DNA of 41,797 bases. Source: Clostridia bacterium (GTDB lineage Bacteria > Bacillota > Clostridia > Christensenellales > Aristaeellaceae). The translations under genes were made by a program, and so were the position numbers. Numbering within the stretch: position 1 is the stretch's first letter; the number at the start of each line of letters is the position of its first letter. The stretch lies in assembly GCA_017448975.1 (NCBI GenBank), contig JAFSKN010000006.1, forward strand, positions 1 to 41,797, in the 5' to 3' direction. Below the pieces are notes generated by a model. That model was given only the letters and a program-made list of their open reading frames with translations, ran no database searches and was not told the DNA's origin. Positions 1-41,797 of the stretch are shown here, piece after piece.

Positions 1-1
1 G

Positions 2-340
2 CAGCGCAACGAAATCGAACGCGGCCAGGTGCTGGCGAAGCCCGGCTCCATCAAGCCCCACACCCACTTCTTCGGCCAGGTGTACGTGCTGAAGAAGGAA
101 GAGGGCGGCCGTCATACCCCCTTCTTCAACGGCTATCGTCCCCAGTTCTTCTTCCGTACCACGGACGTGACCGGCTCCATCAAGCTGCCCGAGGGCGTTG
201 AGATGGTTATGCCCGGCGACAACGTGGAAATGGAAGTGGAGCTGATCACCCCCATCGCCATCGAAGCCGGTCTGCGCTTCGCCATCCGCGAAGGCGGCCA
301 CACCGTTGGCGCTGGCGCCGTGGTTCGCATGGTAGAATAA
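2..340 (+). CDS. tuf: Elongation factor Tu, C-terminal fragment (5' truncated by window edge)
   Basis: This is the 3' end of the gene for EF-Tu, the GTPase that delivers aminoacyl-tRNA to the ribosome. Frame 2 is open from base 2 to a TAA at 338-340 and encodes about 112 residues of domain 3. Recognisable EF-Tu stretches are [36 protein letters not shown], the MVMPGDNV loop, and the terminus [13 protein letters not shown]. The first residues (QRNEIERG) have no start codon because the gene begins outside the window. It converges on queA and shares a terminator with it. Identity is certain; whether this is the only tuf copy cannot be seen. Confidence 0.97.
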
Positions 341-364
341 TCTGGTCTCCCGGCTTATTCGCTC

Positions 365-410
365 AAAAAATTCACCGTCAGGCTGGAAACAGCCTGACGG
401 TTTCTTATTT
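365..410. terminator. Bidirectional intrinsic terminator between tuf and queA
   Basis: A perfect 10-bp stem (375-384 with 391-400, CCGTCAGGCT/AGCCTGACGG) encloses a 6-nt loop. On the plus strand it is followed by TTTCTTATTT. On the minus strand it is followed by a T run (complement of A365-370). It therefore suits both convergent transcripts. Confidence 0.9.
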
Positions 411-465
411 GCTGAAAACTGGTGCGATTTGGGCTTTTTGTCCTTTTTTATCGTTTTCGTCCTTT

Positions 466-1530
466 TCATTCCTCGGATGAAACGCGGAACGGTCCGGATC
501 CGTCGCGGGTGATGAGCATACAGTCCCCGAAGGAAAAGAAACGGTATTCTTTTTCCACTGCTTCCCGGTAGGCGTCCAATGCCTGCTTTCTGCCCAAAAT
601 GGCGGAAACCAGCATCAGCAGGGTGGATTCAGGCAGGTGGAAATTGGTGAGCAGCACGTCCGTGGCTTTCAGCGTCACGCCGGGGGTGATAAAAATGCTG
701 GTTTCGCCCATGCCGGGATGCACGTTGCCCTTTTCGTCCGCCGCGGTTTCCAGGGTGCGCACGCTGGTGGTGCCGATGCACACGATGCGGCCGCCGTTTT
801 TCCGGGCTGCGTTGATCTTTTCCGCCGCCTCCGGGGTGACCTCGTAGTATTCGGAGTGCATTTTGTGCTCGCTCACGTTTTCGGCTTTCACTGGGCGGAA
901 GGTTCCCAGGCCCACGTGCAGCAGCACCGGAACAATTTCAATGCCCTTTTCCCGCACCCGGTCCATCACTTCGGGGGTGAAGTGCAGGCCGGCGGTGGGG
1001 GCGGCGGCGCTGCCCTCCTGTTTGGCGTAGATTGTCTGGTACTGGGAGGGGTCTTCCAATTTCTCGTGGATATAGGGCGGCAGGGGCATTTCGCCCAGCC
1101 TGTCCAGCAGTTCTTCAAACACGCCGTCGTAAAGGAAGGTGACGATGCGCCCGCCCGCGTCGGTGGTATCGCCGATTTGGGCCCGCAGGATGCCGCCGCC
1201 AAAGGACACCGTCACGCCCTTTTTCAGCCGCCGCCCGGGTCGCACCAGGGTTTCCCATGTATCCTTATCGATGCGCTTAAGCAGCAGCACTTCCACCGGC
1301 ACGCCTGTTTCTTCCTTTTCGCCCAGCAGCCGGGCGGGGATCACTTTGGTCTGGTTGATCACCATCACGTCGCCGGGGCGCAGATAATCCGGCAGGTCAC
1401 GGAAGATTTTGTCCTCCCTGAAGCCCGTATCCTTGTGAATCACCATCATGCGGGCGGCGTCACGGGGCTCCATGGGTGTTTGAGCGATGAGACGCTCCGG
1501 CAGGTCATAATAAAAATCCGAGGTTTTCAT
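466..1530 (-). CDS. queA: S-adenosylmethionine:tRNA ribosyltransferase-isomerase QueA
   Basis: QueA transfers and isomerises the ribosyl part of SAM onto 7-aminomethyl-7-deazaguanine in tRNA, giving epoxyqueuosine in queuosine synthesis. The 354-residue product has the family's N-terminal [17 protein letters not shown] and the internal [20 protein letters not shown] and [12 protein letters not shown] motifs, at typical length. The start at 1530 is chosen because a longer in-frame extension to 1566 runs into the upstream acetyltransferase gene and lacks family similarity. AAGGAAG lies upstream. The gene is the last of the ruvCAB-linked operon, 7 bp after the acetyltransferase stop. ruvAB-queA linkage is known from Bacillus; tgt is not visible here. 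Confidence 0.95.
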
Positions 1531-1537
1531 GGTCAGT

Positions 1538-2029
1538 TCATGCTTCCTTTGAATATTGATAAGCAATACGGGGATCGCCGTTTTCCAGATAGATGATACC
1601 GCAGCGTTTGAACCCGTGCTTCGTCACCACGTGCTGCATGGTTTTGTTGTCGTGATGGGTGTCGATGCGAATTTCGTCAATCTGGGAACGGCAGAAGTTG
1701 AAGGCTTTCGTGAACATTCCCTTGATTTGTCCGTCGCTTGCGATGCGGTGAATGGTGCCGTAGGGCTTTTGATTGGGCCATTGGCCCTCCTCGATATAAG
1801 CATAGGTGGGATCATCCCCCAGCATAAAGGCGAATACCGCGTGCACCGCGCATTTTTCTTCAATCACATACAAACGCCGCTTTTCAATATCTTCTTCCAG
1901 CAGATCCCGATGGGGATAGCCGTCATCGCCCCATTGGTGGGGGTTGCCGGATGCGGCCATATATGCGCGGGCGGCGGCATACACCCGCTCGATCATCGGT
2001 AAGTCTTCTGTTTGTGCAGCTCGTATCAT
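1538..2029 (-). CDS. GNAT family N-acetyltransferase
   Basis: A 163-residue cytosolic protein with GNAT features: an N-terminal [16 protein letters not shown] helix-strand, a central strand with [11 protein letters not shown], and a C-terminal [20 protein letters not shown] segment followed by [16 protein letters not shown]. That end is the usual acetyl-CoA and C-terminal region of small GNATs. The substrate cannot be told. A strong Shine-Dalgarno (GAGGAG) overlaps the stop of the upstream small gene, so the two are probably translated together. It sits in the ruvCAB-queA operon, which says nothing specific about its substrate. Confidence 0.85.
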
Positions 2030-2041
2030 GAAAAATTCTCC

Positions 2042-2356
2042 TCAAAAATTGAAATGGGGATAGTTACGCCATTCATCCGGCAATGCGTAATTCTCGGCAT
2101 GCGCCACGGCAATGATCTTTTCGTCTCTGGTTTGTTTTTTGCGATTGAGCCAAGCAACAAAATCTTCTTCGTTATAGCAAAGGATCGGATGCTTTTGTCC
2201 CGTAACACTGTCGGTCATGTTTTTCAAAAAAGGAGATTTTGGGTTTTGAATGGCATTCAGAAACTGGCGGGCAAGCTTGTTCAAATGCAGCGCTACTTCC
2301 TCGGGAACCTGATACAGCGTCGGCTGATTGTCCGCGCTCAAAACGATATACGCCAT
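2042..2356 (-). CDS. Small conserved-looking protein of unknown function, 104 aa
   Basis: I do not recognise this family. The product (MAYIVLSADNQPTLYQVPEEV...) is 104 residues, hydrophilic, with no membrane segment or signal peptide. It has aromatic residues towards the end (EDFVAWLNRKK and WRNYPHFNF). An AATAAGGAGGAATCCCG ribosome site precedes the ATG, and the gene lies 12 bp downstream of ruvB and 12 bp upstream of the GNAT gene. This tight packing supports a real gene co-transcribed with ruvCAB. No function is proposed. Confidence 0.75.
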   Translation of the reverse strand: MAYIVLSADNQPTLYQVPEEVALHLNKLARQFLNAIQNPKSPFLKNMTDSVTGQKHPILCYNEEDFVAWLNRKKQTRDEKIIAVAHAENYALPDEWRNYPHFNF

Positions 2357-2368
2357 CGGGATTCCTCC

Positions 2369-3424
2369 TTATTCCAGCAGGGATGTCTGCTCCACGTCCT
2401 GCTGCACCTTTTCGTTGTAATTGGCGGGAGGGGTTTTGCCCAAGTGCTCATAGGCCAGGGGCGTGCACACCCGGCCCCGGGGTGTGCGCATGATAAAGCC
2501 CAATTGCATGAGATACGGCTCGTACACGTCCTCGATGGTCACGGCGTCCTCACCGGTAACGGCGGCCAGGGTATCCAGCCCCACGGGACCGCCGCCGAAC
2601 TTGTCCGTCATGGCGGACAGCACAGCCCGGTCCACCCGGTCCAGGCCAAGGGCGTCCACGTCCTGCATGTTCAGGCTGTCCCGGGCCACCTCGGCGGTGA
2701 TATGGCCGTCCGCCCGCACCTGGGCGAAATCCCGCACGCGTTTCAGCAATCGGTTGGCGATTCGGGGGGTACCCCGGCTGCGGCGGGCGATTTCCATGAT
2801 ACCGCTCTCGTCGTAGGGCATGCCCAAAATGCTGGCGCTGCGGCCCACGATTTTAGCAAGCTCCTCCGGTGTGTACATTTCCAGCCGAAACACGATGCCG
2901 AACCGATCCCGCAGGGGCGCGGACAGGCGGCCCGCCCTGGTGGTGGCCCCCACCAGGGTAAATTTGGGCAAATCCAGCCGCATGCTCCGGGCGGTGGGGC
3001 CTTTGCCGATCATGATGTCCAGGGCGTAATCCTCCATAGCGGGGTACAGCACTTCTTCCACCGCCCTTGACAGCCGGTGGATTTCATCTATGAACAGCAC
3101 GTCCCCCTGGTTCAGATTCGTTAAAATGGACGCTAAATCGCCGGGGCGCTCGATGGCTGGGCCGGAGGTGACGCGGATGTTCTGTCCCATTTCCGCAGCA
3201 ACGATGCAGGCCAGGGTGGTTTTTCCCAGGCCCGGCGGGCCGTACAGCAGCATGTGATCCAGGGCGTCATGACGTTTCAGCGCCGCGCTGATATAGATTT
3301 GCAGGCTGTTTTTTACCTTTTCCTGGCCAATGTATTCTCTTAGATTGTGGGGCCGCAGGGATTGATCCAGCTCTTCGTCCTCCCTGCGCAGCCCGGTCAT
3401 CACCAAACGATCATCCTGTGGCAT
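2369..3424 (-). CDS. ruvB: Holliday junction branch-migration helicase RuvB
   Basis: RuvB is the hexameric AAA+ motor that drives Holliday-junction migration with RuvA. The 351-residue protein has Walker [10 protein letters not shown] (about 62-70), Walker [12 protein letters not shown] (108-118), sensor 1 LVGATTRAG, the arginine-finger region APLRDRFGI, and a C-terminal winged helix ending in RTPRGRVCT. The ATG at 3424 fits the usual start. It is third in ruvC-ruvA-ruvB. Unusually, it is separated from ruvA by about 160 bp that hold a large inverted heptamer repeat (3461-3584). Confidence 0.97.
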
Positions 3425-3460
3425 GATAAACCTCCCTCACCTGATAAACCGAAAAGTTTC

Positions 3461-3584
3461 AGGAGAGTTGAAAGTTGAAAGTTGAGAGTTGAGATAAAGT
3501 TAGTTTGATAAGCCGGTATAACACCTGAAAGGATTGTTTTTGTACAAAAAAATCTCAACTCTCCACTCTCCACTCTCAACTCTG
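3461..3584. repeat. Heptamer inverted-repeat element, copy A (inside ruvA-ruvB)
   Basis: The left arm (3461-3495) is built from degenerate GAGAGTT/GAAAGTT heptamers ending in GAGAT. The right arm (3550-3584) is the complementary run (AATCTC then CAACTCT/CCACTCT units). The arms can pair over about 33 bp with roughly five mismatches around a ~54-nt unrelated centre. The element lies between two operon genes and ends two bases before the ruvA stop codon. Related copies occur at 9483-9651, 28974-29001 and 31041-31119. Confidence 0.85.
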
Positions 3585-3586
3585 TT

Positions 3587-4189
3587 TTACATTCCCGCCA
3601 TGTTCCGCAGCGCCAATCTGACCAGCTCGTTGGCGGAATCGCTTTGTCCCCGCACCTGGGAAACGGCTTTGGCGGCCTCGGCGGCGGTATAGCCCAGGGC
3701 TTGCAGGGCGGCAAGCGCTTCCTGTACAGCGTCCTCCTGAATCGGGGTAAAGCTGCCTGTGGACGCGGGAACAGCGCTGAAATCGCTTTCGTCCACCTTT
3801 TCCTTGAGTTCCAGGGCGATGCGCTGAGCCGTTTTTTTGCCCACGCCGGGGGCGCGGGACAGGGCGGTGATGTCCCCGGTCACAATGGCCAGGGTCAGAT
3901 CCCGAAGGGGCATGGAGCCTAATATGCTCAGTGCCACCTTGGGCCCGATGCCGCTGACCGCCAGGAGTCGGGTGAACATCCGCTTTTCTTCCTGGGTGGC
4001 GAAGCCGAAAAGCTCCATGGCGTCCTCCTTGACGGACAGCACGGTGTACGCCTTCATGCTTTCACCCACGGGCGGGGTTTCCTGCAAGGTGTTCATGCTT
4101 ACGTTCAGCAGATATCCCACGCCGTTCACGTCGATCACCAGGGTGTTTAGCCCCTTTTCGGCCACTTTGCCGTTCAGATACGCGTACAT
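3587..4189 (-). CDS. ruvA: Holliday junction DNA-binding protein RuvA
   Basis: RuvA binds the four-way junction as a tetramer and loads RuvB. The 200-residue product starts MYAYLNGKVAEKG with an OB-fold domain (1-65). Two helix-hairpin-helix motifs follow: LLAVSGIGPKVALSIL and LSRAPGVGKKTAQRIALELK. The C-terminal UBA-like domain III contains EALAALQALGYTAAEA. Length is normal. It lies 13 bp downstream of ruvC. The heptamer repeat element abuts its stop codon, so the 3' end of the ruvA message can form a large hairpin before ruvB. Confidence 0.97.
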   Translation of the reverse strand: MYAYLNGKVAEKGLNTLVIDVNGVGYLLNVSMNTLQETPPVGESMKAYTVLSVKEDAMELFGFATQEEKRMFTRLLAVSGIGPKVALSILGSMPLRDLTLAIVTGDITALSRAPGVGKKTAQRIALELKEKVDESDFSAVPASTGSFTPIQEDAVQEALAALQALGYTAAEAAKAVSQVRGQSDSANELVRLALRNMAGM

Positions 4190-4202
4190 GGTTTTTCCTC
4201 TC

Positions 4203-4697
4203 TTACTTCATCAAAAACTGTTCCTTCATCCGTCCGGAGGCCGCGTGGGTCAGGGCGGCGGCCACGGCGTCGGCCGCGTCGTCCGGGCGGATGAGGGCGG
4301 GAAGGTTCAAAAGCATTTTCACCATCTGCTGCACCTGCCTTTTATCGGCGCTGCCGTAGCCCGTCACCGCCTGCTTGATCTGCATGGGGGTATATTCGTA
4401 CATGGGCAGCCCACTGTCGGCGCAGGCGCACAGGGCCACGCCACGGGCGGCGGATACGTTCATGGCGGTGGTGATGTTTTTGGCGAAAAACAGTTCTTCA
4501 AATACGATTTCCTGGGGCTGATACACGGCGATCAATTCCTTGACGCCCACAAAAATATGGTGCAGACGGCGCTGGATGGGCATGTCCGGCGGGGTGATCA
4601 CCGCGCCGCACTTGACCAGCTGATTTTTGCCGCCCTTCGTATCCACCACGCCCCAGCCCATGGTAGCCAGGCCGGGATCGATCCCCAAAATGCGCAT
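4203..4697 (-). CDS. ruvC: Crossover junction endodeoxyribonuclease RuvC
   Basis: RuvC is the dimeric resolvase that nicks Holliday junctions symmetrically. The 164-residue protein has the RNase-H-like start MRILGIDPGLATMGWGV (catalytic D7), the second acidic site in IVFEELFF (E67/E68), and the C-terminal acidic pair in RPDDAADAVAAALTH (D140, D143). All four metal-binding acidic positions are therefore present. It is the promoter-proximal gene of the ruvCAB operon, with an AAAGGGG ribosome site and a strong promoter 30-55 bp upstream. Confidence 0.96.
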   Translation of the reverse strand: MRILGIDPGLATMGWGVVDTKGGKNQLVKCGAVITPPDMPIQRRLHHIFVGVKELIAVYQPQEIVFEELFFAKNITTAMNVSAARGVALCACADSGLPMYEYTPMQIKQAVTGYGSADKRQVQQMVKMLLNLPALIRPDDAADAVAAALTHAASGRMKEQFLMK

Positions 4698-4723
4698 AAA
4701 GCACCCCTTTCCTATACCCTGCC

Positions 4724-4752
4724 ATTATAGAACGTATGTGCGCTTTTGTCAA
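4724..4752 (-). promoter_or_regulatory. ruvC promoter with embedded LexA box
   Basis: Read on the minus strand, TTGACA (4752-4747), a 17-nt spacer and TATAAT (4729-4724) form a consensus SigA promoter. The segment 4729-4742 reads AGAACGTATGTGCG on the plus strand. It fits the Bacillus LexA operator CGAACRNRYGTTYG at 12 of 14 positions and fills much of the spacer. LexA control of ruvCAB is an inference from this match. Confidence 0.8.
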
Positions 4753-4759
4753 TTCTCAC

Positions 4760-4796
4760 AAAAAAAGGAATTGCCGTCGGAAATAACGGCAATTCC
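4760..4796 (-). terminator. Terminator of the ABC permease transcript
   Basis: An 11-bp perfect stem (4767-4777 with 4786-4796) with an 8-nt loop is followed on the minus strand by seven T. It ends the SBP-permease unit just before the ruvC promoter. Confidence 0.9.
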
Positions 4797-4813
4797 TCCA
4801 AACGTGCATACGC

Positions 4814-6640
4814 TCAGCCGCCCACGCCTTTATCGATGGAAGCGCCCGTCAGCTTATTGACGATGAAGTTCACCAGCAGCACCACGATGATGATTAGCAG
4901 GTTGATGGCGTTGCCGAACTGTGCCCAGCCTTTTTCGGAGTACTGCATCAGCATCGTGGTCAGGATGGTGTTGCTTGTGGGCACCAGCAGCACGAACAGG
5001 GAAAGCTCACGCATACAGGATACCATAGGCAGCAGGTAACCGCTTAAGAAGCTGGATTTTTGAATGGGGACGATGATCCGTGCCATGCGTTTCCACCAGG
5101 GCACGCCGGTAATCACGGCAGATTCCTCGATTTCACCGGACAATTGCAGCATGGCGTTCACGCCGGAACGGGACGCGAAGGGCAGGTATTTCACCGAACC
5201 AACCAACCCCAGCAGCAGGAAGCCCCGCAGCCATGGGATTTTGCTGCTCATAGCTAAATAAATGGCGCCGAAAGCAAGAGACGGCATCAGATAGGGGAAG
5301 AAGGACAGGGAATTGACCCACGAGGAGAACCGGCTGCCCCGGCGTTTCGCCACGCCGTAGCCCACCAAAATGCCGCAGGTGCCGGCAATCAGCGAGCAGG
5401 TGGCGGCCAGGCCCAAGCTGTAGCCCAAAGCGTTCCATACCTTGGGGTTCAGCAGGATGCCCGTGGAATCGCCCTGATCCAGGCGTTCCTGCAGGTTGGT
5501 GCCGATCCAGAAATCCAATGTCATATTGCTCAGGCTGTAATCCCCGGCTTTGACGATGACGGATTCCATGGCGAAGGTGATCAGCGGCACTACGGCCACC
5601 ATCACCAGGATAATGACCAGAATGATGGCTACGGGCAAGTTGGCTTTGCCCAAATTGATCTTGCTGATCTGGCCGGACTTGCCGGTTACGGTGGTGAATT
5701 GCTTGCGGCTGTTGGTCACCTTCTGGTTCAAAAGCAGGATGCCCACGCCGAACAGGATCATCACCGCCACGATGATGTACGCCTGGCCGGGATAGCTGTC
5801 CATGAGGGACTTCATCTTGGTGCTCAGCACGTAATAGCGCACGGGCGAGCCTAAGAACACGGGCACGGAATAAGCGCTCATGGAGCTGGCGAACACCAGC
5901 AGGAAGGTGGAAAGCATGGCGGGCTTTACGATGGGCAGGGTGATGTGCCAGATGATGCGGGGACGGCTGGTCCGCAGAATCGTCGCCGCTTCCTCCAGGT
6001 TGGCGTCCATGTTCCTAAGGATGCCGCCGATGAGGATGTAGGCGAAGGGCGCGTAGTGCAGCCCCAGCACCAGGGCGATGGGAAAGGCCCCGTATACGAA
6101 CCATTCCGGCATATACACGCCGAACACGGCGGCCATGATGCCGTTGGAGGTTTTCAGGCCGATGTTCACGTTCTTGAAGAACGCTTCCCAGAACAGCGCC
6201 AGCGTCCAGGAGGGCATGATATAGGGGAACGTGAACACGGCGGAAACGAATTTCTTGTATTTCAGGTTGGTGCGGGTCACCAGGAAAGCCACCGTGCCGC
6301 CGAACAGGATGGCGATGACGGAGGCGGACAGGGAAACGATCAGGGTATTCAGGAAGGGCTGATAAAACTGGATCCAGCTGTAATCATTTTCCGATGTGGC
6401 AAACAGTCTTTGGAAATGGTACAGGGAAAGGGTTCCCGCCGCTTCCTTGGCGGCCCTGGCTTCGCGGCCCACGTGGATGGTGAATGTTTCCATCAGCATG
6501 GACAGCAGCGGATACAGGGTCAGCGCTGCCAGCGCGATCAGAAAAACGAGCAGGATGACGTTTGCGGGCCTGGAAAGCCAGGAGCAAACCCGGCCCCACA
6601 GCTTGCGCATTTTCACGTTTTGGGTTTTTGCCTGATCCAT
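4814..6640 (-). CDS. ABC transporter permease, two fused inner-membrane domains (iron/thiamine/polyamine-type)
   Basis: A 608-residue membrane protein with two BPD_transp_1 domains in one chain, about residues 90-310 and 400-600. This is the FbpB/ThiP-like architecture seen for ferric-iron, thiamine and related importers. Each half has an EAA loop for the ATPase: LEEAATILRTSRPRIIWHI (about 215-233) and IEESAVITGVPWWKRMARII (about 504-523). The first membrane segment is about 28-50. It follows the substrate-binding protein gene with a terminator-like hairpin between them. No ATPase gene lies next to it, so the ATPase must be supplied from elsewhere. The substrate is not determined. Confidence 0.9.
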   Translation of the reverse strand: MDQAKTQNVKMRKLWGRVCSWLSRPANVILLVFLIALAALTLYPLLSMLMETFTIHVGREARAAKEAAGTLSLYHFQRLFATSENDYSWIQFYQPFLNTLIVSLSASVIAILFGGTVAFLVTRTNLKYKKFVSAVFTFPYIMPSWTLALFWEAFFKNVNIGLKTSNGIMAAVFGVYMPEWFVYGAFPIALVLGLHYAPFAYILIGGILRNMDANLEEAATILRTSRPRIIWHITLPIVKPAMLSTFLLVFASSMSAYSVPVFLGSPVRYYVLSTKMKSLMDSYPGQAYIIVAVMILFGVGILLLNQKVTNSRKQFTTVTGKSGQISKINLGKANLPVAIILVIILVMVAVVPLITFAMESVIVKAGDYSLSNMTLDFWIGTNLQERLDQGDSTGILLNPKVWNALGYSLGLAATCSLIAGTCGILVGYGVAKRRGSRFSSWVNSLSFFPYLMPSLAFGAIYLAMSSKIPWLRGFLLLGLVGSVKYLPFASRSGVNAMLQLSGEIEESAVITGVPWWKRMARIIVPIQKSSFLSGYLLPMVSCMRELSLFVLLVPTSNTILTTMLMQYSEKGWAQFGNAINLLIIIVVLLVNFIVNKLTGASIDKGVGG

Positions 6641-6673
6641 TCAGGGATTCCCCCTTTGGGAAGAGTAAGATTG

Positions 6674-6712
6674 AAAAAAAGAATCCGGCGGGACGGGCGA
6701 ACCGTCCCGCCG
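6674..6712 (-). terminator. Hairpin between SBP and permease genes, probable partial terminator
   Basis: An 11-bp perfect GC-rich stem (6686-6696 with 6702-6712, loop GCGAA) is followed on the minus strand by GATTC and a run of seven T. Between a binding-protein gene and its permease gene, such a hairpin usually lets the binding protein be expressed more strongly than the permease. Confidence 0.8.
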
Positions 6713-6735
6713 AGAGGAAAAGCGCTGAACGCTTT

Positions 6736-7878
6736 TTATTTCTGGCAGTGCTGCAGAATGAAGTCTTCCACTTCAAAGTTTTCCAGAATGTAGTCCGCGT
6801 CTTCCATGACCAGGGTGTTCTTCCACACGTCGATGGTCAGATCGCCTTCGTTTACGGTGATCGCGCCGTTGGGGGAGTAAGCGCCGATGCTCTTGCCCCA
6901 GGGCTTGAAGCCTTCCTGGGTCATCAGGTATTCAATGAACAGCATGGCGGTATAAGGACGGGTGGCCTTGGTGTTCACCATGGTGTACATGGGATACATG
7001 AAGCCGGCGAAGGGTTCCACGGTGTAGCCGTTGACGGTGGCGTCGTACTGAGCCACGGTCAGGTTATCGGTGAGCACGGAGGAGGAGCGCAGCTTGCTGA
7101 GCACGAACAGGCCGATCTTGCCGGTGGCGGTGTCCTGGCTCACTTCTTCCGCGATGGTGGTATCGGATTTGCCGAAAATGACGTTGTCCAGGAATTCGGC
7201 CACCCACTTGTAACCGGCGTTCTTGTAGCTGCCCAAGTCGATGTCTTCGCCCTTCCAGGCCTTGTAGGCTTCCGCCAGCTTATCGGCCCATTCGGGCTTG
7301 GTGCACATGACCAGGAAGTTCATGTTCACTTTTTCGTTTTCGGGGTTCTTGAAGATCACGCAATCCTTCATTTCGGGGGCGGTCAGCTCCCAAACGTTCT
7401 TGATGGCAGGCACGTTATCGCCCTTGTTGTTATAGATGAAGAGCTTGTTGATATACTGATGCACCAGGGCGGGCTGCTGATCCGCTTCGTCCAGCGCATC
7501 CTTCATGGAAGCGGGCACAAAATTGATCACCAGGCCCTCGTCAATGGCGTCGGCCAGCTGGGCGCCGTCCTGGATCATTACCATATCGGCGGCGGCGCTG
7601 CCGCTTTCATTGCGCAGCTTGGTGTAGATTTCCTGATCCTTCAGGTTGGAGGGCTCGTAGGGGATATTGTACAGCGCGGCGAATTCTTCCGCGGCGGTGG
7701 AAATGCGGCTGGTGTTGCCGTAGACCACAAAGGTGCCGGTTTCGGCCAGCGCTTTTTCAACCAGTTCATCGTGGGTCATCGCCTGGCCCGCTTCCACGTC
7801 GGCGGCCACGTCGGCCAGGGCGTGAACGGCGCACAGCGCCATGATCAGCGCCAGAACGAGTGCAGCAAACTTTTTCAT
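6736..7878 (-). CDS. Extracellular substrate-binding protein of ABC transporter (FbpA/AfuA-like)
   Basis: A 380-residue exported protein. The start at 7878 is fixed by GGGAGG seven bases upstream and by the signal peptide MKKFAALVLALIMALCAVHALA. There is no proper lipobox before the single cysteine, so secretion by signal peptidase I is more likely than lipoprotein anchoring. The mature part (FVVYGNTSRISTAAEEFAA, then FAGFMYPMYTMVNTKATRPY and LMTQEGFKPWGKSIGAYSPN) resembles iron/polyamine-type periplasmic-binding proteins. It should deliver its ligand to the permease encoded just downstream. The ligand itself is not evident from the sequence. Confidence 0.88.
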   Translation of the reverse strand: MKKFAALVLALIMALCAVHALADVAADVEAGQAMTHDELVEKALAETGTFVVYGNTSRISTAAEEFAALYNIPYEPSNLKDQEIYTKLRNESGSAAADMVMIQDGAQLADAIDEGLVINFVPASMKDALDEADQQPALVHQYINKLFIYNNKGDNVPAIKNVWELTAPEMKDCVIFKNPENEKVNMNFLVMCTKPEWADKLAEAYKAWKGEDIDLGSYKNAGYKWVAEFLDNVIFGKSDTTIAEEVSQDTATGKIGLFVLSKLRSSSVLTDNLTVAQYDATVNGYTVEPFAGFMYPMYTMVNTKATRPYTAMLFIEYLMTQEGFKPWGKSIGAYSPNGAITVNEGDLTIDVWKNTLVMEDADYILENFEVEDFILQHCQK

Positions 7879-7980
7879 GATCGTACCTCCCAAAATTTTC
7901 TTTTTTATCTTCACCGCGCCACAGCGCGGGAAAGCTTCAAAAAACCTATGGCGATATCGGTATTGTCTCTTTCGTTCCCT

Positions 7981-8009
7981 ATTATAACATTTCGGCTTTC
8001 CAAATGCAA
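7981..8009 (-). promoter_or_regulatory. Promoter of SBP-permease operon
   Basis: Minus strand: TTGCAT (8009-8004), 17-nt spacer, TATAAT (7986-7981). The leader of about 100 nt contains a 6-bp GC hairpin (7914-7929) a short way before the ribosome site. Confidence 0.8.
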
Positions 8010-8028
8010 GCCTTAACGAAGGAAAATG

Positions 8029-8067
8029 AAAAAACGAAAACGCCCTTCCCATCTTGGAAAGGACGTT
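8029..8067 (-). terminator. Terminator of infC-rpmI-rplT operon
   Basis: A 12-bp stem with two G-U pairs on the minus strand (8056-8067 with 8039-8050, 5-nt loop) is followed by TTTTCGTTTTTTC. It lies 20 bp after the rplT stop. Confidence 0.85.
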
Positions 8068-8086
8068 AAAAAGATATTTCCCGTTC

Positions 8087-8437
8087 TTACGCTTCCTTGG
8101 CCATCTCAACCAGCTGGGCGAAGGCGGCGGCGTCGTTCACGGCCAGGTCAGCCAGCATCTTGCGGTTGACTTCGATGTTCTTCTTCTTCAGGCCGTTGAT
8201 GAACGTGGAATAGCTCATGCCGCTCAGACGGGCGGCGGCGTTGATGCGGACGATCCACAGGCGGCGGAAGTCCCGCTTGCGCATTTTGCGGCCTTCATAG
8301 GCGTAGCGCAGGGAACGGCGCACCTGTTCGCTGGCGGTACGGTACTGCTTGGATTTCGCTCCCCAATAACCCTTCGCCAGCTTTAACACCTTGCGGCGTT
8401 TCTTATGGGCGTTCACAGCCCTCTTAATACGTGCCAT
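8087..8437 (-). CDS. rplT: 50S ribosomal protein L20
   Basis: L20 is an early-binding 23S rRNA assembly protein, and in many bacteria it also represses its own operon. The 116-residue basic protein has the family start [26 protein letters not shown] and the conserved [19 protein letters not shown]. An AAGGAGG site lies before the ATG. It is last in infC-rpmI-rplT, 30 bp after rpmI. The leader terminator upstream of infC fits feedback by this protein, as known for the Bacillus L20 leader. Confidence 0.98.
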
Positions 8438-8467
8438 TGATTGTTCCTCCTTAATACCAGCGATGGA

Positions 8468-8668
8468 TTATTTGTAGGGGATCAGCTTGCGGATGGTGGC
8501 GGCTTCGGCGTTGTTCTGAAGCTGGCCGCCCGCGCGCAGATGACGGATGCGCTTGGTGGTCTTTTTGTTCAGGATATGGTTGGCGTTCATTTTCTTGTGC
8601 TTGACCTTGCCGGTCTTGGTCAGGCTAAAGCGCTTCGCGGCGCCGCGATGGGTCTTTTGCTTGGGCAT
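8468..8668 (-). CDS. rpmI: 50S ribosomal protein L35
   Basis: The 66-residue basic protein MPKQKTHRGAAKRFSLTKTG...KRIRHLRAGG is a full-length L35, a small protein of the large ribosomal subunit. A strong GGAAGGAGGAAT ribosome site precedes it. It sits between infC (29 bp) and rplT (30 bp) in the standard order. Confidence 0.98.
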   Translation of the reverse strand: MPKQKTHRGAAKRFSLTKTGKVKHKKMNANHILNKKTTKRIRHLRAGGQLQNNAEAATIRKLIPYK

Positions 8669-8697
8669 GGGAAAATTCCTCCTTCCGGAAAGTTTGA

Positions 8698-9270
8698 TTA
8701 TGCCTGCTGGGCTTCTTTGGCCGCCTTGGCGGCCTTATCGGCCTTGCTGGCTTTTTCCGCTTTAGGCGCTAAAATCATGATCATGTTGCGCCCTTCGATC
8801 ATGGGACGGCGTTCGACGGTGCACACGTCCTTGACGCGCTCCGCGAATTCCTGCATCACCTTCATGCCGATATCGGAATGCGCGATCTGACGGCCGCGGA
8901 AACGGATGCTAACCTTCACCTTGTCGCCGCCTTCTAAGAATTTCACGGCGTTCTTGGCTTTTACGGCCACATCGTTTTCTTCGATCGTAACGGACAGCTG
9001 CACTTCCTTGAGCGAAACGATGCGTTCCTTCTGGTTTTTGCGCATTTCTCTTTCGCGCTTGGCCTGCTCAAAGCGGTGCTTGTCGTAATCCATCAGCTTG
9101 CAGACGGGGGGCACGGCGGTGGGCACGATTTTCACCAGATCCAATTCGGCTTCCTCGGCCAGCTCCAGCGCCCTGCGGGTGGGCATGATGCCCAGCTGCG
9201 CGCCGTCCGCGCCGATCACGCGAACTTCACGATCCCGGATTTCTTCATTGATGAGCAATTCAGCGGCTAT
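8698..9270 (-). CDS. infC: Translation initiation factor IF-3, ATA start codon
   Basis: IF-3 keeps ribosomal subunits apart and checks start codons. The 190-residue product begins (M)AAELLINEEIRDREVRVIG and contains GIMPTRRALELAEEAELDLVKI, VCKLMDYDKHRFEQ and SIRFRGRQIAHSDIG. The C-terminus has an Ala/Lys tail (EKASKADKAAKAAKEAQQA). The start is the ATA at 9268-9270: GGGAGGTG lies eight bases before it, and the only nearby ATG (9288-9286) overlaps that ribosome site. Rare AUU/AUA starts are established for infC and allow IF-3 to repress its own synthesis. An in-frame opening to 9438 is not coding because it crosses the leader terminator. Confidence 0.93.
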   Translation of the reverse strand: MAAELLINEEIRDREVRVIGADGAQLGIMPTRRALELAEEAELDLVKIVPTAVPPVCKLMDYDKHRFEQAKREREMRKNQKERIVSLKEVQLSVTIEENDVAVKAKNAVKFLEGGDKVKVSIRFRGRQIAHSDIGMKVMQEFAERVKDVCTVERRPMIEGRNMIMILAPKAEKASKADKAAKAAKEAQQA

Positions 9271-9416
9271 GGTCGATACACCTCCCATTCGGTTTGGCCA
9301 ATAAAAATTGGCGGGTGAAACCACCCGCCAAGAACACACTTCCATCGGAAATAATGCCATGTACCCGCGCAAAACAGAATTCGCGTCGGAGAGAAGCGGG
9401 CAGCTTCTGCTTGAAA
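9271..9416 (-). promoter_or_regulatory. infC leader with attenuator (L20-leader-like)
   Basis: About 146 nt of leader separates the predicted transcription start from infC. A perfect 10-bp hairpin (9322-9331 with 9308-9317, loop GTTT) is followed on the minus strand by TTTTTATT. This is a complete intrinsic terminator ahead of the first gene. In Bacillus the infC-rpmI-rplT leader is attenuated by L20. The same role is inferred here from position; antiterminator pairing was not worked out. Confidence 0.8.
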
Positions 9417-9423
9417 CGGGATA

Positions 9424-9452
9424 AGTATACAGGGCCACACGGGAATTGTCAA
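9424..9452 (-). promoter_or_regulatory. Strong promoter of infC-rpmI-rplT
   Basis: Minus strand: TTGACA (9452-9447), 17-nt spacer, TATACT (9429-9424). Eleven of twelve bases match the SigA consensus. Confidence 0.9.
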
Positions 9453-9482
9453 GCGTTTTTTGGAATTTCCATAAAATTTGTT

Positions 9483-9651
9483 GGAGAGCTCATGGAGAGT
9501 TGAGAGTGAAGCGTTGAGAGTTGAGATTTTATATAGTCAATCCAATAGGAGGTCTCCTTTGAAAACAACAATATAAATCTCAACTCTCCACTCTTTAAAC
9601 TTCACTCTCCGCTCTCAACTCTCAACTCTTCGCTCTGCACTCTGCACTCTG
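9483..9651. repeat. Heptamer inverted-repeat element, copy B
   Basis: The left arm (about 9483-9527) holds GAGAGTT-type units. The right arm (9575-9650) holds about ten degenerate CAACTCT/CCACTCT/GCACTCT units. The inner edges (TTGAGAT and AAATCTCAA) match those of copies A and C, but the 40-50-nt centre does not. It lies upstream of the infC promoter and behind the zinc-ribbon gene terminator. Confidence 0.85.
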
Positions 9652-9656
9652 AAATG

Positions 9657-9694
9657 AAAACGGCATAGCCGACTTCTCGGCTACGCCGTTTTTT
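9657..9694. terminator. Terminator after the zinc-ribbon gene
   Basis: A 14-bp stem with one mismatch (AACGGCATAGCCGA paired with TCGGCTACGCCGTT, loop CTTC) has TTTTTT on the plus side and TTTT on the minus side. It ends the minus-strand gene that stops at 9724. Confidence 0.88.
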
Positions 9695-9723
9695 CACCGG
9701 GAACCGTAAGGTTCTCTGTGTGA

Positions 9724-10005
9724 TTACCTGCGCTGCATGGCAGCGAAGCATTCGCTGCAATACACGGGGCGGTCTTCCCGGGGCTGGAAGGGCACCTGGG
9801 TGGGCTTGCCGCAGTTCGCGCAGATGGCGTCGTGCATTTCGCGGGGAGCGCCGTTGTTGCGGGCCGCCTTGTGGGCCTGACGGCACTCACGGCAGCGGGT
9901 GGGTTCATTCTGGAAACCCTTTTCAGCGTAGAATTCCTGTTCGCCTGCGGTAAACACGAATTCTTTGCCGCAGTCACGGCACACCAGCGTTTTGTCCTGA
10001 TACAT
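9724..10005 (-). CDS. Small double zinc-ribbon protein (zf_Tbcl-type plus CxxC-x17-CxxC)
   Basis: A 93-residue protein with two Cys4 zinc sites. The first is LVCRDCGKEF ... TRCRECR (about 8-40). The second is ICANCGKPTQV ... VYCSECFAAM (about 65-90), with 17 residues between the CxxC pairs. This layout is known from small Clostridia proteins of unknown function with a probable zinc-ribbon domain, and nucleic-acid binding is a reasonable inference. The start MYQDKTLVC at 10005 is preferred over an upstream opening (to 10116) because the extension runs into a structured leader. It is expressed from a promoter 258 bp upstream, through the RNA described at 10045-10255. Confidence 0.88.
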   Translation of the reverse strand: MYQDKTLVCRDCGKEFVFTAGEQEFYAEKGFQNEPTRCRECRQAHKAARNNGAPREMHDAICANCGKPTQVPFQPREDRPVYCSECFAAMQRR

Positions 10006-10044
10006 TGTTTCTGTGACCCCCTGATAAATATAGTGGATTTGATT

Positions 10045-10255
10045 GGCTGCGGCTGACCTGGTTTTTGACCCCACACTCGCCGGCTGGAACATTGCTCTGC
10101 GCAATCGCGCCCTCACGCCGTCCTCTCGCGCCCGAAGCGCGGCCGGACTTACTTCTAGACCGCACCATGCTCACCGGAAATTTTTTTCGGCTTACGTGGA
10201 CCGTTTTGCCTGCGACTGGCATCGGCTTGCAACCACAGACCCGATTCAGCCAACC
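10045..10255 (-). ncRNA. Candidate structured RNA (~210 nt) ahead of zinc-ribbon gene
   Basis: Read on the minus strand, the region begins just after a predicted transcription start (about 10256). Its 5' end, GGTTGGCTGA (10255-10246), can pair with TCAGCC-GC-AGCC at its 3' end (10056-10045), so a long-range stem closes the whole segment. Inside there are several local stems: ATCGG/CCGAT (10245-10221), a CGCGC-TTCGG-GCGCG hairpin (10141-10127) flanked by GTCC/GGAC, and ATTGC/GCAAT. A CTGTGG loop sequence could pair with CCACG downstream as a pseudoknot. No convincing reading frame is seen. Size and multi-stem form recall large Firmicutes ncRNAs such as raiA-type RNA, but I cannot assign it. 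It could be a cis leader of the zinc-ribbon gene or an independent RNA. Confidence 0.6.
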
Positions 10256-10262
10256 GGGTGAT

Positions 10263-10291
10263 ATTATATCGTGTTTTTACCATAAACGCAA
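10263..10291 (-). promoter_or_regulatory. Promoter for structured RNA / zinc-ribbon gene
   Basis: Minus strand: TTGCGT (10291-10286), 17-nt spacer, perfect TATAAT (10268-10263). Start of transcription is predicted near 10256, at the first base of the closing stem of the RNA. Confidence 0.75.
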
Positions 10292-10344
10292 GTATATTTC
10301 TCAAATTTTGAAAAAATCCTGCAAAAATGCCAAGATGTGTGCAG

Positions 10345-11226
10345 TTATGCGTCTTTGCTTTGCAGCAGCGCCCGGTATGCGGCCTCCTGACCGGCCCGGG
10401 CGCAGGCCTGGATGTCCATTCCCGAAAGCAAAGCGAGGGTAAGCCCCGCGCACAGCGCGTCGCCCGCCCCGGTAGCCGGGAGGGTGGGGAGGGGACGGGC
10501 AGGCTCGTAGCCAGCGCCGGAAGCGTCGGCGTAGTACACGCCCTCCGCCCCCAGGGAAATGAACACGTGCTTGACCCCGGCCCGGAGCAGCGCCGCCGCC
10601 GCTTTTTCGATGTTTCTTTCGCCCGTGAGCGCTTCCGCTTCCATGCGGTTGGGCTTGATGGCGGCAAGGAAAGGCAGCATATCCTTTGCCCGCGCCGCTT
10701 TGGCGCAGCTGACGGGGTCTAAGATCAGGGGAACGGAAGCGTGCGCCGCGATGTAGGAAAGCGTGTCACAGGACAGGTTAGCGTCCAGCACGCAGGCGTC
10801 GGATTGGTTCAGCGCTTCCATCCTGCTTTCCATGGCTTCCGGCGTCAACCGTTCCATGGCGGACATATCGTTGACCGCCAGCACCATATCGCCCTTATCG
10901 TCATGGATGCACAGATAGCAGGGAGCGGGGCAGGGGGTGGCAACGGAAAGGGAAAGATCGATGCCCGATTCCCGGCACAGGCGCGAAAGCATCCCCGCCC
11001 GTTCGTCGCAGCCCAAAGCGGTGATCAGACGCACATGGGCCCCCGCTTCGGAAAGCCGCGCGGCGATATTGCGCCCCACGCCGCCGGGGCGCAGGGTGAT
11101 TTTGCCGGGGGTGGAATCACGCGCCAGCAGCGGCACGTCCGGCGTCGCCAGCAGGTCCAGATTCATGCCGCCCACCACAGTCACCGTGCAAGACCGGCCG
11201 TTCCCGTTTTCCATCATCTTATTCAT
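10345..11226 (-). CDS. psuK: Pseudouridine kinase (PfkB family)
   Basis: A 293-residue PfkB/ribokinase-fold kinase that should phosphorylate pseudouridine to the 5'-phosphate. The match to Escherichia coli PsuK (YeiC) is seen in STPGKITLRPGGVGRNIA near the N-terminus, GDMVLAVNDMSAMERL in the middle, and LILDPVSCAKAARAKDML with IKPNRMEAEALTG. The C-terminal ATP/catalytic motif ATGAGDALCAG is intact. The usual partner, pseudouridine-5'-phosphate glycosidase (psuG), is not in the window. The start at 11226 overlaps the stop of the upstream small gene by 8 bp with GGAGCAGGA nearby; MMENG nine bases later is an alternative. Substrate assignment rests on recalled family similarity. Confidence 0.88.
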   Translation of the reverse strand: MNKMMENGNGRSCTVTVVGGMNLDLLATPDVPLLARDSTPGKITLRPGGVGRNIAARLSEAGAHVRLITALGCDERAGMLSRLCRESGIDLSLSVATPCPAPCYLCIHDDKGDMVLAVNDMSAMERLTPEAMESRMEALNQSDACVLDANLSCDTLSYIAAHASVPLILDPVSCAKAARAKDMLPFLAAIKPNRMEAEALTGERNIEKAAAALLRAGVKHVFISLGAEGVYYADASGAGYEPARPLPTLPATGAGDALCAGLTLALLSGMDIQACARAGQEAAYRALLQSKDA

Positions 11227-11437
11227 CGTCCTGCTCCAGCAGATCAGCCGCTTCGCTGAGCTTTTTGAGGGCCTCGTCCATTTTGCGCACGTCGTCCCGG
11301 ATGTCGGCGTTTTCCTTTTCATCCAGCAGTTCCTGGGCTTCGTCCCGGATATCTTCCAGGTCGGCCATCAGGTCGTTCAATCCTTCGGCAATATCCGCCA
11401 TATCGGCCCGGTAGCCCGTGGGGATCTTGATTTTCAT
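11219..11437 (-). CDS. Small acidic coiled-coil protein, 72 aa, unknown function
   Basis: I do not recognise the family. MKIKIPTGYRADMADIAEGL is followed by a highly charged helical stretch rich in Asp, Glu and Leu with heptad spacing (LEDIRDEAQELLDEKENADI then MDEALKKLSEAADLLEQDDE). No membrane segment or cysteine is present. A GGAGG site lies before the ATG and a good promoter before that. It overlaps psuK, so the two are co-transcribed and probably coupled. It could be a small regulatory or adaptor protein, but the sequence does not show which. Confidence 0.75.
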   Translation of the reverse strand: MKIKIPTGYRADMADIAEGLNDLMADLEDIRDEAQELLDEKENADIRDDVRKMDEALKKLSEAADLLEQDDE

Positions 11438-11475
11438 GACACCAAAGCGCCTCCATTGCGTTCTAAGATAGCCTG

Positions 11476-11504
11476 ATTATACGGCATTCCCGGCGTGATT
11501 TCAA
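11476..11504 (-). promoter_or_regulatory. Promoter of the small acidic gene-psuK operon
   Basis: Minus strand: TTGAAA (11504-11499), 17-nt spacer, TATAAT (11481-11476). Confidence 0.82.
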
Positions 11505-11620
11505 GGAGATGCGCAAAACGATCAAAAAATCCTTGCGTTTCCCGCCGCCGCTGGCTATACGATAATATGTTTGGGCTTCTCTCCTTCGGGAGGGAGGCGC
11601 TTTCATTACAACAATAAAAA

Positions 11621-11696
11621 GATATTAAGCTCCTTCGCCTGCTGCTCCGCTGGTGCTCCGCAGCGCCCAGGATGACTGCCAGGGGGGATTAATATC
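11621..11696. repeat. Interspersed repeat of the GTCATCCTG...GCGAAGGA type, reverse orientation, in a hairpin
   Basis: The core 11629-11676 is, on the minus strand, a 48-nt sequence beginning GTCATCCTGGGC and ending GGCGAAGGAGC. It is bracketed by an inverted repeat GATATTAA (11621-11628) / TTAATATC (11689-11696), so the whole block can form a hairpin. The surrounding 11505-11842 gap holds no gene that I can support. Confidence 0.7.
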
Positions 11697-11740
11697 TGTA
11701 ACGGACGCAGGACCAAGCAACATAAAAGACCCCTAACAAT

Positions 11741-11790
11741 GTCATCCTGAGCAACGTGGAGCGAGAGCGGAACGGTAAGCGAAGGATCAT
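11741..11790. repeat. Interspersed repeat of the GTCATCCTG...GCGAAGGA type, forward orientation
   Basis: This segment begins GTCATCCTGAGC and ends GCGAAGGATC. Aligned to the reverse complement of 11629-11676 it is about 70% identical over 48 nt without gaps, so the two form an inverted pair 64 bp apart. I recall similar GTCATCCTGAGC...GAAGGATC units as common intergenic repeats in gut Firmicutes. Confidence 0.7.
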
Positions 11791-11842
11791 TCGTAACAAT
11801 TTTGTAATGCTTACGTTCGCCCGGTTTTTTATTGTTTCCCTA

Positions 11843-11871
11843 TGGAAAATCGTCTTTGCCAGTGGTATAAT
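11843..11871 (+). promoter_or_regulatory. Promoter of the APC-GGDEF-EAL fusion operon
   Basis: TGGAAA (11843-11848), 17-nt spacer, perfect TATAAT (11866-11871). The leader is only about 55 nt and carries a 7-bp hairpin (CGGAAAG/CTTTCCG, from about 11889). It is too short for a c-di-GMP riboswitch. Confidence 0.7.
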
Positions 11872-11935
11872 AAGATGAATAACCTAATCGGAAAGCGCCT
11901 TTCCGGGTACGGCTGAAAGATCTGAGGTGTACGAC

Positions 11936-14900
11936 GTGAACAGTGAAAAGGGATTGCAGACGCATTTATCCCCTGTGGGAGCCTGGGCCTTTTCTGTGGG
12001 CACCTGCATCGGCTGGGGTTCCCTTGTGGTCACCGCCAGCACCTACTTAAAGCAGGCCGGTCCTCTTGGAAGCGCGCTGGGGCTGGCTGTGGGAGCGCTG
12101 GTGATGCTGATGATCGGCCGGTGTTACGCCTACATGATCCAGTGCTACCCGGAAGCGGGCGGCGCGTATGCTTTCACCCGGGAAGTGTTCGGCTACGATC
12201 AGGCTTTTTTGACGGCATGGTTCCTGGCCATGACATATTTTGCCATTCTGTGGGCCAATGCCACATCCCTGCCGCTGTTCAGCAGAATCTTTTTGGGCGG
12301 TATCTTCCGCGTGGGAAAACTGTATACGCTTTTCGGTTATGACGTTTACTTAGGCGAAGCGCTTTTGTCCATGGCGGCCATGGTGCTGGCGGGGCTTCTT
12401 TTGACGCGGTTCAAAAAAGCGGCCAATCTGCTCATGACCGTTCTCGTTTTCCTGTTTATCGCCGGGATCCTGATCGTTTTTATCGGTTCCCTGGCGGGAG
12501 GAGAACGCGGCTTTGAACCGGCTTATGCGCCGGATGCCTCCGCGCTGTCCCAAATCGTGAATATCGCCGTGATTTCGCCCTGGGCGTTTATCGGCTTTGA
12601 GTGCATTTCCCACGGCACCGAGGAATATGCCTTCGACCGGAAGAAGACCCGTAAGGTATTGCTGATTTCCGTCCTGACCACCCTGGCGGTGTATGGGATG
12701 ATCACCCTGCTGTCCGTTACGGCCTATCCGCCCGAATACGAAAACTGGCTGGCCTACATTCATGATCTGGACAGCCTGGAAGGCATCAAAGCGCTGCCCG
12801 CCTTTTATGTGGCGGACCGGTATTTGGGCGGCTTTGGCGTGACGATGCTGATGCTGTCGCTGCTTTCGCTGGTGATCACCAGCCTGATCGGCAATATCAT
12901 CACCTTAAGCCGCCTTGCCTACGCCCTGGCCAGGGATCGCGTTTTGCCTTCGAGATTCGCCAAGGTAAACGACAGGGGCATCCCGGCCAACGCGGTGCTG
13001 CTGGTGGTTGGCTTTTCCTTCTTCGTCCCGCTGGTGGGGCGCACGGCCATCGGCTGGATCGTGGACGTGACCACCATCGGCGCCACGCTGATTTACGGCT
13101 TCGTTTCCGCCGCCGCCGCGCGGAGCGCCAAAAAAGTGGGCGATAAGCGGGAAATGTGGCTTGGACGAATCAGTTTAGCCATCATGGTGGCGTTCGGCCT
13201 GTACTTCCTGCTGCCAAACCTGATAACCAAAGGTTCCCTGATGAAGGAAACTTATTTACTGTTCATCGTGTGGAGCGTGCTGGGCTTTGTGTTTTTCCGG
13301 TGGCTCCTGCGCCGGGACAGGGAAAAGCGCTTCGGCGCTTCCATCGTTGTATGGGTGTCGATCCTGGCCCTGGTATTGCTTGTTTCTCTGATCTGGATGC
13401 GGCAGTCCATGATCGCCTCCAATGAAAAAATGGTGTCGAATATTCAGGCATATTACAGCCAGCCGGATATGGACGGAGCGCGGAGGGAAGACAGCCGCTT
13501 TATCGCCGAGCAGGCAGCCATCGAGCAGGCGGAGGATACGCGCACCGTTTTGCTGGCGACGGGGATGTTTGCTTTTGCCATGGCGATCATGCTCACCAAT
13601 CATTCCTATTTGAACAAGCGCTCCCGGGAAAACGAGCGGCTTGCCATTATCGACCCGCTGACGGGCGTGAAAAACAAGCACGCCTATCTGACCGAGCAAA
13701 GCAAATTGGACGCCGCCATCAGCGAAAAACGCGCCGGTGAGTTCGCCATCGTGGTGTGCGACGTGAACAACCTGAAAAAGGTGAACGATACATTGGGCCA
13801 CAAGGCGGGCGACGAGTATATTCGCGACGCCTGCAGGATGGTGTGCGAAATTTTCCAGCACAGTCCCGTATACCGGGTGGGCGGCGATGAATTCGCTGTG
13901 ATCATACGGGGCCGGGATTATTTGATCCGCAAGGAACTGATGATAGCGCTGCACGAGCGTTCGGTGGATCATACCCGAAACGGCGGCGCGGTGGTTTCCG
14001 GCGGTCTTTCGGAATTTGCTCCCGGCACGGACGCCAACGCGCACAGCATTTTTGAACGGGCCGATCAATTGATGTACGAGGAAAAGAAACTGCTCAAATG
14101 CCTGGATTCCGATGCCCAAGAGGATACGGATGAGGTTGAAGATCGGTTCCTGTCGGAAATCGGTCAGAATGAAGCGATCCTGAACGTAAAGCGGTACGTG
14201 CTGATCGCGGAAGATGAAATCGTCAGCCGCCTGATGTTAGGCAACTCCCTGGAACAAGATTATGAAATCCTCTACGCCGGCGACGGTCTGGAAGCGCTGG
14301 AGCAGATCATGCTGCATAAAAATGACCTGGCCCTGGTGCTGCTCGATCTGCAGATGCCCCGCATGAGCGGGGTGGAGGTGCTTAAAACCCTGAAATCCGA
14401 ACCGGACACCCAGAATATTCCCATTCTTGTGCTGACATCCGATCAGAGCATGGAAGCGGCCTGTTTGCGGATGGGCGCGATGAACTTTATTTCCAAGCCC
14501 TATCCTGACGCGGAAATCATTCTGGCCCGCGTGAACAAATGCATCGAACTTTCGGAAAACCGCAAAATCATTCAGTCCACAGCCCGCGACAGCCTGACCA
14601 ATCTGTTCAATATCGATTACTTCCTGCGCTATGTGAATCTGTTTGATCAGCATTACGGCGATAAGGCCATGGACGCCATCGTGCTGGACGTGAATCATTT
14701 CCACATGATCAACGAACGGCACGGCAGGCAGTACGGCAACACCGTGCTGCGCGGCATCGGCGAAAGGATTCGCGCCATCGCCCGGGATATTGGCGGCGTG
14801 GGCTGCCGCCAGGGGGCCGATACTTTCCTGATTTACTGCCCCCATCAGGAGGACTGCACCGAGATTCTGGAAAAGGCGTCGGCAGGCGCGGGCGACGGCG

Positions 14901-16264
14901 AAAACACACCCAACCGCGTGCGCATGCGCCTTGGGGTGTATGCCTGCGTCGATAAAAAGCTGGATATCGAGCACCGGTTCGACTATGCCAAGGCCGCTGC
15001 CGATTCCGTGAAAAACAGCTATATCAAATCCATCGGCGTGTACGACGCTGAGATGCACCGGGCGGAGGTCATGAAAAACCGGCTGGTGGAGGATTTCAGG
15101 CCTTCCATTGAACAGAACCGCTTCCTGGTCTATTATCAGCCCAAGTTCGATATCCGGCCCGAAAAGCCGCTGCTTTGCAGCGCGGAAGCCTTGGTTCGGT
15201 GGGATCATCCCGAATTTGGCCTCATCGGGCCCGCGGAATTCATTCCGATCTTAGAGGAAAACGGCCTGATCTTTGAGTTGGACAAATACGTTTGGCGCAA
15301 AGTGGCGAACCAGATCCGTGCATGGAAGGAACAGTACGGGTTTTCAGTGCCGGTATCCGTCAATGTTTCCCGCATCGATACGCTCACGCCCGACCTGAAA
15401 GCCATCTTCCTGGAAATCCTCAAATCCTGCCAGCTGTCGGTGGAGGACCTTGCCCTGGAAATCACCGAATCCGCCTATGCCGGGGATTCGGAGCAGGTGA
15501 TTTCCAGCGTGAAGGAGCTGCGGGGAATGGGCTTCCGCATCGAAATGGACGATTTCGGCACCGGATATTCCTCCCTGGGCATGCTCACCACGCTTCCCAT
15601 CGTGGCGGTCAAGCTGGATATGAGCTTTATCCAAAACGCCTTTGGCGAAAAGCGGGATATGCGGCTCATTGAAATGGTGATCGATATAGCGGATTATCTT
15701 CATAATCCCGTCGTCGCCGAGGGAGTTGAAACAGAGGAGCAGTATTTGGCGCTCAAAGCCATGGGCTGCGATTTGGTGCAGGGCTTCTACTTCTCCAAGC
15801 CTGTGCCGCCGGAAGCCTTTGCCCGTTTCCTGATCGAGCGTGCGAAGCAGACGGCCCAAGTGCCCGCGGAAGAGAAAACAGCTGATATGCTCATTCCCAA
15901 GATGCTCACAAGCAATTTTGAACGCATATTCTATATTGATCTGCTGACGGGGCATTACCTGGAGTTCTTTACCGACAGCATGGGCGGATTTGAAATCCAT
16001 CCCGACGGCAAGGATTTCTTCCGGGATATGCAGGAAAAGCTGCTGAAGGACGTGGCGGAAAAGGATAAAACCGCCGTTGCGGACGCCTTGACCCGGGACA
16101 GCCTGAAAAACTGGGCCGTGCGGGAAGAAAAGCTCAGTCTGTCTTTCCGCAGCGTGACCAACGGCCGGGAAAAACGGTACGATCTGCAAACGATCAAAAC
16201 CCGCAGCAGCGGCGCCCGGCATATCGCGATCGGTATTCGCCCCGAGGAACAGAGCGGCGCGTGA
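11936..16264 (+). CDS. APC-family amino acid permease fused to GGDEF-REC-GGDEF(degenerate)-EAL and a PAS-like tail
   Basis: A 1442-residue membrane protein that joins a whole amino-acid transporter to a c-di-GMP output. Residues about 8-460 form an APC permease (TM1 motif GTCIGWGSLVV; loop ARDRVLPSRFAKVNDRGIP). Two further TM helices (about 470-488 and 537-554) flank a ~48-residue loop. GGDEF-1 (about 565-725) has DPLTG (573) and an intact GGDEF (649-653), without an RxxD inhibitory site. REC (about 753-875) has acidic E759/D760 and phospho-acceptor D804. GGDEF-2 is degenerate (GADTF, 960-964). EAL (about 1050-1305) keeps E1084-A-L, VSVNVS, LEITES, DDFGTGYSS (1205-) and AEGVET. A PAS-like tail follows (FYIDLLTGHYLEFF). 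The start is GTG 11936, six bases after GAGGTG. Both cyclase and phosphodiesterase activity look possible. Transport or solute sensing as the input is inferred. Confidence 0.93.
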   Translation: MNSEKGLQTHLSPVGAWAFSVGTCIGWGSLVVTASTYLKQAGPLGSALGLAVGALVMLMIGRCYAYMIQCYPEAGGAYAFTREVFGYDQAFLTAWFLAMTYFAILWANATSLPLFSRIFLGGIFRVGKLYTLFGYDVYLGEALLSMAAMVLAGLLLTRFKKAANLLMTVLVFLFIAGILIVFIGSLAGGERGFEPAYAPDASALSQIVNIAVISPWAFIGFECISHGTEEYAFDRKKTRKVLLISVLTTLAVYGMITLLSVTAYPPEYENWLAYIHDLDSLEGIKALPAFYVADRYLGGFGVTMLMLSLLSLVITSLIGNIITLSRLAYALARDRVLPSRFAKVNDRGIPANAVLLVVGFSFFVPLVGRTAIGWIVDVTTIGATLIYGFVSAAAARSAKKVGDKREMWLGRISLAIMVAFGLYFLLPNLITKGSLMKETYLLFIVWSVLGFVFFRWLLRRDREKRFGASIVVWVSILALVLLVSLIWMRQSMIASNEKMVSNIQAYYSQPDMDGARREDSRFIAEQAAIEQAEDTRTVLLATGMFAFAMAIMLTNHSYLNKRSRENERLAIIDPLTGVKNKHAYLTEQSKLDAAISEKRAGEFAIVVCDVNNLKKVNDTLGHKAGDEYIRDACRMVCEIFQHSPVYRVGGDEFAVIIRGRDYLIRKELMIALHERSVDHTRNGGAVVSGGLSEFAPGTDANAHSIFERADQLMYEEKKLLKCLDSDAQEDTDEVEDRFLSEIGQNEAILNVKRYVLIAEDEIVSRLMLGNSLEQDYEILYAGDGLEALEQIMLHKNDLALVLLDLQMPRMSGVEVLKTLKSEPDTQNIPILVLTSDQSMEAACLRMGAMNFISKPYPDAEIILARVNKCIELSENRKIIQSTARDSLTNLFNIDYFLRYVNLFDQHYGDKAMDAIVLDVNHFHMINERHGRQYGNTVLRGIGERIRAIARDIGGVGCRQGADTFLIYCPHQEDCTEILEKASAGAGDGENTPNRVRMRLGVYACVDKKLDIEHRFDYAKAAADSVKNSYIKSIGVYDAEMHRAEVMKNRLVEDFRPSIEQNRFLVYYQPKFDIRPEKPLLCSAEALVRWDHPEFGLIGPAEFIPILEENGLIFELDKYVWRKVANQIRAWKEQYGFSVPVSVNVSRIDTLTPDLKAIFLEILKSCQLSVEDLALEITESAYAGDSEQVISSVKELRGMGFRIEMDDFGTGYSSLGMLTTLPIVAVKLDMSFIQNAFGEKRDMRLIEMVIDIADYLHNPVVAEGVETEEQYLALKAMGCDLVQGFYFSKPVPPEAFARFLIERAKQTAQVPAEEKTADMLIPKMLTSNFERIFYIDLLTGHYLEFFTDSMGGFEIHPDGKDFFRDMQEKLLKDVAEKDKTAVADALTRDSLKNWAVREEKLSLSFRSVTNGREKRYDLQTIKTRSSGARHIAIGIRPEEQSGA

Positions 16265-16306
16265 AAAAAGGAAGCGTGAATTGGGGAAGAAAGGGCAGGC
16301 TTTTGC

Positions 16307-17629
16307 ATGGGACATAAAAAACTCAGCTTTACAACGCGGTTTGTGCTGGTATTCGGCGTTTTGCTGCTGGCCGCCAACATTCTGCTGGGCGTGGTGATCC
16401 TTCAGCAGTCCGAATCGGCCATGAAATCGCTGATCAACAAGAACATGCTGGACATCGTCAACACCGCCGCCGGTTTTCTGGACGGCGACGCATTGGGCGC
16501 GCTCACGGAGGACGACGTGGGCGGCGACGTGTTCAACGACCTGCTGCAGAAGCTGGCCGTTTTCCAAAGCAACGTGGATATTCATTTCATTTACGCCGTC
16601 CGGCAGATGGACGAAGATACCTTTGTGTTCACCGTGGACCCGGACCCTGTGGAACCGGCGGAGTTCGGCGAGGAAATCGTGGTCACGGAGGGCATCAAAA
16701 AAGCGGGCAAGGGCGTCGCTGCCGTGGACGACGCGCCCATGGCGGACCGCTGGGGAAACTTTTACAGCGCGTACTGCCCCGTGTTTGATTCCGAGGGTAA
16801 GGTGGCGGGCATCGTCGGCATTGATTTCGACGCGGAATGGTATGAAGAACTGGTCAGAAAACACACGCTGGCCATCACCGTCGAAACGATCCTTTCCGTT
16901 ACCATTGGCGGGGCGGTCATTTTTATCATTGCCAATGGCGTCCGAAAGCGGTTCAGGGATTTGAACAGCGGATTGGTCCGGCTGTCCGCCAGCGTGGATC
17001 ATCTGATGCGGCAGATAGGCGCCATGTCCGGCGGCGAAGAAAAGGCGGTCGAGGAACCCCAGGACGAACTGGAAGTGCTGGATCTCAAAATTCAGACCAT
17101 GCAGAGTGATATGACGGTGTACCTCGAATACCTGCAAAAGCAGGCGTACACCGATTCGCTCACCCGGGTTGGAAGCTCCACGGCCTATCATGAGCTGGCG
17201 CAGAAGCTGGAGGAAGCGATTCAGCATGGCAGCGCCGCTTTCTCCCTGATCATTTTTGACGTAAACAGCCTGAAAAAGATCAACGATGAATTCGGCCACG
17301 AAAACGGCGACTATATAATCAAAGGCGCGGCGGAAGTGATTTCCAAGGTCTTTGGCGCCGATCATACCTTCCGCATCGGCGGCGACGAATTCGCCGTGGT
17401 GAAGGACCGCGCGTGCAGCCAGGACCTGGACCGGGTGGACGCGGAGATTGCCGCGTTCAACAGGCGGGAAAAGGGGAGCAGCACAGTGCTTTCCGTTTCC
17501 AAAGGGCTGGCCCATTTTGAGCCCGGCAAGGATCATGCTTTTAAAGAAGTGTTTGCCCGGGCGGATATGATCATGTATGAACAAAAGAAAAAGTATTATC
17601 AAACGGTGGGAAACCGGCGTTCAGAATGA
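16307..17629 (+). CDS. Membrane-bound diguanylate cyclase with extracytoplasmic sensor domain
   Basis: A 440-residue protein with TM1 at about 11-32, an extracytoplasmic sensor of roughly 150 residues (GNFYSAYCPVFDSEGKVAGIVGIDFD is typical of Cache/PAS-like sensors), and TM2 at about 186-208. A charged linker with coiled-coil character follows, then a GGDEF domain (about 283-430) with YTDSLTRVGS and an intact RIGGDEFAVV (GGDEF 358-362). Active c-di-GMP synthesis is expected. It lies 42 bp after the fusion gene, shares its transcript and is followed by a strong terminator, so the two form a two-gene signalling unit. The sensed ligand is unknown. Confidence 0.9.
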   Translation: MGHKKLSFTTRFVLVFGVLLLAANILLGVVILQQSESAMKSLINKNMLDIVNTAAGFLDGDALGALTEDDVGGDVFNDLLQKLAVFQSNVDIHFIYAVRQMDEDTFVFTVDPDPVEPAEFGEEIVVTEGIKKAGKGVAAVDDAPMADRWGNFYSAYCPVFDSEGKVAGIVGIDFDAEWYEELVRKHTLAITVETILSVTIGGAVIFIIANGVRKRFRDLNSGLVRLSASVDHLMRQIGAMSGGEEKAVEEPQDELEVLDLKIQTMQSDMTVYLEYLQKQAYTDSLTRVGSSTAYHELAQKLEEAIQHGSAAFSLIIFDVNSLKKINDEFGHENGDYIIKGAAEVISKVFGADHTFRIGGDEFAVVKDRACSQDLDRVDAEIAAFNRREKGSSTVLSVSKGLAHFEPGKDHAFKEVFARADMIMYEQKKKYYQTVGNRRSE

Positions 17630-17649
17630 TTTTCCGCCATTGCTGAAAG

Positions 17650-17700
17650 CCGTGAAACAGGGAAGCTCATGGCCCCTGATTTCACGGTTTTTTCTTTTTT
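17650..17700 (+). terminator. Terminator of the c-di-GMP operon
   Basis: CCGTGAAA (17650-17657) pairs with TTTCACGG (17680-17687), extended inward by CAGG/CCTG, and is followed by TTTTTTCTTTTTT. Confidence 0.88.
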
Positions 17701-17791
17701 TGCTTCTCCCGGAAGAAAACGGGCCGCTGTTTCGTTAAATGGACGAACACAAACGCGTTTTGAAGTACGCACCCGGGGAGGCGAAAGACCA

Positions 17792-20086
17792 TTGAAGCAC
17801 AAAGGCATCAAAGCGGCGGCGATGATCCTGCTGCTGATTCTTCTTCCTGTTCAGGCTTTGGGTTACAGCACATTGAAAAGAGGCATGAAGGGCAATGAAG
17901 TGGCGGCCATGCAGAGGGCGCTGCAATCCTTGGGCTATTCCATTGAAACGGACGGAAAATTCGGCCCCGCCACTGAGGCCGTGGTGAAATCCTTTCAGCA
18001 GCGGTACGGCCTGAAAGCGGACGGCAAGGCGGGGGATAAAACGCTGACTCTGCTGTATACGCTGGTTCCAAACCAAGGGCAGATCGCCAATCCCACCGCC
18101 GCGCCCGCGCCAACGGCTGTTCCGGTTGGAAACGCTATGCAGGCGATGGTGGTCACCACCGGTGGGTCCCTGAACCTGCGCGCGTCCGCCAGCAGCAGCG
18201 GAAAGGTGATTGCTCAAATCCCTTACGGCATGTGGATCACGGTGTATACAAAGGGGCTTCAATGGTCGCTGGTTGCCTATAACGGACAGGTCGGCTATGT
18301 CATGACCCAGTATTTATCCTTCGGCACGGCGGCGATAACACCGGTTCCCACCGCCGTTCCAACGGCGCAGCCCTATATTCCCAGCGGATCGATAGCCTAT
18401 GTATCCACCTCCGGCGGGTCGCTGAATCTGCGCAAAACGCCCTCTTCCTCCGCCAAGGTGCTGCTGAAAATCCCCAACGGTATGGCGGTGCAGCTGGTAA
18501 ACAGGGGCAGCAACTGGTGCGCCGTCACATACCAGGGCACGCCGGGCTACGTGATGACCTCCTTCCTGCGTATTCCCGAATCGGCGGTCACCGCCGTTCC
18601 GACGTTGGTGCCCACTGCCGCGCCGGTCATCGCCGGGCAAACCGCCGTCGTTACCACCACCGGCGGCAGCCTGAACCTGCGGGAATTTGCCAGGAGCAAC
18701 GCAAAAATCCTGCTCACCATCCCCAACGGGACCGCGATTACGGTGACAGAACGGGGCAGCATCTGGTGCACCGCGTATTATCAGGGCTTGCGTGGCTATG
18801 TGATGACCGCCTATCTCCGTTTCCCTTCCGATCCCGCGCCCGCCCAGACGCCGGCACCGACACCCGCGCCCACGGCAGCGCCCGCGTCTCCAAGCGTTTC
18901 TGTGGGTACGGCGCTGGTGACCACCTCCGGCGGCAGCGTGAACATGCGGGCTCAGGCTTCCTCCAGCGCCAAGGTGCTTTTGTCCGTTCCCAACGCGGCC
19001 ATCCTGACCGTTCACGCCAAGGGTACGGATTGGACCGCCGTTACGTATAAAGGAACCTTTGGGTATATCATGACCCAATATATCACCATGCTGAACGCCG
19101 GGGCCGAAGAGGATGGAAACAGCGAGGAGGAAGACCCCTCCGTTTATAAACGAACGCTGAAAAAAGGCATGTCCGGCGAGGACGTGACCTGGCTGCAGAC
19201 CCGGCTGACCGAGCTGGGCTATTCGCTGCAAATCACCCATCTGTACGACGACGCCACGTTCAGCGCCGTGAAGGCCTTCCAGTCGCAGAACGGCCTGGAG
19301 GCCGACGGGCTCGCCGGGCAGCAGACCTTCGTGATGCTGAAAAGCGAAAACGCCCGCCGGGCGCAGGATCAGGCGCTGAACTATGCCACGCTGCGCATTG
19401 ACCAAACCGGCAGCGAGGTCAAACAGCTTCAAACCGATTTGAAAGCCCTGGGCTACGCTGTCACGATCAATGGCACCTACGATACGGACACCCATAACGC
19501 CGTGGTGGCGTTTCAGCAGCGGAACGGGCTGGTGATCAGCGGCATTGCCGACGCGCTGACCCGCCAGGTGATCCACGGGGGAAAGGGGAAACCCTATTCC
19601 ACGCCTGTGGAAACGCTTCCCGCCAACGAAGGCTGGATGGCGAGCCCTTCCGTCAGCCAAATCAAGCTGCTGCATTGGCAGAATGAAATCAAGCCCAACG
19701 TGAAAGCGGGGCAGTCCTTTACTGTGCTGGACCCCAACACCAATTTGAGCTGGAAGCTGGTGTTTTATTCCCTGGGCCGCCACGCGGACAGCCAGCCCGC
19801 CTCCTGGCGTGATACGCAGATCATGAACCGGTCCTTCGGCAACACTTCCTGGACGATCCATCCGGTGTATGTGCTGCTTCCCTCCGGCCAATGGACCATG
19901 GCCACCATGCATAACCGGCCCCATCTGTACGGATCCATCACCAACAACGGCTTTGGCGGCCACCTGTGCGTCCATTTCCTGCGGGATATGGCGGAAGCGC
20001 AAAAAAACGATCCCAAATATGGTGTGAATAACCAGATCACCCTGCGCAGCGCCTGGAAAGCGCTGACCGGGGAAACGGTGGATTGA
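17792..20086 (+). CDS. Secreted cell-wall protein: PG-binding, four SH3b repeats, two PG-binding domains, novel C-terminal domain
   Basis: A 764-residue exported protein. TTG 17792 is chosen because GGGGAG lies nine bases upstream and a signal peptide starts there (KHKGIKAAAMILLLILLPVQALG). Domain order: PG_binding_1 (about 25-90, LKRGMKGNEVAAMQRALQSL); four SH3b domains with Pro/Thr/Ala-rich linkers (about 110-170, 190-250, 275-335 and 365-425), each with GGSLNLR or GGSVNMR and ending GYVMT/GYIMT; two more PG_binding_1 domains (about 445-585); and a 140-residue C-terminal domain with PHLYGSITNNGFGGHLCVHF. SH3b and PG-binding modules bind peptidoglycan outside the cell. The last domain may be the catalytic part, since it has a His-x-Cys-x-His cluster, but I do not recognise it. 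Confidence 0.9.
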   Translation: MKHKGIKAAAMILLLILLPVQALGYSTLKRGMKGNEVAAMQRALQSLGYSIETDGKFGPATEAVVKSFQQRYGLKADGKAGDKTLTLLYTLVPNQGQIANPTAAPAPTAVPVGNAMQAMVVTTGGSLNLRASASSSGKVIAQIPYGMWITVYTKGLQWSLVAYNGQVGYVMTQYLSFGTAAITPVPTAVPTAQPYIPSGSIAYVSTSGGSLNLRKTPSSSAKVLLKIPNGMAVQLVNRGSNWCAVTYQGTPGYVMTSFLRIPESAVTAVPTLVPTAAPVIAGQTAVVTTTGGSLNLREFARSNAKILLTIPNGTAITVTERGSIWCTAYYQGLRGYVMTAYLRFPSDPAPAQTPAPTPAPTAAPASPSVSVGTALVTTSGGSVNMRAQASSSAKVLLSVPNAAILTVHAKGTDWTAVTYKGTFGYIMTQYITMLNAGAEEDGNSEEEDPSVYKRTLKKGMSGEDVTWLQTRLTELGYSLQITHLYDDATFSAVKAFQSQNGLEADGLAGQQTFVMLKSENARRAQDQALNYATLRIDQTGSEVKQLQTDLKALGYAVTINGTYDTDTHNAVVAFQQRNGLVISGIADALTRQVIHGGKGKPYSTPVETLPANEGWMASPSVSQIKLLHWQNEIKPNVKAGQSFTVLDPNTNLSWKLVFYSLGRHADSQPASWRDTQIMNRSFGNTSWTIHPVYVLLPSGQWTMATMHNRPHLYGSITNNGFGGHLCVHFLRDMAEAQKNDPKYGVNNQITLRSAWKALTGETVD

Positions 20087-20094
20087 ACACGCGG

Positions 20095-20130
20095 AACGGG
20101 AATTGCTTTGAACGGACAATTCCCGTTTTT
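20095..20130 (+). terminator. Terminator after the SH3b protein gene
   Basis: AACGGGAATTG (20095-20105) pairs with CAATTCCCGTT (20117-20127) and is followed by a T run. Confidence 0.9.
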
Positions 20131-20163
20131 CATGCGCTTTTTGAAATGTTTTCAGCCGAATGC

Positions 20164-20192
20164 TTTCCATTTGGGCTTTTATATGTTATAAT
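20164..20192 (+). promoter_or_regulatory. Promoter of yerC-pcrA
   Basis: TTTCCA (20164-20169), 17-nt spacer, perfect TATAAT (20187-20192). The -35 box is weak. Confidence 0.65.
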
Positions 20193-20262
20193 TCTTCTTG
20201 AACGCGGCGCTATATCAGCCGTGAAAAACAGAACCGGTGCCGGATAAAGTGGGGGGATGCGG

Positions 20263-20556
20263 ATGAAGCACGATGATATGGCGCGTCTGCTGGAAGCGAT
20301 CCTGTCCTTGAAGACCAAGGAAGAATTGGAGCATTTTTTTGAAGATTTGTGCACCATACAGGAAATCAACAGCCTGGTGCAGCGCTTTGACGTGGCCCTG
20401 CAGCTGGATCAGGGGCTGACCTATGCCCAAATCGCCAATATCACCCATGCCAGCACCGCCACCATCAGCCGCGTGAACCGCAGCCTGGTATACGGCGCGG
20501 AGGGCTATAAGCTGGCCATCGGGCGGATGCGCAAAACAGAAAAAGAGGATATATGA
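20263..20556 (+). CDS. yerC: TrpR-related HTH protein YerC/YecD
   Basis: A 97-residue DNA-binding protein of the TrpR-like YerC family. The helix-turn-helix is in LDQGLTYAQIANITHASTATISRVNRSL, preceded by KTKEELEHFFEDLCTIQEINSLVQRF. Of two close in-frame ATGs (20257 and 20263) the second is preferred, because GGGGGG directly abuts the first but lies six bases from the second. The stop overlaps the pcrA start in an ATGA, so translation is coupled. In Bacillus yerC sits next to pcrA in the same way. Its target is not known from the sequence. Confidence 0.9.
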   Translation: MKHDDMARLLEAILSLKTKEELEHFFEDLCTIQEINSLVQRFDVALQLDQGLTYAQIANITHASTATISRVNRSLVYGAEGYKLAIGRMRKTEKEDI

Positions 20557-22829
20557 TGGATTTGACCGCCTTAAACCCCATGCAGCGGAAAGCCGCAGAA
20601 ACGCTGGAAGGGCCCGTATTGATTCTGGCTGGCGCTGGCAGCGGCAAAACGCGCACGCTCACCTACCGCATCGCGAACCTGATTGACCATGGCGTGCAGC
20701 CATGGCATATTCTTGCGCTCACCTTTACCAATAAAGCGGCCCGGGAGATGCGGGAACGGGTGGAAAAGCTGGTGGGCGCGGACGCCCAGGAGATGTGGCT
20801 GGGCACCTTCCATTCCATCTGCGTGCGCATCCTGCGCCGGGACATCGAAAAGCTGGGCTATCAGCGCTCCTTTACCATTTACGACGACGACGATCAGCTC
20901 CGCGTCATCAAGGACGGCCTGAAAGCCCTGAACTTGGATGAAAACCGCATATCGCCCAAGGAGATCAGGAACAAGATTTCCGACGCGAAAAACAAAATGC
21001 TCACCCCGGACGAATGGTTCCGGGATTCGGCAAGGGATTACCAGTGCCAGCAGATCCACGACGTTTTTTCCTACTATGAAGAAAGGCTGCGCGCCGCCAA
21101 CGCCCTGGATTTTGACGATCTGCTGCTGCGCACCCTGCAATTGTTTGTGGATCATCCGCCGGTGCTGGATTATTACCGTTCCCGCTTCCAGTATGTGCAC
21201 GTGGACGAATACCAGGACACCAACGCCGCCCAGTATACCTTTGTGCGCCTGCTCACCCAGGAAAGCCGCAACCTGTGCGTGGTGGGGGACGACGATCAAT
21301 CCATTTACGGCTGGCGCGGGGCGGATATCCGCAACATCCTGGACTTTGAACAGGATTTCCCGGACACCCAGGTGATCAAGCTGGAGCAAAATTACCGTTC
21401 CACCTCCAACATCCTGGACGCCGCCAATCAGGTGATCGCCCACAACTTCGGCCGCAAGGAAAAAGCCCTGTGGACGGACGCGGGGGAAGGGGAAAAAATT
21501 CACCTGTACAGCGCGGGGGACGAGCGGGAGGAAGCGGCCTGGATCTGCGAGCGGGTGCGCAGGCTGCGCCAAATGGACGTGCCCTATTCCCAGATCGCCG
21601 TGCTGTACCGCATGCACGCTCAGAGCCGCGTGATCGAAGAAATGTTCACACGGGCGGGGATCCCTTATAAGATTTTCGGCGGCACCCGGTTCTATGACCG
21701 GAAAGAAATTAGGGACGCGCTGGCTTACCTTCGCGTGATCGTCAATCCCGCCGACGACGTATCGCTGACCCGCATCATCAACACGCCCAAGCGCTCCATC
21801 GGGGATTCCACCGTGGCCGTTCTGCAGGAGCACGCCCGTCAGGAGGAACTGCCCCTGTATTCCGTTTTGAACGACCCGCCGGAAAGCCTCTCCTCCCGGC
21901 CTCGGAAATGCATTGCCGACTTTGCCCTGCTGCTCATGAAGCTCACCGCCATGAAGGATGTGCTTTCCCTTTCCGAGCTGGTGGAAACGGTGCTCAAGGA
22001 CACGGGGCTGCGGGCGCAGTTTGAAATCGAGGGCAGCGACGAAGCCAAAACACGGCTGGAAAACCTGGATGAATTTGCCGGCGCGGCCAAGGAATTTGAA
22101 AACCAGAGCCAGGATAAGACCCTGGAAGCGTTTTTGGAAAACGTGGCCCTGGTGACCGACCTGGACCAGCAGGAGAACGCGCCCCAGTACGTGACCCTGA
22201 TGACGCTGCACAGCGCCAAGGGCCTGGAATACGACGCGGTGTTCATGGCCGGTATGGAGGAGGGCATTTTCCCCTCCATGCGCACGGCCATGGACGAAAA
22301 AAAGTTAGAGGAAGAACGCAGGCTGTGCTACGTGGGCATCACCCGGGCCCGGCAGCGGCTGTACCTTTCCTTCGCCCGGCGGCGCATGATCTTCAATCAG
22401 ATCACCCACAACCCGCCCTCGCTCTTCCTGAAAGAAATCCCCAGCCGCTTGCTGATCGACGAATGGGCCGAGGCTGCCCGGAAGAATTTTGCCCCCGATC
22501 CGCCCAAGGCCGCCCCCGTTTCCAGGAAGGACAAACCCAGGAACCTGAGTTTCGGCACGCCCGGCATGGTGGCAGGCGCCAGGGGAGCGCTGAACATACC
22601 CGGCGTACAGAAGGGTTTCGTGCCCTCCGCCGCCTCCAGCCTGTCCGGCAGCGTCATGAACAGGCTGTTTAAGCCCGGCGACCGCGTGCTGCACCGAAAA
22701 TTCGGGGAAGGAACGGTGCAGGCGGTGAAGGGCAGCGGCGCGGACGCCCGGATCATGATCGCTTTTACCGCCTACGGCACGAAGGAATTTTCGCTGTCCA
22801 TCGCGCCCATCGTCAAAATTGAAGACTGA
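20553..22829 (+). CDS. pcrA: ATP-dependent DNA helicase PcrA (UvrD/Rep family)
   Basis: A 758-residue superfamily 1A 3'-5' helicase used in repair and in clearing recombination intermediates. Motifs in order: Walker A GAGSGKTRTLTYR (about 27-39), LTFTNKAAREM, GTFHSICVRILR, DFDDLLL, VDEYQDTNAAQY, VGDDDQSIYGWRGAD, LEQNYRSTSNIL, LHSAKGLEYDAVFM and YVGITRARQRLYLS. The C-terminal module GDRVLHRKFGEGTV is the Tudor-like tail by which PcrA contacts RNA polymerase. Length is typical. It starts by a 4-bp overlap with yerC behind a GAGGA site and is followed by ligA, the pcrA-ligA order common in Firmicutes. Confidence 0.96.
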   Translation: MMDLTALNPMQRKAAETLEGPVLILAGAGSGKTRTLTYRIANLIDHGVQPWHILALTFTNKAAREMRERVEKLVGADAQEMWLGTFHSICVRILRRDIEKLGYQRSFTIYDDDDQLRVIKDGLKALNLDENRISPKEIRNKISDAKNKMLTPDEWFRDSARDYQCQQIHDVFSYYEERLRAANALDFDDLLLRTLQLFVDHPPVLDYYRSRFQYVHVDEYQDTNAAQYTFVRLLTQESRNLCVVGDDDQSIYGWRGADIRNILDFEQDFPDTQVIKLEQNYRSTSNILDAANQVIAHNFGRKEKALWTDAGEGEKIHLYSAGDEREEAAWICERVRRLRQMDVPYSQIAVLYRMHAQSRVIEEMFTRAGIPYKIFGGTRFYDRKEIRDALAYLRVIVNPADDVSLTRIINTPKRSIGDSTVAVLQEHARQEELPLYSVLNDPPESLSSRPRKCIADFALLLMKLTAMKDVLSLSELVETVLKDTGLRAQFEIEGSDEAKTRLENLDEFAGAAKEFENQSQDKTLEAFLENVALVTDLDQQENAPQYVTLMTLHSAKGLEYDAVFMAGMEEGIFPSMRTAMDEKKLEEERRLCYVGITRARQRLYLSFARRRMIFNQITHNPPSLFLKEIPSRLLIDEWAEAARKNFAPDPPKAAPVSRKDKPRNLSFGTPGMVAGARGALNIPGVQKGFVPSAASSLSGSVMNRLFKPGDRVLHRKFGEGTVQAVKGSGADARIMIAFTAYGTKEFSLSIAPIVKIED

Positions 22830-22837
22830 ATGAAAGC

Positions 22838-22864
22838 GCAGGGGCCAGGAAGTTTGGCCCCTGC
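22838..22864 (+). terminator. Hairpin between pcrA and ligA (no U tract)
   Basis: A perfect 10-bp stem (22838-22847 with 22855-22864, loop GGAAGTT) is followed only by TTCGATATC. It is a weak terminator at best and may instead set mRNA stability between the two genes. Confidence 0.5.
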
Positions 22865-22885
22865 TTCGATATCGGAGGAATGACC

Positions 22886-24859
22886 ATGGAACAGTTCACG
22901 GATATGCGCAGCCTGGTGGATTACCTGAACAAAACGGCTCACGCCTATTATGTGCTGGATAATCCCATCATTTCGGATAAAGAATGGGACGCGCTGTATA
23001 ATCAATTGCTGACGATGGAAAAGGAAACGGGCACGGTGCTGCCTGATTCTCCCTCTATCCGGGTGGGAGGCGAACCGCTGGCCGCTTTCCGCCAGCACCG
23101 CCATCTTTCCCGGCTGTGGAGCATGGACAAAGCCCAGAGCGAGGAAGAACTGAACGCCTGGTTCGACCGGACGGAAAAGCTGTGGGAACAGGACGGCACT
23201 TTGCCGCCGCTCACCTACGGCATCGAATATAAATTCGACGGATTGACCCTGAACCTGACCTACGACCAGGGAATGCTTGTGGAGGCCGCCACACGTGGCA
23301 ACGGCGAGGTGGGGGAGGCCATCCTGCCCCAGGCCCGGACGGTGAAGGACGTTCCCCTGTCGATTCCCTGGAAGGGAAAGATCGAGGTGCAGGGCGAATG
23401 CATCATGCGGCTGAGCGCCCTGGAAAAATACAATCAAACGGCCCAGGAGCCCCTGAAAAACGCCCGCAACGCCGCCGCCGGGGCCTTGCGCAACTTAGAC
23501 CCCGCCGTCACGGCCAGCCGCAACCTGTCCGCCTTTTTCTATCAGGTGGGCACCATTGATCATCCTCCTTTTTCCGATCAGGTCGGCATGATAAGCTTTC
23601 TGAAAGAGCAAGGCTTCCCGGTCAGCCCCTATTTTCAGGTGGCTGAAAACAGGAAAAAGGCGCTGGAGCTGATCCGGGAGATCGAAGAAAAGCGGCCTTC
23701 CCTGGATTTTCTTATTGACGGGGCCGTGATCAAGGTGATGGATCAGCGCACCCGGCAGATGATGGGGTACACCGATAAATTCCCCCGCTGGGCCGTGGCC
23801 TATAAATTCGCGGCGGAGGAAGCCACCGCCACTCTGGAAAAGGTCACCTGGGAGCTGGGCCGCACGGGAAAACTGACGCCGCTGGCCCACGTATCGCCGG
23901 TGGAGTTCGCGGGGGTCACCGTGAAAAAAGCCACGCTTAACAATATGGGGGATATCCAGCGCAAGGGCGTCACTTTAGGCTGCACCGTATGGATCCGCCG
24001 TTCCAACGACGTGATTCCCGAAATCATGGGCAAGGTGGACGACGGCGTGGAGGGCACGCAAATCCTGCCGCCCGAAAAGTGTCCTGCCTGCGGCGGGCCG
24101 CTCACCTGGCGGGGGGCGCATCTGTTCTGCCTGAACCGGGAAAGCTGCCGCCCCCAGGCGGTGGCGCGGCTTGCTCATTTCGCCTCCCGGGACGCCATGG
24201 ATATTACCGGCTTTTCCGAAAAGACCGCCGATCTGCTGTACGATAAATTGGGCGTCCGGGACGCCGCCGACCTGTATCACCTGACCGCCGACCAATTGCA
24301 GGCCCTGGAAGGCTTCCAGGATAAGCGGTCCCAGAACCTGATCGACGCCCTGGAAGCCAGCAAGCACTGTCCCCTGTCCAGATTCCTTTTAGCCATTGGC
24401 ATTCCCAACATCGGCCGCCGCACGGCCAGGGATCTGTCCGCCGCCTTTGCCACCTTAGAGGGCGTGATGAAAGCGGACATGGACGCGCTGCTTGCCATCG
24501 ACGAGGTGGGGGAGATCGTAGCCCAAAGCGTGATCGATTTCTTTTCCTTCCCGGAAAACCAGCGGATGATCCAGCGGCTGCTTGCCGCCGGAGTTGCCCC
24601 GCAAATGGAAGCCAAAACAGAGGGCGGTTCCCTGAACGGCATGATCCTTGTGGTCACCGGCACCCTGCCCACCCTTTCCCGGCAGCAGGCGGAAAACCTG
24701 ATCCGGGAGCACGGCGGCACCGCTTCCTCCTCCGTCAGCCGGAAAACCAATTATGTGGTGGCGGGGGAAAACGCCGGAAGCAAGCTCACCAAAGCCCAGA
24801 CCCTGGGCATACCGGTCATCAACGAAGAAGAATTGCTGCGGATGGCCCAATTAGACTGA
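22886..24859 (+). CDS. ligA: NAD+-dependent DNA ligase LigA
   Basis: LigA seals nicks in replication and repair using NAD+. The 657-residue product has domain Ia (YYVLDNPIISDKEWDALYNQL), the adenylation motif YKFDGLTL with nucleophile K116, then LEKVTWELGRTGKLTPLAHV of the OB fold. A Cys4 zinc finger (CPACGGPL ... CLNRESC), helix-hairpin-helix repeats (GIPNIGRRTARDL) and a C-terminal BRCT domain (ILVVTGTLPTLSRQQAENLI) complete it. The start at 22886 is chosen over 22880 because GGAGG is seven bases from it but one base from the earlier ATG. KFDG replaces the more common KxDG variants such as KVDG; catalytic residues are kept. Confidence 0.96.
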   Translation: MEQFTDMRSLVDYLNKTAHAYYVLDNPIISDKEWDALYNQLLTMEKETGTVLPDSPSIRVGGEPLAAFRQHRHLSRLWSMDKAQSEEELNAWFDRTEKLWEQDGTLPPLTYGIEYKFDGLTLNLTYDQGMLVEAATRGNGEVGEAILPQARTVKDVPLSIPWKGKIEVQGECIMRLSALEKYNQTAQEPLKNARNAAAGALRNLDPAVTASRNLSAFFYQVGTIDHPPFSDQVGMISFLKEQGFPVSPYFQVAENRKKALELIREIEEKRPSLDFLIDGAVIKVMDQRTRQMMGYTDKFPRWAVAYKFAAEEATATLEKVTWELGRTGKLTPLAHVSPVEFAGVTVKKATLNNMGDIQRKGVTLGCTVWIRRSNDVIPEIMGKVDDGVEGTQILPPEKCPACGGPLTWRGAHLFCLNRESCRPQAVARLAHFASRDAMDITGFSEKTADLLYDKLGVRDAADLYHLTADQLQALEGFQDKRSQNLIDALEASKHCPLSRFLLAIGIPNIGRRTARDLSAAFATLEGVMKADMDALLAIDEVGEIVAQSVIDFFSFPENQRMIQRLLAAGVAPQMEAKTEGGSLNGMILVVTGTLPTLSRQQAENLIREHGGTASSSVSRKTNYVVAGENAGSKLTKAQTLGIPVINEEELLRMAQLD

Positions 24860-24882
24860 ATTGGTATTCCTATCAAAAACAC

Positions 24883-24910
24883 TTGACAGGCCTTTATTTC
24901 CCTGTATAAT
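24883..24910 (+). promoter_or_regulatory. Strong promoter upstream of the unknown gene at 24981
   Basis: Perfect TTGACA (24883-24888), 16-nt spacer, perfect TATAAT (24905-24910). It places transcription start near 24917, which rules out an ORF start at 24861. Confidence 0.85.
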
Positions 24911-24980
24911 TTGTAGAAGAAGGCTTGCGGAAAAATGTTTTTACTGTCGAAAAAGCCTTTTGAAAGGGGAGAAGCGGGAC

Positions 24981-26021
24981 TTGATCAGAACGGGCGCATG
25001 CCGCGTGGAGCATTGGAGCGATAAGACCATGAGCGTGATGCGGGAGCGGCAGCTGGAAGCGTGCCAGGACAGGCTGTACCGCTGCCCTGCCAACGGCATA
25101 TTTGATGAATTGTGCGAGGACGAAGTGCGGACCCTTTACGCTTTTTCTTATTACGCGAAAGAACTGCGGCGCAAAACGCCCAGCCAGCAGGAACTGCGTG
25201 AAACCGTGCTGCGGAATGTGGCGCTGGAAGCCTGCTATCTGTCGCCGGGCGAAGATAATCTCGTCAAGCGCATCCTGCGGGGCGGGGGAGAAGCGTTTCT
25301 GGACGATTGGGATGAAATCAGCGCCGCAGAAGCCCTGATTTCCCGGCTGTGGTGCTCGCTCCAGATCGAGGACGAGGATTATGCCCGGCTGGTGCTGGCC
25401 CCGGAGCTTGCGGAACCTATCACTCAGGCCATGCTGGCTCCCCAGTATACGCGCATTCGGGAACAGCTTTTCGCCTTTGACGCAACCCTGCACAGCCTGC
25501 TGTATTTATCCGGCTTCCTGCACGCCTCCGTGCCGATGACCCAGTTCCTGCTGCAAAAAAAGAAGGAATCGGACGGGCAAACGTCCCTGATGATCGGCCG
25601 GTATCTGCGGGCCGCTTTCGATTACACCGAAACGGCGGATGGGGAAATGCTGCTGCTGCATCCCGGCCTGGCCGACCCGGAGCACCTTTTATCCAGTCTT
25701 TCCAAACTGCCGCCCATTGAAATTCAATTGACCCGTGAAATGATGTTAGGAGGCATGAACGGCATCCTGGCCGAAGAAGTGGCTTCCTGCGAAGCCATGC
25801 GGGGCGTGTTGGTGGGCGCTGTGCGGCCCGAATACGATGAAGAAGAAGTGCTGGAGGACCTGCGCATGATGGCGAAGCAGGGGGCCAGCATCTTAGAAAT
25901 GCGGGAAGTGCTGGAATCCATGCTGTGCGTGCTGCCCACGCCCCGCATGCTGAACACCCTGCGGCAGCTTCATTTACATACCGTGCGGTGGATGGGCATG
26001 GCCCCGGCGGTCGTCAACTGA
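24981..26021 (+). CDS. Protein of unknown function, 346 aa, helical
   Basis: I do not recognise this family. The product is mostly helical and charged, without a signal peptide, and with one moderately hydrophobic stretch (FDATLHSLLYLSGFLHASV) that is not clearly transmembrane. TTG 24981 is chosen: AGGGGAGA lies nine bases upstream and the predicted transcript starts at about 24917. ATG 25029 (MSVMRERQLEA) is the alternative. The early segment has scattered cysteines (ACRVEHW, LEACQDRLYRCPANG), not a clear zinc motif. The stop overlaps the rluA-family start by one base (TGATG), so the genes are coupled. A link to ribosome or RNA work is suggested only by that neighbour. Confidence 0.75.
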   Translation: MIRTGACRVEHWSDKTMSVMRERQLEACQDRLYRCPANGIFDELCEDEVRTLYAFSYYAKELRRKTPSQQELRETVLRNVALEACYLSPGEDNLVKRILRGGGEAFLDDWDEISAAEALISRLWCSLQIEDEDYARLVLAPELAEPITQAMLAPQYTRIREQLFAFDATLHSLLYLSGFLHASVPMTQFLLQKKKESDGQTSLMIGRYLRAAFDYTETADGEMLLLHPGLADPEHLLSSLSKLPPIEIQLTREMMLGGMNGILAEEVASCEAMRGVLVGAVRPEYDEEEVLEDLRMMAKQGASILEMREVLESMLCVLPTPRMLNTLRQLHLHTVRWMGMAPAVVN

Positions 26022-26872
26022 TGAACGTTTACGACGCCGTCGTTCCCGCCTGCGCGGAGGGTATGCAGGTCGTCCGGTATATTCAGCAGGCCATGCCGCT
26101 GCTGCCCGCCCACGCGGTGCGGGACGCTTTTTCCCGCCGGGACGTGAAAATGGACGGAAAGCGCGTGGGAAGGGATGAAACCGTTGTTCCCGGCGCGCGG
26201 ATCAAGCTTTTTTCCAGCTTTACCGTGGAAATCCCCGTGATTTACGAGGATGAAGCCGTTCTCTTGCTCAATAAGCCCGCCGGGATCAACTGTGACGAGG
26301 ATAGCTGGGGCGGCATGACGGTGCTTTCCCTGATGACGCGGCGGGCCGGGGGAGACTGCCGGCCCCGATTATGCCACCGGCTGGATAATCCCACCAGCGG
26401 CCTGCTGCTGCTTTGCAAGGACGACGCAAGCGAAGCGCTGCTGCGGGATATGTTTGAGCAAAGGAAGCTCACGAAGATTTATCAATGCCTGGTCAAGGGG
26501 GAGATGCGCCCCCGTGAGGCGGTCAAAGAAGCGTTTCTGGTAAAAAACAGCCGGGAAGCGACCGTTCGCGTTGTCACCCACGAAACGCCCGGCGCGCTGC
26601 CCATCGCCACCCAGTATGAAACATTAGATTTCGACGGGAGAGTTTCCCGCCTGCGGGTCCATCTGCTGACCGGGCGCACCCATCAAATTCGGGCGCATAT
26701 GAGCTTTCTTTCCCATCCGATCTTGGGCGATGACAAGTACGGAGACCGGAATTTCAATAAAGCCATGAAAACAAACGGCCTCAAGCTCTGCGCCACGGAA
26801 CTGACGCTGTGCCCGGAAGGCAGGCTGTCCTATTTGCGGGATCGGCATTTTATGATCCAGCCGCCGTTTTAA
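26021..26872 (+). CDS. RluA-family RNA pseudouridine synthase
   Basis: A 283-residue pseudouridine synthase. An S4-like N-terminal part (1-65: LLPAHAVRDAFSRRDVKMDGKRV) precedes the catalytic domain with IYEDEAVLLLNKPAGIN, the active-site motif CHRLDNPTSGLLLLCK (catalytic D122) and the C-terminal VHLLTGRTHQIRAHMSFLSHPILGD. The family isomerises uridines in rRNA or tRNA; the target site cannot be told. It begins at the ATG overlapping the previous stop, with no strong ribosome site of its own, so translational coupling is likely. An in-frame opening to 25925 lies inside the upstream gene and was rejected. Confidence 0.92.
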   Translation: MNVYDAVVPACAEGMQVVRYIQQAMPLLPAHAVRDAFSRRDVKMDGKRVGRDETVVPGARIKLFSSFTVEIPVIYEDEAVLLLNKPAGINCDEDSWGGMTVLSLMTRRAGGDCRPRLCHRLDNPTSGLLLLCKDDASEALLRDMFEQRKLTKIYQCLVKGEMRPREAVKEAFLVKNSREATVRVVTHETPGALPIATQYETLDFDGRVSRLRVHLLTGRTHQIRAHMSFLSHPILGDDKYGDRNFNKAMKTNGLKLCATELTLCPEGRLSYLRDRHFMIQPPF

Positions 26873-26888
26873 AAAGGAGAATAATTTC

Positions 26889-27698
26889 ATGCCGCCCATC
26901 AAGCTGATTGCGACGGATATTGACGGAACACTATTGAACGCCCAGGGCGTTATTACGGAAAGAAGCCTGCGGGCCATCCGCGCCGCACAGGAAAAAGGAA
27001 TCACGGTGGCCATCGCTACCGGGCGATTTCCGGAAAACGCCTTTTTGCTGCTGGAAGATTACGGCCTGCGCATGCCCATTATCGGTGTGAACGGAGCCAG
27101 GATCGTGGATGAAAACCTGCGGGAAATTTCCTGCCATCCCATGGCTCCGGAAGCCGTTCAGGGAACAATCAACGTACTGATGAACGCGGGTTCGGACTTT
27201 TTTGTTTTCGGCGATCATGCCATTTGTACGGCCACGGCACAGCGGAAGCATCATTCGGAATTATCCCAGGGGGACAGGATGAGAAAATTGGGCTTCCGGT
27301 ATTATCACGGCAAGGAAGAAGTAAAGGACATCGTTCGGCAGCATGCGGTATACAAGTTCTTTGTCTGCGATAACGTGCCTTTGCCCATCGTCCGGAAGGA
27401 GCTGGCTTCCGTGCCCGGTATCGACCTGACGCAGTCCTGGTTCAACAATATCGAAATCATGCCAGCGGGTATTGATAAGGGCCAGGGTGTGCGGGATTTG
27501 GCGGCGTCCCTGGGCCTTTCCATGGATCAGGTGATGACCCTGGGCGATCAGGACAACGATATTCCCATACTGAAAGCCGCAGGCCGGGGCATCGCCATGG
27601 GAAACGCCAGCGAAGAAACCAAAGCCGCCGCCCGGTTCGTTACCGCCTCCTACGCGGAGGAAGGGTTCGCCAAGGCGCTGGAAACATACGCGCTGTAA
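26889..27698 (+). CDS. Cof-type HAD-IIB family hydrolase
   Basis: A 269-residue cytosolic phosphatase of the Cof/HAD-IIB type, acting on small phosphorylated metabolites such as sugar phosphates. Motif I is IATDIDGTLLN (nucleophile and acid Asp at about 9 and 11), motif II VAIATGRFPENA, motif III lysine in AGIDKGQGVRDL, and motif IV MTLGDQDNDIPIL. The last is usually GDGxND or GDSxND, so GDQDND is slightly unusual but keeps both Asp. An AAAAGGAGA site precedes the ATG. It is the third gene of the 24981-27698 operon, and the substrate is unknown. Confidence 0.92.
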   Translation: MPPIKLIATDIDGTLLNAQGVITERSLRAIRAAQEKGITVAIATGRFPENAFLLLEDYGLRMPIIGVNGARIVDENLREISCHPMAPEAVQGTINVLMNAGSDFFVFGDHAICTATAQRKHHSELSQGDRMRKLGFRYYHGKEEVKDIVRQHAVYKFFVCDNVPLPIVRKELASVPGIDLTQSWFNNIEIMPAGIDKGQGVRDLAASLGLSMDQVMTLGDQDNDIPILKAAGRGIAMGNASEETKAAARFVTASYAEEGFAKALETYAL

Positions 27699-27701
27699 AG
27701 A

Positions 27702-27745
27702 AAAACGCCTCCGTTCCCCGATATTGGGAATCGAAAGCGTTTTAT
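27702..27745. terminator. Bidirectional terminator between Cof hydrolase and degV
   Basis: AAAACGC (about 27702-27708) pairs with GCGTTTT (27737-27743), with an inner GTTCCC/GGGAAT stem. T-rich or A-rich flanks lie on both sides. The two genes converge here. Confidence 0.75.
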
Positions 27746-27757
27746 ATAGAAATACGA

Positions 27758-28636
27758 TCAGATGCTTCTTTCTTTGCCCATGAAGCAGCAGGCCAGGGTG
27801 CCGGGGCCGCAGTGCGCGCCGATGACGGGGCCTACCGTCTGGATGCGGATATCCTTGATAGCGGGGATATGCTGACGCAGCATCCTTTCCAGCGTCTTGG
27901 CTTCTTCCTCTACGTCGGCTTGCATAATGATGACCGTTTGATCCTCGGGATGCTCGATGTATTCCGCCGTGCGGTCCACAATGGTGCGCAGCGCTTTTTT
28001 CCGGCCCTGTACCTTTTCCGCCGGATCCAGCTTGCCGCCCTTGCCCATGCAGATGATGGGCTTGATATCCAGCATGGAGCCGAAGAACGCGCTGGTGGAG
28101 GAAATGCGCCCGCCCCGGGCCAGGTATTTCAGATCGCCCACTGTCAGCCAGGCGTGGGCGCGCATGCGGTTATCCAGCACCCATTTTTCCACTTCTTCCA
28201 TGGATTTGCCCTGTAAATACAGGTCGTGCGCGCCGATGATCAGCAGCGACATGGGGGCGGAAATGCTCAGAGTGTCCACGACAGTAAATTTCCGGTCCGG
28301 ATATTTCTGGAGCAGCTGTTCCCGCGCTTCAAAAATGTTGTTGATGGTGGAGCTCATTTGGGAGGAAAAAGCGATGAAAAGCAAATCTTTTTCCTTTAAA
28401 ATGGGCTCAAAATATTCGAGATAAGCGTCCGTGGGCAGGCAGGATGTGCTGGGCGTCGCGCCCTGACGCATCCGATCAAACAAATCCTTTTCCACACCGC
28501 TGCGGCCGTTATCGTCAAAGTATTCCTGACCGTCCAATGAATAAGGCATACGGACGACCGGGATTTTGCGTTCATCCGCGATAGAATACAGCAGATCGCT
28601 GTCACTGTCCGTCATGAATACATAATCCTGGGGCAT
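27758..28636 (-). CDS. DegV family fatty-acid-binding protein
   Basis: A 292-residue DegV/FakB-type protein, which binds a fatty acid and presents it to the kinase FakA. The N-terminal part has VFMTDSDSDLLYSIADERKIPVV. The fatty-acid pocket motifs follow: ATPSTSCLPTDAYLEYF, IAFSSQMSSTINNI, VVDTLSISAPMSLLI and YLARGGRISSTSAFFGSMLDIKPII. The C-terminus VIGAHCGPGTLACCFMG is also typical. AAGGAGGG lies ahead of the ATG and a SigA promoter at 28675-28703. fakA is not in the window. It stands alone, convergent with the Cof operon. Confidence 0.93.
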   Translation of the reverse strand: MPQDYVFMTDSDSDLLYSIADERKIPVVRMPYSLDGQEYFDDNGRSGVEKDLFDRMRQGATPSTSCLPTDAYLEYFEPILKEKDLLFIAFSSQMSSTINNIFEAREQLLQKYPDRKFTVVDTLSISAPMSLLIIGAHDLYLQGKSMEEVEKWVLDNRMRAHAWLTVGDLKYLARGGRISSTSAFFGSMLDIKPIICMGKGGKLDPAEKVQGRKKALRTIVDRTAEYIEHPEDQTVIIMQADVEEEAKTLERMLRQHIPAIKDIRIQTVGPVIGAHCGPGTLACCFMGKERSI

Positions 28637-28674
28637 AGGGGAGTCCCTCCTTCGTTTGTTCGTGAACCATCCTC

Positions 28675-28703
28675 ATTATACAGGTTTTAAACTCAAAAAT
28701 CAA
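28675..28703 (-). promoter_or_regulatory. degV promoter
   Basis: Minus strand: TTGATT (28703-28698), 17-nt spacer, TATAAT (28680-28675). Confidence 0.78.
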
Positions 28704-28860
28704 TATATTCACAGAATTTCAGAATGATCTATCGGCCGTTATTATATAGCCGTTTTATCATTTTGACCGCCAGAAAAAAGAAAACACATAAGGGTACGTC
28801 ACTGCAAACCATGCGCGAACACCAGGGGGAGAAACGCTTAATTAGGGCTCCTTTAGATAA

Positions 28861-28894
28861 AACTATTCGCAAAAGAAAACTTTTACGAATAGTT
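28861..28894. repeat. 34-bp palindrome next to the recombinase gene: candidate dif/lox-like site or operator
   Basis: Arms AACTATTCGCAAAAG (28861-28875) and CTTTTACGAATAGTT (28880-28894) are inverted repeats with one mismatch in 15 and a 4-bp centre AAAA. It ends one base before the -35 box of the recombinase promoter and 135 bp before its start codon. Size and symmetry fit a tyrosine-recombinase core site. In streptococci the single-recombinase site difSL lies just upstream of xerS. An operator is the alternative. Confidence 0.6.
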
Positions 28895-28895
28895 A

Positions 28896-28924
28896 TGGAC
28901 AGAAAACGCCGGATATGGTATACT
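28896..28924 (+). promoter_or_regulatory. Promoter of the XerS-like recombinase
   Basis: TGGACA (28896-28901), 17-nt spacer, TATACT (28919-28924). The ~100-nt leader contains a heptamer repeat run (28974-29001). The rest of 28637-29029 shows no coding sequence that I can support. Confidence 0.78.
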
Positions 28925-28973
28925 GACAGCGCAACCCACGGACTTAGCACCTGCTTAACCACAGAATCATCAG

Positions 28974-29001
28974 CCTCTCTCAACTCTCAACTCTCAACTC
29001 T
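28974..29001. repeat. Heptamer repeat, copy D (single arm)
   Basis: CCTCTCT is followed by three exact CAACTCT heptamers. Only one arm of the inverted repeat seen in copies A-C is present. It sits in the 5' leader of the recombinase mRNA, about 28 bp before the start codon. Confidence 0.8.
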
Positions 29002-29029
29002 GAACTTAAAGGATTGCGAGGAATTCATT

Positions 29030-30121
29030 TTGAAAGAAACGCTCAGTTATCACGATCAGGCTTCCATCCGCCGCATGGATCGGGTGCGCGAGCTTGAAAA
29101 AGAATTGCCCATGGCCTGCACGGATTTTTTCCGTTCCGTTGCCCAAACCACCAGTCCCCTGACGCGGCTGGCCTACGCTTACGACTTTAGGCTGTTCTTT
29201 CAATACCTGACACGGGAAAATCCTTTCTTTGCCGACGTGGAACCCCGATTCTTTACGGACAGGCATTTGAAGATGATTCAGAAACGGGATATCATCGGCT
29301 ATCAGGAATATTTGATGCAATATTATGTGACGGACGAGGAATCCGGCGAATCCAGCGCGGTGCGGAACCATGAACTTGGCATCATGCGAAAGCTGTGTTC
29401 GCTGCGTTCTTTGTTCGATTACATGTATAAAAATGGGATAATTGATGCCAATATCACCACGCTGGTGGAGCTTCCAAAGCTGCACGATAAGCCCATTCTG
29501 CGTTTGGAGCCGGACGAAATGCAGAAGATGCTGGACGCTGTATCCTCCGGCGACGGCCTGACGGACCGGCAGCAGAAATATTTGAGCTTCACCCGGAGCC
29601 GGGACATCGCCATGCTGCTGCTGTTCCTCGGCACGGGCATCCGCGTCAGCGAATGCGTGGGACTGGATGTGGACGACCTGGATTTTGAAATGAACGCTTT
29701 TCTGGTCACCCGCAAGGGCGGCGATCAAAGCATCCTGTATTTTCCCGATCAGGTGGCGGAGGCGCTGCGGGCGTACCTTACTGAACGCGCCAGGATTCAG
29801 CCGCTTGAGGGCCACGAAAACGCCCTGTTTCTTTCCATGCAGAAGCGCCGCATGACCCAGCGGGCCGTGGAAAACATGGTGAAAAAATACGCGCTGGTCG
29901 CCGCGCCGCTGAAAAAACGCATCAGCCCTCACAAGCTGCGCAGCACCTTCGGCACCAATCTTTACCAGGAAACCGGCGATATTTATTTGGTGGCCGACGT
30001 GCTGGGACATGCCGATGTGAACACCACCCGCCGCCATTATGCCGCTATGTCCGACTTGAACAAGCGCAAGGCTTCCCGCCTGGTGCCGCTGCCGAGCACC
30101 GAACCAAACGATCAGGACTGA
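29030..30121 (+). CDS. XerS-like tyrosine recombinase
   Basis: A 363-residue integrase-type recombinase. TTG 29030 is used because GCGAGGA lies seven bases upstream; the in-frame stretch before it contains the promoter, palindrome and repeats. The N-terminal SAM-like core-binding domain spans about 25-165. In the C-terminal catalytic domain all residues are present: R205 (GIRVSE), K229 (TRKGGD), H301 and R304 (SPHKLRSTFG), H327 (LGHADV) and nucleophile Y337 (RRHYAAM). Length and several segments (SRDIAMLLLFLGTGIRVSE, FLVTRKGGDQS, VENMVKKYA) resemble streptococcal XerS, a one-protein chromosome-dimer resolvase, more than the ~300-residue XerC/XerD pair. A phage or conjugative integrase is less likely, as no mobile genes are near. 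Confidence 0.88.
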   Translation: MKETLSYHDQASIRRMDRVRELEKELPMACTDFFRSVAQTTSPLTRLAYAYDFRLFFQYLTRENPFFADVEPRFFTDRHLKMIQKRDIIGYQEYLMQYYVTDEESGESSAVRNHELGIMRKLCSLRSLFDYMYKNGIIDANITTLVELPKLHDKPILRLEPDEMQKMLDAVSSGDGLTDRQQKYLSFTRSRDIAMLLLFLGTGIRVSECVGLDVDDLDFEMNAFLVTRKGGDQSILYFPDQVAEALRAYLTERARIQPLEGHENALFLSMQKRRMTQRAVENMVKKYALVAAPLKKRISPHKLRSTFGTNLYQETGDIYLVADVLGHADVNTTRRHYAAMSDLNKRKASRLVPLPSTEPNDQD

Positions 30122-30303
30122 GGCGCATCCGGCTTTTTGCCGTCCTCGGGCACGATCACCTGATCGATCAGAATGGAACGGAACATCTGATCGCCGTTTA
30201 CGCATTTCATGCAGTTATCGCAAATTTTGTTGGGATCCAGATCGCAGCGGTCGCATTCGCCGCAGTCGATGCATTCCCGGTCATAAAGTACGCATTGTTT
30301 CAT
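30112..30303 (-). CDS. Cysteine-rich miniprotein, 63 aa
   Basis: A 63-residue protein whose first half holds eight cysteines (MKQCVLYDRECIDCGECDRC then ICDNCMKC), in CxxCxxCxxC and CxxCxxC spacing. This could hold an iron-sulfur cluster or zinc, but it is not a standard ferredoxin motif. The second half is acidic. The start at 30303 has GGGGGAAAGG upstream. The gene runs head-to-head with lexA and overlaps the 3' end of the recombinase gene by 10 bp, tail to tail. I recall similar small Cys-rich proteins next to lexA in Clostridia; no function is known to me. Confidence 0.8.
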   Translation of the reverse strand: MKQCVLYDRECIDCGECDRCDLDPNKICDNCMKCVNGDQMFRSILIDQVIVPEDGKKPDAPQS

Positions 30304-30344
30304 AAACCTTTCCCCCGTTTTTTCGTTTTCTGCCTGTTCTTCTC

Positions 30345-30373
30345 TTGCCAAACACTTGTTTGCCTGTTATAAT
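30345..30373 (+). promoter_or_regulatory. lexA promoter with LexA operator in the spacer
   Basis: TTGCCA (30345-30350), 17-nt spacer, TATAAT (30368-30373). The palindrome CAAACA-CT-TGTTTG (30349-30362) overlaps the -35 box and fills most of the spacer. It agrees with the Bacillus LexA operator CGAACRNRYGTTYG at 12 of 14 positions. Autorepression of lexA is expected. Confidence 0.85.
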
Positions 30374-30410
30374 CAATTTGTAATTCTTCCATGAAAGACG
30401 GTGTTTCGCT

Positions 30411-31034
30411 ATGCCCAGGCGTCCCAACGGCGATACGCAGCAGCGTATTTTGGAATACATCGAAAAATACATCGACGAAAACGGCTTCCCGCCCTCCGTG
30501 CGCGAAATCGGCCTGGCGGTGGATTTGAAATCCACGTCCACCGTGCACGGCCATTTGAACCGCCTGGAAAAGAAGGGCTTGCTGCACAGGGAAGCCATGA
30601 AGCCCCGCACCATTGTGAAAAAGGAAGAAAAGCCCGCCATGGTGAAGGTGCCGCTGCTTGGCAAGGTGGCCGCCGGCACACCCATTTTGGCGGAGGAAAA
30701 CGCCGAGGGCTTTATGACCCTGCCCGAAGAAATGGCCGGCAGCGGCGATCATTTCATTCTGGAAATCCGGGGCGACAGCATGATCATGGCGGGCATCATG
30801 AACGGCGACTACGTGGTGGTCAAGCGCCAGCAGACCGCCCAGAACGGCGAAATCATCATTGCCATGATCGACGACGAAGCTACCTGCAAGCGCTATTTCA
30901 AGGAGCCGGACCGTATCCGTCTCCAGCCGGAAAATCCCCGCATGCGCCCCTTTTATGCCCGGTCCGTGACCATCGTTGGCAAGGTGGTGGCGGTATACCG
31001 GATTTATAACGGAAACTATAAGCTTACACGATAA
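30411..31034 (+). CDS. lexA: SOS repressor LexA
   Basis: LexA represses DNA-damage genes until RecA triggers its self-cleavage. The 207-residue protein has the N-terminal winged HTH (RILEYIEKYIDENGFPPSVR then DLKSTSTVHGHLNRLEKKGL). Its cleavage bond is A88-G89 (VAAGTP), and the serine-lysine dyad is S123 (RGDSMI) and K160 (ATCKRYF). All parts needed for autoproteolysis are present. The ATG at 30411 has little Shine-Dalgarno complementarity. A LexA box lies in its own promoter and a second in the ruvC promoter of this window. It is divergent from the Cys-rich miniprotein gene. Confidence 0.96.
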   Translation: MPRRPNGDTQQRILEYIEKYIDENGFPPSVREIGLAVDLKSTSTVHGHLNRLEKKGLLHREAMKPRTIVKKEEKPAMVKVPLLGKVAAGTPILAEENAEGFMTLPEEMAGSGDHFILEIRGDSMIMAGIMNGDYVVVKRQQTAQNGEIIIAMIDDEATCKRYFKEPDRIRLQPENPRMRPFYARSVTIVGKVVAVYRIYNGNYKLTR

Positions 31035-31040
31035 TAGCTT

Positions 31041-31119
31041 TAGAGAGTTGAGAACGGAGAGTTGAGATGAGTATTGTGGTCACACTATGTAAATCTCAAC
31101 TCTAAACTCTCCACTCTTA
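31041..31119. repeat. Heptamer inverted-repeat element, copy C
   Basis: The left arm (31041-31068) has GAGAGTT/GAGAACG units ending TTGAGAT. The right arm (31091-31118) begins AAATCTCAACTCT. The centre is only 22 nt. It lies seven bases after the lexA stop, so it would fold in the lexA 3' UTR. Confidence 0.85.
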
Positions 31120-31130
31120 TTATGAAGTAC

Positions 31131-31170
31131 AAACGCCCCGGACAGTTCCGCCGGGACGTTTTCTCTTTTG
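31131..31170. terminator. Bidirectional terminator between lexA and rnpB
   Basis: AACGCCCCGG (31132-31141) pairs with CCGGGACGTT (31151-31160) with one imperfect pair. On the plus strand it is followed by TTCTCTTTTG. The minus strand has a weaker T context for rnpB. Confidence 0.75.
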
Positions 31171-31176
31171 TACATG

Positions 31177-31518
31177 TGACAAAGCGCGGCCTGTAAGCCG
31201 GGTTCTGTTGAAAATGGCCATCTATCTAAACGCGATGTCGCCAGCGCGCTTGAGCGGTACTGCGGGAACAGGACGGGCCGCCCTATGCGTTCCCTACACC
31301 TTGCACCGGATGGGGTTTACATGACGGCACAGTCGCCAGGCCGCCGGTGCGCTCTTACCGCACCTTTCCACCCTTACCGGGGTTTCCCCCGGCGGTATCT
31401 CTCTGTTGCACTCGCCTTGGAGTCGCCTCCACCTGCCGTTAGCAGGCATCCTTGCCCTGCGGTGCCCGGACTTTCCTCACGCCCTTGCGGGCCCGCGGCC
31501 ATTCAGCCGCCTTTGTCA
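31177..31518 (-). ncRNA. rnpB: RNase P RNA, type A
   Basis: This is the catalytic RNA of RNase P, which trims tRNA 5' leaders. The ends TGACAAAG (31518-31511) and CTTTGTCA (31184-31177) form P1, giving about 342 nt. Conserved regions on the minus strand include GAGGAAAGTCCGGGC near the 5' side, GGTGCAAGG and GGTAAACCCC in the middle, and ACAGAACCCGGCTTACAGG near the 3' end. The set resembles the ancestral (type A) form of Escherichia coli rather than Bacillus type B. Mature ends are approximate. Confidence 0.95.
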
Positions 31519-31525
31519 CGGGGAC

Positions 31526-31554
31526 ATTATACCGCACTTGAAGAAGTACGTCAA
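31526..31554 (-). promoter_or_regulatory. rnpB promoter
   Basis: Minus strand: TTGACG (31554-31549), 17-nt spacer, TATAAT (31531-31526). Predicted start lies at the first bases of the RNA. The -35 box begins 3 bp after the upstream gene's stop. Confidence 0.9.
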
Positions 31555-31556
31555 TC

Positions 31557-32003
31557 TTATTGTTTCCAATGATTCAATTGGGAAAGCGCCTGATCGTACT
31601 GGGCGCGCCGGTCCTGCTCCGTCCGTTCCTCCGGATTGGGCATATGAGCGATCAGAAAGTCCAGCAAATCGTCTTTCTTTTCATACGTGTATTGACCGTC
31701 TGTATAGCACCATTTGCAGTATTCTTCATTGAAATCGCCGTCCGGTTCCCGGCTGATCACGTCGTCCTCGTACAGGGGCATGCCGCAGCATTGGCAGAAC
31801 AGCTGACGGGGCGAACCCAGCAGCGTGTTGATGGACGCGTCCAGCGTTTTGGACAGCAGCTTCAAGGTGTCCGTATTGGGCTGGGTCTCCCCTGTCTCCC
31901 AGCGGCTGACGGCCTGACGGCTGACCAGCACCTGATCCGCCAATTGTTCCTGGGTAAAGCCCTTTTTTTCGCGCAATGTTTTCAGAATATCCTTCGTTTC
32001 CAT
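31557..32003 (-). CDS. XRE-family regulator with C-terminal zinc-ribbon domain
   Basis: A 148-residue protein. Residues 1-60 form an HTH_3 domain (LREKKGFTQEQLADQVLVSR then QAVSRWETGETQPNTDTLKLL). Residues about 68-110 form a putative zinc-ribbon domain of the CQCCGMPL type, with a YCKWCYTDG second half, followed by a helical tail. Such HTH plus zinc-ribbon proteins are common in Clostridia and their targets are mostly unknown. AAGGAGC lies before the ATG. It has its own promoter, and its stop nearly touches the rnpB promoter, so readthrough into rnpB is possible. Confidence 0.88.
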   Translation of the reverse strand: METKDILKTLREKKGFTQEQLADQVLVSRQAVSRWETGETQPNTDTLKLLSKTLDASINTLLGSPRQLFCQCCGMPLYEDDVISREPDGDFNEEYCKWCYTDGQYTYEKKDDLLDFLIAHMPNPEERTEQDRRAQYDQALSQLNHWKQ

Positions 32004-32037
32004 TTTTCTTCGCAGCTCCTTTCGTTTCTATATACTC

Positions 32038-32065
32038 ATTATATCCCGTTTACAGAAAACCGCAA
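32038..32065 (-). promoter_or_regulatory. Promoter of the XRE/zinc-ribbon regulator
   Basis: Minus strand: TTGCGG (32065-32060), 16-nt spacer, TATAAT (32043-32038). A small inverted repeat GCAAC/GTTGC lies just upstream. Confidence 0.65.
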
Positions 32066-32084
32066 GCAACGCGCTGTTGCTTTT

Positions 32085-32121
32085 TAAAAGTAATCGCCGA
32101 TGGACGCTGCATCCATCGGCG
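32085..32121 (-). terminator. Terminator of the dgt-dnaG-rpoD cluster
   Basis: A perfect 10-bp stem (CGCCGATGGA, 32095-32104, with 32112-32121) is followed on the minus strand by ATTACTTTTAAAAA. The U tract is imperfect. Confidence 0.7.
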
Positions 32122-32133
32122 TAAAATATGCGG

Positions 32134-32838
32134 TTATACGATGATCAAAAGCCTGCCGCAGGTTTCACATTCCACCAGTTCCCCGGCCTTGACCTTGCGG
32201 GAAACGGAAGACGGCAGCGACATGTTGCACCCCCCGCACTGATCCCCGTACAGGGCGGCCAGCGGCGGCACGCTGTGCTTCTTGATGTCCCGGTAGCGCT
32301 CCATAAAGCTGGGTTCGATGGGCTTGGCCTTTTCGGCGGCGGCGGCTTTCAGGGCTTCCAGCTCCTGATCCTTTTCCTTTTTCTCGTCGTCGTAGGAGAG
32401 CTTCAGCTTGTCGAACTCACTCTTGGCCTTGGCGGCGCGGACGCGCACGTCGTGCTGCAGGCGTTCCCTGTCTCCCGCGTCCTTGCGGATGCGCTTGATT
32501 TCCTGCTCGTAGGCGGTCAGGTTGTTCTGGAAACGCTTGGCGTCGTTCATGAACTGTTGCACTTCCTCGCTGGACTTGGGCGGATCGCTTTCCAATTTGG
32601 CGTGCAGGTTATGCAGCTGCTCGTCGGTCATTTTGATGGCGTCCTTCAGCGCTTCCAAACGATCCTGCATGGCGGATACTTCGCTTTCGATGCGCTTCAT
32701 GGTGTTTTGCTGTTCGGCGTAATAATCGCGGTATTTTACCAGCTTTTGCCTGACAGGAGAGCGTTTGATGGCAGCTTCCAGCTTATCCACTTCCACGTCT
32801 GCTTTCTGATATTCCCATAATAGATGCAATTGATCCAT
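32134..32838 (-). CDS. C4-type zinc-ribbon coiled-coil protein (CT398/zf-RING_7 family)
   Basis: A 234-residue cytosolic protein. Residues 1-175 are a long charged coiled coil (MDQLHLLWEYQKADVEVDKL, LEALKDAIKMTDEQLHNLHA). The C-terminus carries a Cys4 zinc ribbon, DQCGGCNMSLPSSV ... VECETCGRLLIIV. This is the domain order of the CT398-like family, whose role is unsettled. The start at 32838 has AAGGAGGGCC upstream; an opening to 32886 reaches into the nif3-like gene. It is the last gene of the rpoD cluster, 23 bp after the Nif3-like gene, an arrangement I recall from other Clostridia. Confidence 0.88.
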   Translation of the reverse strand: MDQLHLLWEYQKADVEVDKLEAAIKRSPVRQKLVKYRDYYAEQQNTMKRIESEVSAMQDRLEALKDAIKMTDEQLHNLHAKLESDPPKSSEEVQQFMNDAKRFQNNLTAYEQEIKRIRKDAGDRERLQHDVRVRAAKAKSEFDKLKLSYDDEKKEKDQELEALKAAAAEKAKPIEPSFMERYRDIKKHSVPPLAALYGDQCGGCNMSLPSSVSRKVKAGELVECETCGRLLIIV

Positions 32839-32861
32839 TTTTGGCCCTCCTTCTATATCCC

Positions 32862-33632
32862 TTAGACGCTGCCAAAGGGCGCGCATTGAGACGGGTAAAC
32901 CCGTACATTACATTGTACATCATTCAGGCGCTTTTGTAAATACTCCGCCAAAAAAGGCACCAAAGGCGCTTCCGTGCCGTAATGGCCCCCATCGAACAGC
33001 ACAAAATCGCTCATGGAGGCGGCCAAGGCGTTGTGGTGGCGCACCTCTCCCGTAAGTAACGCCTGCGCACCAAGTGCCTTGGCTTCCTGCCAATCGCCGT
33101 CGTCCGCGCCGCCCGCGATGGCCAGAGTGGAAATCAGGCTGCCGCCGTCCCCATAACAGCGAACCGGGAAGGAAAGGGCACGGGCGATCTTCCCTTCTAA
33201 TGCTTCCGCTTTCACGGGTTTTTCAAACTCGCCCAAAAAGAGATAGTTTGTTTCTTTCCGCACATTTTGCAGACCAAGCAGCCGCGCGCAGCTTGCGCTG
33301 CCGCTCAGTTCCGTCTGATCCAAATTGGTATGGGCGGCGATCAGGGAAAGATGGGAGCGCACCATTTCGCACAGGATGCGGCCCTCCGCGTCCTCTTCCA
33401 GCAGGTTTTTCCGGGGATGGAAAAGCAGCGGATGATGGGTCACGATGAGCTCCGCGCCCAGCTCCTTTGCTTCCCGCACCACATCCAAAGTGCAGTCCAG
33501 CGCCACCAGGATTTTGGTCACTTCCGCGTCCCGGCGGCCAATGATCGCCCCCACGTTGTCGTAGCTTTCCGCCGTTTCCGCAGGCGCGACTTCATTCAGA
33601 ACGTTTTCAATCCATCCCACAGTTGCAAACAC
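32862..33632 (-). CDS. Nif3-like dinuclear metal-center protein
   Basis: A 256-residue Nif3/YqfO-family protein. Metal-binding segments are ELIVTHHPLLFHP (two His), AAHTNLDQ, and near the C-terminus GEVRHHNALAASMSDFVLFD and GGHYGTE. The N-terminal WIENVLNEVAPAETAESYDNVG is characteristic. The family is often called GTP cyclohydrolase I type 2, but its true reaction is unclear. GTG 33632 is used because GGAGGA lies eight bases upstream; an opening to 33839 lies within trmK. The gene overlaps trmK by 26 bp. It lacks the long insert domain of YqfO, which explains the shorter length. Confidence 0.9.
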   Translation of the reverse strand: MFATVGWIENVLNEVAPAETAESYDNVGAIIGRRDAEVTKILVALDCTLDVVREAKELGAELIVTHHPLLFHPRKNLLEEDAEGRILCEMVRSHLSLIAAHTNLDQTELSGSASCARLLGLQNVRKETNYLFLGEFEKPVKAEALEGKIARALSFPVRCYGDGGSLISTLAIAGGADDGDWQEAKALGAQALLTGEVRHHNALAASMSDFVLFDGGHYGTEAPLVPFLAEYLQKRLNDVQCNVRVYPSQCAPFGSV

Positions 33633-34274
33633 GGCCGTATTCCTCCTTGAGCCAAGTCCATTCCCGTTTTCCTTCTTCCGTGCGCTTCTTGGAAGCGATG
33701 CCCAAGCGCCAGCAAAGATACTCCTTGTAATGCTCAGGCGCGCTTTCCATGAGACGGGGGCCCAAAAGCAGCTCCTTTTCCCCCAAGCGTTCCCTGCCGG
33801 GCACAGCCCGAAGCACCACGTAAAACCGTCCGGCGGCAAGCGCGATTTCTTCCCGGTCGATGCGGTAATTCAGGTCCGTCAGCGTTTTCCGCAAAAGCTG
33901 CACGTCCGTATGGGCGGACAGGATCAGGGACGCGCCTTGCAGCTTTTCAGCGCCGCTTTGTAAGATCGCGCAAAGGGTGTGCCCCCCCATGCCCAGCACG
34001 GCGATGGCATCCGCCCGCTGCGGCAGCACGGAAAGGCCGTCGCCTACGAAGAAATCCGCCCGTTCGGACATTTCTTGTCCGGCGATCAGATTCCTGGCCT
34101 TTTGCAGGGACGGGGCGCTGATATCGGTCACGCACATGCGCTGGCATTTTCCGCTTAAAAGCAGATAACAAGATAACCGCCCGTGATCGGCGCCGATATC
34201 GGCGCCGTATGCACAGGCGGGGAAAAGAGCGGCAGCCCGGGATAAACGGTCATCCAATACAAACGGCTGCTTCA

Positions 34275-34275
<1 letters not shown>
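33607..34275 (-). CDS. trmK: tRNA (adenine(22)-N(1))-methyltransferase TrmK
   Basis: A 222-residue SAM-dependent methyltransferase that makes m1A22 in tRNA. The Rossmann SAM loop is YGADIGADHGRLSCYLL, followed by CVTDISAPSLQKARNLI, the acidic FFVGDGLSVL and the catalytic-region VLGMGGHT. The C-terminal part (about 155-222) is helical, as in the family. The start overlaps the rpoD stop in TGATG, and the 3' end overlaps the Nif3-like gene. The rpoD-trmK-nif3 order is standard in Firmicutes and supports both names. Confidence 0.93.
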
Positions 34276-35351
<1,076 letters not shown>

Positions 35352-35373
35352 TGGCTCCACTCCTCTCTTCCTG

Positions 35374-37137
35374 TCAGCGCCCCTGCTGTCTCAGCCGAGC
35401 CAATTCTTTGGTAAGCGCCGCCACTTCCCTCAGCGCTTCCCCCTGTTTATCAGCCGTTTCGGCGGTCTTCATCAGTTCGGTCATTTGGTTGATTTCCTGC
35501 TGTATACGCTGTATCTGCAAATTGCGCAGGCAATCCGCGGCGATTTGCGCGGCGTGGTCCTTGTCCGTATCGGTCAGCAGGGAAAAAGCTTCGCCCGCTG
35601 CTTCCCGCACTTCGGCGCTCAGGTTTTCGTCCCCCATGATATCGGCGGGCGTGCGTCCGTTCAGCAGGTGCTTTGCCGCTTCACGGAGGCCGGGATGCAA
35701 GAAATCCGTTTCCTTTACCATGTCCCTGGGCACCGCTCCTGCGGCCAATAAACCCAGCAGCGTTTGTTCCGTGCGGAACCCCTCTGAAACGCGGCCGCGT
35801 TTTGGTTGTGATTTTTCCCGGTTTTCGGCAAAATTATTCTGGCTTGGCGCTTCCGGGGCGGAAACGCCGATTTGGGCCACCAGTACATCCCGGGAAAAAC
35901 CGGTCTGCACGCTGAGCAGCTCCAAATAGTTTTCCACGTCCACGGGGTCGCGCACCTTGCGGAGCAGCTCCGCGCAGCCCTTGGCGTATTCGGTGCGTCC
36001 CTCCTGGGTTTCCAGGTCGCAGCGCAGGCGAAGGCGCTGCATGCGGAAGGCGGTGGGCGTCATGGGCCGAAGCGCCTGAAAGGCGTCCAATCCCCGCTGA
36101 CGAATGAATTCATCCGGGTCCAGCCCGTCGGGGAAATACAGCACCTTGGCGGGCACGTCCTCCGCTTCCAAGATTTCCAGGCCCCGCTCGATGGCGTGCT
36201 GGCCCGCCTCGTCCCCATCGTAACCCAAATGCACTTCCGGCGCGAACCGTTTCAGCAGACGCGCCTGCTCGTTGGTCAGGGCGGTGCCCAGGGTCGCCAC
36301 CGCGCCGACGACGCCCGCCTGGCTGATCGCCACCACATCCATGTATCCTTCCACCAGCAGCACCCGTTTCAGGTCCCGCTGTTTCCGGATCAGGTTGATG
36401 GCGTATACGCCCTTTCGCTTGTTGAACACCGGCGTATCGGCGGTGTTCAGGTACTTGGGCTTTACGTCGGTCATGGCGCGTCCGCCAAAGCCCAGCACGT
36501 TTCCGTACTGGTCGATAATGGGAAACATGGCGCGGCTGCGGAACATATCGTAGGCGCTTTCGCTTTTCACCACGGTAAGACCGGCTAAATTCAGTTCTTC
36601 CCGGGTGTAGCCTTTTTCGGTGAGATAATTCGTCAGGCTGTCCCACTGATCCGCCGAAGCGCCCAAGCCGAACCGGCGGATGATGCCGTCGTCCAGGCCG
36701 CGGCCGTGCAGGTAATCCAGCACGCGCTTGCCTTCCGGCTTCCACAGCAATTCATGATAAAACCGCGCCGCTTCCCGGTTGGCGTTCAGCAGCCTTTCTC
36801 TTTGGCTGCGGCGTTTTTCATAGTCGGGATCGTCCCGGACCTCCGGCAGCGTCATATGAATGCGATCCGCCAGGAGCTTTACGGCGTCCATATAGGAGAG
36901 CCGTTCCATCTCCATCACGAACTGCACCACGTTGCCGCCCGCCTTGCAGCCGAAGCAGTAATACAGGTTCAGCTCGGGATTGACGGAAAAAGAGGCGGTT
37001 TTTTCATGATGGAAAGGACACAGCCCCCAGTAGCGGCGGCCGTCCTTTTTCAACGGAAGGTAAGCGGACACGACGGAAACGATATCCGTTCTGGCATACA
37101 GCTCGTCCATCCATGCCGATGGGATGCGTCCCGCCAA
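35374..37137 (-). CDS. dnaG: DNA primase DnaG
   Basis: DnaG makes RNA primers at the replication fork. The 587-residue protein has the N-terminal CHC2 zinc finger ([15 protein letters not shown] then [13 protein letters not shown]), the RNA-polymerase-like core with GFGGRAMTD, and a TOPRIM fold ([36 protein letters not shown]). A helical C-terminal helicase-binding part follows. The start is TTG 37137 behind GGAGGGG. dgt lies 87 bp upstream without a clear promoter between, and rpoD 22 bp downstream, as in the classical macromolecular-synthesis arrangement (rpsU is absent here). Confidence 0.96.
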
Positions 37138-37224
37138 CCCGTGTCCCCTCCCTTTCTTTCCGTTTCATGTGCTATCATTCGATGCGAAATGCGGATTTCC
37201 TGCCGAAAATGATAATTTTCGCGT

Positions 37225-38226
37225 TCAAATTACCGGAAACGAAACGGGAATGAACAAATTCTGATAGGTCCTGATGGCGTAGCGGTCCGACATGCAGGCC
37301 AGAAAATCCGTCACCGCCCGTTCGGTGCCGTCCCGGTAGGAAATCTGCACGTATTCCAGGGGCATTTTGCTGGGATGCTCCATAAAGTATTCAAACAGGG
37401 CGACGATCACATGATCGCATTTTTCTTCCTCGGCCTGCCGCCATTCATCCAGATATACGTGATCGAACAGGAAGGAGCGCAGTTCGTCGCTGGCATGCTG
37501 GATGGGCGCGCTCATTTTCAGGTGTTCCTGTCCCGCGCTTTCCCGCACGATGTCCGAAATCATGGTATCGATCCGTTGGCCGTGGGTTTCCCCCAGCACG
37601 CGCAGCAAATCCTGGGGGATTTCAAAATCCCGGAGCACCCCCGCCCGGATGGCGTCGTCGATGTCGTGGTTGATATAGGCGATGCGGTCCGCCCGCGCCA
37701 CGCACTCCCCTTCCAAGGTTTCGGGCTTCTGCTTTCCCGAATGTTTCAGGATGCCGTCCCGCACTTCCCAGGTCAGGTTCAGCCCTTCGCTGCCTTCCAG
37801 CACTTCCACCACCCGCAGGCTCTGTTCGTTGTGGCGGAAGCCGCCGCTGGTCAGGCGGTTCAGGGAACGTTCCCCGCTGTGGCCGAAGGGCGTATGCCCC
37901 AGGTCGTGCCCCAAGGCGATGGCTTCGGTCAAATCCTCGTTGAGCTTCAGCGCCCGGGCGATCGTCCGGGCTACCTGGGAAACCTCCAAGGTGTGGGTCA
38001 GGCGGGTGCGGAAATGATCCCCCTCCGGCGCGATAAACACCTGGGTTTTGAATTTCAGGCGGCGGAAGCTCTTGCAGTGCAGGATGCGATCCCGATCCCG
38101 CTGAAATTCCGTGCGAAGGGGGCAGGGCGTCATGGGCCTTTCCCTTCCCCTGGTATCCGCGCTGCATACGGCAAAGGGTGACAGGTATTCCCGTTCCCGC
38201 GCCTCTATTTCTTCCCGGATGGTCAT
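37225..38226 (-). CDS. Deoxyguanosinetriphosphate triphosphohydrolase-like protein (HD domain)
   Basis: A 333-residue HD-domain dNTP triphosphohydrolase that would release tripolyphosphate from dNTPs. The signature FRTRLTHTLEVSQVARTIAR gives the first metal His, ALGHDLGHTPFGHSGE gives the HD pair, and YINHDIDDAIRAG supplies the last Asp. The N-terminus DTRGRERPMTPCPLRTEFQR is typical of the Firmicutes branch. The start at 38226 is chosen because GGGAGGAA lies upstream and the extension to 38271 has no similarity. It heads the dnaG-rpoD cluster, a common placement in Clostridia. Confidence 0.93.
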   Translation of the reverse strand: MTIREEIEAREREYLSPFAVCSADTRGRERPMTPCPLRTEFQRDRDRILHCKSFRRLKFKTQVFIAPEGDHFRTRLTHTLEVSQVARTIARALKLNEDLTEAIALGHDLGHTPFGHSGERSLNRLTSGGFRHNEQSLRVVEVLEGSEGLNLTWEVRDGILKHSGKQKPETLEGECVARADRIAYINHDIDDAIRAGVLRDFEIPQDLLRVLGETHGQRIDTMISDIVRESAGQEHLKMSAPIQHASDELRSFLFDHVYLDEWRQAEEEKCDHVIVALFEYFMEHPSKMPLEYVQISYRDGTERAVTDFLACMSDRYAIRTYQNLFIPVSFPVI

Positions 38227-38262
38227 GGAGCACACTTCCTCCCCTCTTGATGTAAATATACA

Positions 38263-38276
38263 ACGGCACATGCCGT
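38263..38276. promoter_or_regulatory. Small palindrome upstream of the dNTPase gene
   Basis: ACGGCA-CA-TGCCGT is a perfect 6+6 inverted repeat 37 bp before the start codon, beside a TATATT that could be a weak -10. A possible operator for the dgt-dnaG-rpoD cluster; no regulator is identified. Confidence 0.4.
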
Positions 38277-38336
38277 ATTTCCTTTATTTATTTCCATTTT
38301 TGCATGTTTTTTGGCAATTTTGTTTTTTCGTGCAAA

Positions 38337-38363
38337 GAAAAAAGGCCCGGATCGCTCCGGGCC
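38337..38363 (-). terminator. Terminator of the flavoprotein gene
   Basis: GGCCCGGA (38344-38351) pairs with TCCGGGCC (38356-38363), loop TCGC. On the minus strand a TTTTTT run follows. Confidence 0.9.
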
Positions 38364-38382
38364 CCGGGGAAACAGAGGAAGA

Positions 38383-40125
38383 TTATTTGCAGTATTCGAT
38401 GGCGCTTTCCGCCGCGATGCGGCCGAAGATCACGATATCGGCCACAGCGTTGCCGCCGAGACGGTTGCCGCCGTGTACGCCGCCGGTGACTTCGCCAGCC
38501 GCGAACAGGCCGGGGATCACGTCGCCGTTGGTATTGATCACCTGGGCGCTGGTATTGATCTTCACGCCGCCCATGGTGTGATGGATGCCGGGAGCGATCT
38601 GGATGGCGTAATAGGGCGGAGTGGTCAGATTGTTGTCCATACCGGTGGTGCGGCCGAAAGCGGCGTCGTTCTGGGTGGCAACCGCTTCGTTCCACTCATT
38701 CAGGGTCATGGCCAGGAAATAGGGATAAATATCCAGCTTCCGGGCCAGCTCTTCGATGGTGTCCGCCTGCACGGTCAGGCCGTTCTTCACGTATTTTTCG
38801 ATGGCTTTCAGGTTGTCCCGCAGATGCTGGTCGAAAATGATGTAGGCATATTGGCCTTCCTGGGCCAGCTCGGCGGCGGAAACCGCGTCGCGGGTCAGCA
38901 GTTCATTGGTGAAGCGGTGGCCGCTCTGGTTCACCTGGATAGCGCCGTCGCCGCGCACCGATTCGGTAATCAGCATGGACGTGGTCTGTTCCACGGTGGG
39001 ATGCAGCTGGATCTGTTCGATATCCACCAGGGCAGCGCCCACGGCCTGGGCCATCACGATGCCGTCGCCGGTAGCGCCGGGAGCGTTGGTGGTCACGGTG
39101 CCTTTCAGGTCGGGCCGGTACTGGGTGTACATGTCTTCATTGGCGCCGAAGCCGCCGGTGGCCAGAATGACCGCCTTGGCCTTGATGGTGTAGTTGGCGT
39201 CCTTGCCTTCGGCTTTCACGCCGGCGATCTTGCCGTCTTCCATGATGAGCTCGGTGGCCTTGGTATTCAGCATTACTTCAACGCCCAGTTCCTTGAGCTT
39301 TTCAGAGAACTTGTCCACCAGATAGTTGCCCACGGCGCTGCCGTCTGCGGGCGCATGGATGCGGTTGGTGGAAGCGCCGCCGGAGAAGGAAATCTTGGGC
39401 AGGTCAGCGCCGATGGTATCCAGCCATTCGATAGCGCCCGCGGACTGTTCCGCCATGGTGCGCACCAGGTCGGGATCGTTCAGGTTGTGGCCGCCGGTCA
39501 TGGTGTCGGAAATGAACAGCTCCACGGAGTCCTGAATGCCCTGTTCCTTCTGGTAGTGGGTTTCAGCGGCGTTCATACCGCCGGTAGCCTTGGTGGTGTT
39601 GCCGCCCACATAAGGCATTTTTTCCAGGATTACGAACTGTTTGCCCGCCTGATGGGCCATGATGGCGGCAACCATGCCAGCGCCGCCTGCGCCCACGATG
39701 ACGATTTCGGTTTCGAGGGTCTTTTCTTCCTTGGCAGCGCCCTCGGCGGCCACGCGCTTGTGAGCGTCCAGGTAAGCGATATCAGCGCCCGCTTTTTCCA
39801 GAGCTTCCGTGGCGGCGGCGATGATCGCCGTGCTGGTGACCGTGGCGCCGGACAGCATATCCACATTGGGCGTCTGCGCCTTGAGGATTTCCTCCGGCAG
39901 GGTCTGGATGGCTACGCCGCCCAAGGCCGGAGTTTCAGCATCGCCCGTAACGGTCACGTCGGTGATTTCCGTTTCGGAAACGGTCACGGAAACCTTCACC
40001 GCGCCGCCAAAGCCCTTTCCCTCCGCTTCGTAGGTGCCAGGCGTAAACAGAGCCCCCTCGGCAAACGCGCTGACTGAGAACAGCAGCATCATCAGCGCCA
40101 GAACCAAGCTGATCAGTTTGGACAT
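38383..40125 (-). CDS. Exported FMN-binding/FAD-dependent fumarate-reductase-like flavoprotein
   Basis: A 580-residue secreted protein. The signal peptide is MSKLISLVLALMMLLFSVSAFA. An FMN-binding domain (about 27-110) carries DMLSGATVTSTA (T95/T97), the target motif for covalent FMN attachment by ApbE. A FAD_binding_2 domain (about 138-578) has VIVGAGGAGMVAA (143-155) and ILEKMPYVGGNT. Active-site residues of fumarate/urocanate-type reductases are kept: GHRFTNELLTRD, IHHTMGGV and GGVHGGNRLGGNA. There is no haem CxxCH, so electrons should come through the bound flavin. It is transcribed alone from its own promoter. The acceptor (fumarate, urocanate, methacrylate or another alkene acid) cannot be decided. 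No ApbE or electron-donor gene is in the window. Confidence 0.92.
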   Translation of the reverse strand: MSKLISLVLALMMLLFSVSAFAEGALFTPGTYEAEGKGFGGAVKVSVTVSETEITDVTVTGDAETPALGGVAIQTLPEEILKAQTPNVDMLSGATVTSTAIIAAATEALEKAGADIAYLDAHKRVAAEGAAKEEKTLETEIVIVGAGGAGMVAAIMAHQAGKQFVILEKMPYVGGNTTKATGGMNAAETHYQKEQGIQDSVELFISDTMTGGHNLNDPDLVRTMAEQSAGAIEWLDTIGADLPKISFSGGASTNRIHAPADGSAVGNYLVDKFSEKLKELGVEVMLNTKATELIMEDGKIAGVKAEGKDANYTIKAKAVILATGGFGANEDMYTQYRPDLKGTVTTNAPGATGDGIVMAQAVGAALVDIEQIQLHPTVEQTTSMLITESVRGDGAIQVNQSGHRFTNELLTRDAVSAAELAQEGQYAYIIFDQHLRDNLKAIEKYVKNGLTVQADTIEELARKLDIYPYFLAMTLNEWNEAVATQNDAAFGRTTGMDNNLTTPPYYAIQIAPGIHHTMGGVKINTSAQVINTNGDVIPGLFAAGEVTGGVHGGNRLGGNAVADIVIFGRIAAESAIEYCK

Positions 40126-40169
40126 ACGCTTCCCTCCATTTTTAGCTGCAAAGAGCTTTTGATGGATTT

Positions 40170-40198
40170 ATTGTACCATAATCTAAATAGGTTGGCAA
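40170..40198 (-). promoter_or_regulatory. Promoter of the flavoprotein gene
   Basis: Minus strand: TTGCCA (40198-40193), 17-nt spacer, TACAAT (40175-40170). A TGGAGGG ribosome site lies just before the ATG at 40125. Confidence 0.8.
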
Positions 40199-40272
40199 TG
40201 CGTCGGAAAAGAAAAATATCCTTTTTGATCTGTTTTTTTCCGTTCAAGCCATGGCGAATAGAAAACTGCGGT

Positions 40273-40310
40273 CTGTTTTTGCAATTATAGACCAAATTTT
40301 GCAAAAACAG
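40273..40310. promoter_or_regulatory. Inverted repeat between dnaK and the flavoprotein gene
   Basis: CTGTTTTTGCAA (40273-40284) and TTGCAAAAACAG (40299-40310) are perfect 12-bp inverted repeats around a 14-nt centre. The minus strand has TATAAT (40289-40284) between the arms. No U tract follows on either strand, so an operator is more likely than a terminator. It could also serve as a weak dnaK 3' end. Confidence 0.5.
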
Positions 40311-40329
40311 GCTGCTTTCTATATTTTTA

Positions 40330-41796
40330 TTAGCTTATCAAATGGGACGATGTCTGACGCAGGGCTTCCATACCGGCGCGGATGGCGGAAAGGTCGTTTT
40401 CTTCCATTTTATCCGGCTGCTTGCGGAATACCAGCTTCCGCAGGGCGTTCACTTCGTCCTTGATCTGCTTCTTTTCGGCCTTGTCCAACTGCTTGCCCTT
40501 TTCATCCAGGGCTTTTTCCACATCGTTGATCAGCTGCTGGGCTTCATGCATGATGGTCAGCGAATCCCTGCGCACCTGATCCTGGGCGGCGTACTGCTCG
40601 GCGTCGCGAATGGCGGCGTTGATTTCCGCGTCGCTCATTTTATCGTTGGCGGTGATGGTGATGCCCTGCTCCTTGCCGGTGTCCATATCCTTGGCGGACA
40701 CGCGCAGGATGCCATTGGTGTCAATATCGAAGGTCACTTCGATCTGGGGCACCCCCGCCGGGGCCATTTTGATGCCCTTCAGCTTGAATTTGCCAATGGT
40801 TTTATTGTCCGCCGCCATGGGCCGTTCCCCCTGCAGCACGTGGATTTCCACGCTGGTCTGGAAGGGTGCGGCGGTAGTAAAGATTTGAGAATAATGGACG
40901 GGCAGGGTGGAATTGCGTTCCACCAGCCGGGTGGCCACGCCGCCCACCGTTTCGATGGACAGGGACAGGGGCGTCACGTCCAGCAGCAGAATGCCCTTAT
41001 TCACGGATAGTGCCTTGGAGCCGGACAGGGTATCCCCCTGGATGGCAGCGCCCTGGGCTACGCACTCGTCTGGGTTGATGCTCTTGCTGGGTTCCTTGCC
41101 CGTGAGCTGGCGCACCTTCTGCTGTACGGCGGGGATGCGGGTGGAGCCGCCCACCAGCAGCACGCGGCCCAGCTCCGAGGCGGCAATGCCCGCGTCGTTC
41201 AGGGCGGCCTGCACCGGCCCGGCGGTGCGCTCCACCAAATCCCGGGTCAGGTCGTTGAATTTGCTCCGGGTCAGCGTCAGGTCCAGGTGCACGGGCGCGC
41301 CGCCCTGCTGCGTGATATAGGGCAAGGTGATTTGCGCCGTTTCCGCCGCCGAAAGCTCCTTCTTGGCCTGTTCCGCCGCTTCCTTGACCCGCGCCAGGGC
41401 GACAAGGTCGTTCCTTAAATTGATATGCTGGGTGCGGGACGCTTCTTCGCAGATCCAGCCCACCACACGCTCGTCAAAATCGTCGCCGCCTAAGTGATTG
41501 TCGCCGGAGGTTGCCAGCACCTCGATCACGCTTTCCCCGATCTCGATCACCGATACGTCGAAGGTGCCGCCGCCCAAATCGTACACCATCACCTTTTGTG
41601 CCGTGCCGGTATTCAGGCCGTAAGCCAGGGCGGCGCTGGTGGGCTCGTTGATGATGCGTTTCACGTTCAGCCCGGCAATTTTTCCCGCGTCCTTGGTGGC
41701 CTGGCGCTGAATATCGTTAAAGTACGCGGGCACCGTGATCACGGCTTCGGTGACCGGTTCTCCCAAATAACTTTCCGCGTCGGCCCGCAATATGCG
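40330..41796 (-). CDS. dnaK: Molecular chaperone DnaK (Hsp70), N-terminus outside the window
   Basis: About 488 residues of Hsp70, lacking roughly the first 115. Nucleotide-binding motifs include [36 protein letters not shown] and [12 protein letters not shown]. The substrate-binding domain has [18 protein letters not shown] and the [18 protein letters not shown] loop, followed by the helical lid. The protein stops at RQTSSHLIS without the usual Gly/Ala-rich acidic tail. No dnaJ follows: the next gene is an unrelated flavoprotein. It may be the main DnaK with a trimmed tail or a second Hsp70. The frame is open to base 41796 ([11 protein letters not shown]), so the gene continues beyond the window. 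Confidence 0.93.
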
Positions 41797-41797
41797 C

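Follow-up and report, generated by a model that had tools for sequence, protein, structure and literature searches.

Gene and domain layout

The window, i.e., the whole 41,797-nucleotide stretch that was analyzed, carries a gene whose product joins an amino acid permease to signaling domains in one chain, in the order APC–linker–GGDEF–REC–GGDEF (degenerate)–EAL–PAS-like tail (Table 1). The nearest named relatives of the window bacterium come from ruminant guts. A Pfam search bore out the fusion of an APC permease to GGDEF-REC-GGDEF-EAL that a preliminary description had read from the DNA: it matched AA_permease_2 at residues 14 to 433 (114.7 bits, where the gathering score is 27), GGDEF at 573 to 721 (in two stretches), Response_reg at 758 to 865, and EAL at 1055 to 1292, every call exceeding its curated cut-off. 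The extent given there (11936..16264) was right at its end, while the frame begins three codons earlier; in the orthologue L089, the N terminus lies at the same Val codon position. The downstream GGDEF gene is paired with the fusion gene in L089 and L090 as well, with gaps of ~20 bases.

Table 1. Features of the fusion gene and its downstream neighbor, in positions of the window.
Feature	Coordinates	Strand	Remarks
Whole gene	11927..16264	+	single open frame, GTG start, 1445 aa
APC permease fold, residues 7-471	11945..13339	+	12 TM
Discontinuous TM1 segment, residues 28-36 (IGWGSLVVT)	12008..12034	+	model helix break 28-29; low entropy
Discontinuous TM6 segment, residues 216-229 (ISPWAFIGFECISH)	12572..12613	+	model helix break 222-223; low entropy
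Linker, residues 472-570	13340..13636	+	TM13, extracytoplasmic hairpin, TM14 running as a single helix into GGDEF1; hydropathy, model
GGDEF1	13643..14089	+	diguanylate cyclase signature intact; without RxxD inhibitory site
Receiver domain	14198..14521	+	phospho-acceptor D807, K857
GGDEF2	14582..15016	+	degenerate (GADTF)
EAL phosphodiesterase domain	15089..15802	+	signature residues present
C-terminal domain, PAS-like topology	15878..16246	+	model secondary structure; no Pfam match; weak sequence relatives
Downstream neighbor gene, 440 aa	16307..17629	+	very weak Cache-like part (below cut-off) and GGDEF

The frame had been described as uninterrupted, with no assembly join, and this was upheld by comparison with other genomes. 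Because the source assembly of the window is fragmented (80 contigs), we considered an assembly artefact, or a chance gene fusion within one metagenome-assembled genome, but we give it virtually no credence: full-length orthologues of 86 to 87% identity are present in two further genomes of the genus, strain AC2029 (Lachnospiraceae) carries the same architecture minus the tail on one 3.86-Mb contig, and GGDEF-REC-GGDEF-EAL recurs in 36 of 83 APC-linker proteins surveyed across 80 loci. The overall dN/dS was 0.14 to 0.15 and stayed below 0.23 in every domain. Together, the orthologues, the AC2029 contig, and the dN/dS values refute this explanation.

The permease core and its transmembrane linker

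The AF2 model (pLDDT 88.9, pTM 0.78) displayed a full APC fold of 12 TM helices, LeuT-type, with TM1 and TM6 broken. Two extra membrane helices beyond this core, as first described, were evident both from the hydropathy profile, which had 14 peaks, and from the model, where helices at residues 472 to 510 and 518 to 574 follow the APC core, the second of which (TM14) leads without a break into GGDEF1. The linker was not found in the 11 free-standing permeases that we compared, and the APC transporters AdiC, GkApcT, ApcT, and the LAT type, at 15 to 19% identity, lack both this linker and the output.

The mean entropy of the discontinuous TM1 and TM6 segments was 0.41, vs 1.45 over the APC part, and none of 10,000 random TM segment pairs had an entropy as low; the extracytoplasmic loop was variable (2.78). 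Sensor-specific residue changes include positions in TM1, TM3, TM6, and TM10, and E225 and H229 in TM6 are unlike the free-standing permeases. However, when 111 of 131 APC-linker sequences (copies and short ones removed) were set against the free-standing relatives, G29 and W30 of the TM1 motif proved to be retained in the latter too; pocket conservation, taken by itself, would thus be equally compatible with a transporter. The loss of a coupling Lys was rejected as proof of lost transport: neither the sensors nor any of the 11 free-standing relatives have a Lys aligned with K191 of GkApcT, and its absence is therefore uninformative on the loss of transport. When the substrate was sought through curated transporter families, no model came near its cut-off.

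Signaling domains and C-terminal tail

The assignment of an intact GGDEF1, a degenerate GADTF second copy, a receiver Asp, and an intact EAL domain stood up to alignment with the relatives. The GG[D/E]EF signature of GGDEF1 was intact in all 75 aligned rows. Its RxxD inhibitory site, which is not common to all cyclases, is absent, with F and S at positions 643 and 646 (S646 in 75 of 75 rows). The receiver residues D807 and K857 were conserved in 33 of 33 rows, as was the EAL signature (the EAL, N, ExxE, DDFGTG, K, EGVE, and Q residues), with T1212 in 31 of the 33. One of 75 APC-GGDEF references was omitted in A2, and two of 34 in A3 (cut at contig ends). By sequence and by model, with the structural matches covering residues 158 to 581 of the C-terminal model, the C-terminal half resembles the GGDEF-EAL proteins MorA and DosP and the REC-EAL protein RocR, whose input domains differ.

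The PAS-like tail proposed in the preliminary description fared less uniformly. It matched no Pfam family, even at E 5. A moderate-confidence model predicts three strands, then three helices, then three more strands, a topology compatible with a PAS-like fold, and the tail has weak sequence relatives among other signaling proteins. A search of the bacterium's own genome (85% complete) revealed no PilZ protein.

The same module carries different outputs

The survey covered the best 80 of at least 581 relatives, found with a profile (A1) that was made from fusions and thus under-samples free-standing permeases. Besides GGDEF-REC-GGDEF-EAL, the same APC-linker module bears five other outputs: GGDEF, PAS-GGDEF, histidine kinases with and without PAS, and HD-GYP. 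On a tree of the APC parts (one of 138 rows removed at 95% identity), eight labels, namely the six outputs, no output, and free-standing, required at least 18 changes, vs 75 with shuffled labels, which indicates that the outputs were inherited yet repeatedly swapped. The branch dividing the module from the free-standing permeases had an SH-aLRT of only 83, with a long outgroup. With other signaling outputs taking the place of the c-di-GMP enzymes in relatives, the transporter part seems to have evolved into an exchangeable sensor.

Gene neighborhoods and split forms

The architecture is also found in split form. Among the APC-GGDEF genes examined (37 of 42, as the simple non-overlap gene picker lost the rest), 14 had a separate REC-GGDEF-EAL gene in the same orientation and no more than two genes away, the products of which were 48 to 57% identical to the corresponding half of the window protein; five of the 37 had both a REC-GGDEF-EAL gene and a histidine kinase gene in such positions. 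In some of these APC-GGDEF/REC-GGDEF-EAL loci, genes for a hybrid kinase and an Hpt protein are present as well. Two families recurred in at least four of the 80 loci: a family of small Hpt genes in six (three of which were run against Pfam, all three being Hpt) and another family in nine, perhaps ORFs antisense to genes. Since 14 of 37 APC-GGDEF genes lie close to a separate REC-GGDEF-EAL gene, some together with a hybrid kinase and Hpt, the window protein reads as the fused form of a phosphorelay cassette. These neighborhoods support the earlier suggestion that the receiver takes input from a histidine kinase.

In the window, the 10 neighbors that were scanned are mostly housekeeping and uptake genes (among them RuvABC, QueA, IF-3, PfkB, and an ABC-type uptake pair); they included no kinase gene and offered no ligand clue. 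No metabolic neighbor family recurred in the 80 loci (ORFs of at least 100 aa).

A putative receptor built on a permease

We consider it likely that the protein serves as a membrane receptor with a repurposed APC permease as its input, and that the chain adjusts local c-di-GMP in response to both a solute and a phosphorelay. We read the permease as the ligand-sensing input module; such use of a transporter core to provide the input to a c-di-GMP enzyme, as the preliminary description had it, is well supported by the six outputs on the same module and by the very conserved pocket segments. In the proposed mechanism, a solute would bind the transport pocket between the broken TM1 and TM6 and change the conformation of the APC core; TM13, the extracytoplasmic hairpin, and the long TM14 helix would relay this movement to a GGDEF1 dimer, where it would set c-di-GMP synthesis. 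The REC-GGDEF(degenerate)-EAL half, a putative former separate response regulator, would degrade c-di-GMP and be controlled by phosphorylation, with a hybrid histidine kinase as the source and an Hpt protein as the probable intermediate. We infer dimerization, the direction of the response, and catalysis by both domains along with ligand binding and phosphorylation.

Three other readings were weighed. In a special case of the receptor reading, substrate transport by the APC part would continue, and occupancy or flux in the course of it would be the signal. The conserved pocket, with G29 and W30 common to the free-standing relatives, would agree with such a transceptor, as would CbrA, which binds and transports histidine according to PMC7096432; yet in that same study histidine significantly affected none of the CbrA activities, PMC5764959 presents Ks-Amt5 as a fused transporter domain able to lose transport, and the sensor-specific changes in TM1, TM3, TM6, and TM10 argue in the same direction. 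We regard continued transport as less likely than not. That the APC fold senses a cue other than a pocket solute (membrane potential, pH, or an ion, for example) is improbable: the neighbors yield no ligand clue, and E225 and H229, which are specific to the sensors, might be titratable, but the remainder is much less conserved than the pocket segments. Least probable among these, and in our judgment highly so, is the reverse direction, where an ordinary permease has its transport regulated by the c-di-GMP module. A fusion would by itself leave the direction unspecified, but the same APC-linker also bears histidine kinases and HD-GYP, and the catalytic residues are conserved.

Relation to known transporter-derived sensors

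The preliminary description knew of no system of this kind, which agrees with the literature found for the APC family and is too broad for transporters at large. Among the matches listed in the open-license PMC literature, there was no APC-family sensor, APC-GGDEF fusion, or APC-kinase fusion. Precedents do exist in SLC5-STAC proteins, whose output is a kinase or a GGDEF domain, as described in PMC5715377 and PMC13022988. These sensors (CbrA, CrbS/MxtR, SLC5-STAC-GGDEF) likewise have an N-terminal transporter input, of LeuT fold in CbrA; they combine an SLC5 domain of 13 TM with a four-helix STAC bundle, whereas the window protein has AA_permease_2 with 12 TM and a two-TM hairpin linker. The passages on these sensors name no EAL or HD-GYP output. 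Within the window protein, Pfam at E 0.001 detected no SLC5-type family, AA_permease families being found instead, and no ammonium-transporter domain; a STAC bundle is not present, residues 472 to 574 being modeled as two long helices with membrane-type hydropathy that run straight into GGDEF1. Ks-Amt5 likewise couples a transporter fold to a signaling output and, according to PMC5764959, senses via an altered substrate site with transport lost; it differs in joining an Amt domain to a histidine kinase as an ammonium sensor. The yeast transceptors Gap1 and Ssy1 are described as amino acid permeases that signal, as is proposed for the present protein, and differ in being eukaryotic. Ssy1 is APC-type, and we know of no covalently fused enzyme in either.

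A wider proposal, to which we give slightly less than even weight, is that a large, as yet undescribed class of plug-in bacterial receptors with a dedicated two-TM transducer arose from APC permeases. Its members would sense amino acids or amines via what was once the transport pocket, would act on cyclases, phosphodiesterases, or kinases, and would occur across several gut-bacterial phyla, probably spread by gene transfer. If the receptor reading is true, the APC family, with the fold of AdiC and human LAT1, would join the small set of transporter folds with a known sensor role in bacteria, and the natural output swaps would ease testing how a transport cycle becomes a signal. To our knowledge, c-di-GMP inputs in gut Clostridia are mostly unknown; here, a nutrient solute would be tied directly to c-di-GMP in these bacteria.

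A single-chain fusion of permease and c-di-GMP domains

The preliminary description had read a permease, GGDEF, receiver, GGDEF and EAL in one chain, and the Pfam domain search it proposed matched all of these within one uninterrupted reading frame. Mean hydropathy over 75 aligned rows gave 14 membrane peaks, 12 belonging to the permease and two extra ones forming a linker, whose topology would place its loop outside and the GGDEF inside. The motifs were likewise as described: an intact cyclase (R-x-GGDEF in GGDEF1 in all 75 rows), receiver residues D807 and K857 and the EAL signature residues (each in 33/33 rows), and a degenerate GGDEF2, GADTF in the window protein, with its D and F in all 33 rows and its first G in 25. 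The RxxD inhibitory site was absent from GGDEF1 across the 75-row alignment.

Full-length orthologues with 86-87% identity occur in two genomes of the same genus (G008 and G024), dN/dS against them is 0.14-0.15 overall (0.06-0.22 per domain), and Lachnospiraceae bacterium AC2029, a cultured strain to judge by its title, encodes a tailless 1326-aa version of this architecture on a contig of 3.86 Mb. Together these rule out an artefactual fusion and bear out the earlier view that the frame contains no assembly join. The window's own genome (85% complete) encodes three APC fusions plus a single free-standing permease, along with 41 GGDEF and 14 EAL matches; a search of this 85% complete assembly for PilZ gave no match.

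Positions of the fusion gene, its domains and further features in the window and in related loci
Feature	Position	Remarks
Fusion gene	window 11927-16264 (+)	1445 codons
AA_permease_2	residues 14-433	Pfam, above curated cut-off
Extra membrane peaks	residues 473-491 and 538-556	separated by a 46-residue loop
GGDEF	residues 573-721 and a second stretch	Pfam, above curated cut-off
Response_reg	residues 758-865	Pfam, above curated cut-off
EAL	residues 1055-1292	Pfam, above curated cut-off
TGTCATCCTGAGC	window 11740-11752	intergenic, ahead of the fusion gene; single copy in window; presumably a common intergenic repeat of gut genomes
raiA RNA motif	window 10044-10252 (-)	180.9 bits; flanked by IF-3 and PfkB genes
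RNase P class A RNA (Bacterial)	window 31177-31514 (-)
805-aa protein	window 17669-20086 (+)	follows the two c-di-GMP genes; three peptidoglycan-binding and four SH3 stretches
386-aa ORF	window 24861-26018 (+)	behind DNA ligase gene; no Pfam match at E 0.001
Hpt-family gene	L122 310-651	beside an APC-sensor cluster or within it
REC-GGDEF-EAL protein	L048 5279-10147 (+)	1623 aa; then six PAS-like repeats and GGDEF
Outputless APC protein	L180 2341-4083 (-)	example of L180-L187
Extended APC frame	L197 80-5746 (-)	1889 aa

Outputs are exchanged on a common APC-linker module

Scanning named genomes found at least 581 relatives, of which the best 80 loci were retained. In 79 of these 80 a protein extends to the end of the linker profile, giving 83 such proteins. 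GGDEF alone is the C-terminal output in 42; the GGDEF-REC-GGDEF-EAL form, for which a survey of other genomes had been suggested, recurs with or without the tail in 36 (three truncated by contig ends, L103 split close to the permease end, L142 short at its N-terminus); and the others carry HD-GYP (2), kinase-REC (2) or kinase-REC-REC (1). HD_5 domains were also found in L203 and L204, and all four HD_5 proteins have the HD and GYP motifs. PAS-GGDEF and PAS-kinase-REC-REC fusions were further forms seen within the genus and family. The first ~496 residues of the L197 frame, ahead of its APC core, match no Pfam family and may simply be upstream open frame.

In a rapidly built tree from 137 APC domains, the fused and eight outputless forms fell into one group at a moderate SH-aLRT of 83, with the outgroup (GkApcT, a known APC transporter, and 11 free-standing relatives) on a long branch. 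Placing eight labels (six outputs, none, free-standing) on this tree required at least 18 changes versus a mean of 75 when shuffled; the GGDEF-REC-GGDEF-EAL form required 7, of which 5 were forced by starred branches. An early 12-row branch holds five kinases and seven outputless APC proteins with two extra TM helices. The outputless proteins L180-L187 (~560-600 aa, APC core plus two extra TM helices) branch inside the same group as the fused forms and are perhaps partner subunits.

Members of this protein family cluster in the window's own taxonomic family and are sparse outside it. With a threshold of E 1e-60, the APC-linker profile matched 53 of 250 same-family genomes, partly through free-standing permeases or fragments, and 43 of the 250 had a matching open frame of at least 700 aa. 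At E 1e-100, frames of at least 700 aa were found in 6/396 order, 7/391 class and 4/398 phylum sample genomes, each count including the window's own genome. Among the best 80 of at least 581 loci, 69 are labelled Bacillota, 8 Actinomycetota and one each Thermodesulfobacteriota, Spirochaetota and Chloroflexota; 77 titles include one of the words MAG, uncultured and isolate, and in 26 there is mention of goat, sheep, deer, yak, buffalo or rumen. Phylum labels resting on one MAG may be binning errors, and where the module appears in MAGs assigned to Desulfovibrio, Treponema and Chloroflexi (L146, L155, L167), either gene transfer or binning error would account for it.

The transport pocket as candidate sensing site

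Mean entropy over 111 sequences was 0.41 for TM1 28-36 plus TM6 216-229, compared with 1.45 for the APC part and 2.78 for the outer loop. None of 10000 random pairs of TM segments from these sequences was as conserved, the two segments having been picked after inspection of the alignment, guided by the LeuT fold with its broken TM1 and TM6. G29 and W30 of the TM1 segment are also retained by the free-standing relatives. Twenty-one columns are invariant in the sensors and different in all 11 free-standing relatives, several of them in pocket helices: T36 and Y40 (TM1), W109 and A110 (TM3), E225 and H229 (TM6), T382 and T383 (TM10); W476 lies in the linker. The conserved segments, the variable loop and the sensor-specific columns thus point to the transport pocket, rather than the outer loop, as the putative sensing site. 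The position of K191, the proton-coupling Lys of GkApcT, is F in 98/111 sensors and L in 11/11 free-standing relatives; with the Lys missing from both, it does not discriminate between them.

A probable phosphorelay cassette in related genomes

In the best 80 of at least 581 loci, 37 APC-GGDEF genes were examined; for 14 of them a REC-GGDEF-EAL gene 48-57% identical to the second half of the window protein lies on the same strand at most two genes away, and in five of these 14 cases a histidine-kinase gene is found at that distance too. Genes of 110-115 aa belonging to a single family occur in 6 of the 80 loci, and all three tested were Hpt by Pfam; such small genes lie within or beside the APC-sensor clusters of L121, L122, L123, L099, L164 and L165, pointing to a phosphorelay. 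L122 has the order Hpt, two-receiver hybrid kinase, APC-GGDEF, REC-GGDEF-EAL, with short gaps; in L140, APC-kinase, full form and APC-GGDEF are consecutive (gaps ~40 bases); and in L040, L052 and L058 a REC-GGDEF-EAL gene lies 419-546 bases from the APC-kinase gene (ORFs of at least 300 aa listed). Because of these split neighborhoods, the window protein reads as a putative fused form of a kinase/APC-cyclase/REC-EAL cassette. The suggested histidine-kinase input to the receiver therefore gains from the kinase and Hpt neighbors in relatives, but no kinase gene was present among the window neighbors scanned.

Relation to transporter-derived sensors and a proposed mechanism

In the literature, SLC5-STAC sensors have kinase or GGDEF outputs (PMC5715377), CbrA joins a kinase to a histidine transporter (PMC7096432; PMC13022988), Ks-Amt5 has lost transport (PMC5764959), SSS-domain sensors have been reviewed (PMC7918813) and a relation between S-components and 5TMR is treated (PMC11109136). 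The literature searched, these passages included, contained no APC-family fusion. The preliminary description knew of no described system of this kind, which agrees with that search for the APC family, but SLC5-STAC and Ks-Amt5 are precedents; similarly, a transporter core as the input of a c-di-GMP enzyme is well supported by the swapped outputs and conserved pocket, but is already precedented in SLC5-STAC-GGDEF. The window protein lies outside both the SLC5/STAC and Amt families, yet as far as its anatomy shows it would work similarly to SLC5-STAC, CbrA and Ks-Amt5. Beyond anatomy, conservation and gene order, we infer a mechanism in which a ligand would occupy the APC pocket and the core would move, this movement would pass via TM13, the hairpin and TM14 to the GGDEF1 dimer, and phosphorylation of the receiver would control the EAL half.
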